DNA from: Sphingomonadales bacterium | GTDB lineage: Bacteria > Pseudomonadota > Alphaproteobacteria > Sphingomonadales > Sphingomonadaceae | Direction of reading: 5' to 3' | Assembly (NCBI GenBank): GCA_028868335.1 | Contig: JAGWUU010000002.1 | Location: forward strand, 1-38,767 | Length of the DNA: 38,767 bases | In this document: one piece after another, positions 1 through 38,767 of the stretch | How positions within the stretch are numbered: position 1 is the first letter of the stretch | Layout of the letters: every line of letters starts with the position of its first letter | Notes under the pieces: model-generated | The model's database searches: none | What the model saw: the letters and a program-made list of their open reading frames with translations, nothing else | What the model was told of the DNA's origin: nothing | Program-made: the position numbers and the translations under genes

Positions 1-605
1 GCCGAGGCGACCACCCGGCCATGGGTGATGGCAAAAGTCTCCGCCGTATAGGTTCCGGTCTGGACATTGGACGGCAACGCGATCCGCGCCTGATATAGCA
101 CCTGCTCGCTCACCGTGACGCCGTTGGCATCTTCCTTGTACAGCCCGTCGCGCTGCATCAGATCGACAAGTCCGGCGGAAAACAGCGCCTGTTGCTTGGG
201 ATCGTAGGAGCCGATCGGCGAAAGTTGAAGCCAGGGCAGCCCCAGCTCGTAGATCGCCGCAGTCTTGTCATCGACGATCTGGTCGATTGGTTTTGAGGAA
301 ACCACCGCAAAGAACGTGGGTGCAGACCGGAATTCGGCACTGACAGCATTGACCCAGATCCCGGCGATCCGCTGCTTCTGTCGCAACACGATCGAACGGG
401 TCGGCCCCTTGAGTACCACGACGATGTCATAATCCTGCCCGGCGCGCGAGCCTTCAGGCGTCAGGATCGCGCCGAACAGCAACAGATCGGCCCCGCGAAA
501 GCCCTGCCGGACCTGCACTTCGTGCTGCGATATCTCCGGCACCAGGATCGGGTCGCGCGCGCCGGTCAGCACCACAAAGGCGAGGAGGCACAACAGACGC
601 CTCAC
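1..605 (-). CDS. TIGR02186-type membrane-associated protein (3' end outside window)
   Basis: Not in the ORF track because it runs off the window and starts with GTG. The minus-strand frame opens with GTG inside the stop of the upstream permease gene (GTGA, 4-bp overlap), giving 201 visible residues. The product begins with a short hydrophobic leader (LLCLLAFVVL), followed by a beta-rich region with GFRGADLLLFGA and DIVVVLKGP, which I associate with the alphaproteobacterial family TIGR02186. That family is usually annotated only as a conserved transmembrane protein and, as I recall, is found beside TauE/SafE permeases, as here. The C-terminal membrane anchor expected for the family lies beyond base 1. 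Function is unknown; a role with the permease in organosulfur or sulfite handling is only an inference from coupling. The ORFs at 158-430 and 454-669 are shadows of this frame. Confidence 0.75.
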   Translation of the reverse strand, partial: MRRLLCLLAFVVLTGARDPILVPEISQHEVQVRQGFRGADLLLFGAILTPEGSRAGQDYDIVVVLKGPTRSIVLRQKQRIAGIWVNAVSAEFRSAPTFFAVVSSKPIDQIVDDKTAAIYELGLPWLQLSPIGSYDPKQQALFSAGLVDLMQRDGLYKEDANGVTVSEQVLYQARIALPSNVQTGTYTAETFAITHGRVVAS

Positions 606-1516
606 AGCGGCGCCACCGTGAATATCTCGTCCGGCCGCCATCCCAGGCCCAGCGCCATTCGCACGGCAATGACCAGGACGATCGTGGCCAGCACGAAACG
701 CAGTCGCTCGGCGGGAAGTTTCTGTGCCAGTTGCGCCCCGATCTGCGCGCCCGATACCGATCCGATCAGCAGCAGCAAGGCCAGCACCACGTCGACCGCC
801 TTGGTGGTCATGGCGTGCATCATCGTCGTCGCCATGGTCACGAACAGGATCTGGAACAGCGACGTGCCAACCACCACCCCAGCGCTCATCCCCAGGATGT
901 ACAGCATCGCCGGAACCAGCACGAAACCGCCGCCGATCCCCATCAGCATGGTGAGGATGCCGGTGAAGACCCCCAGTATCAGCGGAGCCAACGGCGAAAT
1001 GTAGAGGCCCGAACGGTAGAACCGCCAGCGCAGCGGCAGGCTGGCGACCATCGGGTGATGGCGGCGTTTGCGCGCGGGGAGTGGAATGCCGGTCCGTTGT
1101 GCCTTGAGCGCCTGCCAGCTTTCGCGGGCCATGACCCCGCCGATCCCGCCGAGCAGCACGACGTAAAGCACGTTGATCACCACGTCGATCTGGCCGAGAT
1201 TCTGCAACAGGCGGAAAATACCGGCGCCGAGCAGCGTGCCGATTATGCCGCCGACCACCATCACCACACCCATCTGGTAATCGACCCCGCCGCGCCGCGA
1301 GTGGGCGAGTACGCCCGAAACGCTGGCCCCGGTCACCTGGCTGGCGGCCGAGGCGGCGGCAACCGTCGGCGGGATGCCGTAGAAGATCATGAGCGGCGTG
1401 GTCAGGAACCCGCCGCCAACCCCGAACATGCCCGAAAGAATTCCCGTCAGCGCCCCCAGCGCGACGATCACGAGGCCGTTGACCGAAAGGTTGGCGATCG
1501 GAAGATAGACGTCCAT
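602..1516 (-). CDS. TauE/SafE (DUF81) family sulfite/anion permease
   Basis: A 304-residue inner-membrane protein with many hydrophobic segments. It carries the internally duplicated family signature, once near the N-terminus (GMFGVGGGFLTTPLM) and once in the second half (LMGIGGGFVLVPAMLY). Each repeat is the hallmark of a TauE/SafE half-domain. Members export or import small sulfur-containing or carboxylated anions such as sulfite, sulfoacetate or taurine; the substrate here cannot be read from sequence. A basic loop (ARKRRHH) separates the halves. The start is ATG with AAGG six bases upstream. It lies 52 bp downstream of the outer-membrane-like gene and overlaps the TIGR02186 gene by 4 bp, so at least those two are translationally coupled. 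Confidence 0.88.
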   Translation of the reverse strand: MDVYLPIANLSVNGLVIVALGALTGILSGMFGVGGGFLTTPLMIFYGIPPTVAAASAASQVTGASVSGVLAHSRRGGVDYQMGVVMVVGGIIGTLLGAGIFRLLQNLGQIDVVINVLYVVLLGGIGGVMARESWQALKAQRTGIPLPARKRRHHPMVASLPLRWRFYRSGLYISPLAPLILGVFTGILTMLMGIGGGFVLVPAMLYILGMSAGVVVGTSLFQILFVTMATTMMHAMTTKAVDVVLALLLLIGSVSGAQIGAQLAQKLPAERLRFVLATIVLVIAVRMALGLGWRPDEIFTVAPL

Positions 1517-1568
1517 GTCGTGCCTTTCCGCCTAACCCAGCGGCGCGGCGGAGGAAAGGCCGAACCCG

Positions 1569-2735
1569 CTAAAATCCGGCGGATAGCGTAATCGCGGGTC
1601 CCGATGTCGGCGCGGCGTTGCCCACGATACGAAAGCGCCAGTCGGCCGAGACGCGGCCGTTCGCCCCGCCCAACGGAAGACCGAGCGTCGCGGTCGGGCC
1701 TACGTCGATACGCTTTGCACCCTTTTGCGCGCCGCCCCAGGTTCCTGCCCCTGCGCGCAGTTCCCACCGTCCGGCACCGGCAATGCGATGTTCGAGCCGC
1801 GCCTGTCCATCGGCAAATGCGGTTGCATCGCGCCCGCCGACATAGCCACCCTGGACATATACGTCGCCGCGCAGTCCAAGCGGCAGGTCGAGCGGAGGGA
1901 ACTCGCTGACCAGCGCGACCGAAGGGCGAACCACGATGCCGGTCATCGTCCGCGTCGCGCGCACCTCGGCCATTGCCGAAACGGGAACCCTGGCGAGCGG
2001 ACGCGCTGCAAAGCCAGCGGCCAGTTCCTCGCCGCGCGGCATTTGCAGTCCGCTGGTGGTCCGCAAATAGAGCGTCGGTCGATTCGCGCTCGATGGCGCG
2101 AGGCGATAGCGGATCACGGCACCGGCCTGGCTCGCGCCATAGACGCCGGAAGGAAGGCCAGCGCCCGGCAGGTTGAAGCCGTTCCCTCCCCGGCGCAGCA
2201 CCAGCCAGGCGTCGGCCGACCAGTGCCCCGGCTGCGAACCCGTTTGCCGCGGCGGTGCCAAGCGCTGCGACGGCCCGATCCGTGCAAGGTCAGGCATGGG
2301 AAGCTGGGCCAGGGCGGCGAGCCACAGCATCTGGTGGCCGCCCGAAATCCGCGGCGAAACAGCCAGCGGACGAACCAGGGGCAGCGCGGAATCCACTGGC
2401 TGTGCCGGGCCGGGAGAAGTCGTCCGCTCCGGCCAGACCGACGGCGCTACAGGCACCGGGCGTCGCGTATGCAGCGTTTCCCGATCCGGGCGGGAGCCCG
2501 CCGCCATGCCTTGCTCGGGCGAGGCGCTGGCCGCGCTCACATGGCTCGCCTCGGGCACGCGCATGAGAGGAGCGGCGGAGGCTCGCGCGGCCATGCGCGG
2601 CGAGTGATCGATTTGCGGGCTGGCCGTTTGCTCGCTCGACCTGATCATCACCCGCACGCCGACCCACGATACCAGCACCAGCACCAGCGCGATGACGGGT
2701 TGGCCGCGCCGACCGTGGCTTTGCGGCGCGCTCAT
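1569..2735 (-). CDS. Exported/outer-membrane-like protein with NfrA C-terminal-like region
   Basis: A 388-residue protein whose N-terminus has one hydrophobic segment (VIALVLVLVSWVGVRV), which fits a signal anchor. A low-complexity Pro/Ala/Ser linker follows to about residue 150. The C-terminal 170-200 residues are beta-rich with alternating aromatic/Gly patterns (DVYVQGGYVGGRDATAFADG, AGAGTWGGAQKGA) and end in Phe (ITLSAGF), typical of outer-membrane beta proteins. The region recalls the C-terminal domain of bacteriophage N4 adsorption protein A (NfrA), but the long TPR part of E. coli NfrA is absent. Its ATG overlaps the glycosyltransferase stop (ATGA), so the two are coupled. The NfrA link is memory-based inference; an exopolysaccharide or glycan export partner is the likeliest role. 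Confidence 0.6.
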   Translation of the reverse strand: MSAPQSHGRRGQPVIALVLVLVSWVGVRVMIRSSEQTASPQIDHSPRMAARASAAPLMRVPEASHVSAASASPEQGMAAGSRPDRETLHTRRPVPVAPSVWPERTTSPGPAQPVDSALPLVRPLAVSPRISGGHQMLWLAALAQLPMPDLARIGPSQRLAPPRQTGSQPGHWSADAWLVLRRGGNGFNLPGAGLPSGVYGASQAGAVIRYRLAPSSANRPTLYLRTTSGLQMPRGEELAAGFAARPLARVPVSAMAEVRATRTMTGIVVRPSVALVSEFPPLDLPLGLRGDVYVQGGYVGGRDATAFADGQARLEHRIAGAGRWELRAGAGTWGGAQKGAKRIDVGPTATLGLPLGGANGRVSADWRFRIVGNAAPTSGPAITLSAGF

Positions 2736-4174
2736 GCCTGCACCTCAAGCGTGGCGAGGGGAACAGAGGAAGGCGGCGCAGCCTCGGCGGGATGGGACGA
2801 ATGTGCGGTCTTGTCCCACACCACGGGTTGTCCCGCCAGCGAACGCACATAGGCGGCGAGCGCCCGACGCCCGGCCATGATCGCAACGATGTTGCCAACC
2901 GGAATGCGTAGTATGGAGCGCAGCCCCTCTTGCCAGCCGTATTCGTGCGCGGTGAAGGTAGCGCGCACGGCGCTGCGCCAGACAAATCCGGCGAGGCTCA
3001 GCAGCAGCATGGCACCGATTGCCGTTCCCAGCGGAGCGCCCCCACGCCAGCCGGTCTGGCGCGCCGCGCTCAGCACGGTATCGACCACAAGCAGCAGGTA
3101 GGCCGCAAACAGCACCAGCGCCGTCAGCGGACCGCGGCGGTCGCGCAGCGCCATCCACAACTCAAGCGGACGCGCACTCCAGCCCATCCGGTCCCACGCC
3201 TGGAAGGCAATGCCGTGGACCCAGCGGGTCTTCTGGCGCACCGCGGTTGCCAATGCTGACGGGAAATAGCTCGATGTGGCGACGAGCACGCCGGCCGAAT
3301 CGCGCAACCGCAAAAAAGTGCTGCCCCGGCCCTCGCGCGATAGCGTCAGGCCGAGTTCGTAGTCTTCGGTGAGGCAATCCGTGGCGAAGGGACCGGCTTG
3401 CCGCCCGCTGCCGTGCAGTTCGGCCAGCCGCGCCAGGGCAGCGCGCGAGAACCCACAGCCCACGCCCGCCGCCGGAATCGCCGCGCCGACTGCCGAGCGG
3501 ACAACCAGCGCCTTGGCGTGAGCCTCGGCGAATTCGTCAGCGTAATGACCGGCGATCCATCGCGAATCCGCCTGGAGCGCCGGGCGTACCGGAATCTGCA
3601 CGAAGTCGTGGCTACCCAAAGCCGCGTCGATCGCCTGCAGGGCGGCGGGATGCACCATGTCTTCGGCATCGTGCAGGATCACAGCGCGGAACGGCTGGCG
3701 GCTGCGAGCCTCGTCCATGCACAACGCCGCGTAGAGCCGGTTGAGGCAATCAGCCTTGGTCGTCGGACCGTGGGCGGCATGGACCACGATGCGGACGCGC
3801 GAATCGCCCGCTGAGCCGTCCATGGCCGCAGCCAGCGTCGCCGCGTCGTTCGCATAGCATCCGACATAGAGTCGCAACTCACGCTGCGGCCAGACCCGCA
3901 GCATGTGGCCAATCGTGGTGGCGATGACACTGGCCTCCTGAAAGGCGGGAATCAGCACCGCCGTCGGTCCGGTCAATTCCGCCGCACCATAGCCTTGAGG
4001 CAGCCGCGCGGTGCGGGCGCGACGCGTCAGCCTGAGCCATAACCAGGTGCAATCAATCGCGAACTCATCAAACAGTCCGACCACGAACCAGAAAGCGGCA
4101 AAGACCAGCAACTCACGTTCGACCGGCACCAGCACCCGCAGCATCGGGTCGACCCCCGATTCAGCCCAAGCCAT
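2732..4174 (-). CDS. NfrB-like membrane glycosyltransferase family 2
   Basis: A 480-residue inner-membrane GT2 protein. An N-terminal membrane segment (LLVFAAFWFVVGLFDEF) precedes the catalytic domain, which begins at AVLIPAFQEASVIATTI and contains LHDAEDMVHP (the acidic DxD-like site), TEDYELGL (likely base) and QKTRWVHG (equivalent of the QxxRW acceptor motif). Two or three membrane helices follow. The pattern matches the GT part of E. coli NfrB, but the protein stops before any MshEN-type c-di-GMP domain (E. coli NfrB is about 745 residues by recollection). The ORF track starts at a TTG (4183); I prefer the ATG at 4174 because AAGGGGG sits 10-11 bases ahead of it but only one base ahead of the TTG. 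First gene of the minus-strand operon. Confidence 0.82.
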   Translation of the reverse strand: MAWAESGVDPMLRVLVPVERELLVFAAFWFVVGLFDEFAIDCTWLWLRLTRRARTARLPQGYGAAELTGPTAVLIPAFQEASVIATTIGHMLRVWPQRELRLYVGCYANDAATLAAAMDGSAGDSRVRIVVHAAHGPTTKADCLNRLYAALCMDEARSRQPFRAVILHDAEDMVHPAALQAIDAALGSHDFVQIPVRPALQADSRWIAGHYADEFAEAHAKALVVRSAVGAAIPAAGVGCGFSRAALARLAELHGSGRQAGPFATDCLTEDYELGLTLSREGRGSTFLRLRDSAGVLVATSSYFPSALATAVRQKTRWVHGIAFQAWDRMGWSARPLELWMALRDRRGPLTALVLFAAYLLLVVDTVLSAARQTGWRGGAPLGTAIGAMLLLSLAGFVWRSAVRATFTAHEYGWQEGLRSILRIPVGNIVAIMAGRRALAAYVRSLAGQPVVWDKTAHSSHPAEAAPPSSVPLATLEVQA

Positions 4175-4320
4175 CCTACGCAAGCCCCCTTAGCGCACCC
4201 CAATTGCCGACGACCCTAATGGCATTACCAAGCTCATGCAATCGCCCGGTATTCCGACTAAGGAACGGATTTATTGTCAGTTTCGATTGCCTTGCGGTTC
4301 AAATTCCGCGATCTGGCGCA

Positions 4321-5511
4321 ATGCTTGCGATCCGCCATCCCGTCTCGCGCTTCGCCACTCGCATCGCCCGCCTGTTCCATGGAGAGGCTGGCGCCGGTGT
4401 CCTGCTGATCGTGGTTGCGCTGGCGGCGATGATCGTCGCGAATTCACCTCTCGCCGACGGCTATCATCACCTTTTCCACGGCGCGATGCGTTGGACTCCG
4501 ATCGCCAAGCTCGACACCTTGCACCTCTGGATCAACGACGCGCTGATGGCGATGTTCTTCTTCGTCGTCGGGCTGGAGATCAAGCGCGAGGTTCTGGAAG
4601 GTGAACTGTCGCACCCGACCCAGCGCCGCCTGCCGGTGCTGGCAGCCGTGGCGGGAATGGTCGCTCCCGCTGCGATCTACCTGTTGGTCAGCAAGGGCGA
4701 CGGCGCCCTGCAACCCGGCTGGGCGATTCCAGCGGCGACGGACATTGCCTTTGCCGTTGGGGTGTTGAGCCTCCTGGGATCGCGGGTGCCGCCGTCGTTG
4801 CGGTTGTTCCTGCTGACCGTGGCGATCGTCGACGATCTGGGTGCAGTGGTGATCATTGCACTGGTCTATACCGCTGATGTCTCGCTTGGCTGGCTGGCGA
4901 TAGCCGCAGCGATTCTCGCCCTCCTCATCGGCCTCAACCGGCTTCGCATCGGCAATGGCTGGCCCTATGCCATCGGCGCTGTGGCGCTGTGGTTCGCCGT
5001 GTTGCATTCAGGGGTTCACGCCACGATTGCCGGGGTGCTTGCCGCGCTCTGCGTGCCGCTCAAGCTTGATCGCCACGGCACCAGTCTGCTGCTGCGGATG
5101 GAACATACCCTGGCCCCGATCAGCGCCTACCTGATCGTGCCGCTGTTCGGCTTTGCCAATGCGGGAGTCCACCTGCCGGGCTCCGGCGGGGCGGGCTTTG
5201 CTGCGGCGCTGCCGCTCGGCGTCGGCCTTGGCCTGTTCCTCGGCAAGCAGATGGGCATATTCGGCGCGATCGTCGCGGCCGAGCGAACCGGATTTGCCGC
5301 ACGGCCCAAAGGCGCAAGCCTGCTGCAACTGTGGGGTGTCGCGCTGCTCTGCGGGATCGGCTTCACCATGAGCCTGTTCATCGCGCAGCTCGCCTTCCCC
5401 AGCCATCCCGAACTGGTCGAGGAAGCCAAGCTTGGCGTGATTGCCGGATCAACCTTGGCGGCGCTCGCCGGATTTGCCGTGCTGCGCCTGCAGCCCCGTC
5501 CGCGGGCCTGA
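4321..5511 (+). CDS. nhaA: Na+/H+ antiporter NhaA
   Basis: An inner-membrane electrogenic sodium/proton antiporter that controls cytoplasmic pH and Na+. The product is 396 residues, close to E. coli NhaA (388). Signature regions are present: NDALMAMFFFVVGLEIKREV near the N-terminus, PAATDIAFAVGVLSLLG (helix IV, unwound TD region), VAIVDDLGAVVIIAL (the paired Asp residues that bind the ion) and LFLGKQMGIF (helix X lysine). The ORF track extends 39 codons upstream to 4204, but that extension does not resemble NhaA; the ATG at 4321 begins just before the expected first helix. No strong Shine-Dalgarno is visible. The gene converges on gloA with only 3 bp between stop codons. Confidence 0.95.
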   Translation: MLAIRHPVSRFATRIARLFHGEAGAGVLLIVVALAAMIVANSPLADGYHHLFHGAMRWTPIAKLDTLHLWINDALMAMFFFVVGLEIKREVLEGELSHPTQRRLPVLAAVAGMVAPAAIYLLVSKGDGALQPGWAIPAATDIAFAVGVLSLLGSRVPPSLRLFLLTVAIVDDLGAVVIIALVYTADVSLGWLAIAAAILALLIGLNRLRIGNGWPYAIGAVALWFAVLHSGVHATIAGVLAALCVPLKLDRHGTSLLLRMEHTLAPISAYLIVPLFGFANAGVHLPGSGGAGFAAALPLGVGLGLFLGKQMGIFGAIVAAERTGFAARPKGASLLQLWGVALLCGIGFTMSLFIAQLAFPSHPELVEEAKLGVIAGSTLAALAGFAVLRLQPRPRA

Positions 5512-5514
5512 TCC

Positions 5515-5949
5515 CTACCAGGTGCCGGTGTTGGGCAGCGAGGCCCAAGGCTCCTGCGCGGGCAGGTGCCCGTCCTGAAGCAGCTCAACCGAGATCCCGT
5601 CGGGCGACTTGACGAAGGCCATGTGTCCATCGCGCGGAGGGCGGTGAATGATGTGTCCGGCGTCCATCAGTCGCTGGCAGGTGTCATAGATGTCGTCGAC
5701 ACGATACGCGAGATGCCCGAAATTGCGACCGCCGGAATAGACCTCCGCCGCGCCATCCTCGGGTGGCCAGTTCCAGGTCAATTCAACCTCGGCCACGCCC
5801 TCGTCGCCGGGGGCGGCCAGGAAAATCAACGTGAAGCGCCCCTGCTCGCTGGAAAAACGCCGCACCTCGTTGACGCCGATCAGGCCGAAGAACGCGATCG
5901 TCGCATCCGGATCGGTTACGCGGATCATGGTGTGGAGATAACGGGTCAT
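5515..5949 (-). CDS. gloA: Lactoylglutathione lyase (glyoxalase I)
   Basis: A 144-residue single-domain vicinal-oxygen-chelate protein that isomerises the methylglyoxal-glutathione hemithioacetal to lactoylglutathione. The four expected metal ligands are visible in order: His in LHTMIRV, Glu in VAEVELTWNW, His in FGHLAYRV and Glu in GISVELLQDG. The start was set at MTRYLHTMIRV, the canonical N-terminus, rather than 17 codons earlier as in the ORF track; GGTGG lies just upstream. It is separated from the upstream porin gene by a hairpin terminator, so it probably has its own promoter in that short gap. Confidence 0.93.
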   Translation of the reverse strand: MTRYLHTMIRVTDPDATIAFFGLIGVNEVRRFSSEQGRFTLIFLAAPGDEGVAEVELTWNWPPEDGAAEVYSGGRNFGHLAYRVDDIYDTCQRLMDAGHIIHRPPRDGHMAFVKSPDGISVELLQDGHLPAQEPWASLPNTGTW

Positions 5950-5983
5950 GGCCACCGAGCTACCATGGGCGTGGGGCAAGGGA

Positions 5984-6015
5984 AAGGCCCGCCCCGCCAA
6001 CGCGGAACGGGCCTT
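5984..6015 (-). terminator. Hairpin terminator of the porin gene
   Basis: AAGGCCCG and CGGGCCTT form a perfect 8-bp stem about 20 bases downstream of the porin stop codon. Read on the minus strand the stem ends in CCTTTCC, a weak T tract. Confidence 0.6.
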
Positions 6016-6033
6016 CTCCTGCGAAGCTGCCGT

Positions 6034-6828
6034 TTAGAAGCTTGCGGTCAGCGAAACCACGCCAACGGTCTTGCCCTGACGGAATGCCTGTTCGTTGCCG
6101 AAGCTTCCGACCGGGCCGAACGTATTGACCAGCGCGTTGCGGCTCAGGTCGGTCCCGACGATCGACGCATCAAGCGTCAGCGCCTTCCACGTATAGCTGA
6201 CCCCGGCGCTGTAATCGAGATAGTCGCGGCCGAAATCAAACCCGCCTGAGCTGTAGCCAAGGTGGGTGTGCACCGAGAACGGCGTCTTGGGAACGCCACC
6301 GCTCAGTTCGCCATAAACGTAGGTGTTGCTGCGGGTGGGCGAGCTGAAGTTGTAGTTGAACACCTTCTGCGCGGGCGCGAAGTTCACGCCCACCTTGGCC
6401 TTGGCCGGGCCCAGCGTCTTGGCCAGCGAGCCGTACAGCTCGTAGTAGTTGCCCGCGGTCGCGCCGGGATAGAGATAGCCGTAAACGCCACCATCGAGCG
6501 TGATCCCGCTGATGGTCTTGGAATAGCCGCCGAACACGTCGATCTCGGTCCCGCCGATGTTGATCGGGCTGGTCTTGTTCGACGCGCTGGAACCCCAGGT
6601 GCCGACATAGAGGCCAGAGGCGTGGTTCAGCGTGATCGAACCCTGAACCGCGGGAAGGTTGTCGGACTGCGACAGCCCGCGGAACCGGTATTGCGAGACG
6701 ACGGCCGCAGATCCGGTGACGGTGAATTCGGCCGGCGGTGCGGTCTGGTCAGCCTGGGCCGGCATGGCGACAAGGCCAGTGGCGGCAATGAGGGTTGCGG
6801 CCACAAGACCGCGGATGGACGTGAGCAT
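6034..6828 (-). CDS. TorF family putative porin (TIGR02001/Gcw_chp)
   Basis: A 264-residue outer-membrane beta-barrel. The signal peptide is clear (GLVAATLIAATGLVAMPAQA, cleavage before DQTAPP). The mature part opens with FTVTGSAAVVSQYRFRGLSQSD, the diagnostic start of the Gcw_chp/TorF family, then alternates strands with Gly/aromatic residues and ends with Phe (VSLTASF), the usual barrel-assembly signal. The true start is the ATG at 6828 with AAGGGAAG eight bases upstream; the ORF-track start at 7197 would add 123 non-homologous residues before the signal peptide. The family's transported solute is not established. It is divergent from the phosphoesterase gene across a 303-bp gap. Confidence 0.87.
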   Translation of the reverse strand: MLTSIRGLVAATLIAATGLVAMPAQADQTAPPAEFTVTGSAAVVSQYRFRGLSQSDNLPAVQGSITLNHASGLYVGTWGSSASNKTSPINIGGTEIDVFGGYSKTISGITLDGGVYGYLYPGATAGNYYELYGSLAKTLGPAKAKVGVNFAPAQKVFNYNFSSPTRSNTYVYGELSGGVPKTPFSVHTHLGYSSGGFDFGRDYLDYSAGVSYTWKALTLDASIVGTDLSRNALVNTFGPVGSFGNEQAFRQGKTVGVVSLTASF

Positions 6829-7131
6829 ATTCAATCTTCCCTTGTTAAACCGGGCAATCCGATTGGGTCGCTTCGTCCCACCTGCGCCCACACCGTCGCG
6901 TCTCGATCCGGACGCATTCGGTTTGTGCAGGAGCCAAGCTGGCGCGGATTGCTGCACTGCACAAGAGCAAAACGACATTTGATTGCCTAAGCCGAAGCAC
7001 TGTGGCTTTTTGGCAACTAGGGATGACATGGCGATGATCGCAGCGCCAAAGCGACGGCACGTAAACGACCCGGTGAACGCCCATTGTCGGTTTGTCCCCC
7101 CGGGGCTATAGCGCCGCCGCCGTTCTGGAAC
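6829..7131. promoter_or_regulatory. Divergent intergenic region (porin / phosphoesterase) with an 8-bp inverted repeat
   Basis: No coding frame with family resemblance is seen here. It must hold the promoters of both flanking genes, but I see no convincing -35/-10 pair. A perfect inverted repeat, TTGTGCAG at 6923-6930 and CTGCACAA at 6957-6964, has a 26-bp spacer and sits about 95-140 bp upstream of the porin start. Its TGCA-centred arms vaguely recall NtrC-type half-sites, but no sigma-54 GG-N10-GC element was found. Confidence 0.4.
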
Positions 7132-7947
7132 ATGTCGCACCTTGCCAAGCCGATGATCTCCCTCCGCAATCCGTTCCGCGCCTCGCCCGCGCAGCAATCA
7201 GCGGCAGTTCCGGCCGGGGAACGGGTCTATGCGATCGGCGACATCCATGGCTGCCTGCCCCAGCTTGAAGCGCTGGCCCGATCCATTGAACAAGACGATG
7301 TCGAACGCGGACCCGCCGATACGACGGTGATCCTTCTCGGCGATCTTGTCGACCGCGGCCCGGACAGCGCGGGGGTCGTCGCCTTCGCTCGCGCCTGGCA
7401 ACAGCGCCGCCGGGTGCGGATCCTTGCCGGCAACCATGAGGAACTGTTCCTCGACAGCTTCGGCAACGCCGATGTGCTGCGCGAATTCCTTCGCTTCGGC
7501 GGGCGTGAGACGCTGTTCTCCTATGGGGTCGATCCGGCGGCCTATGCCCGGGCGGACATTAACCTAACGCTCGAACTGCTGGACGAACACGTCCCGCAGG
7601 CCGACCGTGATTTCATTACCAGGTTCGAGGACAGCATCGCGATCGGGGATTACCTGTTCGTCCACGCCGGGATCCGCCCCGGCGTTGGGTTGGACGAACA
7701 ACAGATATCGGACCTGCGCTGGATTCGCGGCACCTTCCTTGATCACTCGGGAAGTTTCGGGGCGGTGGTAGTGCACGGTCACACGATTTTCGCTAAGCCC
7801 GAGGTGCGCGCCAACCGCATCGGTATCGACACCGGGGCCTATGCCTCCGGCCAATTGACGGCGCTGGGGCTTGAAGGAACCAGCCGCTGGCTGATCTCGA
7901 CACAGGACAACGACGGCGTGATTGAAGTCGCGCAAAGGAGCATTTGA
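7132..7947 (+). CDS. Metallophosphoesterase, serine/threonine phosphatase-like (PPP family)
   Basis: A 271-residue cytoplasmic calcineurin-like phosphoesterase. The metal-binding signatures appear in the right order: VYAIGDIHGCLPQLEAL, LLGDLVDRGPDS, LAGNHEE, then FVHAGIRPGV and VHGHTIF. This is the bacterial PPP arrangement (PrpA/ApaH-like); whether it acts on phosphoproteins or dinucleotides cannot be told from sequence. ATG at 7132 is preceded by TGGAA and is preferred over 7084; ATG 7153 has no upstream ribosome site. The stop overlaps the ugd start by one base (TGATG), indicating co-translation with UDP-glucose dehydrogenase. Confidence 0.88.
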   Translation: MSHLAKPMISLRNPFRASPAQQSAAVPAGERVYAIGDIHGCLPQLEALARSIEQDDVERGPADTTVILLGDLVDRGPDSAGVVAFARAWQQRRRVRILAGNHEELFLDSFGNADVLREFLRFGGRETLFSYGVDPAAYARADINLTLELLDEHVPQADRDFITRFEDSIAIGDYLFVHAGIRPGVGLDEQQISDLRWIRGTFLDHSGSFGAVVVHGHTIFAKPEVRANRIGIDTGAYASGQLTALGLEGTSRWLISTQDNDGVIEVAQRSI

Positions 7948-9257
7948 TGAAGATCGCAATGGTCGGTTCGGGCTACGTCGGACTGGTTTCGGGTGCCTGC
8001 TTTGCCGACTTCGGCCACGACGTGGTCTGCATCGACAAGGATCCCGCCAAGATCGAGAGCCTGCAAAAGGGCGTGATGCCGATCTATGAGCCGGGGCTGG
8101 CCGAACTGGTCAGTTCCAACGTCAAGGCCGGGCGGCTGACCTTCACGACCGACCTGTCCGAAGGGATTGACGGCGCCGCTGCCATCTTCATCGCGGTGGG
8201 CACTCCCAGCCGCCGCGGCGACGGCCATGCCGACCTGTCGTTCGTCTATGCCGTGGCTCAGGAAGTGGGCGAAAATCTCAAGACCCCAGCGGTGATCGTC
8301 ACCAAGTCGACCGTACCGGTCGGCACCGGCGACGAGGTTGAGCGCATTCTTCGCGAAGCCAATCCGGGCGTCCAGTTCGCCGTCGCTTCGAACCCTGAAT
8401 TCCTGCGCGAAGGCGCCGCGATCGGAGACTTCAAGCGCCCCGACCGAATCGTCATCGGCACCGAGGACGAATGGGCGCGCCACGTCATGACCGAGGTTTA
8501 TCGGCCGCTGTTTCTCAACAAGGCGCCATTGCTGTTCACCAGCCGCCGTTCGTCCGAGCTGATCAAGTACGCCGCCAACGCGTTCCTCGCGGTCAAGATC
8601 ACCTTCATCAACGAGATGGCCGATCTGTGCGAGAAGGTCGGCGCCGATGTTCAGGATATCAGCCGCGGGATCGGCATGGACGGGCGGATCGGGGCGAAGT
8701 TCCTCCACGCCGGACCGGGCTATGGCGGATCGTGCTTCCCGAAGGACACGCTCGCCCTGCTCAAGACGGCGGAGGACTATGAAGCGCCGACCCGGATCGT
8801 CGAGGCTGTGGTCAAGGTAAACGACGCCCGCAAACGTGCGATGGGTCGTAAAGTGATCGAGGCGCTGGGCGGAGCCGATGATGCGCGCGGCAAGAAGGTC
8901 GCGCTGCTTGGCCTGACCTTCAAGCCCAACACCGACGACATGCGCGATGCGCCGTCGATCGCCATCGCCCAGGCGCTGGTCGATGTCGGCGTCGTCGTGG
9001 CCGCCTATGATCCGGAAGGCATGGAACTGGCCCAGCCCCTGATGCCCGACGTGGCGATGCAGACAAACGCCTACGCGGCGATCGAGGATGCCGACGCGGT
9101 GGTGATCGTCACCGAATGGGACGCCTTCCGCGCGCTCGACCTTGACCGCGTAAAGCGGATCGCCAGGGTTCCGGTGCTGGTCGATCTGCGCAATGTCTAT
9201 GACCCCGCCGAAGCGCGGGCCAAGGGCTTCACCTATTCGAGCATCGGGCGGCCGTAA
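7947..9257 (+). CDS. ugd: UDP-glucose 6-dehydrogenase
   Basis: A 436-residue NAD-dependent enzyme that oxidises UDP-glucose to UDP-glucuronate for polysaccharide or lipid precursors. It has the N-terminal Rossmann motif MVGSGYVGLVSGACF, the central NAFLAVKITFINEMADLCE helix, the catalytic-cysteine motif GYGGSCFPKDT and a C-terminal UDP-binding domain (LGLTFKPNTDDMRDAPS). Length fits the family. The ORF track starts at a TTG (7944); the ATG at 7947 has AAAGGAG six bases ahead and gives the usual MKIAMVGSGY start. Its 3' end overlaps the convergent TetR gene by 29 bp, so the two genes share coding DNA on opposite strands. Confidence 0.96.
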   Translation: MKIAMVGSGYVGLVSGACFADFGHDVVCIDKDPAKIESLQKGVMPIYEPGLAELVSSNVKAGRLTFTTDLSEGIDGAAAIFIAVGTPSRRGDGHADLSFVYAVAQEVGENLKTPAVIVTKSTVPVGTGDEVERILREANPGVQFAVASNPEFLREGAAIGDFKRPDRIVIGTEDEWARHVMTEVYRPLFLNKAPLLFTSRRSSELIKYAANAFLAVKITFINEMADLCEKVGADVQDISRGIGMDGRIGAKFLHAGPGYGGSCFPKDTLALLKTAEDYEAPTRIVEAVVKVNDARKRAMGRKVIEALGGADDARGKKVALLGLTFKPNTDDMRDAPSIAIAQALVDVGVVVAAYDPEGMELAQPLMPDVAMQTNAYAAIEDADAVVIVTEWDAFRALDLDRVKRIARVPVLVDLRNVYDPAEARAKGFTYSSIGRP

Positions 9258-9870
9258 TCGCCACACGCAGGGCCTCACCGCGCTCTGGACTCACCAGCCC
9301 CAGCACCAGCAGGCGGCTGCCCCGGGTCATCTCGAGGGCAAAGCGCGCGTCATCCCAGCCTTCGTCCAGCCAGCCTTCGACGGTCGCCGCAACAGTGCGC
9401 AACAGCAGCGGGGTGAGATCGGCGGCGGGCAGAAAGGCGTCGATCTCTCCGGCAGCGATCGCCGCGGCCACCATGCCCGACCACAGCGCCTGCCCTTGGG
9501 CGCTCATCATCTCGCGCAGGGGGTTGCCCTCGATACCGTGCATCGCCGCGTAGAGGCCGCGGTAGAATTCCGGCTCGGCAAGGTAGTGTATCACCACCAG
9601 ATCGACCGCGCTCAGCAGCCGATCGAGCGGCGCGCGCACCGGTTCGGCGGAAAGCCGCACGGCGAAACTCGCAAATTCGTCCTCGACCACCCGGCGCAAG
9701 ACCTCGCTTTTCGAACCGAGCAGGTTGTAGGGCGTCGCCGGACTGACACTGGCGTGCCGGGCAAGCTGCAGCATCGAAAACCCCGCCCCGCCGGTTTCGC
9801 GGATCAGGGCGTGTGCCGCATCGATAATGTTGCGGCGCCGTGCCTCGCGTGCTTCGATAGACAGCGCCAT
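9229..9870 (-). CDS. TetR/AcrR family transcriptional regulator
   Basis: A 213-residue regulator. The N-terminal TetR DNA-binding domain is clear: RRNIIDAAHALIRETGGAGF, then the helix-turn-helix SMLQLARHASVSPATPYNLL and GSKSEVLRRVVEDEF. The ligand domain is divergent, as usual. The start codon overlaps the stop of the ThDP-lyase gene (TGATG), with no good Shine-Dalgarno, implying translational coupling, so regulator and lyase come from one transcript. The likely target is the palindrome at 11639-11656, which lies between the lyase and SDR promoters; this would give autoregulation and control of all four genes. The ligand is unknown, perhaps the pathway substrate or aldehyde product. Confidence 0.92.
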   Translation of the reverse strand: MALSIEAREARRRNIIDAAHALIRETGGAGFSMLQLARHASVSPATPYNLLGSKSEVLRRVVEDEFASFAVRLSAEPVRAPLDRLLSAVDLVVIHYLAEPEFYRGLYAAMHGIEGNPLREMMSAQGQALWSGMVAAAIAAGEIDAFLPAADLTPLLLRTVAATVEGWLDEGWDDARFALEMTRGSRLLVLGLVSPERGEALRVAITAARCSNR

Positions 9871-11600
9871 CAGCTTGCCGGAATGTTCTCGTAATAGGGG
9901 ATCAGCACGTCGTTGCTCCCATCGGCGACCTGCCCGAGCATCGCCTCCGTCACCGGATGGACCACCGCCGCATCGGTCATAACCTCGATGAACGCCGGTC
10001 CGCCGCAGGCAAATGCCCGCTCCAGCGCCGGGGCGAGATCGCCAAAGTGGTCAACCCTCTCGCTATGCAGGCCGAAGGCCCGCGCGATGTTCGCATAGTG
10101 CGTCCCCTCCAGCTTGGTGATGACGTTGTAGTTGCCGCCGAACATGATTTGCTGCCCGTGGATAGACATCCCCCACACCTGATTGTTTAGCACCACCGTC
10201 ACGATCGGCAGATGGTGACGGACCATGGTGTCGAACTCCTGGATGTGGAAGCCCAGCGCCCCATCGCCCGTCAGATGCACGACCCGCCGACCCGGATGGG
10301 CTATCTGCGCGCCGATCGCGAAACCCGGCCCGATCCCCAGGCAACCGAGATAGCCATGGCTGAGGACGCTGGCGGGAATGTTGACCCGCGCCGCAGCTCC
10401 ACCCCACGAGGCTGCTTCCCCACCGTCGAACACGTAGAGCGCGTCGGGGCCAGCCGCTTCGGCAACGGCGCGGGCGGCATGGAAGGGGTGAATCCCCGCG
10501 CCGGTTTCTGCCTGCGGGAAGGCGGAGGCGAACAACCCGTCCGCTGCCAGTGCCTGCGCCCGCCAGGCTTCCAGTCCCTGCGGCCAGCGCCCGGCCAGCG
10601 CCGCTGTCAGCGCTCGGACCGCCTCGGTCGAATCGGCCATGATCGCCAGGTCGACGTCGCGGATCCGCCCGATCTCGCCCGCGTCCGTGTGGATCTGGGC
10701 GAGCCGGGCCGAATGCGGGACGATCGCTCCCGACCGCCCACCGAGCAACAGCCCCAGCTTGCCGCCGAGCAGGATGACCAGATCGGGCGGTTCGATTCCC
10801 ATCATCGGCAACAAGGCCAGGTTGCCTGCGGTCCCACCGTTGGAGGGGTGGTCCGCCGGGAGGACGCCCGCCGCCTGCCCCTTGGTAAAAACCGGGATTG
10901 GCAATTCGGCGGTCAGGTCGCGAAGCGCTGCGGCGGTCGATGCGTTGGCCGCCTCCATTCCGGCGATGATCACCGGACGCTTGGCGGAAAGAACCATGTC
11001 GGCAAGGCGCCGGGCCTCATCCGGTGCGGGGGCAGGATGGGGGCGCACCGTGACGCCGCTGGGCGCGGTTGCGCGATCCGCCGGAACGCTCATGTGCAGA
11101 ACGTCGATCGGGAGTTCCAGCAGCACCGGCCCACGCGGCGCGGTCAGCGCCTTGCGGATCGCCATCGCGGTAAGATCGGCGATCCGTTCGGTCGCGGGGA
11201 TGGACGTGGCCCACTTTACCGCCGGGCGGGCAATGGCGATCTGGTCGATCCCGCCTTGCAGAGGATTGGTTTCCAGCTCTCGCAGCGGCGGCGCGCCGAC
11301 AATGAACAGCACCGGCGAGCCATCCAGCTTCGCATTGGCCATGGCGGAGATCGCATTGGTGAAGCCCGGCCCGGCGGTGACGATGCACACACCCAGCTCG
11401 CCGGTGGACCGCGCAAAGGCATCGGCGGCATGGCCGGCCGCGCTCTCATGGCGGAAATCGATCAGGGCGATGCCTTCCTCGACACAACCCTTGAGCAGCG
11501 CCTCGAGATGGCCGCCATGCAGAGCAAAGGCTTGCTTCACGCCCGCCACCTTGAGCGTCCGCGCCAGAATCTGTCCACCAACCAACCGTTCGCTCGCCAT
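9870..11600 (-). CDS. Thiamine-diphosphate-dependent lyase/carboligase, benzaldehyde lyase-like
   Basis: A 576-residue ThDP enzyme with the acetolactate-synthase fold. The N-terminal PYR domain includes the catalytic Glu (DFRHESAAGHAADAFAR, E52). The C-terminal PP domain has TGDGALGFHIQEFDTM ... VVLNNQVWG, which binds Mg2+ and diphosphate. Compared from memory with Pseudomonas fluorescens benzaldehyde lyase, it shares LHG-x-H (ours H28, H31), RHE-x-AAGHAA, ETN-x-LQ-x-GIDQ (Q115) and the C-terminal HGYLG. The benzaldehyde lyase residues H29 and Q113 therefore appear conserved, while its A28 is Gly here. This favours cleavage or formation of alpha-hydroxyketones over acetolactate synthesis, and no regulatory small subunit gene is nearby. 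ATG with GGAGAGG upstream. Could still be an oxalyl-CoA decarboxylase-like or unassigned member. Confidence 0.8.
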   Translation of the reverse strand: MASERLVGGQILARTLKVAGVKQAFALHGGHLEALLKGCVEEGIALIDFRHESAAGHAADAFARSTGELGVCIVTAGPGFTNAISAMANAKLDGSPVLFIVGAPPLRELETNPLQGGIDQIAIARPAVKWATSIPATERIADLTAMAIRKALTAPRGPVLLELPIDVLHMSVPADRATAPSGVTVRPHPAPAPDEARRLADMVLSAKRPVIIAGMEAANASTAAALRDLTAELPIPVFTKGQAAGVLPADHPSNGGTAGNLALLPMMGIEPPDLVILLGGKLGLLLGGRSGAIVPHSARLAQIHTDAGEIGRIRDVDLAIMADSTEAVRALTAALAGRWPQGLEAWRAQALAADGLFASAFPQAETGAGIHPFHAARAVAEAAGPDALYVFDGGEAASWGGAAARVNIPASVLSHGYLGCLGIGPGFAIGAQIAHPGRRVVHLTGDGALGFHIQEFDTMVRHHLPIVTVVLNNQVWGMSIHGQQIMFGGNYNVITKLEGTHYANIARAFGLHSERVDHFGDLAPALERAFACGGPAFIEVMTDAAVVHPVTEAMLGQVADGSNDVLIPYYENIPAS

Positions 11601-11638
11601 CGCATCCTCTCCATTGTTGCGACTCGCCTCGCCTTATG

Positions 11639-11656
11639 ATTATAGTGCACTATAAT
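11639..11656. promoter_or_regulatory. Perfect 18-bp palindrome with back-to-back -10 boxes (candidate TetR operator)
   Basis: ATTATAGTGCACTATAAT is its own reverse complement; allowing one mismatched pair, symmetry extends to 24 bp (11636-11659). TATAAT occurs at 11651-11656 on the plus strand and at 11644-11639 on the minus strand, so the operator contains the -10 hexamers of both divergent promoters. -35 elements are poor on both strands, which fits activator-free but tightly repressed or atypical promoters. Predicted starts near 11632 (minus) and 11663 (plus) leave short leaders of about 30 and 23 bases. Confidence 0.8.
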
Positions 11657-11685
11657 AATCAGCAAGCCCGATGAAGGAGAGAGGC

Positions 11686-12474
11686 GTGGCGCGGTTCGAC
11701 GGCAAGGTTGCGGTAGTGACGGGTGGAGCTTCGGGTATCGGCGCAGCAACGGTGCGGCTGTTCCACCGAGAAGGGGCAAGCGTGGTGGTCGGCGATCTGG
11801 ATGCCGTGGCAGGCAAGGCCCTCGTCACCGAACTGGGCGATCGCGCCCGGTTCCAGTCCTGCGACGTTTCCCGCTTCTCTGAGGTAGAGGCGTTGATCGG
11901 TCAGGCGACCTCAGCGTTCGGGCGGCTCGACATCCTGTTCAACAACGCGGGGATCGGCAGCTTCTCGCCGATCGAAGCCCTGTCGGTGGAGGATTGGCGC
12001 AAGGTCATCGCGGTCGATCTCGATGCGGTATTCTTTGGCATGAAGGCCGCGATCCCGATCATGCGGGCGCAGGGTGGCGGAGTGATCGTCAGCACCGCTT
12101 CGGCAAGCGGGATCGCCGCGGACTTCGGCTTCGCCGCCTACAATGCCGCAAAGGCCGGAGTGATCAACCTGACCCGCACCGCCGCGATCGACCATGCGCG
12201 TGACGGCATTCGCGTCAACGCGGTCTGTCCCGGTCCGGTCGATACGCCCATCCTTGCCGGAATCCAGGCGGCGCCGGGCCTGCGCAGCGAATGGGAAAAC
12301 CGCGTGCCGATGGGCCGTTTCGCCAGGGCCGAGGAAATAGCGGAGGTTGTCGCCTTCCTTGCCAGTGACGCGGCGAGCTACGTCACCGGAATATCGGTGC
12401 CGGTCGACGGCGGGTTGACCTCGCACACCGGCCAACCCAACCTGTTGCAGATCATGGGAGGAGCAGAGCAATGA
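11686..12474 (+). CDS. Short-chain dehydrogenase/reductase (classical SDR)
   Basis: A 262-residue NAD(P)-dependent oxidoreductase. Motifs in order: TGGASGIG cofactor loop, DVSRF after the second strand, NNAGIG, the catalytic Ser in VSTASASG, YNAAKAG (the YxxxK pair) and PGPVDTP. An acidic residue after beta-2 (VVGDLD) suggests NAD preference. The ORF track begins at ATG 11671, but AAGGAGAG (11674-11681) lies five bases before GTG 11686 and inside any longer protein; GTG gives VARFDGKVAVVTGG, a normal SDR start. It overlaps the following dehydrogenase by ATGA. The substrate is probably a secondary alcohol or ketone in the same pathway as the ThDP lyase. Confidence 0.9.
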   Translation: MARFDGKVAVVTGGASGIGAATVRLFHREGASVVVGDLDAVAGKALVTELGDRARFQSCDVSRFSEVEALIGQATSAFGRLDILFNNAGIGSFSPIEALSVEDWRKVIAVDLDAVFFGMKAAIPIMRAQGGGVIVSTASASGIAADFGFAAYNAAKAGVINLTRTAAIDHARDGIRVNAVCPGPVDTPILAGIQAAPGLRSEWENRVPMGRFARAEEIAEVVAFLASDAASYVTGISVPVDGGLTSHTGQPNLLQIMGGAEQ

Positions 12475-13550
12475 AAGCAGTCGTCCGGCGCGGTGCCGAA
12501 CTGGTCGATACCGAAATTGCCGAACCGGTGCCCGGCGAGGGGCAGGCATTGGTTTCAACGCTGGTCTGCGGCATCTGCGGGTCGGACCTGCATGCGCTCC
12601 ACTATCTCGACCACATGATTGCGCTGACCAAACGCGCGGGCGGAATGGAAACGGTCGATCCCGCGCAGGACGTGGTTTTCGGGCATGAGTTCTGCGCCGA
12701 AGTGCTTGACTACGGGCCCGGCTGCACCGGCGCGATCAAGCCCGGCACTGCCGTCGTCTCCGTCCCCGCCGCCTTCGGACCGCAGGGCGGCGAGCTGGTC
12801 GGCTATTCCAATCGCTTTCCCGGCGGCTTTGCCGAACGCATGGTGTTGACCGAGGCCATGCTTCTGCCTGTCCCCAATGGACTGGACGCCGAACGAGCGG
12901 CGCTGACCGAGCCGATGGCGGTGGGCGAGCATGCGGTCGCTCAAGCTCCGCTCACGCCACGTAGCGTTGCGCTGGTAATTGGGTGTGGGCCGGTTGGCCT
13001 GTCGGTGATCTCGGCGCTCAAGGCGCGCGGCATGGGGCCGGTGATCGCCACCGATTTCTCGCCCGAGCGGCGCAGGGCGGCAGAATTGCTGGGCGCCGAC
13101 GTGGTGCTCGACCCGCGCGAGCAATCACCGCATGACCGGTGGGAAGCGCTCGACGTACCGGCCACCATGGCAAGCCTCTCGACCTCGCAATTGCTGGGCC
13201 GTTCGATCCGCGATGCGGTGATCTTCGAATGCGTCGGCGTGCCCGGGATGATCCAGCAACTGATCGAAAAGGCTCCACCAACGGCCTCCATCATCGTCGT
13301 CGGCGTGTGCATGGAAAGCGATTCGATCGAGCCGTCGCTTGCGATCAACAAGCAGCTCAGCCTGAAGTTCGTCTTTGGCTACAGCCCCGAGGAATTCGCC
13401 GCGACCCTGCATGAAATCGCCGAGGGAGCGCGCGATGTCGCGCCGCTTATCTCGGGAACGGTGGGTCGTTCGGGCGTGAAGGACGCTTTCAAGGCGCTGT
13501 CCGGCGGCGGTGATCGGATCAAGGTGCTGGTCGATCCGCGTCGACCTTGA
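12471..13550 (+). CDS. Zinc-type medium-chain alcohol dehydrogenase lacking the structural-zinc loop
   Basis: A 359-residue MDR oxidoreductase. Catalytic zinc ligands are visible as Cys in VCGICGSDLH and His-Glu in FGHEFCAEV; a further Glu lies in LTEPMAVGEHA. The nucleotide fold begins at VALVIGCGPVGLSVISAL, with the acidic residue of TDFSPERR suggesting NAD. After the GHE motif the chain goes from VSVPAAFGPQGG directly to GYSNRFPGGFAE, without the four closely spaced cysteines of the structural-zinc lobe, as in single-zinc members. The region recalls butanediol/sorbitol-type dehydrogenases. It is translationally coupled to the SDR (ATGA) and ends 10 bp from the 3' end of the oppositely oriented RNase P RNA. 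Confidence 0.88.
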   Translation: MKAVVRRGAELVDTEIAEPVPGEGQALVSTLVCGICGSDLHALHYLDHMIALTKRAGGMETVDPAQDVVFGHEFCAEVLDYGPGCTGAIKPGTAVVSVPAAFGPQGGELVGYSNRFPGGFAERMVLTEAMLLPVPNGLDAERAALTEPMAVGEHAVAQAPLTPRSVALVIGCGPVGLSVISALKARGMGPVIATDFSPERRRAAELLGADVVLDPREQSPHDRWEALDVPATMASLSTSQLLGRSIRDAVIFECVGVPGMIQQLIEKAPPTASIIVVGVCMESDSIEPSLAINKQLSLKFVFGYSPEEFAATLHEIAEGARDVAPLISGTVGRSGVKDAFKALSGGGDRIKVLVDPRRP

Positions 13551-13560
13551 TGAAGAAAAT

Positions 13561-13951
13561 GCCAGGGGGCCTGTAAGCCGGGTTCTGTCCCGCCGACGGT
13601 ATGCCATTGGGCACCGTATCGGCGGAGGCAGCCATTCCTCTCGGCGACATGTTGCCATGCCGCTCCAGCAACCAACCCGGGCGGTCGGGCGCGAAACACG
13701 CCTGCACGCAAAGGTGCGCGCCGCCCCTATTCGGTCTTGCTCCGGGTGGGGTTTGCCGTGCGGCTCCTGTTACCAGGCGCCCGGTGCGCTCTTGCCGCAC
13801 CCTTTCACCCTTACCGGCGAACCGGCGGTCTGCTCTCTGTGGCACTTTCCCTGGGGTCACCCCCGGCGGGCGTTACCCGCCACCCTTGTTTCGTGGAGCC
13901 CGGACTTTCCTCGGCACTCTTGCGAGTGACGCGGCTGCCCGGCCCCCTGGC
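13561..13951 (-). ncRNA. rnpB: RNase P RNA (alphaproteobacterial type A)
   Basis: Catalytic RNA that trims tRNA 5' leaders. On the minus strand the 5' end GCCAGGGGGCC and 3' end GGCCCCCTGGC form a perfect 11-bp P1 helix that fixes both termini. Inside are the conserved GAGGAAAGTCCGGGCTCC (P4/CR-I side), GGGTAACGCCCG, a GGTAAGGGTGAAAGGGTG segment with the GUGAAA-type P11-P12 core, and near the 3' end GACAGAACCCGGCTTACAG, the near-universal RNase P 3' signature. Length of 391 nt is typical. ATTTTCTTC follows the 3' strand of P1, a plausible terminator tail. ORFs called across this interval (13601-15412 plus, 13519-13860 minus and others) are artefacts. Confidence 0.97.
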
Positions 13952-13957
13952 GCGTCG

Positions 13958-13986
13958 CGCATAGCATGGCGAGCGCCCGGAAAGCA
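13958..13986 (-). promoter_or_regulatory. Candidate rnpB promoter
   Basis: On the minus strand TGCTTT (13986-13981) and TATGCG (13963-13958) are 17 bp apart. The predicted start is six or seven bases on, at about 13951, exactly where the P1 helix begins. It lies in the 39-bp gap after the amidase gene. Confidence 0.5.
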
Positions 13987-13990
13987 CGCG

Positions 13991-14698
13991 CTATCTGCTG
14001 CGGCCGCTATCCCGGTCCAGCAACAGCGCGAACAGCATGGCCGAACATTCGCCATCGACCTGCCCGTCGATCACATGGGGGCGCCAGCGGCGTTGGAAAG
14101 CACGCATCGCGGCCGCGGGGTCGGAGATGTCATAGCCAAAGCGTTCAAGCGCCAGGAAGAAAGCACCGTCGTTCTCATAGGGGCTGGGCAGCGATACGCG
14201 CGGGCGGGGCAAGGCAAGCCGATGCGCGGCGAGCAGTTCCCAGTCGAACAACTCGCCGGGATCTTCCTTGCGCGCGGGAGCTATATCGGAATGACCCACG
14301 ACATTGGCGTATGGCACTTTCCAGCGCTTGACGATGTCCGCCAGCAACGGGACCAGCGCCTCCATCTGCGCATCGGGAAACGGACGATAACCGAACTCGT
14401 GGCCGGGGTTGACCAGTTCGATCCCGACGCTGGCCGAATTGACGTCGGTTACTCCGCGCCAATACGATCGTCCGGCATGCCACGCACGCTTGCTCTCATC
14501 GACCAGGCGGTGAACCGTGCCGTCTTCCTCGATGCAATAGTGGGCAGAAACCTGAACAGGGCCATTGGGATCGGTCAGCCGCTCCAATGCAGCTTCCGCC
14601 GTTTGCATCCCGGTGTAGTGCAACACCACCATAGAGACCGGCAACAGGCGCTCGCCCCAGTTGGGGGACGGAGTCTCGCGGTGGATCAGTTCGCTCAT
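13991..14698 (-). CDS. N-acetylmuramoyl-L-alanine amidase (AmpD/AmiD type) with C-terminal peptidoglycan-binding domain
   Basis: A 235-residue amidase_2 enzyme that cleaves the MurNAc-L-Ala bond of cell wall or recycled muropeptides. The zinc site is visible as His in VVLHYTGM, His in VVGHSDIAPARKEDPG and the Asp of that same motif; VSAHYCIEEDGTVHRLV and SVGIELVNPG are the usual conserved blocks. Residues from about 165 (FLALERFGYDI ... AMRAFQRRWRP) form a peptidoglycan-binding-type helical module, as in AmiD. No signal peptide or lipobox is visible, which favours a cytoplasmic recycling role or an unusual export route. It lies 84 bp downstream of chpT on the same strand. Confidence 0.9.
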   Translation of the reverse strand: MSELIHRETPSPNWGERLLPVSMVVLHYTGMQTAEAALERLTDPNGPVQVSAHYCIEEDGTVHRLVDESKRAWHAGRSYWRGVTDVNSASVGIELVNPGHEFGYRPFPDAQMEALVPLLADIVKRWKVPYANVVGHSDIAPARKEDPGELFDWELLAAHRLALPRPRVSLPSPYENDGAFFLALERFGYDISDPAAAMRAFQRRWRPHVIDGQVDGECSAMLFALLLDRDSGRSR

Positions 14699-14782
14699 GC
14701 CGTCACGTCCAGCTCTACCGTTGGCGCGTTGCCCGCGACCGGCTCGATCCGAGCCTGCCGAAGCCCGTGCAGGTTCAATCCG

Positions 14783-15424
14783 TCACGCCTCAGGGAGGAC
14801 CGCCCCCATAACCAGCGCCTCTTCAGTCAGGGCAAATTGCAGCCCCCCGCCCTGGCGTGCGGCCAGTTCATGCAGCATCCAGGCCGGAGCCGTGCGGCTC
14901 GACAACTCGGCACGGGGCAGGCTGCCGTCGAGCGCCTGGCCGATGGTAGGGTCAAAGGCGATGCGGGGGCCCGCCGCGCGGACTACGATCTCGCTCGCCC
15001 CGCCGCGCTGCTCGGCACCGATGTCGAGCGTGCCGCCGCGCACCAGTGCGTCGATCCCGATGTGGGCAAGGTTGAGCAATACCTTGACCGCGGGCTTGGG
15101 CAGAGCCGGCGTTCCAAGCGACCAGTTGACGGTGATCCGTCCGCCCTCGCCGACCAGGGCATCGACCAGCGCGCGCGGTTCCTCCACCGGCACGCTGTCG
15201 CCGAAGCCGCCCGCCGCGCCAAAGGCCAGACGGAAGAACTTCAACTTGTCCGCGCTGGTCCGCGCCGATTGCTCCAGCAGTTCCATGCAGCGCTTGCGCA
15301 TTTCCGGGTCCTTCTCCTCCGCGAGGAGTTCAAGGCCGTTGGTCATCGCACCGACAGGAGAAAGCAGGTCATGGCACAGCCGCGAACAGAGCAGGCTGGC
15401 AAGGTCGACTGAAGGATCGCTCAT
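14783..15424 (-). CDS. chpT: Histidine phosphotransferase ChpT
   Basis: A 213-residue cytoplasmic phosphotransfer protein that passes phosphate from CckA to CtrA and CpdR in the alphaproteobacterial cell-cycle relay. The dimerisation/phosphotransfer helix holds the phospho-acceptor H18 in LCSRLCHDLLSPVGAMTNGL, followed by the second helix (CMELLEQSARTSADKLKFFR). The C-terminal part is a degenerate HATPase-like domain without ATP-binding boxes, as expected. The ORF track starts 45 codons early; the ATG at 15424 with GGGA upstream gives the expected short N-terminus. It sits 28 bp downstream of the JAMM peptidase gene, probably in one operon. Confidence 0.9.
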   Translation of the reverse strand: MSDPSVDLASLLCSRLCHDLLSPVGAMTNGLELLAEEKDPEMRKRCMELLEQSARTSADKLKFFRLAFGAAGGFGDSVPVEEPRALVDALVGEGGRITVNWSLGTPALPKPAVKVLLNLAHIGIDALVRGGTLDIGAEQRGGASEIVVRAAGPRIAFDPTIGQALDGSLPRAELSSRTAPAWMLHELAARQGGGLQFALTEEALVMGAVLPEA

Positions 15425-15452
15425 TAACAATTCCCGTTTGTTTCGCCCACCC

Positions 15453-15848
15453 TTAGCGATCCGCGACTCGGCTGCAAAGCTTCTCGAATCCATCAGGCCC
15501 ATCGCACCAGAAAAGCACGTTTCCACCCGCGACGATTGCCCAAATCCGACCATCGCCACTGGCCGCGTCCCGATCGACGGTCGAAGGTTCAGCGCGCCCG
15601 TCGGGGTGCGAATGGTAATATCCCGCCACTTCCGGCCCGCCCCGGCGCGCGGCGCGATGCGCGGCGATCAGTGCGGCGGGGTCGATCTCGAAATGGCGCA
15701 GCGGCTCGGGATGGACGTTGGCGACCGGCAGGACGGCGTCGATCCGATCGCCCGTGCCAAGCAGGAGCCCGCAGCACTCAGCGGGATGCGCGCGCGTCGC
15801 TTCCGCCAGCAGTGTGGCAATCACGCCACTTGTCACAACAAGGTCCAT
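15453..15848 (-). CDS. JAMM/MPN+ (M67 family) metallopeptidase
   Basis: A 131-residue single-domain protein with the complete JAMM zinc-protease signature: Glu24 in HPAECCGLLLG and the HSHPDGRAEPSTVD motif (H-x-H-x7-S-x2-D). Bacterial members remove ubiquitin-like or sulfur-carrier tails (for example CysO-cysteine) or act in uncharacterised pathways; no ThiS/MoaD-like or E1-like gene is in the window, so the substrate is unknown. The start at 15848 has AGGGA seven bases upstream; the 89 extra residues of the ORF track lie antisense to rluD. Its start codon is only four bases from the start codon of divergent rluD. Confidence 0.87.
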   Translation of the reverse strand: MDLVVTSGVIATLLAEATRAHPAECCGLLLGTGDRIDAVLPVANVHPEPLRHFEIDPAALIAAHRAARRGGPEVAGYYHSHPDGRAEPSTVDRDAASGDGRIWAIVAGGNVLFWCDGPDGFEKLCSRVADR

Positions 15849-15852
15849 CCCC

Positions 15853-16815
15853 ATGTCCCTAGCCATGAACGGGGGGGAACGCACCATCGAAGGCATGATT
15901 GCCGCTGACGGCCAACGGCTTGACAAGGCCTTGGCCGAAGCGAGCGGCCTGTCGCGCGAGCGGATCAAGGCACTGCTCGGCGAAGGGCGGATCGCGCTGT
16001 CCGGCAAGGTAGCCAGCCAGGCGAGCCTCAAGCCAGGCGCCGGAACCCTTTTCATCATCCGCGTTCCCGAAGCTGTGCCCGCCGAAGCGGTGGCCCAGGA
16101 CATTCCGCTGGTCATCGCCTATGAGGACGAGCACCTGATCGTGGTCGACAAGCCTGCCGGACTGGTAGTTCACCCCGCCGCGGGCAATCTCGACGGAACG
16201 CTGGTCAACGCCCTGCTCCACCATTGCCACGGCCAGCTTTCGGGCATCGGCGGAGTCGCCCGCCCCGGTATCGTCCACCGCATCGACAAGGACACGTCCG
16301 GCCTGCTGGTTGTCGCCAAGACCGACGCCGCGCACGAGGGGCTGGCCCGCCAGTTCGCCGACCATTCGATCGAGCGCGCCTATCTGGCGATCGTCGGCGG
16401 ACTGCCCGTTCCGCCTTCCGGCACGGTGCGCGGGGCGATCGCGCGCTCCACCGCCAATCGCAAGAAGATGGCACTGGTCGAGGACGGCCGGGGCAAGCAC
16501 GCGGTAACGCATTACTGCACCCTCGAAGCGCTCGCCGGAGCCGCGCTGGTCGAATGCCGGCTTGAAACCGGGAGAACCCACCAGGTCCGCGTTCACATGG
16601 CATCAATCGGTCATGCGCTATTGGGGGACCCTGTCTATGGACGCTCTCCCGCGCGGCTTCGCCCGCTCCTTTCCCGACTCGGCTTCACCCGGCAGGCGCT
16701 CCACGCCGCGGTCCTCGGCTTCATTCACCCGGTAACGGGCGCTCCCGTGCGCTGCGAAAGCGCACTTTCTGACGATATGAGGGAACTGTTGGTCGAATTG
16801 CGTCGTTCAAGCTGA
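15853..16815 (+). CDS. rluD: 23S rRNA pseudouridine synthase RluD-like
   Basis: A 320-residue RluA-family enzyme that isomerises uridines in 23S rRNA (helix 69 for RluD). An N-terminal S4 RNA-binding domain (QRLDKALAEASGLSRERIKAL) precedes the catalytic domain with IVVDKPAGLVVHPA and the active-site motif GIVHRIDKDTSGLLVVAK, then LETGRTHQVRVH and GDPVYG. The order S4 plus RluA fits RluD rather than RluA or TruC. ATG 15853 has AAGGT eight bases upstream; the ORF-track extension to 15718 is antisense to the JAMM gene. Since the divergent neighbour starts four bases away, the ribosome site and promoter must lie within JAMM coding sequence. Confidence 0.92.
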   Translation: MSLAMNGGERTIEGMIAADGQRLDKALAEASGLSRERIKALLGEGRIALSGKVASQASLKPGAGTLFIIRVPEAVPAEAVAQDIPLVIAYEDEHLIVVDKPAGLVVHPAAGNLDGTLVNALLHHCHGQLSGIGGVARPGIVHRIDKDTSGLLVVAKTDAAHEGLARQFADHSIERAYLAIVGGLPVPPSGTVRGAIARSTANRKKMALVEDGRGKHAVTHYCTLEALAGAALVECRLETGRTHQVRVHMASIGHALLGDPVYGRSPARLRPLLSRLGFTRQALHAAVLGFIHPVTGAPVRCESALSDDMRELLVELRRSS

Positions 16816-16915
16816 GCTATTGCACTAGAAGAACACTCTATGTGGCTGCCGCCGCGCGATGCCTCTATCAGGGTCGCTCATGGGCTAGCCGACGATGAAA
16901 GGTCGAAGGGTTACG

Positions 16916-17833
16916 ATGTCCGAACGTGAAAGCAATCTGCCCGCTACCGGCGGATCGGTGATGCCAAGCCTCAGCGGAGAGCAGGGGCTCAACCGCTATC
17001 TGGCTGAAATCAAGAAATTTCCAATCCTCACGGCCGAGCAGGAATACATGCTCGCCAAGCGTTATGCCGAGCACCAGGATCCGGAAGCGGCCAAGCAACT
17101 GGTCACCAGCCACCTGCGACTCGTGGCGAAGATCGCCATGGGCTATCGCGGCTATGGCCTGCCGGTGTCCGAACTGATCGCCGAGGGCAACATCGGCCTG
17201 ATGCAGGGCGTAAAGAAGTTCGAGCCCGATCGCGGCTTCCGCCTCGCCACCTATGCGATGTGGTGGATCAAGGCGAGCATTCAGGAATTCATCCTGCGCT
17301 CGTGGTCGCTGGTCAAGATGGGCACCACCGCCGCGCAGAAGAAGCTGTTCTTCAACCTCCGGCGCATGAAGAAGAACCTCGACGCCTACGAGGATTCAGA
17401 TCTCCATCCCGATCAGGTCAGGAAGATCGCCACCGATCTCGGCGTGTCCGAGCAGGAAGTGATCAACATGAACCGCCGGATGATGATGGGCGGCGATTCC
17501 TCGCTCAACATCTCGTTCAACGAGGACGGCGAAGGGCAGTGGCAGGACCTGCTGGAGGACAGCGGCCCGTTGCAGGACCAGATCGTCGAGGATGAGCAGG
17601 AAGCGATGAACCGCCACGCCCTGCTGGTCGAGGCGATGGACAGCCTCAACGACCGCGAACGGCACATCCTCACCCAGCGCCGCCTGATCGAGGATCCGCA
17701 GACGCTGGAAGAACTGAGCCAGGAATACAACGTCAGCCGCGAACGCGTCCGCCAGATCGAGGTGCGCGCCTTCGAAAAGCTGCAAAAGGCAATGCTCCGT
17801 ATCGCGACGGACAGGCGGCTGCTGGCCGCCTGA
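16916..17833 (+). CDS. rpoH: RNA polymerase sigma-32 (heat-shock) factor RpoH
   Basis: A 305-residue sigma-70 family factor. Regions are clear: SLSGEQGLNRYLAEIKKFP (1.2), SHLRLVAKIAMGYRGYGLP and LIAEGNIGLMQGVKKFEPD (2.1-2.2), ATYAMWWIKASIQEFILRSW (2.4), and region 4.2 VSRERVRQIEVRAFEKLQKA. The RpoH box QKKLFFNLR, which separates sigma-32 from vegetative sigma, is present. The start at 16916 has GAAGGG five to six bases ahead; the earlier ATG (16895) has none. The gene is monocistronic, with a hairpin after it. clpP, clpX and tig elsewhere in the window are plausible regulon members. Confidence 0.96.
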   Translation: MSERESNLPATGGSVMPSLSGEQGLNRYLAEIKKFPILTAEQEYMLAKRYAEHQDPEAAKQLVTSHLRLVAKIAMGYRGYGLPVSELIAEGNIGLMQGVKKFEPDRGFRLATYAMWWIKASIQEFILRSWSLVKMGTTAAQKKLFFNLRRMKKNLDAYEDSDLHPDQVRKIATDLGVSEQEVINMNRRMMMGGDSSLNISFNEDGEGQWQDLLEDSGPLQDQIVEDEQEAMNRHALLVEAMDSLNDRERHILTQRRLIEDPQTLEELSQEYNVSRERVRQIEVRAFEKLQKAMLRIATDRRLLAA

Positions 17834-17849
17834 TTTCCACCAGTCCGGC

Positions 17850-17876
17850 CAGTCCCTTCCCTTCGGGGAGGGACTG
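17850..17876 (+). terminator. Hairpin after rpoH
   Basis: CAGTCCCT pairs with AGGGACTG around a CCC-TTC-GGG apex that can form a UUCG-type tetraloop. It begins 17 bases after the rpoH stop; no T run follows, so it may stabilise the 3' end rather than terminate. Confidence 0.6.
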
Positions 17877-17963
17877 CGGGCGTCCGCCACCGGCGCGGTG
17901 GTGCGTGAACGCCGCGCCAAGGTGCTTTACCTGCGCCGTGCACCTCCGCTAGACAGCGCGACG

Positions 17964-18689
17964 ATGCGCCGCTTCTTCACGTCGTCCCGTTCTCGCAACG
18001 ATCATGGCTTCGTCTATCGCGCGAGTTGGTGGATCGGGCGCCTGATCATCGCCTTCTTCGCGATCAGCGTCGGCTTGACGGTACTCTACAAGTTCGTGCC
18101 GGTGCCGATAACCCTCACCATGATCCTTGATCCCAACGGGTTCGACAAAAGCTGGACACCGCTCAGCCGGATCGACCGCACCATGGTCGATGCGGTGATC
18201 GCCGGCGAGGATGCCAAGTTCTGCACGCACAAGGGTTTCGACACGAACGCCATCGAAAAGGCGATGGAGCGCAATGCCCGGTCCAGCAGGCTGCGCGGCG
18301 GATCGACGATCAGCCAGCAGACCGCGAAGAACGTGTTCCTGTGGCAGGGCACCGGCTGGACCCGCTATGCCCGCAAGGGGCTGGAAGCCTGGTTCACCGT
18401 GCTGATCGAAAACATCTGGGGCAAGCGGCGGATCATGGAGGTTTACCTCAACGTCGCCGAAACCGGCGTCGGCACCTATGGGGTGGAGGCCGGGGCGGAA
18501 CATTACTACGACCATTCCGCCACCCGGCTCACCCAGGTTGAGGCGGCGCGGATCGCCGCCGCCCTCCCTGCGCCTAAGCGGCGCGAGGTGGTCGATCCAG
18601 GCGGCTTCACGCGCCGCCATGGCAATGCCATCGCCGCGCGCAGCGGCGTGGTCCGCAACGAGGCGATGGACGCCTGCGTCTATCGTTGA
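17964..18689 (+). CDS. mtgA: Monofunctional biosynthetic peptidoglycan transglycosylase MtgA
   Basis: A 241-residue GT51 enzyme that polymerises lipid II into glycan strands. A cytoplasmic N-terminus and one membrane anchor (WWIGRLIIAFFAISVGLTVL) are followed by the catalytic domain in the periplasm: VIAGEDAKFCTHKGFD with the catalytic Glu, RGGSTISQQTAKNVFLW, KRRIMEVYLNVAETGVGTYG and LTQVEAARIAAALPAP. There is no transpeptidase domain, which separates it from class A penicillin-binding proteins. Length equals E. coli MtgA (242). The ATG at 17964 is chosen over the ORF-track start, whose extra 22 residues are intergenic after rpoH; the ribosome site is weak. Confidence 0.94.
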   Translation: MRRFFTSSRSRNDHGFVYRASWWIGRLIIAFFAISVGLTVLYKFVPVPITLTMILDPNGFDKSWTPLSRIDRTMVDAVIAGEDAKFCTHKGFDTNAIEKAMERNARSSRLRGGSTISQQTAKNVFLWQGTGWTRYARKGLEAWFTVLIENIWGKRRIMEVYLNVAETGVGTYGVEAGAEHYYDHSATRLTQVEAARIAAALPAPKRREVVDPGGFTRRHGNAIAARSGVVRNEAMDACVYR

Positions 18690-18701
18690 TGCCAAAGCAA
18701 A

Positions 18702-18727
18702 GGGCGACGCTCCGTAGAGCGCCGCCC
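18702..18727. terminator. Bidirectional hairpin between mtgA and the TonB-dependent receptor gene
   Basis: GGGCG-a-CGCTC and GAGCG-c-CGCCC form a 10-bp stem with one mismatch and a CGTA loop, between two convergent stop codons. On the minus strand it is followed by TTTGCTTTGG, a T-rich tail. Confidence 0.75.
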
Positions 18728-18753
18728 CCTGGCATTCAGTCTTTCACCCCTGA

Positions 18754-21700
18754 TCAGAAGGTGAAGCGGGCGCCCACGCGGATCGCGTAGAGCGAACCGT
18801 TGAAGTTGACCGAACTGGTGTTGGGCGAAGAGAAGCTTGAATAGCGATACTGCGCACAGGTCTGGGTCGACGCCGTGTTGACCACACCGGCGCCAGGAGC
18901 CGTCCCGGTGGGAGTCGCCATGGTGAGGCACTGTACCGTGACCAGCGCCGCATTGTAGGGGAAGCCGAGCTGACGCAGACCGCCCCAATCCTTGTTGAGC
19001 AGGTTCGGCAGGTTGTTGATGTCGGCGAACAGCGTAATGCGCGAACCGCCGACAAAGGTTGGAATCTGCTGCTCAAGGTGCAGGTCGATGCGGGTGAAGG
19101 CGCGGTTGCGCGCAATGTTCTTCGGCGCGATCTGCCCGCGGAACTTGTTCAGCACCGAACCGCTGACGATGGTATCGAGCGCGGTTTGCGTGGCGGCGCT
19201 GTCATAGGAGACGAGCGGATCGCTGGGCCCGGTCGGCACGTAGATCAGGTTGGATGCCGCGCCGATATTGCTCAGCGGCGTGCCGAATACCGCCGAACGG
19301 TTGCTGGTATTGTCGAGCATGGTGAAGCTGTAGGGACGTCCCGCGCGGGTTTCGCCGAACAACTGCACGATGGTCTTGTAGTCGCCAAAGAACGCATGGT
19401 CGAAGCCGATGTTGTACTTGAACGCCCACTTGATCTGGTTGTCCGAAATTCCGTACTCGGGGTGGTTCGGATCGCCGAACGACTGGTAGCGGTAGTTCGA
19501 GTTGATCGTTGACGACGTCGCGCTCGAAACGTCCTTTACGTCCTGCCAAGTGTAGCTGCCGCCGAATGACAGCCCCCAATCATACTTCTTGTCGAAGTGA
19601 AGCACGGCCACGTGCGAGCGGCCCTTGTGGGTGTTGTAGGCAAGGATGTCGTAGTTGTTGTTGCCCGGATAAAACGTGTTGGCATAGCGCGGGCGCCCAT
19701 CGGGCAGAGTCCCCACCAGCACCGATCGCAGATCGGTGAACCCGACCCCGTCTATGTTCTTCGAGAAGTAGTAGTCGGCGCCGAAATCGAAGCCGAACAA
19801 CTGGTAGTTGGCCGACAGCGTCGACTTGAGCGAACGCGGCAGGTGGAAATCGGGAGCGATCGCGCCGGTGTTTGTCTTGGGCAGCGTGGTGCTGCCGGTA
19901 ACGTTCGTTGCCGCCGCCGTCAGGGCCGCCGGAACTTGCCCGGTGACGTTGTTCAGCGCGAGATCGCACAGCGAGCCCGCCGTCAGGCAGGTTGCGTCGC
20001 GCGTGATCGTCATCGCGTTGGTGGTGACCGTGTTCGAGAAGCTGTTCGACAGGTAGATGTCCGGCGAACCTCCGCCGAAGATGCCCATGCCACCGCGCAG
20101 CTTGAAGCTGGAGCCGATCGGCTTGTAGTCGAAGCTGATGCGCGGCTCGAACTGGTCAAGGCCCTTGTAGGTCTTGAGGTTGGAGAACCCGTAGCGGCTG
20201 GTGAAGTACGGATTGAGTACCGGACGGTCCTTCATCCCGTAGAGGCTCGCGCGCAGCCCGGCAGTGATGGTCAGCGCATCGTTGACCGTCCATTCGTCCT
20301 GGAGGCCGAAGGTGTACTGCGTGTAGTGGAAGTTCGCCGCCGCGCCTTGCGGATTGCCGCCGATCACCGCCGCGTACTGCACAGAATTGGCCTTGCCCGC
20401 CTGGAAATCGGCAAGCGAATCAAAGTACCACGCCCCCAGGCTGTTGGGGACGAAGTTGTTGAAGGTGCGGTTCTGGTTGATGTCGACCAGGAACTTCAGC
20501 ACCTGGTTGTCGAACCGATAGCGCATCATCAGCGAGCCTTCCCAGGTGTCATAGAACAACTGGTTGGTCTGGCGGAAATTGTCCGGGCCGAAGTAGATGG
20601 TGGGTGCCCCCTGCGCGCCATTGGCGCCGGCGGTGCAGCCCGTGATCGAACCGACGCTGTTCGGATCTGTGCAAACCGCGAACTGGCCGTTGGGGCGACC
20701 GCCCAGCGGTTCCTGTCCGCGCCGCGACCAGCGATAAATCATGCGCGCCTCGGTCGAGAGGCGATCGGTCCAGTCCGAGTTGAGCTGGACGATGCCCGCG
20801 CGCAGCAGTTCGCTGAGCGAATAGGCATTGGTGCTCATCCCGTAGGTCGGCGTCGAAGTGGTGGTCGAGGTGTTGTTGGGGCTGCCCTGGACGTTGTATG
20901 AATTGATGTAGGACAGCGACAGCTTCTGCCCGCTGGCCACGTTCCAGTCGACCCGTACGGTGAATTTTTCATCCTTGCGCGGATTGATCGTCAGGATATC
21001 GCCGATGCCAAGGTTTCTGGCCTTCGCGATGGTGTCGACGGCGGTGATCGCGTTGGTGACGGCGGCTGGATTCGAGAACGACGAGATCTGGGTCGAATAG
21101 GGCCGCGGATCGGTGTTGCGCTCACCCGAGATCATGAAGAACAGCTTGTCGGGGATGATCGGCCCGCTCAGCGTTGCACCATAGGTTTCCGACTTGAAGT
21201 TGGGCACCGTCGTCGTCGTGGTGCCGATGGTCTTGCCCGACAGTTCGTCGGTATTGATGGAATAGAACCCGGTGCCGTGGAAGTGGTTGGTGCCCGAAAG
21301 CAGCACGGTGTCGATCGCGCCGCCCTGGAAGCCCGACTGGAGGAAGTCATAAGGGGCAAGGCTGACCGAAACCTGGGCCAGGGCGTCAAGCGGAACCGGG
21401 CCGCGAATGTTCGGGCTGGCATCCTGATTGAGGCCGAATGTGTCGCCCACGGTCACGCCGTTGATGGTGAAGCGGTTATAGCGCGGGTTAACGCCGGCGA
21501 AGGACACGGCGCCGCCACGGTCGCCAGAGTTCGACATGTCGATGTTGGCGAAGGGATCGCGCCGCTCGACGTCGCGGACGTCGCGGTTGACCGAGGCGAC
21601 CTTGGCGATTTCAACCTGGGTCAGAACGGTCTGCGGCCCGTCCGATGTCACCCCGGCCCCCTTGATCGACTTGGCGGTGACGACGATCTCCCCGCCCTCG

Positions 21701-22047
21701 GCACCGGCGATGGTGATCGGCAGGTTGAACGGCTGGCCGACCGATGTGTACACATCCGTGACGCTGGCGTTGCCCGCGCCGCTGCTCACCGCAACCGTGT
21801 AGGGTCCGCCAACGCGCAGGCCAGACACCACGAAGCTGCCGTCAGCGCCGGTGCGCGTGGTCGAAACCGTTCCCGATGGAACGTGCGTCACGGTGATCTG
21901 CGCGTCGCCGACGGCAGTGCCATCGCCAGTCACAACGGAGCCACGGATGATCGAGGTTGTCTCCTGCGCCATGGCAGGCGCGGCGATCATGCCGCAAGCG
22001 AGAGAAACGCTGGCCGCGCTGGCGGCGAGGAGGAACTTGATCTGCAT
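18754..22047 (-). CDS. Oar-like TonB-dependent outer-membrane receptor with carboxypeptidase-regulatory N-domain
   Basis: A 1097-residue outer-membrane protein. The signal peptide (ASVSLACGMIAAPAMAQ) is followed by a Cna-B/CarboxypepD-reg-like domain (SIIRGSVVTGDGTAVGDA ... GADGSFVVSGL, about residues 35-105), a TonB-box-like GEIVVTAK, a plug (RRDPFANIDMSN, RFTINGVTVGDTFG) and a long barrel rich in aromatic/Gly strands, ending in Phe (VGARFTF). This is the Oar/TonB-dependent receptor type common in sphingomonads and Bacteroidota; the substrate (glycan, peptide or siderophore) is not evident. The start at 22047 has GGGGA eight bases ahead; five codons of the ORF track were removed. Monocistronic, with its own terminator. 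Confidence 0.92.
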   Translation of the reverse strand: MQIKFLLAASAASVSLACGMIAAPAMAQETTSIIRGSVVTGDGTAVGDAQITVTHVPSGTVSTTRTGADGSFVVSGLRVGGPYTVAVSSGAGNASVTDVYTSVGQPFNLPITIAGAEGGEIVVTAKSIKGAGVTSDGPQTVLTQVEIAKVASVNRDVRDVERRDPFANIDMSNSGDRGGAVSFAGVNPRYNRFTINGVTVGDTFGLNQDASPNIRGPVPLDALAQVSVSLAPYDFLQSGFQGGAIDTVLLSGTNHFHGTGFYSINTDELSGKTIGTTTTTVPNFKSETYGATLSGPIIPDKLFFMISGERNTDPRPYSTQISSFSNPAAVTNAITAVDTIAKARNLGIGDILTINPRKDEKFTVRVDWNVASGQKLSLSYINSYNVQGSPNNTSTTTSTPTYGMSTNAYSLSELLRAGIVQLNSDWTDRLSTEARMIYRWSRRGQEPLGGRPNGQFAVCTDPNSVGSITGCTAGANGAQGAPTIYFGPDNFRQTNQLFYDTWEGSLMMRYRFDNQVLKFLVDINQNRTFNNFVPNSLGAWYFDSLADFQAGKANSVQYAAVIGGNPQGAAANFHYTQYTFGLQDEWTVNDALTITAGLRASLYGMKDRPVLNPYFTSRYGFSNLKTYKGLDQFEPRISFDYKPIGSSFKLRGGMGIFGGGSPDIYLSNSFSNTVTTNAMTITRDATCLTAGSLCDLALNNVTGQVPAALTAAATNVTGSTTLPKTNTGAIAPDFHLPRSLKSTLSANYQLFGFDFGADYYFSKNIDGVGFTDLRSVLVGTLPDGRPRYANTFYPGNNNYDILAYNTHKGRSHVAVLHFDKKYDWGLSFGGSYTWQDVKDVSSATSSTINSNYRYQSFGDPNHPEYGISDNQIKWAFKYNIGFDHAFFGDYKTIVQLFGETRAGRPYSFTMLDNTSNRSAVFGTPLSNIGAASNLIYVPTGPSDPLVSYDSAATQTALDTIVSGSVLNKFRGQIAPKNIARNRAFTRIDLHLEQQIPTFVGGSRITLFADINNLPNLLNKDWGGLRQLGFPYNAALVTVQCLTMATPTGTAPGAGVVNTASTQTCAQYRYSSFSSPNTSSVNFNGSLYAIRVGARFTF

Positions 22048-22385
22048 GTCGACTATCCCCATGACGCCCGCGATCGGGGCGTAAAATCGATTCGGATGCC
22101 GGATGAAGTGCGAATCGCCCCCCGATCCGTAGAACCTGCAACAATTGATACAGGCGTCCGCCGACCCTCAAAACAGCCTAATTTGACAGCTTGGTGACGA
22201 TCGGAGACGTCAGGGCGCGTCGTCATGCCGCCGAGAAATTTTGTTACATCCGTGTAAGCAAGCCAGTAATCTTTCATTAATTTCACGCATTTGATGAAGC
22301 GAAAGCCGGGATTATCTGGAAAATGCCCTAGCCGATTCTTGCTGCACTGCGGCATTTGTGCAACGCTTTGATTGAAAGCAGGGAA
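22048..22385. promoter_or_regulatory. Divergent intergenic region (TonB receptor / cation efflux)
   Basis: Contains no recognisable gene. It must hold the receptor promoter (minus) and the cation-efflux promoter (plus). TTACATCCGTGTAA at 22244-22257 is an inverted repeat with perfect 5-bp arms and a 4-bp spacer, about 190 bp upstream of the receptor start, in an AT-richer patch. A consensus-like TTGACA at 22183-22188 (plus) has no clear -10 partner. Confidence 0.45.
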
Positions 22386-23369
22386 ATGAGCGGCAATCAC
22401 GATCACGGCGCACATGCGCACAGCCACGGACATGGGCACGGCCACGGGCACGGCCACGGGCACGGACATGCCCACGGCGCGGGCAGCCACGGCACTGCCT
22501 TTGCCATCGCCGTCGTCCTCAACGCGGGCTTCGTCGTGGCGGAGACGGCGGCAAGCTTCGTCAGCGGCTCGACCGCGCTGCTGGCCGATGCCGGTCATAA
22601 CCTGGGCGACGTGCTGTCGCTGCTGCTCGCCTGGGGCGCCAGCGTGCTGGCCAAGCGACCGGCTTCGGCGGGCTTTACCTACGGCCTGAAAAGCAGCTCG
22701 ATCCTGGCGGCGATCACTAATGTAGCCCTGCTGTGGGTGGCGTTGGGCGCGGTGCTGATCGAGACGCTCCGCCGCTTCTGGCAGCCCGAGCCGGTCAACG
22801 GTCTGCAAATGATGCTGGTCGCGGCAGTGGGCATCGGCATCAACCTGGTGTCGGCGCTGCTGTTCGCCAGGGGCAGCAAGACCGACCTCAACCTGCGCGC
22901 GGCATTCCAGCACCTGATGGCCGACGCGGTGGTTTCTGCCAGCGTGGTATTCGCCGGCCTTGCGATCCTGCTGACCGGATTTCAGTGGATCGATCCGGTT
23001 GCCAGCCTGATCATCACGGTCGGGCTTGCCTGGGCCAGTTGGGATCTGCTCAAGGACGCGATCAAGATGGGGTTGCTGGCAGTGCCCGCGCATATCGAGG
23101 AAGTCGACGTGCGTGGCTACCTGTCGGGCCTGGACGGCGTCACGGCGATCCACGATCTCCACATCTGGCCAATGAGCACGACGGAAACCGCCTTCACCGC
23201 CCACCTTGTCATGCCGGCGGGGCATCCTGGCGACGCATTCGTCCACATGGTTTCCACGCAGCTTGAGGCGCGCTTCGGCATTCATCATGCGACGATCCAG
23301 ATCGAGCAGGTGGCGACGGACTGCATGCTCCACGCCGGGCACCAAAAACACGCGCACGATCACGCCTGA
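22386..23369 (+). CDS. Cation diffusion facilitator (zinc/divalent metal efflux), His-rich N-terminus
   Basis: A 327-residue CDF transporter (CzcD/ZitB/ZnT-like) that exports Zn2+ or a similar ion against protons. The N-terminal tail is almost entirely His-Gly (residues 5-27), a metal-sensing or buffering segment. Six membrane helices follow, with the transport-site motifs ADAGHNLGD in helix 2 and HLMADAV in helix 5 (HxxxD pairs, the Zn-type arrangement). The cytoplasmic C-domain shows VHIEEV-like and IHDLHIWPMS blocks, and a second His cluster closes the protein (HAGHQKHAHDHA). The start MSGNHDHG (ATG 22386) has AGGG two bases ahead; the TTG at 22356 of the ORF track is less likely. Confidence 0.92.
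   Translation: MSGNHDHGAHAHSHGHGHGHGHGHGHGHAHGAGSHGTAFAIAVVLNAGFVVAETAASFVSGSTALLADAGHNLGDVLSLLLAWGASVLAKRPASAGFTYGLKSSSILAAITNVALLWVALGAVLIETLRRFWQPEPVNGLQMMLVAAVGIGINLVSALLFARGSKTDLNLRAAFQHLMADAVVSASVVFAGLAILLTGFQWIDPVASLIITVGLAWASWDLLKDAIKMGLLAVPAHIEEVDVRGYLSGLDGVTAIHDLHIWPMSTTETAFTAHLVMPAGHPGDAFVHMVSTQLEARFGIHHATIQIEQVATDCMLHAGHQKHAHDHA
22422..22470 (+). repeat. 12-bp tandem repeat encoding Gly-His units in the CDF N-terminus
   Basis: GGGCACGGCCAC occurs at 22434-22445 and 22446-22457, with degenerate copies on both sides (GGGCACGGACAT next). Each unit adds GHGH, so unit gain or loss stays in frame. Confidence 0.85.
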
Positions 23370-23460
23370 TAATCGTCAACGACAGTTCATCTGTCTTGGG
23401 ATAGGGCTGCCTGCCTTGCCCCGGTCACGGGGACGTATTTGTCCTTCCAGGAGTACCCTT

Positions 23461-23976
23461 ATGCGGAGTTCCACCCGTCTTGCCGCCCTTGTCACCGGCG
23501 CACTGGCAAGCATTGCCCTTGCCGTTCCCGCCATCGCGCAAGATGATGTCAAGGCGCAGTTCCAGGCGCGCTACACTGCCTTGCGCACCGCGATGGAGGC
23601 GCACGATACGACGACCATCGGCAAGATCTTCGCGCCCGGCTACCAGATGACCGACCTGCGCGGCGAATCCCATTCCGGCAGCGAACTGGTCGAGCGGTTG
23701 AGCAAGATGGCAGCCCGCCCGGCCAACCCATCGCGCCACGCGGAAACCAAGGTGCTGTCAGCTACCGTTTCGGGCGATTCCGCTACGGTTCAACAGCAGC
23801 TCGTCGCGGGCGGCACCCGCGCCGGGGACGATGGCAAGGAACACACCATGGAAATGGTTTCGGAAGCCACCGACACCTGGACCAAGGCGGGCGTCGACTG
23901 GCAGCTTTCCCGGTCCGTCCAGACCAGCATGACCGTGAAGCGCGATGGTGAGGTGTTCTTCCACGAAGGGAAATAG
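23461..23976 (+). CDS. Secreted DUF4440/SnoaL-like (NTF2-fold) protein
   Basis: A 171-residue periplasmic protein with a signal peptide (LAALVTGALASIALAVPAIA, cut before QDDVKAQ). The mature part starts with an amphipathic helix FQARYTALRTAMEAHDTTTIG and the KIFAPGYQMTDLRG block typical of DUF4440/SnoaL-like NTF2 folds, and closes with a beta-rich segment (DTWTKAGVDWQLSRSV). These proteins bind small hydrophobic ligands or are of unknown function; no catalytic residues can be assigned. The ATG at 23461 has AGGAG eight bases upstream; the ORF-track start at 23206 lies inside the upstream transporter gene. It converges on the racemase gene with a 6-bp gap. Confidence 0.8.
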   Translation: MRSSTRLAALVTGALASIALAVPAIAQDDVKAQFQARYTALRTAMEAHDTTTIGKIFAPGYQMTDLRGESHSGSELVERLSKMAARPANPSRHAETKVLSATVSGDSATVQQQLVAGGTRAGDDGKEHTMEMVSEATDTWTKAGVDWQLSRSVQTSMTVKRDGEVFFHEGK

Positions 23977-23982
23977 AACCGT

Positions 23983-24678
23983 TCAGCCGAGCGCGCGTTC
24001 GACCGCTGCCGCTGCGTGAAGCCCGGTGGTGTCGAACAGCGGCACGGCATAGGCGCCGCCGGGCTCGACCAGCAGGACGAGTTCGGTGCAGCCCAGTATC
24101 ACCGCTTCGGCCCCGGCGCTCGCCAGTTCCTCGATCAGCGAGCGAAACCGTGCGCGGGCCGCGGGCTCGACTTTCCCCGCGACCAGTTCCTCGAAAATGA
24201 TCCGGTGAATTTCGGCGCGGCCGGTGCTGTCGGGAACGATGGTTTCGATCCCGCAGACGCCGCGCAGCCGCTCGGCGAAAAAAGGCCGTTCCATCGTGAA
24301 GGCGGTACCGAGCAATCCTGCCCTGGAGATGCCCCGCGCCGCCATTGCCGCCGCCGTCGGATCGACGATGTGCAACACCGGCAGCCGCGTCGCGGCCTCT
24401 ACGGCGTCCAGCACCAGATGCATGGTGTTGGCGCAGATCAGGATGAAGTCCGCCCCGGCCCGCTCAAGCGAAAGCGCCGCCTCGGCCATGATCCCGCCCA
24501 GTTCGTCCCACCGGTCGGCATGCTGGAGGCGGGCGATCTCGTCGAAATCGACCGAAACCATCACGATCCGCGCGGAATGGACCCCGCCCAGCCGTTCCAG
24601 CACAGCCTGGTTGATCAGCCGATAGTACTCGGCAGTGCTCTTCCAGCTTATCCCGCCGATCAGGCCGATGGTTTGCAT
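23983..24678 (-). CDS. Aspartate/glutamate racemase family protein
   Basis: A 231-residue cofactor-independent amino-acid racemase-type protein. Both catalytic cysteines are present: CANTMH in the N-terminal half and LGCTEL in the C-terminal half, in the [19 protein letters not shown] framework of the YgeA/aspartate-racemase branch. It may racemise Asp, Glu or a broader set of amino acids, perhaps feeding D-residues to peptidoglycan. It follows clpX by 13 bp on the same strand, so it is likely co-transcribed with the clpP-clpX unit. No terminator is visible before the convergent DUF4440 gene. Confidence 0.9.
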
Positions 24679-24691
24679 GCCCGAGGCAACC

Positions 24692-25948
24692 TCAGGCGGC
24701 CGCTTCCTTGCCCTTGTGCACGCGCACCGGTTCCTTGCGGCCTTCGACCACGTCCTTGTCCACCACCACTTCGGCGATGTCCTGCTCGGTCGGCAGATCG
24801 AACATGGTATCGAGCAGCAGCCCTTCGACGATCGAGCGCAGCCCGCGCGCGCCGGTCTTGCGCTCGATGGCCTTCTTGGCGATCGATTCGAGCGCGTCGT
24901 CGGTGAAGGTCAGCGCCACGTCCTCAAGGTCGAACAGCTTGGCATACTGCTTGACCAGCGCGTTCTTCGGCTCTTTGAGGATCTTGACCAACGCCTCGAT
25001 GTCGAGATCGTTGAGCGTCGCGATCACCGGCAGGCGGCCGACGAATTCGGGGATCAGCCCGAACTTCAGCAAATCTTCCGGCTCGGCTTTTTGCAGCAGC
25101 TCACCCACCCGGCGCTTGTCCGGATCGGCAACGTGTGCGCCGAACCCGATCGAGCGCTTCTGCAGGCGGTCAGCAATGATCTTTTCAAGGCCCGCGAAGG
25201 CGCCGCCACAGATGAACAGGATATTGGTCGTATCGACCTGGAGGAATTCCTGCTGCGGATGCTTGCGCCCACCCTGCGGCGGGACGGAGGCGGTGGTGCC
25301 CTCCATCAGCTTGAGCAGCGCCTGCTGCACGCCCTCGCCCGACACGTCGCGAGTGATCGAGGGGTTTTCCGCCTTGCGGCTGATCTTGTCGATCTCGTCG
25401 ATATAGACGATGCCGTGCTGCGCCTTGTCGACGTTGTAGTCGCTGGCCTGGAGCAGCTTGAGGATAATGTTCTCGACGTCCTCGCCGACATAGCCCGCTT
25501 CGGTCAACGTGGTGGCGTCAGCCATCGTGAAGGGCACGTCGAAGGTCTTGGCCAGCGTCTGGGCAAGCAGCGTCTTGCCCGACCCGGTGGGCCCGACCAG
25601 CAGGATGTTCGACTTCGACAGCTCAACCTCGCCGCCCTTGCCGCTGTGCTTCAAACGCTTGTAGTGGTTGTGCACCGCGACCGAAAGCACCCGCTTGGCG
25701 CGATCCTGACCGATCACATAGTCGTTCAGCGTCTCGAAGATGTCCCTCGGGCTGGGAACCCCGCCGTCCTTCTTGCCGGCGATCCCGGCCTTGGTTTCCT
25801 CGCGGATAATGTCGTTGCACAGCTCGACGCATTCATCGCAGATGAACACGGTCGGGCCGGCGATCAGCTTGCGCACCTCGTGCTGCGACTTGCCGCAGAA
25901 GCTGCAGTAGAGGGTGCTCTTCGCGTCAGAACCTTGCAGTTTCGTCAT
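24692..25948 (-). CDS. clpX: ATP-dependent Clp protease ATP-binding subunit ClpX
   Basis: A 418-residue AAA+ unfoldase that recognises tagged substrates and threads them into ClpP. The N-terminal zinc-binding domain shows the four cysteines (CSFCGKS ... [10 protein letters not shown]). Then come Walker A ([11 protein letters not shown]), the pore loop GYVGEDVEN, Walker B (IVYIDEID), the IGF-type ClpP-docking loop (RSIGFGAHV) and the sensor-2 region ([10 protein letters not shown]). Full length for the family. The leader contains two adjacent hairpins (25963-26004). Zinc-domain partners in this lineage would include the CpdR route fed by ChpT, which is also in this window. Confidence 0.97.
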
Positions 25949-25962
25949 GCCTTCATCCAGTT

Positions 25963-26004
25963 TCCCCGTACCTTCGGGGATTCGCCGGAGTTTAGCCCGG
26001 CGAA
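25963..26004 (-). promoter_or_regulatory. Two tandem hairpins in the clpP-clpX gap
   Basis: TTCGCCGG/CCGGCGAA (25981-26004, 8-bp perfect stem) and TCCCCG/CGGGGA (25963-25980, 6-bp stem) are directly adjacent. They lie 63 bases after the clpP stop and 15 bases before the clpX start on the minus strand. No T run follows, so processing or partial attenuation is as likely as termination. Confidence 0.55.
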
Positions 26005-26067
26005 ACGATTCTTCAATCCTGCGTCATAGCACGGTCAAATTGACCCATGCTGAAGCGGCAGGGTTAC

Positions 26068-26757
26068 TTATTCCTTGGCGTCCTTGGCCGTATCAGCCTC
26101 TTCGCCTTCCCCGGCGGGGCGGCTTTCGAAGACCTTGTCGACCAGGCCGAACTCCTTGGCTTCCTCGGCATCGAGCCAGGTATCGCGATCCAGAGCGGTG
26201 TCGATCTCCTCCACGGTCTTGCCTGTGTACTTCGAATACAGCTCGTTGAGCCGCTTCCTCAGTCGCAGGATTTCGCGCGCCTGGATCTCGATGTCGCTGG
26301 CCATGCCGCGCGCTCCGCCTGAAGGCTGGTGGACCATGATCCGAGCCTGCGGCAGAGCGATCCGCATCCCCGGTTCGCCCGAGGCGAGCAGGAAGCTGCC
26401 CATCGAACAGGCCTGGCCGATGCAGACGGTCGACACGCGGGGCCGGATGTATTGCATGGTATCGTGGATCGCCAGACCCGCCGTCACCACCCCGCCCGGC
26501 GAGTTGATGTACATCGAGATGTCCTTCGACGGATTCTCGCTTTCCAGGAACAGCAACTGCGCGACGATGACCGAGGCCATGTGATCCTCGACCTCGCCGG
26601 TCACGAAGATGATGCGTTCGCGCAGCAGGCGCGAATAGATGTCGAAGCTGCGTTCCCCGCGGCTCGATTGCTCGACCACGACCGGGATCAGCGCCCCGGT
26701 AACGGGATCGCGGGTGAACTTGCCTTGGGTGCTGGACGAACCGAACAGGTCGAGCAT
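26068..26757 (-). CDS. clpP: ATP-dependent Clp protease proteolytic subunit ClpP
   Basis: A 229-residue serine peptidase forming the ClpP tetradecamer. The catalytic triad is in place: Ser in [12 protein letters not shown], His in IMVHQPSGG and Asp in LDRDTWLD. The N-terminal gate region and [10 protein letters not shown] handle helix are normal. The C-terminus has a short acidic/Ala tail ([13 protein letters not shown]) beyond the E. coli length. ATG at 26757 has GAGGAA six bases ahead. A sigma-32-like promoter lies about 30-60 bp upstream. First gene of clpP-clpX-racemase. Confidence 0.97.
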
Positions 26758-26785
26758 GGAATTCCTCTTTTGGCGTTGGTCCGCC

Positions 26786-26815
26786 TATGTCGGCGCTCAA
26801 GCGTCGATGTTCAAG
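26786..26815 (-). promoter_or_regulatory. Candidate sigma-32 promoter of clpP
   Basis: On the minus strand CTTGAA (26815-26810) and CCGACATA (26793-26786) are 16 bp apart, against the RpoH consensus CTTGAA and CCCCATnT. The start would fall near 26780, giving a leader of about 22 bases that includes the GAGGAA ribosome site. Confidence 0.5.
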
Positions 26816-26846
26816 GGCATTAACGCTTCAAGGCCATGCAGACACA

Positions 26847-26879
26847 GCAAGGCCCCGGTCCGACAAACCGGGGCCTTGC
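26847..26879 (-). terminator. 13-bp perfect hairpin after the coiled-coil protein gene
   Basis: GCAAGGCCCCGGT pairs perfectly with ACCGGGGCCTTGC around a 7-base loop, 40 bases beyond the stop codon at 26919. It isolates that gene from clpP. No long T run follows on either strand. Confidence 0.75.
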
Positions 26880-26918
26880 CCGACTGGCCGCGCGCAAGGG
26901 GCGCAGCGCGCTTCCGGT

Positions 26919-27626
26919 TCAGATGCCCAGCAGCGCGTTAAGTCGCGTAATCGTGCTGGCGGAAAGCGTTGTGTGGGTCGACGTGGCCAGTGCGTTTTGC
27001 GCGGCCGTGACCGCCGATTGCGCCGCCGCAAGCGAAGCCTGGTCCGCACTCAGCGTGTTGTTGGCGGTGGCCAGCGTGGCCTTGGCCGCATCGAGCGCGG
27101 CCTTGGCAGCGTCGATCTTCGCCTGGTCGACAGGTGTAATCGCGAGGGCCGCGTTATAGTTCGTCTGGGCAGTATTGACCGCAGCCTGGGCCGTATTGAC
27201 CGCAGTTTGATCCTTGCTCACCAGATCGGTGTACTTGGCCACGTTGGCGTCAGCCTGGACGGTTGCGGTCTTGTACGTATTGAGCGCGCCGACAACCGAC
27301 TTGCTCGAAGCATGGGCAAGGCCGTTGGCCGAAGCGTGGGCCGCGTTCAGCTTCTTCAGCAGGCTGGCCGCGGCGCCGGTGCTCGACGCGTTGGCACCGG
27401 CTGCGGCGTCGACCGAAGCGGAAGCGCCCACCCTGCCGTTGGCGACGCCGTTCGGCACGCCGGTCGTGACTGCCGATGGCGGGCCGTGCGGAACACCGGC
27501 AGGCGGGCCATGTGGAATTCCGGCAGGCGGGCCAACCGGGACCCCGCCCGGCGGGGTGGCGACCGCTGCGGTGGCCAGGGCAATCGCCCCGCCGGCAACT
27601 GAAAGCTGCAGTATAGAGACACGCAT
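26919..27626 (-). CDS. Exported Ala-rich coiled-coil repeat protein of unknown function
   Basis: A 235-residue protein I do not recognise. A signal peptide (LQLSVAGGAIALATAAVA) is followed by a Pro/Gly segment with 8-residue repeats (GPPAGIPH, GPPAGVPH). After a Ser/Ala linker, two helical regions follow: about residues 90-120, and a long heptad-like Ala/Asn/Gln coiled coil from about 130 to 225 (AAVNTAQ repeats, IDAAKAALDAAKATLATANN). The composition is strongly Ala-rich with no Cys, Trp or Phe seen. ATG 27626 has GGAG upstream; the five extra codons of the ORF track were dropped. It sits between an outer-membrane barrel gene and clpP and has a strong hairpin after it. A periplasmic spacer or surface-attached fibre is possible but unproven. 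Confidence 0.75.
   Translation of the reverse strand: MRVSILQLSVAGGAIALATAAVATPPGGVPVGPPAGIPHGPPAGVPHGPPSAVTTGVPNGVANGRVGASASVDAAAGANASSTGAAASLLKKLNAAHASANGLAHASSKSVVGALNTYKTATVQADANVAKYTDLVSKDQTAVNTAQAAVNTAQTNYNAALAITPVDQAKIDAAKAALDAAKATLATANNTLSADQASLAAAQSAVTAAQNALATSTHTTLSASTITRLNALLGI
27165..27206 (-). repeat. 21-bp tandem duplication encoding one heptad
   Basis: Two adjacent 21-bp units beginning CTGGGC at 27165 and 27186 differ at two positions. Each encodes AAVNTAQ-like residues, one coiled-coil heptad. Confidence 0.85.
27486..27533 (-). repeat. 24-bp tandem repeat encoding GPPAG(I/V)PH
   Basis: Two adjacent in-frame 24-bp units follow the signal peptide of the coiled-coil protein. 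A third, partial GPP copy follows and a divergent one precedes. Confidence 0.8.
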
Positions 27627-27656
27627 TGTTCTTCTCCTCACTGGATCGAATGGAGT

Positions 27657-27684
27657 GGGTGATGATGGTGAACGGCGATCACCC
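27657..27684 (-). terminator. Weak hairpin between outer-membrane protein gene and coiled-coil gene
   Basis: GGGTGAT and ATCACCC form a perfect 7-bp stem with a 14-base loop, in the 78-bp gap between two minus-strand genes. There is no T run, so read-through into the coiled-coil gene is likely. Confidence 0.3.
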
Positions 27685-27704
27685 TCACCGGTGTTTCCCC
27701 TGGA

Positions 27705-28544
27705 TTACTTGAATACGCTGAACCGCAGACCCGCGCCCCAGCGCGGACTTGCGTTGTTGAGCCCGCCCATGCCGTAGAGCGTGAGCCCGAAGGTTTTGCT
27801 CACCCGATAGGTCATGTAGGGCGAGACGACCGCCTGCCCTTCGAGCCCGGCGGCAACCGGTTCGCGCCAGGCAACGCTGACACCGTAGTTCTGGTTCTGG
27901 TCGGGGCGCAGGTTCAGGCCGCCCGAAGCGGTGATCCCGTTCTGCAAGCGGTAGGTCGTCGGGCTGCCGAGCCACGAATAGCCGACCGAACCGAACAGCA
28001 TGAGCTGCTGGCTGAGCGACTTGTAGGCACTGAGGCTGGCCGAGAAATCAGTTTCGCCGGTGCCGATCGTGGTCTTGGCGGTCGGCAGCTTGACCCCGCC
28101 GCCGATCTCGACCGAGGGCAGCATCCCGCTTTCGGTGGTAAGCAGATAGGCGGCCGAAAGGCTGACGTCGCCGATCCCGTCGCGCTTGACCGTGGCGGTG
28201 TTGCCCGGATTGTTGACGATCACCCCGCCGACCAGTTGGCCCGGGCCATTGAGGAATACGTAGGGCAGGCTGGCCTGAAGCCGCAGCTTGCCGAGTTGGG
28301 CCTTGAGATCGATCGGCACGCTCACCACCGAGGTATCGGCAGTCGCGCCATAATGGCCGACGGAATAATCGACCCCGGTGGCGATTTCGAGCGTGTTGGT
28401 ATCGGCGACCGGCGCCGTCGTGGCGCTCTGGCCCGAGACGGAGGACGGCGAATCGGCGGCAAGAGCGCCATGCGGAAGAGCCGTAGCCGCCAGTGCCAGG
28501 CTGAACGCGGCTGCCTTGAGGGGCAAGTGATTGGAAGTGTTCAT
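27705..28544 (-). CDS. Outer-membrane beta-barrel transporter-like protein (Phenol_MetA_deg-like)
   Basis: A 279-residue protein with a signal peptide (FSLALAATALPHGALA) and a mature beta-barrel. Features include LEIATGVDYSVGHYGA, paired amphipathic strands such as LRLQASLPYVFLNGPG and DGIGDVSLSAAYLL, the conserved KLPTAKTTIGTG turn, and a C-terminal RWGAGLRFSVF ending one residue after Phe. This resembles the family annotated as transporter/MetA-pathway-of-phenol-degradation; the true solute is unknown. The start at 28544 has AGGGA six bases ahead; the ORF-track extension of 44 residues lacks a signal and is intergenic. It may be co-transcribed with the coiled-coil gene 78 bp downstream. Confidence 0.8.
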   Translation of the reverse strand: MNTSNHLPLKAAAFSLALAATALPHGALAADSPSSVSGQSATTAPVADTNTLEIATGVDYSVGHYGATADTSVVSVPIDLKAQLGKLRLQASLPYVFLNGPGQLVGGVIVNNPGNTATVKRDGIGDVSLSAAYLLTTESGMLPSVEIGGGVKLPTAKTTIGTGETDFSASLSAYKSLSQQLMLFGSVGYSWLGSPTTYRLQNGITASGGLNLRPDQNQNYGVSVAWREPVAAGLEGQAVVSPYMTYRVSKTFGLTLYGMGGLNNASPRWGAGLRFSVFK

Positions 28545-28902
28545 AATGATCCCTGAATCTCTGTTTTTGCCATGCCGTTGCCCCGTGAACTGCCCGTTTC
28601 CTGCGGGAAACGGCGTCCGATAGCTCCAGCGTTTGGACAACGACTGGCGCAGGGAATTTACTTCATAATGCATCACTATGGTTATTCACCCGGCAGGTAT
28701 GGACGCACGAAGCGGGTCATCGCGCGCCGTGCGCAGGTCATCGCAAATCGGCGGATCGAACGGGGATCGCGACCTGAACACACGGCTCCGGCCTTCATGC
28801 GGCCGGGTCATCAGCCGGATCGGGGAATATGATCTGGATCAGTGACCGATGGTACAACCTGGGCAACATATCGTTGTCGACGTGTCACTGAGGAGATCGA
28901 AC
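28545..28902. promoter_or_regulatory. Divergent intergenic region (outer-membrane protein / DUF2892 gene)
   Basis: No gene is supported here. The minus-strand promoter of the barrel gene is presumably in the AT-rich part around 28650-28690, but no clear hexamers stand out. The right part holds the FNR/FixK-like element at 28830-28841, followed by CATATC near 28867 as a possible -10 for the DUF2892 gene. Confidence 0.4.
28830..28841 (+). promoter_or_regulatory. FNR/FixK-type site upstream of the DUF2892 gene
   Basis: TGATCTGGATCA matches the core TGAT-N4-ATCA of FNR/FixK boxes, but the outer T and A of TTGAT/ATCAA are not matched. It is centred about 42 bp before the start predicted from CATATC, the class II activator position. 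Confidence 0.45.
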
Positions 28903-29091
28903 ATGGCTCGCAATGAAGGAACCATCGACCGCACACTGCGCATTCTTGTGGGGATGGCGTTGCTCTATCTGGCCCTCAAGGGCCAGTACACGCCCTGGAC
29001 CTGGATCGGCGTCGTTCCGCTGGTCACCGGATTGGTGGGGACCTGCCCGCTTTATTCGGTGCTTGGCGTCAACACCTGCAAGGCGGCCTGA
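28903..29091 (+). CDS. DUF2892 (YgaP transmembrane-like) small membrane protein
   Basis: A 62-residue inner-membrane protein with two hydrophobic helices (ILVGMALLYLAL and IGVVPLVTGLVG). It has the family signature NEGTIDRTLRILVG at the N-terminus and TGLVGTCPLYSVLGVNTC at the C-terminus, including the conserved Cys pair. It matches the membrane part of YgaP without the rhodanese domain; function is unknown, with links to sulfur or low-oxygen conditions in some bacteria. ATG 28903 has GAGGAG eight bases ahead; the ORF-track start at 28849 adds a non-conserved leader. The upstream FNR/FixK-like site suggests oxygen control. Confidence 0.88.
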   Translation: MARNEGTIDRTLRILVGMALLYLALKGQYTPWTWIGVVPLVTGLVGTCPLYSVLGVNTCKAA

Positions 29092-29092
29092 T

Positions 29093-29122
29093 GCCAGCCA
29101 CGGCAAGGCCAGCCACGACAAG
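29093..29122 (+). repeat. 15-bp tandem duplication after the DUF2892 stop codon
   Basis: GCCAGCCACGGCAAG is followed directly by GCCAGCCACGACAAG (one mismatch). The second copy can pair with downstream GGCTGGCT in a small hairpin. Confidence 0.7.
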
Positions 29123-29139
29123 GGCTGGCTGAACGCAAA

Positions 29140-29175
29140 ACGGCCCGGCGCGAGGTTCCGCTCGCGCCGGGCCGT
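29140..29175 (-). terminator. Strong intrinsic terminator of tig (bidirectional)
   Basis: ACGGCCCGGCGCGAG pairs over 15 bp with CTCGCGCCGGGCCGT around a 6-base loop, between convergent tig and DUF2892. On the minus strand it is followed by TTTGCG, completing a TTTT tract for tig. Confidence 0.88.
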
Positions 29176-29190
29176 CCTGTGTTACGAAAC

Positions 29191-30696
29191 TTACTTCTTG
29201 GCCGCAGGCTTCTTGGCCGGAGCCTTCTTGGCGGGAGCCTCAGCGGTGTCGGCCTTTTCGGCCTTGGGCTTGGCTTCCTTCTTCGCCGCAGGCTTGTCTT
29301 CCTTGGGCTCGGCCGCCTTCTTGGCCGCGGGCTTCTTGGTCGGCTTGGCATCCTTGGCGGGCGCCGTTTCCTCGGCCTCGATCGCGGCCTGCAACTCGTC
29401 GCGGGTCACGGTCTTTTCGGTAACGTCGGCCTTGTCGAACAGGAAGTCGACGACCTTGTCCTCATAGAGCGGCGCGCGGATCTGGGCGGCGACCAGCGGG
29501 TCCTGCTGGACGAATTCGTAGAACCGCTGGCGGTCTTCAGGACGGTACTGCTGGGCGGCCTGAGCCATCAGCATCTGCATTTCCTGCTGGCTGACTTCCA
29601 CGCCGTTGGCCTGGCCGATTTCCGAGAGCAACAGGCCAAGGCGGACGCGGCGCACGGCGATCGTGCGGTAATCGTCCTTTTCGTCCTCGATCTCGTTCAG
29701 CGCGGCCTGGGGATCGTCCTCCTGGCCGGCTTCCTGGGTGAGCTGTTGCCAGATCTGGCTGAACTCGGCCTCGACCATGCTCGGCGGCACGTCGAAGTCA
29801 TGATCGGCGGCAAGCCTGTCGAGCAGCGCCCGCTTCATCTGGGTGCGGGTCAGACCGGCGGTTTCCTGCTCAAGCTGGCCGCGCAGCAGACCCTTGAGCT
29901 GTTCAAGGTCGGTCAGCCCGAGGTTCTTGGCGAAATCGTCGTCGATCGTGGTTTCGCCGGGAACCTTCACCGCCTTGACGACGATGTCGAACTGGGCGTC
30001 CTTGCCCTTGAGGTTTTCGGCCGGATAGTCGGCCGGGAAGGTCACGGTGATGGTCTTTTCATCGCCTTGCTTGGCGCCGACGAGCTGTTCCTCGAAGCCG
30101 GGGATGAAACGGCCTGCGCCGATTTCCAGCGCAGTGTCCTGCGCAGCGCCGCCTTCGAACTCAACCCCGTCGAGCTTGCCGGTGAAGTCGATGATCAACT
30201 GATCGCCGTTTTCGGCCTTCTTGCCCTTCTTCGCATCGGTGAAGTTCTTGGCTCCCGCCGCGAGCTTGGCGAGCTGTTCGTCAACCTCGGCATCGCTGAC
30301 CGGCACCACCAGCTTGTCGAGCTTGAGACCGTCAAGGCTCGGCGCGGCGATCAGGGGCAGCACTTCCATGCTGACGGTCAGTTCGGCGTCCTTGCCTTCC
30401 TCGTAACCGGGGGCAAGGTCGATCTGCGGCTGCATTGCCGGGCGCAGCTTGTTATCCGCGACAACCTTGTCAATCGCCTCGCGAACCGAGGTGTTGAGCG
30501 CTTCCTGGTGCAGCGCCGGGCCGTGCATCTTCTTGACCAGATTCACGGGCACCTTGCCGGGGCGGAAGCCGGGCATGCGGACCTGCGGGGCGATCTTGCC
30601 CACCTCTCCATCGATCCGCGCGGCGATGTCCTTCGCCGTAATCGTCACCGTGTAGGCGCGCTTCAAACCTTCGTTGGTGGTCTCGACAATCTGCAT
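29191..30696 (-). CDS. tig: Trigger factor with Lys/Ala-rich C-terminal tail
   Basis: A ribosome-bound chaperone and prolyl isomerase of 501 residues (E. coli 432). The ribosome-docking signature MPGFRPGKVP lies near residue 50. The FKBP-type domain spans about residues 150-245 (DQLIIDFTGKLDGVEFEGG), and the substrate-cradle C-domain follows to about 425. The remaining 60 or so residues are almost only Lys, Ala, Pro, Glu and Asp (KKPAAKKAAEPKEDKP-type), histone-H1-like and surely disordered. The start MQIVETTNEGLK (30696) is the family N-terminus; AAGG lies 12 bases upstream, a long spacing. A tRNA-Leu gene is 58 bp upstream with no terminator between. Confidence 0.95.
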   Translation of the reverse strand: MQIVETTNEGLKRAYTVTITAKDIAARIDGEVGKIAPQVRMPGFRPGKVPVNLVKKMHGPALHQEALNTSVREAIDKVVADNKLRPAMQPQIDLAPGYEEGKDAELTVSMEVLPLIAAPSLDGLKLDKLVVPVSDAEVDEQLAKLAAGAKNFTDAKKGKKAENGDQLIIDFTGKLDGVEFEGGAAQDTALEIGAGRFIPGFEEQLVGAKQGDEKTITVTFPADYPAENLKGKDAQFDIVVKAVKVPGETTIDDDFAKNLGLTDLEQLKGLLRGQLEQETAGLTRTQMKRALLDRLAADHDFDVPPSMVEAEFSQIWQQLTQEAGQEDDPQAALNEIEDEKDDYRTIAVRRVRLGLLLSEIGQANGVEVSQQEMQMLMAQAAQQYRPEDRQRFYEFVQQDPLVAAQIRAPLYEDKVVDFLFDKADVTEKTVTRDELQAAIEAEETAPAKDAKPTKKPAAKKAAEPKEDKPAAKKEAKPKAEKADTAEAPAKKAPAKKPAAKK

Positions 30697-30754
30697 GACA
30701 AAAGAAGCCTTCTCGAACTGCATCCGTTTAACGCCGATCTAGGGTCGGGAGAAT

Positions 30755-30839
30755 TGGTGCGGGCGAAGGGACTCGAACCCCCACATCTTGCGATGGCAGG
30801 ACCTAAACCTGCTGCGTCTACCAATTCCGCCACGCCCGC
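30755..30839 (-). tRNA. tRNA-Leu (anticodon TAG)
   Basis: On the minus strand the acceptor strands GCGGGCG and CGCCCGC pair fully. The D-arm region GGCGGAATTGGTAGACGC is typical of Leu. The anticodon arm is GCAGG-TTTAGGT-CCTGC, reading CUA/CUN codons. A class II variable arm (GCCATCGCAAGATGT region) and GGTTCGAGTCC T-arm follow. The CCA end is encoded (ACCA). The discriminator base is A. Confidence 0.95.
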
Positions 30840-30983
30840 GATCGACGAAGCCTGAATCAAGCGGTGGCCCTTAGTGGTCCCGATGCGAAAGGGCAAGGCC
30901 GCAGAGTCTCGCGCCGGGTGGACGACGCACGCAGGCGCCAGCCAACCCGATCCGATCCGGCCCTTGGCCGCGCGGAGAGATTT

Positions 30984-32876
30984 CTAGGCGCCCAGCAGCC
31001 GCGCCAGCGCGACCAGCCAGCTTTCGTCGGCCTTGACCGCACCGGAGCGATCCGCCGTCACCGGGCAATCGAGGCAATAGGCCTGGGCGCCGCGGGTACC
31101 GATCAGCCGTTGCAGACTGGCAAACCCCTGGGCAACCTGCACTTTCTGCCGCTCGGCCATGATGCCGAACAGGTCGCTTCCCGGAGCGCCGTCGCCGTCG
31201 CTGCCGTTCTCCTCGTCGCCGCTCAGCCGCTCGATCAGCGTGGCATAGGGATTGGCGCTGCTGCCGTAGAACTGGGGATGCCAGTTGTCCCCCAGCTTGG
31301 CCGCCTGGGCGGCATAGGCCACCGCGTCGTCAAGCCCGCCGAACTGGTCGACCAGCCCGTTCTGCCGGGCCGTGCCACCATCCCACACCCGTCCCTGCGC
31401 GATCGCATCGATCTGTTCGGGCGTCTTGTTGCGCGACTTGGCGACGAGGCCGATGAACCGGGCATAGCCGTTCTCGATCCCCGCCTGCATCATCGCCTCG
31501 ACCTCGGGCGTAAAGCCGCTCAGCACGTCGGGCTGGCCCGACAGCGGCGTGGTCCGCACGCCATCGCCCTTGACCCCGTATTGCGCCAGCGTCTTTTCGA
31601 AGCTGGGGATCAGCGCGAAAATGCCGATCGACCCGGTGATGGTGCCCGGTTCGGCAAAGATTCGTTGCGCCGGTGTGGAAACCCAATACCCCCCGCTCGC
31701 GGCAAGGTTTGCCATCGACACCACCACCGGACGCTGCTTGGCCTTGAACCGCTCGGCCGCGGTGCGGATGGCTTCGGAGGCCATGACCGAGCCGCCGGGC
31801 GAATCAACCCGCAACACCAGCGCTGCGGCATCGTCGGCGTTGGCCTTGTCGATCAACCGGGCGATCCGGTCGCCGCCAGCGATTCCCGGGCCTGCCTTGC
31901 CATCGACGATGTTGCCCGCGACGGTAACCACCGCCACGCTCTTGCCGGCGCTCGCTTCGGGATGGGCGGCCAGCATCGCCGCGACGTTGGTGTGGGCAAA
32001 GCTGCCGGGCCGGTTCGATGCGGTATCGGCGCCGGCCAGTTCCCTGACCCGATCGCCAAAGGCAACCTTGGTGCCGATCCTGTCGACGAGCCCCGCGGCG
32101 AGCGAAGCCTGCGCCGCATCACCATTGGCACTCTTGAGCCAGGCCACCGGATCGGCGATCACACGGGTAATGTCGGCCTTTGGCCGGGCCTTGGCGACAT
32201 CGGCCTTCCAGTTGTCCCACAGCGACGCATAGAGCGCGCGCCGCGCCTCCTTGGATGGTTCCGACGCACTGTCGCGGATGTAGGGTTCAACAAAGTCCTT
32301 GTAGGTGCCGACCTTGTAAACGTGGGCGGTGACCTTGAGCCGTTCGAGCAGCGGCCCGAAGTAGAGCCGGTTGCCGCCCGGCCCCATGACGAAGGCGCCG
32401 CCCAGCGGATCGACCCATGCCTCGCTGGCATGGGCAGCGAGCAAGACCCCGTCGTCGACATAGCCCACGGCATAGGTAAGCACCGGCTTCTTCGCGGCGC
32501 GCACCGTGTCCATGGCCGCGCCGATCTCCTCCATGTGGACCAGGCCGCCGCCGGAAAACGACGATAGATCGAGTACCACCGCCTTTATCCGGTCATCCGT
32601 TGCGGCGGCGCGGATCGCGCGGGCCACGTCGCGGGCACGGTGCTGTCTCGCAGGCTCGGTCCGCGACGAGAGCAGCGCCAGCGGGTCGATCGGCTCCGGC
32701 TCCTCGACCACCGAACCGTCGAGCTTCACCAGCAGGGCCCCGTCGCGCACGACCCCGGCGCTGGGCCGCGTTGTCAGGACGGCGTATAGTCCAAGGAAGA
32801 ACAGCAGCATGAACAGCAGGACAAGCCCATCCTTGATAGCGACGAGCAGGTGCCAGACCTTGCGGGCAAAAAGCAT
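30984..32876 (-). CDS. sppA: Signal peptide peptidase SppA, 67K long form
   Basis: A 630-residue membrane-bound serine protease that degrades cleaved signal peptides. A single N-terminal membrane anchor (LVLLFMLLFFLGLYAVL) is followed by two tandem S49 domains. The first carries the catalytic Lys (KVGTYKDFVEPY) and the second the nucleophile Ser (NLAASGGYWVST), preceded by LRVDSPGGSVMAS. This is the long E. coli-like arrangement. The C-terminal end has a Cys pair (YCLDCPV) not expected for the core fold. The start at 32876 has AAGGAAG five bases upstream; the ORF-track extension of 33 residues was removed. Confidence 0.95.
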   Translation of the reverse strand: MLFARKVWHLLVAIKDGLVLLFMLLFFLGLYAVLTTRPSAGVVRDGALLVKLDGSVVEEPEPIDPLALLSSRTEPARQHRARDVARAIRAAATDDRIKAVVLDLSSFSGGGLVHMEEIGAAMDTVRAAKKPVLTYAVGYVDDGVLLAAHASEAWVDPLGGAFVMGPGGNRLYFGPLLERLKVTAHVYKVGTYKDFVEPYIRDSASEPSKEARRALYASLWDNWKADVAKARPKADITRVIADPVAWLKSANGDAAQASLAAGLVDRIGTKVAFGDRVRELAGADTASNRPGSFAHTNVAAMLAAHPEASAGKSVAVVTVAGNIVDGKAGPGIAGGDRIARLIDKANADDAAALVLRVDSPGGSVMASEAIRTAAERFKAKQRPVVVSMANLAASGGYWVSTPAQRIFAEPGTITGSIGIFALIPSFEKTLAQYGVKGDGVRTTPLSGQPDVLSGFTPEVEAMMQAGIENGYARFIGLVAKSRNKTPEQIDAIAQGRVWDGGTARQNGLVDQFGGLDDAVAYAAQAAKLGDNWHPQFYGSSANPYATLIERLSGDEENGSDGDGAPGSDLFGIMAERQKVQVAQGFASLQRLIGTRGAQAYCLDCPVTADRSGAVKADESWLVALARLLGA

Positions 32877-33254
32877 GCGGCTTCCTTGAATCGATTTCGC
32901 CGAGACATAGGCAGCGCCGCGCGGAAAGACCAGCCGTGCATCGACCAGCGCGCGATGGCGCCCGGCTGACGGCACAACCGCGCCATTTGCGCTTTCCTAC
33001 AATGGCCCGCCGGTCCACAATCGTCCGGTCCTCGCGCGCCTGCGGAAAGGTGACGTGAAAAAACGCCAGTCTGTCACCTTAATATCTGTAATTGATTGAA
33101 TTCACGATAAATATACCCGGACACCAGGACCGGATGTGTAACCTTCCGTCATCTGCACAGGCCCGCCCGGCGGAGGACTGGCGATCCCGGCATGTGGACG
33201 AGGTACGCAGCGGCCTTGCTCCCCGGCTCCGGCAAGTCTAAGGCGCTGTCTTCA
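32877..33254. promoter_or_regulatory. Divergent intergenic region (sppA / pyrBC) with an 8-bp inverted repeat
   Basis: No gene supported. AAGGTGAC at 33047-33054 and GTCACCTT at 33073-33080 form a perfect inverted repeat with an 18-bp spacer. An AT-rich stretch (33081-33115, with TTGATT at 33092 and TATACC at 33112, spacing only 14) follows and is the most likely pyrB promoter area. No PyrR-type or pseudo-attenuator leader was recognised. Confidence 0.45.
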
Positions 33255-34265
33255 ATGACATCAGCCGCGCAACCGCCATCGGGCCGCTATCCAGTCGGCT
33301 CCGCCGCCTTCCCGCACCGTGACCTCACCGGTCTGGCCGGGCTGGCTCCATGGGAGATCCTATTCCTGCTCGACGAAGCCGAGCAATGGGTCGAACTCAA
33401 TCGCACCGCCCAGAAGCGCGATGACCGCCTGGCCGGACTGACCATCATCAACGCCTTCTTCGAGAACTCCACCCGGACGCTGCTGAGCTTCGAAATCGCG
33501 GGCAAACGGCTGGGCGCCGATGTGGTCAACATGCTGGTCGCGCAGTCCAGCGTGAAGAAGGGCGAAACGCTGATCGACACTGCGATGACGCTCAACGCCA
33601 TGCACGCCGACGCCATGGTGATCCGCCACCAGAGCAGCGGCGCGGTACGGCTGATCGCCGAAAAGGTCGATTGCCCGGTGCTCAACGCCGGGGACGGACA
33701 GCACGAGCATCCGACGCAAGGGCTGCTCGACGCGCTGACCATCCGCAAGGACATGCAAAGGAAGGGCCTGAGTGGGGATTTCGGCGGCCTGACCGTTACG
33801 ATCTGCGGCGACATCCTGCACAGCCGCGTCGCCCGGTCCAACATCCACAGCCTGGCAACGCTGGGCGCCCAGGTGCGGGTCTGCGCTCCCCCGGCGTTGA
33901 TGCCCGCCGACATCGAGGCGCTGAAGGTGACGCCGTTCTACGATTTCGACGCTGCGCTGAAGGGTGCCAACGTGGTGATGATGCTGCGGCTCCAGCAGGA
34001 ACGGATGAGCGGACAGTTCATCTCTTCCCCCCGCGAGTACCGTCATCTCTATGGCCTGACCATGGAGCGACTGGCGCTTGCCGAACCCGATGCACTGGTC
34101 ATGCACCCCGGTCCGATGAACCGGGGGATCGAGATCGACAGCAACGTCGCCGATCTGGCCGGACGTTCGGCGATCACCACCCAGGTCGAAATGGGTGTCG
34201 CGATCCGCATGGCCTGCCTTGACGTGTTGACCAGGAAAAGCCGCGGCGTGGAGGGATGGGCATGA
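33255..34265 (+). CDS. pyrB: Aspartate carbamoyltransferase catalytic subunit
   Basis: A 336-residue cytoplasmic enzyme joining carbamoyl phosphate and aspartate, the committed step of pyrimidine synthesis. The carbamoyl-phosphate loop [13 protein letters not shown], the mobile-loop Lys pair [24 protein letters not shown] and [11 protein letters not shown] are all present. The HPGPMNRG form (instead of E. coli HPLPR) is what I recall for Pseudomonas-like class A enzymes that assemble with a dihydroorotase-like partner. The chosen ATG (33255) gives the family N-terminus but has only AAGG 12 bases ahead; ATG 33192 is an alternative with no ribosome site. Overlaps the next gene by ATGA. Confidence 0.94.
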
Positions 34266-35497
34266 GACCGCTTGCTCCCCTAGCCGTCGTCAACGGTCGG
34301 CTGGTGCTGCCAACGGACGAGCCGCAACCCGGCGGCCTTCGTTGCGAGGGCGACCGCATCGTCGCGGTCGGCCCCGGGGTCACCGCTCAGGAGGGTGACC
34401 GGGTGATCGACGCCGGGGGAGCGCTGATTGCGCCGGGCCTGGTCGACCTGGGCGTTTTCGCGATCGACAAGCCCGCCTTCCACTTTGGCGGAATCACCCG
34501 CGCCGCCCTGATGCCCGACCAAGGAACGGTGCTGGATAAGCCCGCCGCGGTTCGTTTCGCGGCGCAATCGGGCAAGCCGGACCTGTGGGTCCACCCGCTC
34601 GCCGCCGCGACCAAGGGGCTCGACGGAACCGACCTCGCCGAACTGGCGCTGATGCGCGATGCCGGAGCGCGTGCCGTGGCCACGGGTCGGCGCTGGATCG
34701 GTGACAGCGGGACGATGCACCGCCTTCTGTCCTACTGCGCTATGCTCGGGCTGGTAGTGGTGACCCATGCAGAGGATGCCGGGCTGGCGGGCGCGGCTGT
34801 CGCAACCGCGGGTGAAATGGCGACCCGGCTCGGCCTGTCATCCGCACCGGCAGAGGCGGAGGCACTGGCCGTCGCGCGCGACATCGCGCTGGCCGAACTG
34901 ACCGGGGCACGGTTGCACTTTCGCCAGGTGACCACGGCCAATGCGCTTGATCTCGTTCGCGCCGCCAAGACGCGCGGCGTGGCCGTGACCGCCGGTGTGA
35001 CACCCGCGCACTTTATGCTCTCCGACGTCGCGGTGGGCGATTACCGTACCTTCACCCGGCTTTCTCCGCCGCTGCGCAGCGAGGCGGATCGTCAGGCGGT
35101 GCGCGCGGCGATCGCTGACGGGACGATCGACGTGATAGCCTCGGGCCACGATCCGCGCGGGCCGGAAGACAAGCGCCTGCCCTTCGCCGATGCCGAACCC
35201 GGCATGGCCGGGGCCGAAACGCTGTTGCCGCTGACCCTGGCGCTGGTGCGCGATGGCATCATTCCTGTCAGCCGCGCATTCGAGTTGCTGACCGCTGCGC
35301 CAGCACGGCTCCTTGGCATCAACGCCGGGGTACTGGTCGTTGGCGCGGAGGCGGACGTAGCGCTGATCGATTCCGAAAGGCCGTGGGTGGTCGATTCTGA
35401 CAAGATGGCGGCCAGCGCGGGCAACACCCCGTTCGACAAGCAGGGCGTTCAGGGCCGCGTCACCGCGCTGTTCAAGGGCGGGGTTGCGGTAGGGTAG
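34262..35497 (+). CDS. Dihydroorotase-like protein, apparently catalytically dead (PyrC'/PyrX type)
   Basis: A 411-residue amidohydrolase-fold protein. Family blocks are readable ([65 protein letters not shown]), but key residues are not. The expected DxHxH after the first block is replaced by VDLGVFAID, and the TDHAPH motif carrying the catalytic Asp reads SGHDPRG. This pattern matches the inactive dihydroorotase homologue that pseudomonads need to assemble active PyrB; the active enzyme must be elsewhere. The start at 34262 (ATGA overlap with pyrB) has GGAGGG six bases ahead; the ORF-track ATG at 34256 abuts that site. Confidence 0.88.
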
Positions 35498-35503
35498 ATA
35501 CAA

Positions 35504-35535
35504 GAACCCCCTCCCGTGGAGGCGGGAGGGGGTTC
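35504..35535. terminator. 12-bp perfect hairpin between pyrBC and the SPOR gene
   Basis: GAACCCCCTCCC pairs perfectly with GGGAGGGGGTTC around an 8-base loop, seven bases after the dihydroorotase-like stop codon and between convergent genes. No strong T run on either strand. Confidence 0.8.
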
Positions 35536-35572
35536 ATGTGCGATCCGATTGTATTTTTCGGCTTGTTGTTAT

Positions 35573-37087
35573 TCAGCGGCGGGCAAGAGCGGGGCCTGCC
35601 GCGCCGCGCGGCGCGACGGCGGCAGTCTTGACGGCGGGCTTGACCGAAACCTTCGCGGCGGGCTTCTTGGCCAGAGCCAGGGCCGGACCGTTGGCGGCCT
35701 TGCCGTTGGGCGCAAAATGGTTTGTGGCGTAGGCGAAGCAGACACCTCCACGGGTCTTGACCGTTGAGCACATGCCCGAGGCCGAACGGGCGTCAAACCC
35801 GGCGGCAGCGACGCGCCAGAACTGCTTTCCGTGAACGGTCGCCTGGGTGATCGTCATGCGGAACTTGCGCAATTCGGGGTTCTTCGCGGCGAAGATGCCC
35901 CAGGCGCGGCGGGCGCCTTGCGAACTGGAGAAACTGCCGAGCTGGACCGCGTGACTGCCGGTAGCGGCGACCGAAGCGGTACGCGGACGCAGGCCCGGAC
36001 GGTGCGTAAGTTTGATCGAGGTGGCAACGCGGGTCGGCTTGGCTGGAACCGGAGTGGCCACGGCGGGCGACTTGGCAGCGGGCGCGGCGGCAAAGGCCGA
36101 GGCGAACGCCTGGTGCGGAGCGGGTGCTGGCTCCACCGTCGGAGCGGCGGGCGCGGCAACCGGTGCATATTGCGCCAGTTGGGCGGGCGTTTCGGTCCGA
36201 GCCGCCAGGGCTGGCGCTGCAACAGGAGCGGGAGCTGGAGCAGGCACCGCAGTGGAAGCAGCTCCGGCGGCAGGCAGTTCGCCATTGGCGGCTACTGTCT
36301 TGATTGCTCCGGTTTCGGCGGCAAGCTGCTCCTGGGCCGGGGAATCACCAAGCGCGAGGGCGCGGGGCTGGCCCGGATCATCGCGCAACGGGGCACGGAT
36401 CAGGCCGGCGATGCGAGCCTTGGCGTCTTCGGGCCGGGCGGTGCTGGCCCAGTCGCTCAACCGTGCGTCAAGCTGGTCGGCGGGAACGTCCTGCGCGGCC
36501 ATGACCCGCGCCTCTCTCCAGCGCCCATCAAGGGCGTAGGCATAGGCGAGGTTCTGGCGCAGTTTGGCAGAGCTGTCCCCGGCGCGAAGCTGGTCGGCAA
36601 GGATCGCGACGCCGCGGCTCGTTTCGCCAGCCAGCGCCATGGCAAGGCCAAGGTCGGACCCTGGGATGGCGTCGCGCCAGTCCTCCAGGATCGCCACCGC
36701 CTCGCGGTTGCGTCCAGCGGCGATGTCGGCAAGAGCCAGGCCCAGTGCGCTGCGGGCGCTGTTGTCGCCGAGCTTCATCGCGTCGTTGAAAGTCGTCGAG
36801 GCGGCATTGAAGCGACCGGCCTTGAAATAGGCCTGCCCCAGCACTGCGCGATACGAAGGCTCGCGCGGATTGGCGGCAACCGCCGCTTCGGCCAGTTCAA
36901 TCGCCCGGTCGAACTTGCCCTTGGACAACGCCTTCTGCGCTTCCGCCATGGTTTGGTCGGGCGTCGACTTGGCGACCGCGGAAACGCTCATCGTTCCGCT
37001 GGCCAGAACGGCGGCAGCGGCGACTCCGGCGATGCCGAGCGGCAGTCCGAGAACCTTGATCTTGCGGCTGAAGCGGTTGGCAGTCAT
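35573..37087 (-). CDS. TPR and SPOR domain envelope protein
   Basis: A 504-residue exported or membrane-anchored protein. An N-terminal hydrophobic segment (VLGLPLGIAGVAAAAVLASG) is followed by TPR-like repeats (residues 45-200; ALSKGKFDRAIELAEAAVAA, LGQAYFKAGRFNAASTTF). A Pro/Ala-rich low-complexity linker of about 130 residues follows. The SPOR domain at about 377-452 (HAVQLGSFSSSQGARRAW ... QFWRVAAAGFDARSAS) normally binds denuded glycan at the septum. A Lys/Ala tail closes the protein. The start at 37087 has GAGGGG eight to nine bases ahead. Downstream of, and co-oriented with, the ParA and RHH-like genes (gap 19 bp to the RHH stop), it suggests a division or polar function. Confidence 0.9.
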   Translation of the reverse strand: MTANRFSRKIKVLGLPLGIAGVAAAAVLASGTMSVSAVAKSTPDQTMAEAQKALSKGKFDRAIELAEAAVAANPREPSYRAVLGQAYFKAGRFNAASTTFNDAMKLGDNSARSALGLALADIAAGRNREAVAILEDWRDAIPGSDLGLAMALAGETSRGVAILADQLRAGDSSAKLRQNLAYAYALDGRWREARVMAAQDVPADQLDARLSDWASTARPEDAKARIAGLIRAPLRDDPGQPRALALGDSPAQEQLAAETGAIKTVAANGELPAAGAASTAVPAPAPAPVAAPALAARTETPAQLAQYAPVAAPAAPTVEPAPAPHQAFASAFAAAPAAKSPAVATPVPAKPTRVATSIKLTHRPGLRPRTASVAATGSHAVQLGSFSSSQGARRAWGIFAAKNPELRKFRMTITQATVHGKQFWRVAAAGFDARSASGMCSTVKTRGGVCFAYATNHFAPNGKAANGPALALAKKPAAKVSVKPAVKTAAVAPRGAAGPALARR

Positions 37088-37106
37088 GGGAAGCATCCCC
37101 TCTCGA

Positions 37107-37595
37107 TTAACGGGCTTTGCGCGGCGTCTTGCCGACCTGTTCGGCCAGCGCGACGACGTCGGGCAGTTCGGAAAGCAGGCGATCGATCGCGTCGGTCACC
37201 AGTTGCTGGGCGCTACGGCCCTTGACCGTGCAGGCCAGGCGCAGCTTGAGATGGCGTTCGGCATCGACCCGCAGCGTGAAGGCTGCGCGCCGACCGTCGG
37301 CCAGAGCGGAGCGCCGCTCGTCCGCAACCCTGCGCGCGATGGAACGCTGTTGACGCACCACCGCCGGCTCGTGTCCGTTCAATGCACCGGAATCGGGGTT
37401 GAGACTGATGACCTCGGCGCTGTCGCCATGTTCGTCCTCGTCATGGCCCATGTCGTTCCAGCCAAGGTCCTCGATCTGGCGGGCCAGCGCATCATGCTGC
37501 AAAGGGCCGAGTTGCGGCCGCATCGCGGGCCGCGCCCCGCCCTTGCGGGCAAGCAGGTTCGGGCTCAGCGAAGCAAAGGGTTTCGATTCGGCCAT
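37107..37595 (-). CDS. Ribbon-helix-helix-like protein, putative ParA partner
   Basis: A 162-residue protein without a clear named family. The N-terminal two-thirds is basic then acidic and probably disordered (DMGHDEDEHGDSAEV). The C-terminal 60 residues (AAFTLRVDAERHLKLRLA followed by SAQQLVTDAIDRLLSELP) have the strand-helix-helix pattern of a ribbon-helix-helix domain, as in CopG-type or ParG-like proteins. It lies 17 bp downstream of the ParA gene and 19 bp upstream of the SPOR gene. It may be the DNA-binding or adaptor partner that stimulates the ATPase. The start at 37595 (MAESKPFASL) with GTGGGGG upstream is preferred to the ORF-track start inside parA. Confidence 0.7.
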   Translation of the reverse strand: MAESKPFASLSPNLLARKGGARPAMRPQLGPLQHDALARQIEDLGWNDMGHDEDEHGDSAEVISLNPDSGALNGHEPAVVRQQRSIARRVADERRSALADGRRAAFTLRVDAERHLKLRLACTVKGRSAQQLVTDAIDRLLSELPDVVALAEQVGKTPRKAR

Positions 37596-37612
37596 GGCCC
37601 CCACGACTCCGC

Positions 37613-38332
37613 TTAGGAACCGGCGACCCGGCGACCGAAGCCACCAGCCGGACGATGCACACCCTGGATCGAGGAAACGCTCGTCGGCGCGGCGAATACT
37701 GTGCGGCGGAAATTCTTTTCCAGCCGATCCGAGATATAGGTCCACAGCGCAGTGACTTCCTGCGCCGAACGGCCATTGGGATCGACTTCCATCACCGTCC
37801 GCCCATCGATCATCGAAGCGGCAAAATCGGTACGGTGATGCAGCGTGATCGGAGCGACCGTGCCGTGCTGCGAAAGTGCCACGGCGGCCTCAGAAGTGAT
37901 CTTGGCCTTCGGCGTCGCCGCGTTGACCACGAAGATAAGCGGCTTGGCGGCGCGTTCGCACAGATCGACGGTTGCGCCGACGGCGCGCAGGTCGTGCGGG
38001 CTGGGACGGGTCGGAACGACGATCAGCTCCGCCACCGAAATGACGCTCTGGATCGCCATGGTGATCGCGGGCGGGGTGTCGATCACCGCCAACTTGAAGC
38101 CCTGCTGACGCAGAACCGCCAGATCGGCGGCAAGCCGCGCAACGGTAGTCTGCGCGAAAGCGGGGAATTCATCCTCGCGTTCGTTCCACCAGTCAGCCAG
38201 CGAACCTTGCGGGTCGATGTCGATGAGGACGACCGGACCCGCGCCAGCTCGCTGTGCTTGCACGGCGAGGTGCCCTGACAAGGTTGTCTTGCCGGATCCC
38301 CCCTTCTGCGATGCCAATGCCAGTACGCGCAA
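37613..38332 (-). CDS. ParA/MinD-family ATPase (TTG start)
   Basis: A 239-residue Walker-type cytoskeletal ATPase. The deviant Walker A with signature lysine (QKGGSGKTTLSGHLA), Walker A' (VVLIDIDPQGSLADWW) and Walker B (LAVIDTPP) are intact. It lacks the N-terminal helix-turn-helix of plasmid type Ia ParA, so it is like the short orphan ParAs (PpfA, ParC, VirC1) that position protein cargo. A C-terminal extension after ISDRLEKNF is Gly/Arg/Ser-rich. The start is TTG with GAGGGGGA six bases upstream and no in-frame ATG nearby. It is not beside parB or gidB, so it is not the chromosome-segregation ParA. Probable operon with the RHH-like and SPOR genes. Confidence 0.92.
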   Translation of the reverse strand: MRVLALASQKGGSGKTTLSGHLAVQAQRAGAGPVVLIDIDPQGSLADWWNEREDEFPAFAQTTVARLAADLAVLRQQGFKLAVIDTPPAITMAIQSVISVAELIVVPTRPSPHDLRAVGATVDLCERAAKPLIFVVNAATPKAKITSEAAVALSQHGTVAPITLHHRTDFAASMIDGRTVMEVDPNGRSAQEVTALWTYISDRLEKNFRRTVFAAPTSVSSIQGVHRPAGGFGRRVAGS

Positions 38333-38398
38333 AGCAAATCCCCCTCGAAAAATGCAGTAAACCCAATTGGAGTTGCACCGGGGGATCGCAGAACGTTC

Positions 38399-38414
38399 CT
38401 AATTTTGGGTTAAC
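38399..38414. promoter_or_regulatory. CtrA-like binding site in the ParA / Sel1 divergent region
   Basis: CTAATTTTGGGTTAAC fits the CtrA consensus TTAA-N7-TTAAC with one mismatch. It lies 67 bp upstream of the ParA start and 170 bp upstream of the Sel1-like gene; a second GTTAAC occurs near 38550. Confidence 0.45.
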
Positions 38415-38584
38415 GGCCGATCGGACAGATTGACGTAAATCCCCTCCCGGCACGCAGATTTTCTTTGCTAACGCCATCTTCACCATGCAAGTTTACCTGC
38501 ATTGTCCGCTGGACGGAGCCACGGTTCCGGCCCCGGGCAGGAGGGGGTCGTTAACAGCCAGCGCCGATGCAGGATTTTTTGCCG

Positions 38585-38767
38585 ATGGGTCGCTTTTTGC
38601 AAATTTCGTCTGCCAGTCTGGTTGCGGCACTGATTCTCGCCGCACCGGCGCGGGCGGATACCAAGGCCGGTGTCGACGCGTGGACCAGGGGGGACTTTCC
38701 TGCCGCCGTCCGCGCCTGGCAGGCCGAAGCGGGCAAGGGCGATGCTGACGCCCTCTATAACCTTGGC
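38585..38767 (+). CDS. Exported Sel1/TPR-like repeat protein (5' part only)
   Basis: Sixty-one codons before the window ends; absent from the ORF track because it has no stop. ATG 38585 is followed by a signal peptide (ISSASLVAALILAAPARA, cut before DTKAG). The mature protein starts with VDAWTRGDFPAAVRAWQAEA and KGDADALYNLG, which is the Sel1-like repeat pattern. Such proteins scaffold envelope complexes. AGGA lies 10 bases upstream; an in-frame ATG at 38567 is an alternative with a worse ribosome site. It diverges from the ParA gene across a 252-bp gap that contains a CtrA-like motif. Confidence 0.82.
   Translation, partial: MGRFLQISSASLVAALILAAPARADTKAGVDAWTRGDFPAAVRAWQAEAGKGDADALYNLG

Follow-up and report, generated by a model that had tools for sequence, protein, structure and literature searches.

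What does a perfectly symmetric, A/T-rich sequence do between two divergent operons, which protein does it serve and which promoters does it overlap? The question arises in a stretch of 38,767 nucleotides from a Sphingomonadales bacterium (contig JAGWUU010000002.1), referred to here as the window. The palindrome separates a lyase and TetR operon on the minus strand from an SDR and zinc-dependent alcohol dehydrogenase (ADH) operon on the plus strand. The features of the locus are as follows.

9229-9870, minus strand: TetR-family regulator, whose start codon overlaps the lyase stop by one base; TPYNLL helix at residues 46-51.
9870-11600, minus strand: ThDP-dependent lyase of the benzaldehyde lyase family, assigned from domain and structure-relative matches.
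11617-11622, plus strand: TTGCGA, proposed -35 box of the SDR-ADH promoter; TTGC in 8 of 8 SDR-bearing loci.
11636-11659, no strand: 24-bp extension ATGATTATAGTGCACTATAATAAT of the palindrome, with 11 of 12 pairs symmetric.
11639-11656, no strand: ATTATAGTGCACTATAAT, proposed TetR operator, from its perfect symmetry and its presence in ten loci.
11639-11644, minus strand: exact TATAAT, plausible -10 box of the lyase-TetR operon; -35 box not recognisable.
11641-11646, plus strand: TATAGT in the left arm, most likely the SDR-ADH -10 box, 18 bp after TTGCGA.
11651-11656, plus strand: right-arm exact TATAAT, unlikely to be the SDR -10 box; no usable -35 box, and TCTAAT in Novosphingobium SJ636.
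11686-12474, plus strand: SDR, meso-2,3-butanediol dehydrogenase-like, with a GTG start at 11686.
12471-13550, plus strand: zinc-dependent alcohol dehydrogenase, overlapping the SDR end.

We consider it highly probable that the palindrome serves the adjoining TetR repressor as its single operator, lying over the SDR-ADH -10 box and very likely the lyase-TetR -10 box, and that both operons would be blocked there until a pathway compound releases TetR. The 18-bp palindrome with TATAAT on each strand, claimed in an earlier sequence-only reading, is exact at 11639-11656. The span of 11636-11659 given there describes the imperfect 24-bp extension. Within the window ATTATAGTGCACTATAAT is unique at up to three mismatches, with 0 further matches expected, and it is likewise single-copy in the 3.05-Mb assembly. 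TATAAT occurs once per strand in the whole window, both times inside the palindrome, and is expected about 1.1 times on both strands together in a Markov copy of the window. The same model yields about 0.4 perfect 18-bp palindromes of any sequence, while A/T-rich ones (at least 14 of 18 positions A/T) appeared in 0 of 60 simulations. By itself, the palindrome is moderately improbable. Its significance comes from its conserved position in orthologous clusters, not from symmetry alone.

Orthologous lyases were sought in the family, in the genus and across GTDB species. The loci were reached by the lyase query; a contig scan with the TetR query gave no matches. The sequence-only reading had proposed looking for the same palindrome upstream of orthologous clusters, and indeed ten loci from at least five genera have it at the same site, just upstream of the lyase:

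The window: ATTATAGTGCACTATAAT.
Novosphingobium SJ636: ATTATAGTGCACTCTAAT.
MAG BP5: ATTATAGTAGACTATAAT.
Sphingomonad MAG G187: ATTATAGTGCACTATAAT, exact.
Rhodopseudomonas BR0M22 and AAP120: ATTATAGTGCGCTATAAT.
Caulobacteraceae MAG: TTTATAGCGTACTATAAT.
Polymorphobacter, two loci: TTTATAGTGCAATATAAA and TTTATAGTACGATATAAA.
Phenylobacterium: ATTAGAGTACAATATAAT.

Several genera share its position, symmetry and core sequence, whereas the spacer around it diverges. Most of the palindrome-bearing genomes have one copy of the site. Among same-genus genomes it occurs with at most two mismatches in 4 of 196, three of the four at this cluster; about 2.5 random matches would be expected anywhere in these 750 Mb. 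Among the loci examined, the palindrome was not found upstream of lyases with about 55% identity or less.

Several further matches were set aside. The fourth same-genus match (G452) lies inside an SDR-like reading frame and not at the lyase cluster, and family matches in three genomes (G071, G195, G189) lie at unrelated genes. When 385 class genomes were searched by pattern first, many matches with one or two mismatches came up, mostly in AT-rich genomes. These are taken as chance, because a reversed control pattern also matched often in the 385 genomes and a TPYN-type TetR was not found near the 39 loci inspected.

The promoter layout is clearest on the SDR strand. Each of the eight loci that have a divergent SDR carries TTGC 17-19 bp before TATAGT, starting 21-23 bp ahead of the palindrome across an intervening spacer that varies; the two loci without such an SDR lack it. 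The arrangement TTGC-N17-19-TATAGT is that of a sigma-70 promoter, with -35 and -10 boxes 16-19 bp apart; Phenylobacterium has TAGAGT in place of TATAGT. As a -35 box, TTGC matches the TTGACA consensus weakly (3-4 of 6 positions). By a rough estimate, which treats the lineages as independent although they are only partly so, TTGC would occur there in three further lineages with a chance of about 1e-6. In three of four paralogous Rhodopseudomonas-type loci the layout recurs with a better -35 box, TTGACG-N18-TATAAC. For the right-arm TATAAT of the SDR strand, no -35 box was found at proper spacing. The SDR -10 box is therefore most likely the left-arm TATAGT (11641-11646), because the conserved TTGC box fits its spacing and none fits the right-arm TATAAT.

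On the lyase strand, the fitting place holds TATAAT, TATAAA or TCTAAT across the ten loci, and comparison of all ten revealed no conserved -35 box. The TATAAT in the window is a plausible lyase -10 box. TATAAA replaces TATAAT in both arms in Polymorphobacter and in one arm in the Caulobacteraceae MAG, and the symmetry persists; conservation extends to the operator symmetry but not to the exact TATAAT.

These comparisons bear on the exact model of the sequence-only reading, in which each perfect TATAAT hexamer serves as the -10 box of one of two opposing promoters. Both hexamers match the consensus and are the sole copies in the window, and the lyase-strand copy reads TATAAT in 6 of 10 loci. 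The SDR-strand copy, however, lacks a properly spaced -35 box and is TCTAAT in SJ636, where the divergent SDR is kept; the conserved TTGC box fits the left-arm TATAGT instead, and in Polymorphobacter TATAAT gives way to TATAAA. In this form we regard the model as unlikely: its lyase half remains plausible, albeit without a conserved -35 box, and its SDR half gives way to TATAGT. The design had also been called unusually compact, which overstates the case. TetR regulators usually have operators over overlapping divergent promoters, as in Tn10 tetR/tetA, and control of two divergent promoters from one operator is common among them.

The adjoining regulator scores 26.2 bits against the Pfam TetR_N profile (cutoff 24), which places a helix-turn-helix at its N-terminus. 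Its AlphaFold model (pLDDT 92) is all-helical, and Foldseek matches it to EthR2, RolR, KstR and Rv0078. The recognition helix is predicted at residues 46-51. Eleven TetR orthologues share an invariant S43-P-A-T-P-Y-N-L50 (SPATPYNL), together with G52 and K54. The TetR gene lies directly behind the lyase in nine of the ten palindrome loci. Novosphingobium KCTC 2891 has a rearranged cluster, a single operon that follows a different TetR, and the palindrome is absent there. More distant TetRs keep TPYN[LV], and kindred TATA-N6-TATA palindromes are located near their genes (for example ATTATAGCGCGCTATAAA, CTTATAGCGCGCTATAAA and AATATAATGCATTATAAA); a related palindrome, GATATAACGCGTTATATC, occurs in paralogous Rhodopseudomonas clusters. 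The palindrome thus lies in the promoter region and is conserved with its regulator, with two exceptions. G187 has the exact palindrome before the lyase and no orthologous TetR adjoining it, and in Hyphomonas the TetR helix is identical and no clear palindrome was seen.

The first exception would fit a palindrome that binds another regulator, the adjoining TetR being merely a neighbour. We regard this as unlikely: in KCTC 2891 the palindrome has gone along with the TetR, the recognition helix stays invariant alongside the operator, and similar helices go with similar palindromes in distant relatives. G187 itself encodes its closest TetR relative (43%) on another contig, with the same SPATPYNL helix. 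We therefore regard the palindrome as a well-supported putative operator of the TetR. The earlier claim that such an operator controls both arms gains support from its conservation, its loss where the TetR is replaced, the invariant recognition helix and the mostly single-copy site.

A chance palindrome, or an AT-rich divergent promoter without an operator, could draw on the roughly 0.4 perfect 18-bp palindromes expected per window, but is very improbable given position, symmetry and core conserved across several genera while the spacer diverges. The perfect self-complementarity might suggest that the palindrome acts between the operons as an RNA hairpin or terminator, but this is equally remote: a terminator-like site was not found, arms rich in A/T with neither loop nor T tract would hardly form a good hairpin, and the site stands where both transcripts are expected to begin rather than within them.

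The sequence itself shows the conservation, the promoter layout and the identity of the TetR; that the TetR binds the operator, represses and responds to a ligand is what we infer. We postulate that a TetR dimer covers the TATA-N6-TATA half-sites, which would contain the SDR-ADH -10 box (TTGCGA-N18-TATAGT) and very likely also the opposing lyase-TetR -10 box. Bound TetR would block RNA polymerase at both promoters, and tetR would limit its own synthesis, because it is co-transcribed with the lyase. A pathway substrate or product, presumably an acyloin or its aldehydes, would release TetR, so that both operons would be induced together.

The lyase has three ThDP-enzyme domains and the catalytic His, Glu and Gln, and its closest solved relatives are benzaldehyde lyase (BAL; PDB 2ag0, 3iae, 3d7k; the best, E about 1e-118) and formolase. 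Formolase is an engineered derivative of benzaldehyde lyase. BAL His29, Glu50 and Gln113, which we take to be catalytic, align with H31, E52 and Q115, to which we presume these roles carry over. The positions of BAL Trp163 and Ala480 are occupied by Ile and Met; therefore, the acyloin substrate may differ. The SDR is nearest in likeness to 2,3-butanediol dehydrogenases. Its GTG start at 11686 follows AAGGAG (11674-11679), and orthologues favour it over ATG 11671. The automatic SDR start at ATG 11671 overlaps the likely ribosome-binding site (window 11671-11688). A reasonable pathway is that a diol is oxidised to an acyloin, which is then cleaved to aldehydes.

Compared to known systems, the arrangement resembles Tn10 TetR/tetA: an autoregulated helix-turn-helix TetR, a palindrome over core promoter elements in a divergent intergenic region, and local control. 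Unlike in Tn10, tetR here ends one arm, following the lyase, rather than divergently adjoining the operator, and there is one operator with its own half-site, TATAGTGC, instead of two. KstR of Mycobacterium tuberculosis (5fmp, 5ua1) matches the fold of the predicted TetR model and binds an 18-bp DNA operator in structure 5ua1, but shares only about 20% identity. KstR governs a global cholesterol regulon, in contrast to the one local site here.

In the literature, we found no published use of this site, nor a paper that links benzaldehyde lyase with a TetR and an operator. The locus provides a defined, conserved putative operator for an uncharacterised TetR of a benzaldehyde-lyase-type cluster, which makes it a candidate component of alphaproteobacterial biosensors for aldehydes or acyloins. 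Efforts to decode the DNA specificity of TetR proteins could draw on the linked series of recognition helices and operators. More tentatively, the TPYN[LV] TetR clade may use TATA-N6-TATA palindromes whose arms are promoter -10 boxes, with operator and promoter possibly co-evolving as one element that is carried with acyloin-cleavage clusters between alphaproteobacterial orders.

Further observations concern the wider distribution of these clusters. In Rhodopseudomonas, which belongs to a different order, the lyases share 78% identity, and both gene order and operator are the same (L100, L101), which suggests horizontal transfer of the whole cluster. Rhodopseudomonas-type genomes (L110, L111, L113, L136) also hold a paralogous TetR / SDR-lyase-ADH cluster with GATATAACGCGTTATATC and a TTGACG -35 box, and AAP120 carries both cluster types. 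On G187 contig C60 (L057, 4-1832), the lyase and exact palindrome sit beside genes resembling those for a relaxase and a MobC-type mobilisation protein, which suggests that a mobile element is involved and that the divergent SDR was lost. Lyases of about 48% identity (L051-L055) have other upstream palindromes, for example GAGATATTGCATGCAATATCTC and ATTGTATGCAAT, which suggest a different regulator. In Lokiarchaeota MAGs (L138-L140), relatives of the lyase (about 30%) precede an SDR.

Follow-up and report, generated by a model that had tools for sequence, protein, structure and literature searches.

Gene content of the locus

The window analysed in the present study, a stretch of 38,767 nucleotides, is contig C369 of a 3.05-Mb MAG (85% complete), the closest named relatives of which belong to Novosphingobium. 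At one end of it, a short orphan parA gene, the gene of its partner and a TPR-SPOR gene follow one another on the same strand, convergent with pyrBC, and an exported Sel1/TPR protein is encoded divergently (Table 1). The first-pass annotation had placed the three co-oriented genes within 40 bp of intergenic space in total, in agreement with the gaps of 17 and 19 bp found here.

Table 1 Features of the ParA locus and its surroundings in the window
Feature	Position	Strand	Description
Terminator-like GC-rich hairpin	35504..35535		Separates the end of the operon from convergent pyrC
TPR-SPOR gene	35573..37087	-	504 aa, exported, C-terminal SPOR, 19 bp from the partner gene
ParA partner gene	37107..37595	-	162 aa, ATG start, 17 bp from parA
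parA	37613..38332	-	239 aa, TTG start, GGGGGA upstream
Conserved element TTAACCCAAAATTAG	38399..38413	-	TTAA-N7-TTAG, 81 bp upstream of parA
Sel1/TPR exported gene, divergent	from 38567 (to 38767 = contig end)	+	First 67 aa, rest off the contig

The ParA protein begins with MRVLALASQKGGSGKTT, carries a deviant Walker A motif, KGGSGKTT, and ends in a conserved tail, GFGRR; residues K10, K15, D38 and D85 are invariant in the alignment across families, between which identity amounts to 70–72%. Its start position is occupied by TTG, GTG or ATG in 80/80 named relatives. The protein is of type Ib size without an N-terminal HTH and matches ParF (4dzz; E 4e-15 across residues 1–193), Pfam AAA_31 (7e-13) and NCBIfam NF041546, ParA_partition (E 1e-48), the last with 165.2 bits, which is under the curated 180-bit cut-off. 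The earlier statement that this is not the parAB locus was borne out: the true parA-parB pair is located on contig C309, and no ParB-family gene follows the parA of the window. MipZ is likewise a ParA-superfamily ATPase of Alphaproteobacteria with a division-related role, as proposed for the ParA of the window; however, the true mipZ is a separate gene on contig C102 (E 1e-115), and the window ParA matches the MipZ model (PF09140) only via the nucleotide-binding segment (residues 2–54, 1e-4) and not over the full length.

The protein of the TPR-SPOR gene contains TPR_19 (9e-10) and the expected SPOR domain (1e-6, 28.9 bits against a Pfam cut-off of 21), preceded by an N-terminal signal or hydrophobic segment with a hydropathy of 2.08. 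The divergent Sel1-like exported protein was recognised via its intact homologues, which possess, in addition to Sel1 (2e-11), a C-terminal SPOR domain (5e-11, 43.2 bits). Neither of the two exported SPOR proteins in the lineage of the window possesses a cytoplasmic part; the locus thus does not encode a direct bridge from ParA to the wall, for which an extra membrane factor would be needed.

Conservation of the locus in Sphingomonadales

Synteny across sphingomonads had been set beforehand as a test of the grouping, which the grouping passes clearly. Among the 80 named Sphingomonadaceae/Erythrobacteraceae loci with parA, the partner, the TPR-SPOR gene and the Sel1-SPOR gene were each found in 79, and all three neighbours accompanied parA in 77; the four-gene set is also present in other families of Sphingomonadales, where pyrBC is not adjacent. 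The locus resides on contigs of up to 2.1 Mb. The ParA-partner pair is core to Sphingomonadales chromosomes and is flanked by two SPOR genes, an arrangement that, given this synteny, is not due to chance. The cluster survives rearrangement, as follows from the gene order in one genome (G028), i.e., ParA, partner, Sel1 on the minus strand and TPR-SPOR on the plus strand. In complete genomes, between 0.04 and 0.42 of the chromosome separates parA from the parB locus; linkage of the locus to either ori or ter was thus ruled out.

Such a neighbourhood could simply be inherited, with the SPOR genes and the ParA pair functionally independent and the latter positioning an unrelated protein cargo, a reading that we consider unlikely. 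Three genomes (G025, G029 and G032) without an orthologous ParA retain the two SPOR genes in adjacent and divergent positions, so the SPOR pair is independent of ParA; pyrC or pyrBC also adjoins the operon in 65/80 named loci, which speaks for general regional synteny, and one species, Novosphingobium organovorum, has ParA only, with no partner. However, the cluster is kept in families without adjacent pyrBC and after the rearrangement mentioned above, and other orders have ParA partners with a fused SPOR domain (see below). In the examined loci of the order, ParA without a nearby SPOR gene was not seen, except where the contig ends first.

The ParA partner and its relation to type Ib partition proteins

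Amino acids 9–25 of the partner constitute an N-terminal motif, SLSPNLLARKGGARPAM, with the near-invariant pattern SLxxxLLARKGxAxPA, followed by a variable linker and then by the RHH domain. In an alignment of 42 partners, three blocks were distinguished. S9, L10, L14, L15, A16, R17, K18, G19, A21, P23, A24 and M25 are invariant in the first, and L44, G45, W46, N47 and D48 in the second (EDLGWNDMG, aa 42–50), the LGWND of which is missing from other families of Sphingomonadales; the third, at aa ~104–143, is the C-terminal RHH with invariant F106, T107, L108, R109 and H115. The linker differs in length between partners, and AlphaFold2 models it with low confidence. No match to the motif occurred among ~959 other proteins of the examined loci; the lone background match was a partner whose end had been called differently.

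The first reading of this protein as RHH-like, with a disordered charged N-terminus, stands in both parts. The N-terminal motif proved to be common to plasmid type Ib partners. By sequence, the RHH assignment has weak support (a sub-threshold match to Pfam ParG, E 0.014), and the AlphaFold2 model contains two RHH-type helices (residues 112–125 and 129–143) and has ParG (1p94) as its best PDB match, itself weak (prob 0.82, E 0.31). Judging from the model, a capacity of the partner to bind DNA is plausible. Note that in N. organovorum, where the partner has been lost and ParA kept, the TPR-SPOR gene lies directly after ParA.

The closest plasmid ParAs are 53–65% identical to the chromosomal ParA, are in several cases located beside rep genes, and are followed by RHH-like proteins of 78–115 aa with the motif of the partner (SLTSGLVAKKGQAAPA, DLTGLVATKGSAAP and similar). 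Because the plasmid partners share this motif, the chromosomal pair is a relative of type Ib (ParF/ParG-like) partition. Like the type Ib plasmid cassettes (ParF/ParG of TP228 and the plasmid pairs of Comamonas, Deefgea, Xanthomonas and Acetobacteraceae), it combines a short ParA without HTH with an adjacent RHH partner, encoded after ParA in the operon and carrying a basic, conserved N-terminal motif in a flexible N-terminus, centromere binding by this partner being a prediction. Unlike these cassettes, it is chromosomal, core and syntenic, has two SPOR genes in place of rep, lacks an iterated centromere, and includes a partner that is approximately twice as long and carries a second motif. 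In a 64-row unrooted tree, all Sphingomonadales ParAs formed one clade (98/91) with the Comamonas and Deefgea plasmid ParAs as its sister group, and one or two origins were needed for the ParAs of the TM-SPOR type described below. A phage origin was also considered and rejected, the single distant phage match having 38% identity.

The region upstream of parA

No repeat array was found upstream of parA at 38330–38570, the matches there being of chance length only. Since the iterated centromere is absent and the locus is chromosomal rather than plasmid-borne, the locus was not classed as a plasmid partition system. At the same time, the region contains a conserved element. In 65/81 loci, the 250 bp upstream of parA include TTAAC-N6-TTAG or its looser form, TTAA-N7-TTAR, mostly at -63 to -111, against ~1 locus expected from first-order Markov shuffles in which kinship is ignored. 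When the element was extended to 20 bases and three mismatches were allowed, no second copy appeared in the genome; upstream of parA, it was not encountered in groups other than Sphingomonadaceae/Erythrobacteraceae.

A chromosomal DNA-partition system, in which the RHH protein would bind a centromere-like site at or near the operon, ParA would position this region and the SPOR genes would be bystanders, seems improbable to us, to the same degree as the independence of the two gene pairs. In its favour are the closest non-chromosomal kin, i.e., plasmid pairs that adjoin rep genes and whose partners share the motif, the invariant DNA-contact strand of the RHH domain, and the strongly conserved element itself, located 63–111 bp upstream of parA. 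It is opposed by the lack of iterated sites upstream of parA and the uniqueness of the element, by the variable distance from parB, and by the presence of parAB and mipZ, which already serve chromosome segregation.

Most simply, the element may be taken as a conserved promoter or operator. It differs by one base from the full CtrA motif, TTAA-N7-TTAA (PMC4287350, PMC9437464). However, only four TTAAC-N6-TTAR sites occur genome-wide, below the 18 of the reversed control, and no recognisable CtrA target was found in the ORFs around two of the three other sites, so a CtrA box stays a mere suggestion. A purely regulatory module, in which the RHH protein and ParA control the operon and the divergent SPOR gene with the element as operator or CtrA box and no cargo is moved, appears to us the least likely of the alternatives. 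It would account for the near-CtrA element between the divergent genes and has a precedent in ParG, which also represses its own operon (PMC7308502); at the same time, a conserved ParA ATPase would be needless for regulation alone, the TM-SPOR partners would be left unexplained, and, upstream of parA, the element was seen only in Sphingomonadaceae/Erythrobacteraceae.

The partner motif on other domains in Alphaproteobacteria

In a sample of 289 Alphaproteobacteria genomes, drawn evenly, ParA was detected in 48 at a threshold of E<=1e-40, and 40 loci of this set were retrieved for reading of the neighbouring genes. In most of them, the gene after ParA opens with the N-terminal motif of the partner; by the strict pattern, motif-bearing partners numbered 28 of 35, a count biased upwards because the choice of ORFs favoured motif-bearing ones, which does not affect the specificity of the motif (0/~959 other proteins). 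Most of these partners end in an RHH-like domain. For RHH-type loci outside Sphingomonadales, no directly adjacent SPOR gene was found.

At seven loci of other Alphaproteobacteria, the same ParA family is accompanied by a partner composed of the motif, a transmembrane segment and a periplasmic SPOR domain (TM-SPOR). The Pfam SPOR model gave 5e-7 to 8e-15 for the four such partners run, and the others match a SPOR profile built here. Three genomes (G145, G048 and G216) hold both partner kinds, RHH and TM-SPOR. In one genome (G299), the TM-SPOR partner gene is followed by a paralogue of DivK, which matches Caulobacter DivK (1m5t) with E 1.8e-44 and the next other receiver with only 1e-19. The N-terminal extension of this paralogue repeats the start of the partner (LFARKGAASAEGFA vs LIVRKGAASARGFA); a second DivK is encoded elsewhere in this genome, and its matched part is without that extension.

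Since the motif is joined both to TM plus SPOR and to DivK, it is probably a portable ParA-binding module that is sometimes placed on division-site components, and the single DivK case suggests a transferable ParA-binding tag. In a broader and more tentative form, which we hold to be possible but short of an even chance, Alphaproteobacteria would possess an adaptor family with one portable N-terminal ParA-activating motif on RHH, TM plus septal SPOR, or DivK cargo domains. This family would couple the nucleoid ParA gradient both to cell-cycle signalling and to the division septum, and the sphingomonad operon would represent its core version on the chromosome, with the SPOR effectors encoded separately.

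A possible role in positioning relative to the division site

The reading that we favour, with somewhat better than even confidence, is that the locus encodes, between two SPOR proteins, a chromosomal pair of ParA and adaptor with kinship to type Ib partition, which places a cargo relative to the division site. ParA-ATP would bind the nucleoid non-specifically, and the LLARKG part of the adaptor N-terminus would dock onto the ParA dimer and stimulate ATP hydrolysis, giving rise to a moving ParA gradient, while the cargo, most probably a nucleoprotein complex or a site on DNA, would be held by the C-terminal RHH dimer. In published systems, ParB and ParG partners use an unstructured, basic peptide at their N-terminus to act on ParA, and this peptide binds at the dimer interface (PMC12462528; for ParG, PMC7308502; for a general account, PMC10241942). 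LLARKG may, by analogy, be the ParA-acting peptide of the partner. In sphingomonads, the pair and the exported TPR-SPOR protein are probably expressed together, divergently from Sel1-SPOR. SPOR domains recognise denuded septal glycans (PMC6895207), and both SPOR proteins should thus bind denuded peptidoglycan at the constriction; with the SPOR proteins there, the cargo would most likely be positioned relative to the division site or the new pole.

This positioning is favoured by the near-invariance of the motif in partners from both chromosomes and plasmids, the four-gene synteny with its persistence after rearrangement, the invariant RHH strand FTLR together with the structural match to ParG, and the occurrence of the motif on the TM-SPOR partners and one DivK gene. 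It is opposed by the SPOR pairs that exist without ParA, the non-sphingomonad RHH loci without adjacent SPOR, the absence of a cytoplasmic part from the SPOR proteins and the retention of ParA without a partner in N. organovorum. The interpretation given in the first-pass annotation is partly supported; judging from its sequences, the locus would work like a ParA/partner positioning system.

The proposed link to the septum rests on two kinds of SPOR association, i.e., the co-clustering in sphingomonads and the partners of other orders that carry a fused SPOR domain. The coupling of nucleoid and septum, as advanced in the first-pass annotation, gains from the seven TM-SPOR loci and the DivK paralogue; for the window itself, where the SPOR proteins lack a cytoplasmic part and their pair persists elsewhere without ParA, it is plausible but indirect. 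The sequences hint that the chromosome mass and the division site are linked in a way that is largely undescribed. The TM-SPOR partners would make this link direct by connecting nucleoid position in Alphaproteobacteria to the place where the wall constricts.

Orphan ParAs are common, and cargos are known for few of them. The motif described here allows ParA partners to be found by sequence, for a ParA that belongs to the core genes of a large bacterial order. Orphan ParA/MinD cargo systems, such as McdA/McdB of carboxysomes and PpfA/TlpT and ParC/ParP of chemotaxis arrays, likewise use a chromosomal ParA outside parAB and a partner with a basic, disordered N-terminus; in contrast to them, the present locus has an RHH partner and SPOR neighbours, and no carboxysome or chemotaxis genes are adjacent. 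In the open-access literature, we found no report of a sphingomonad ParA-SPOR operon (titles and abstracts), no SPOR-domain protein linked to the ParA family, no ParA-like ATPase in Sphingomonas and, in a search that was not exhaustive, no description of a SPOR protein with a cytoplasmic ParA-partner motif. FtsN, DamX, RlpA and RgsS also have a C-terminal SPOR domain and are exported or membrane-anchored, whereas the TM-SPOR partners of other orders carry the cytoplasmic ParA-partner motif in addition. Additionally, the SPOR proteins in other families bear lipoprotein-type signals.

Conserved elements and variant loci

Besides its N-terminal motif, the RHH adaptor of ParA has a second invariant motif, Trp-containing and acidic, which is restricted to Sphingomonadaceae/Erythrobacteraceae. 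The conserved element upstream of parA differs from the full CtrA site by one base.

Coordinates of the conserved elements and of the variant loci
Feature	Source	Position
LGWNDMG, second partner motif	window	37446-37466
TTAACCCAAAATTAG, upstream of parA	window	38399-38413
Locus lacking the partner	L236, Novosphingobium organovorum	978-3370
ParA/TPR-SPOR joined frame	L221 (G016:C21)	1444-3111
DivK-bearing operon	L094 (G299:C51)	7274-9438
Partner starting LLARKG/LLVPKG	L111	6712-7233

At the N. organovorum loci L236 and L153, the RHH partner was cleanly absent, with TPR-SPOR directly after an intact ParA. At L221, ParA residues 1 to ~88 and the TPR-SPOR protein shared a single open frame, the remainder of ParA and the whole partner being absent; this may reflect natural deletion or misassembly.

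Several RHH-type loci outside Sphingomonadales (L097, L103-L105, L107, L108, L110, and L116) contained a PAS_5-like cluster gene with the N-terminus ASLxxxxxRR, possibly a further member of the ParA-adaptor module. The L111 and L096 partners started with LLARKG/LLVPKG, and their C-terminal domain matched no Pfam family. The L094 operon ran from ParA through a motif-bearing TM-SPOR partner to a motif-bearing DivK paralogue, and the same genome carried another DivK on contig C8.
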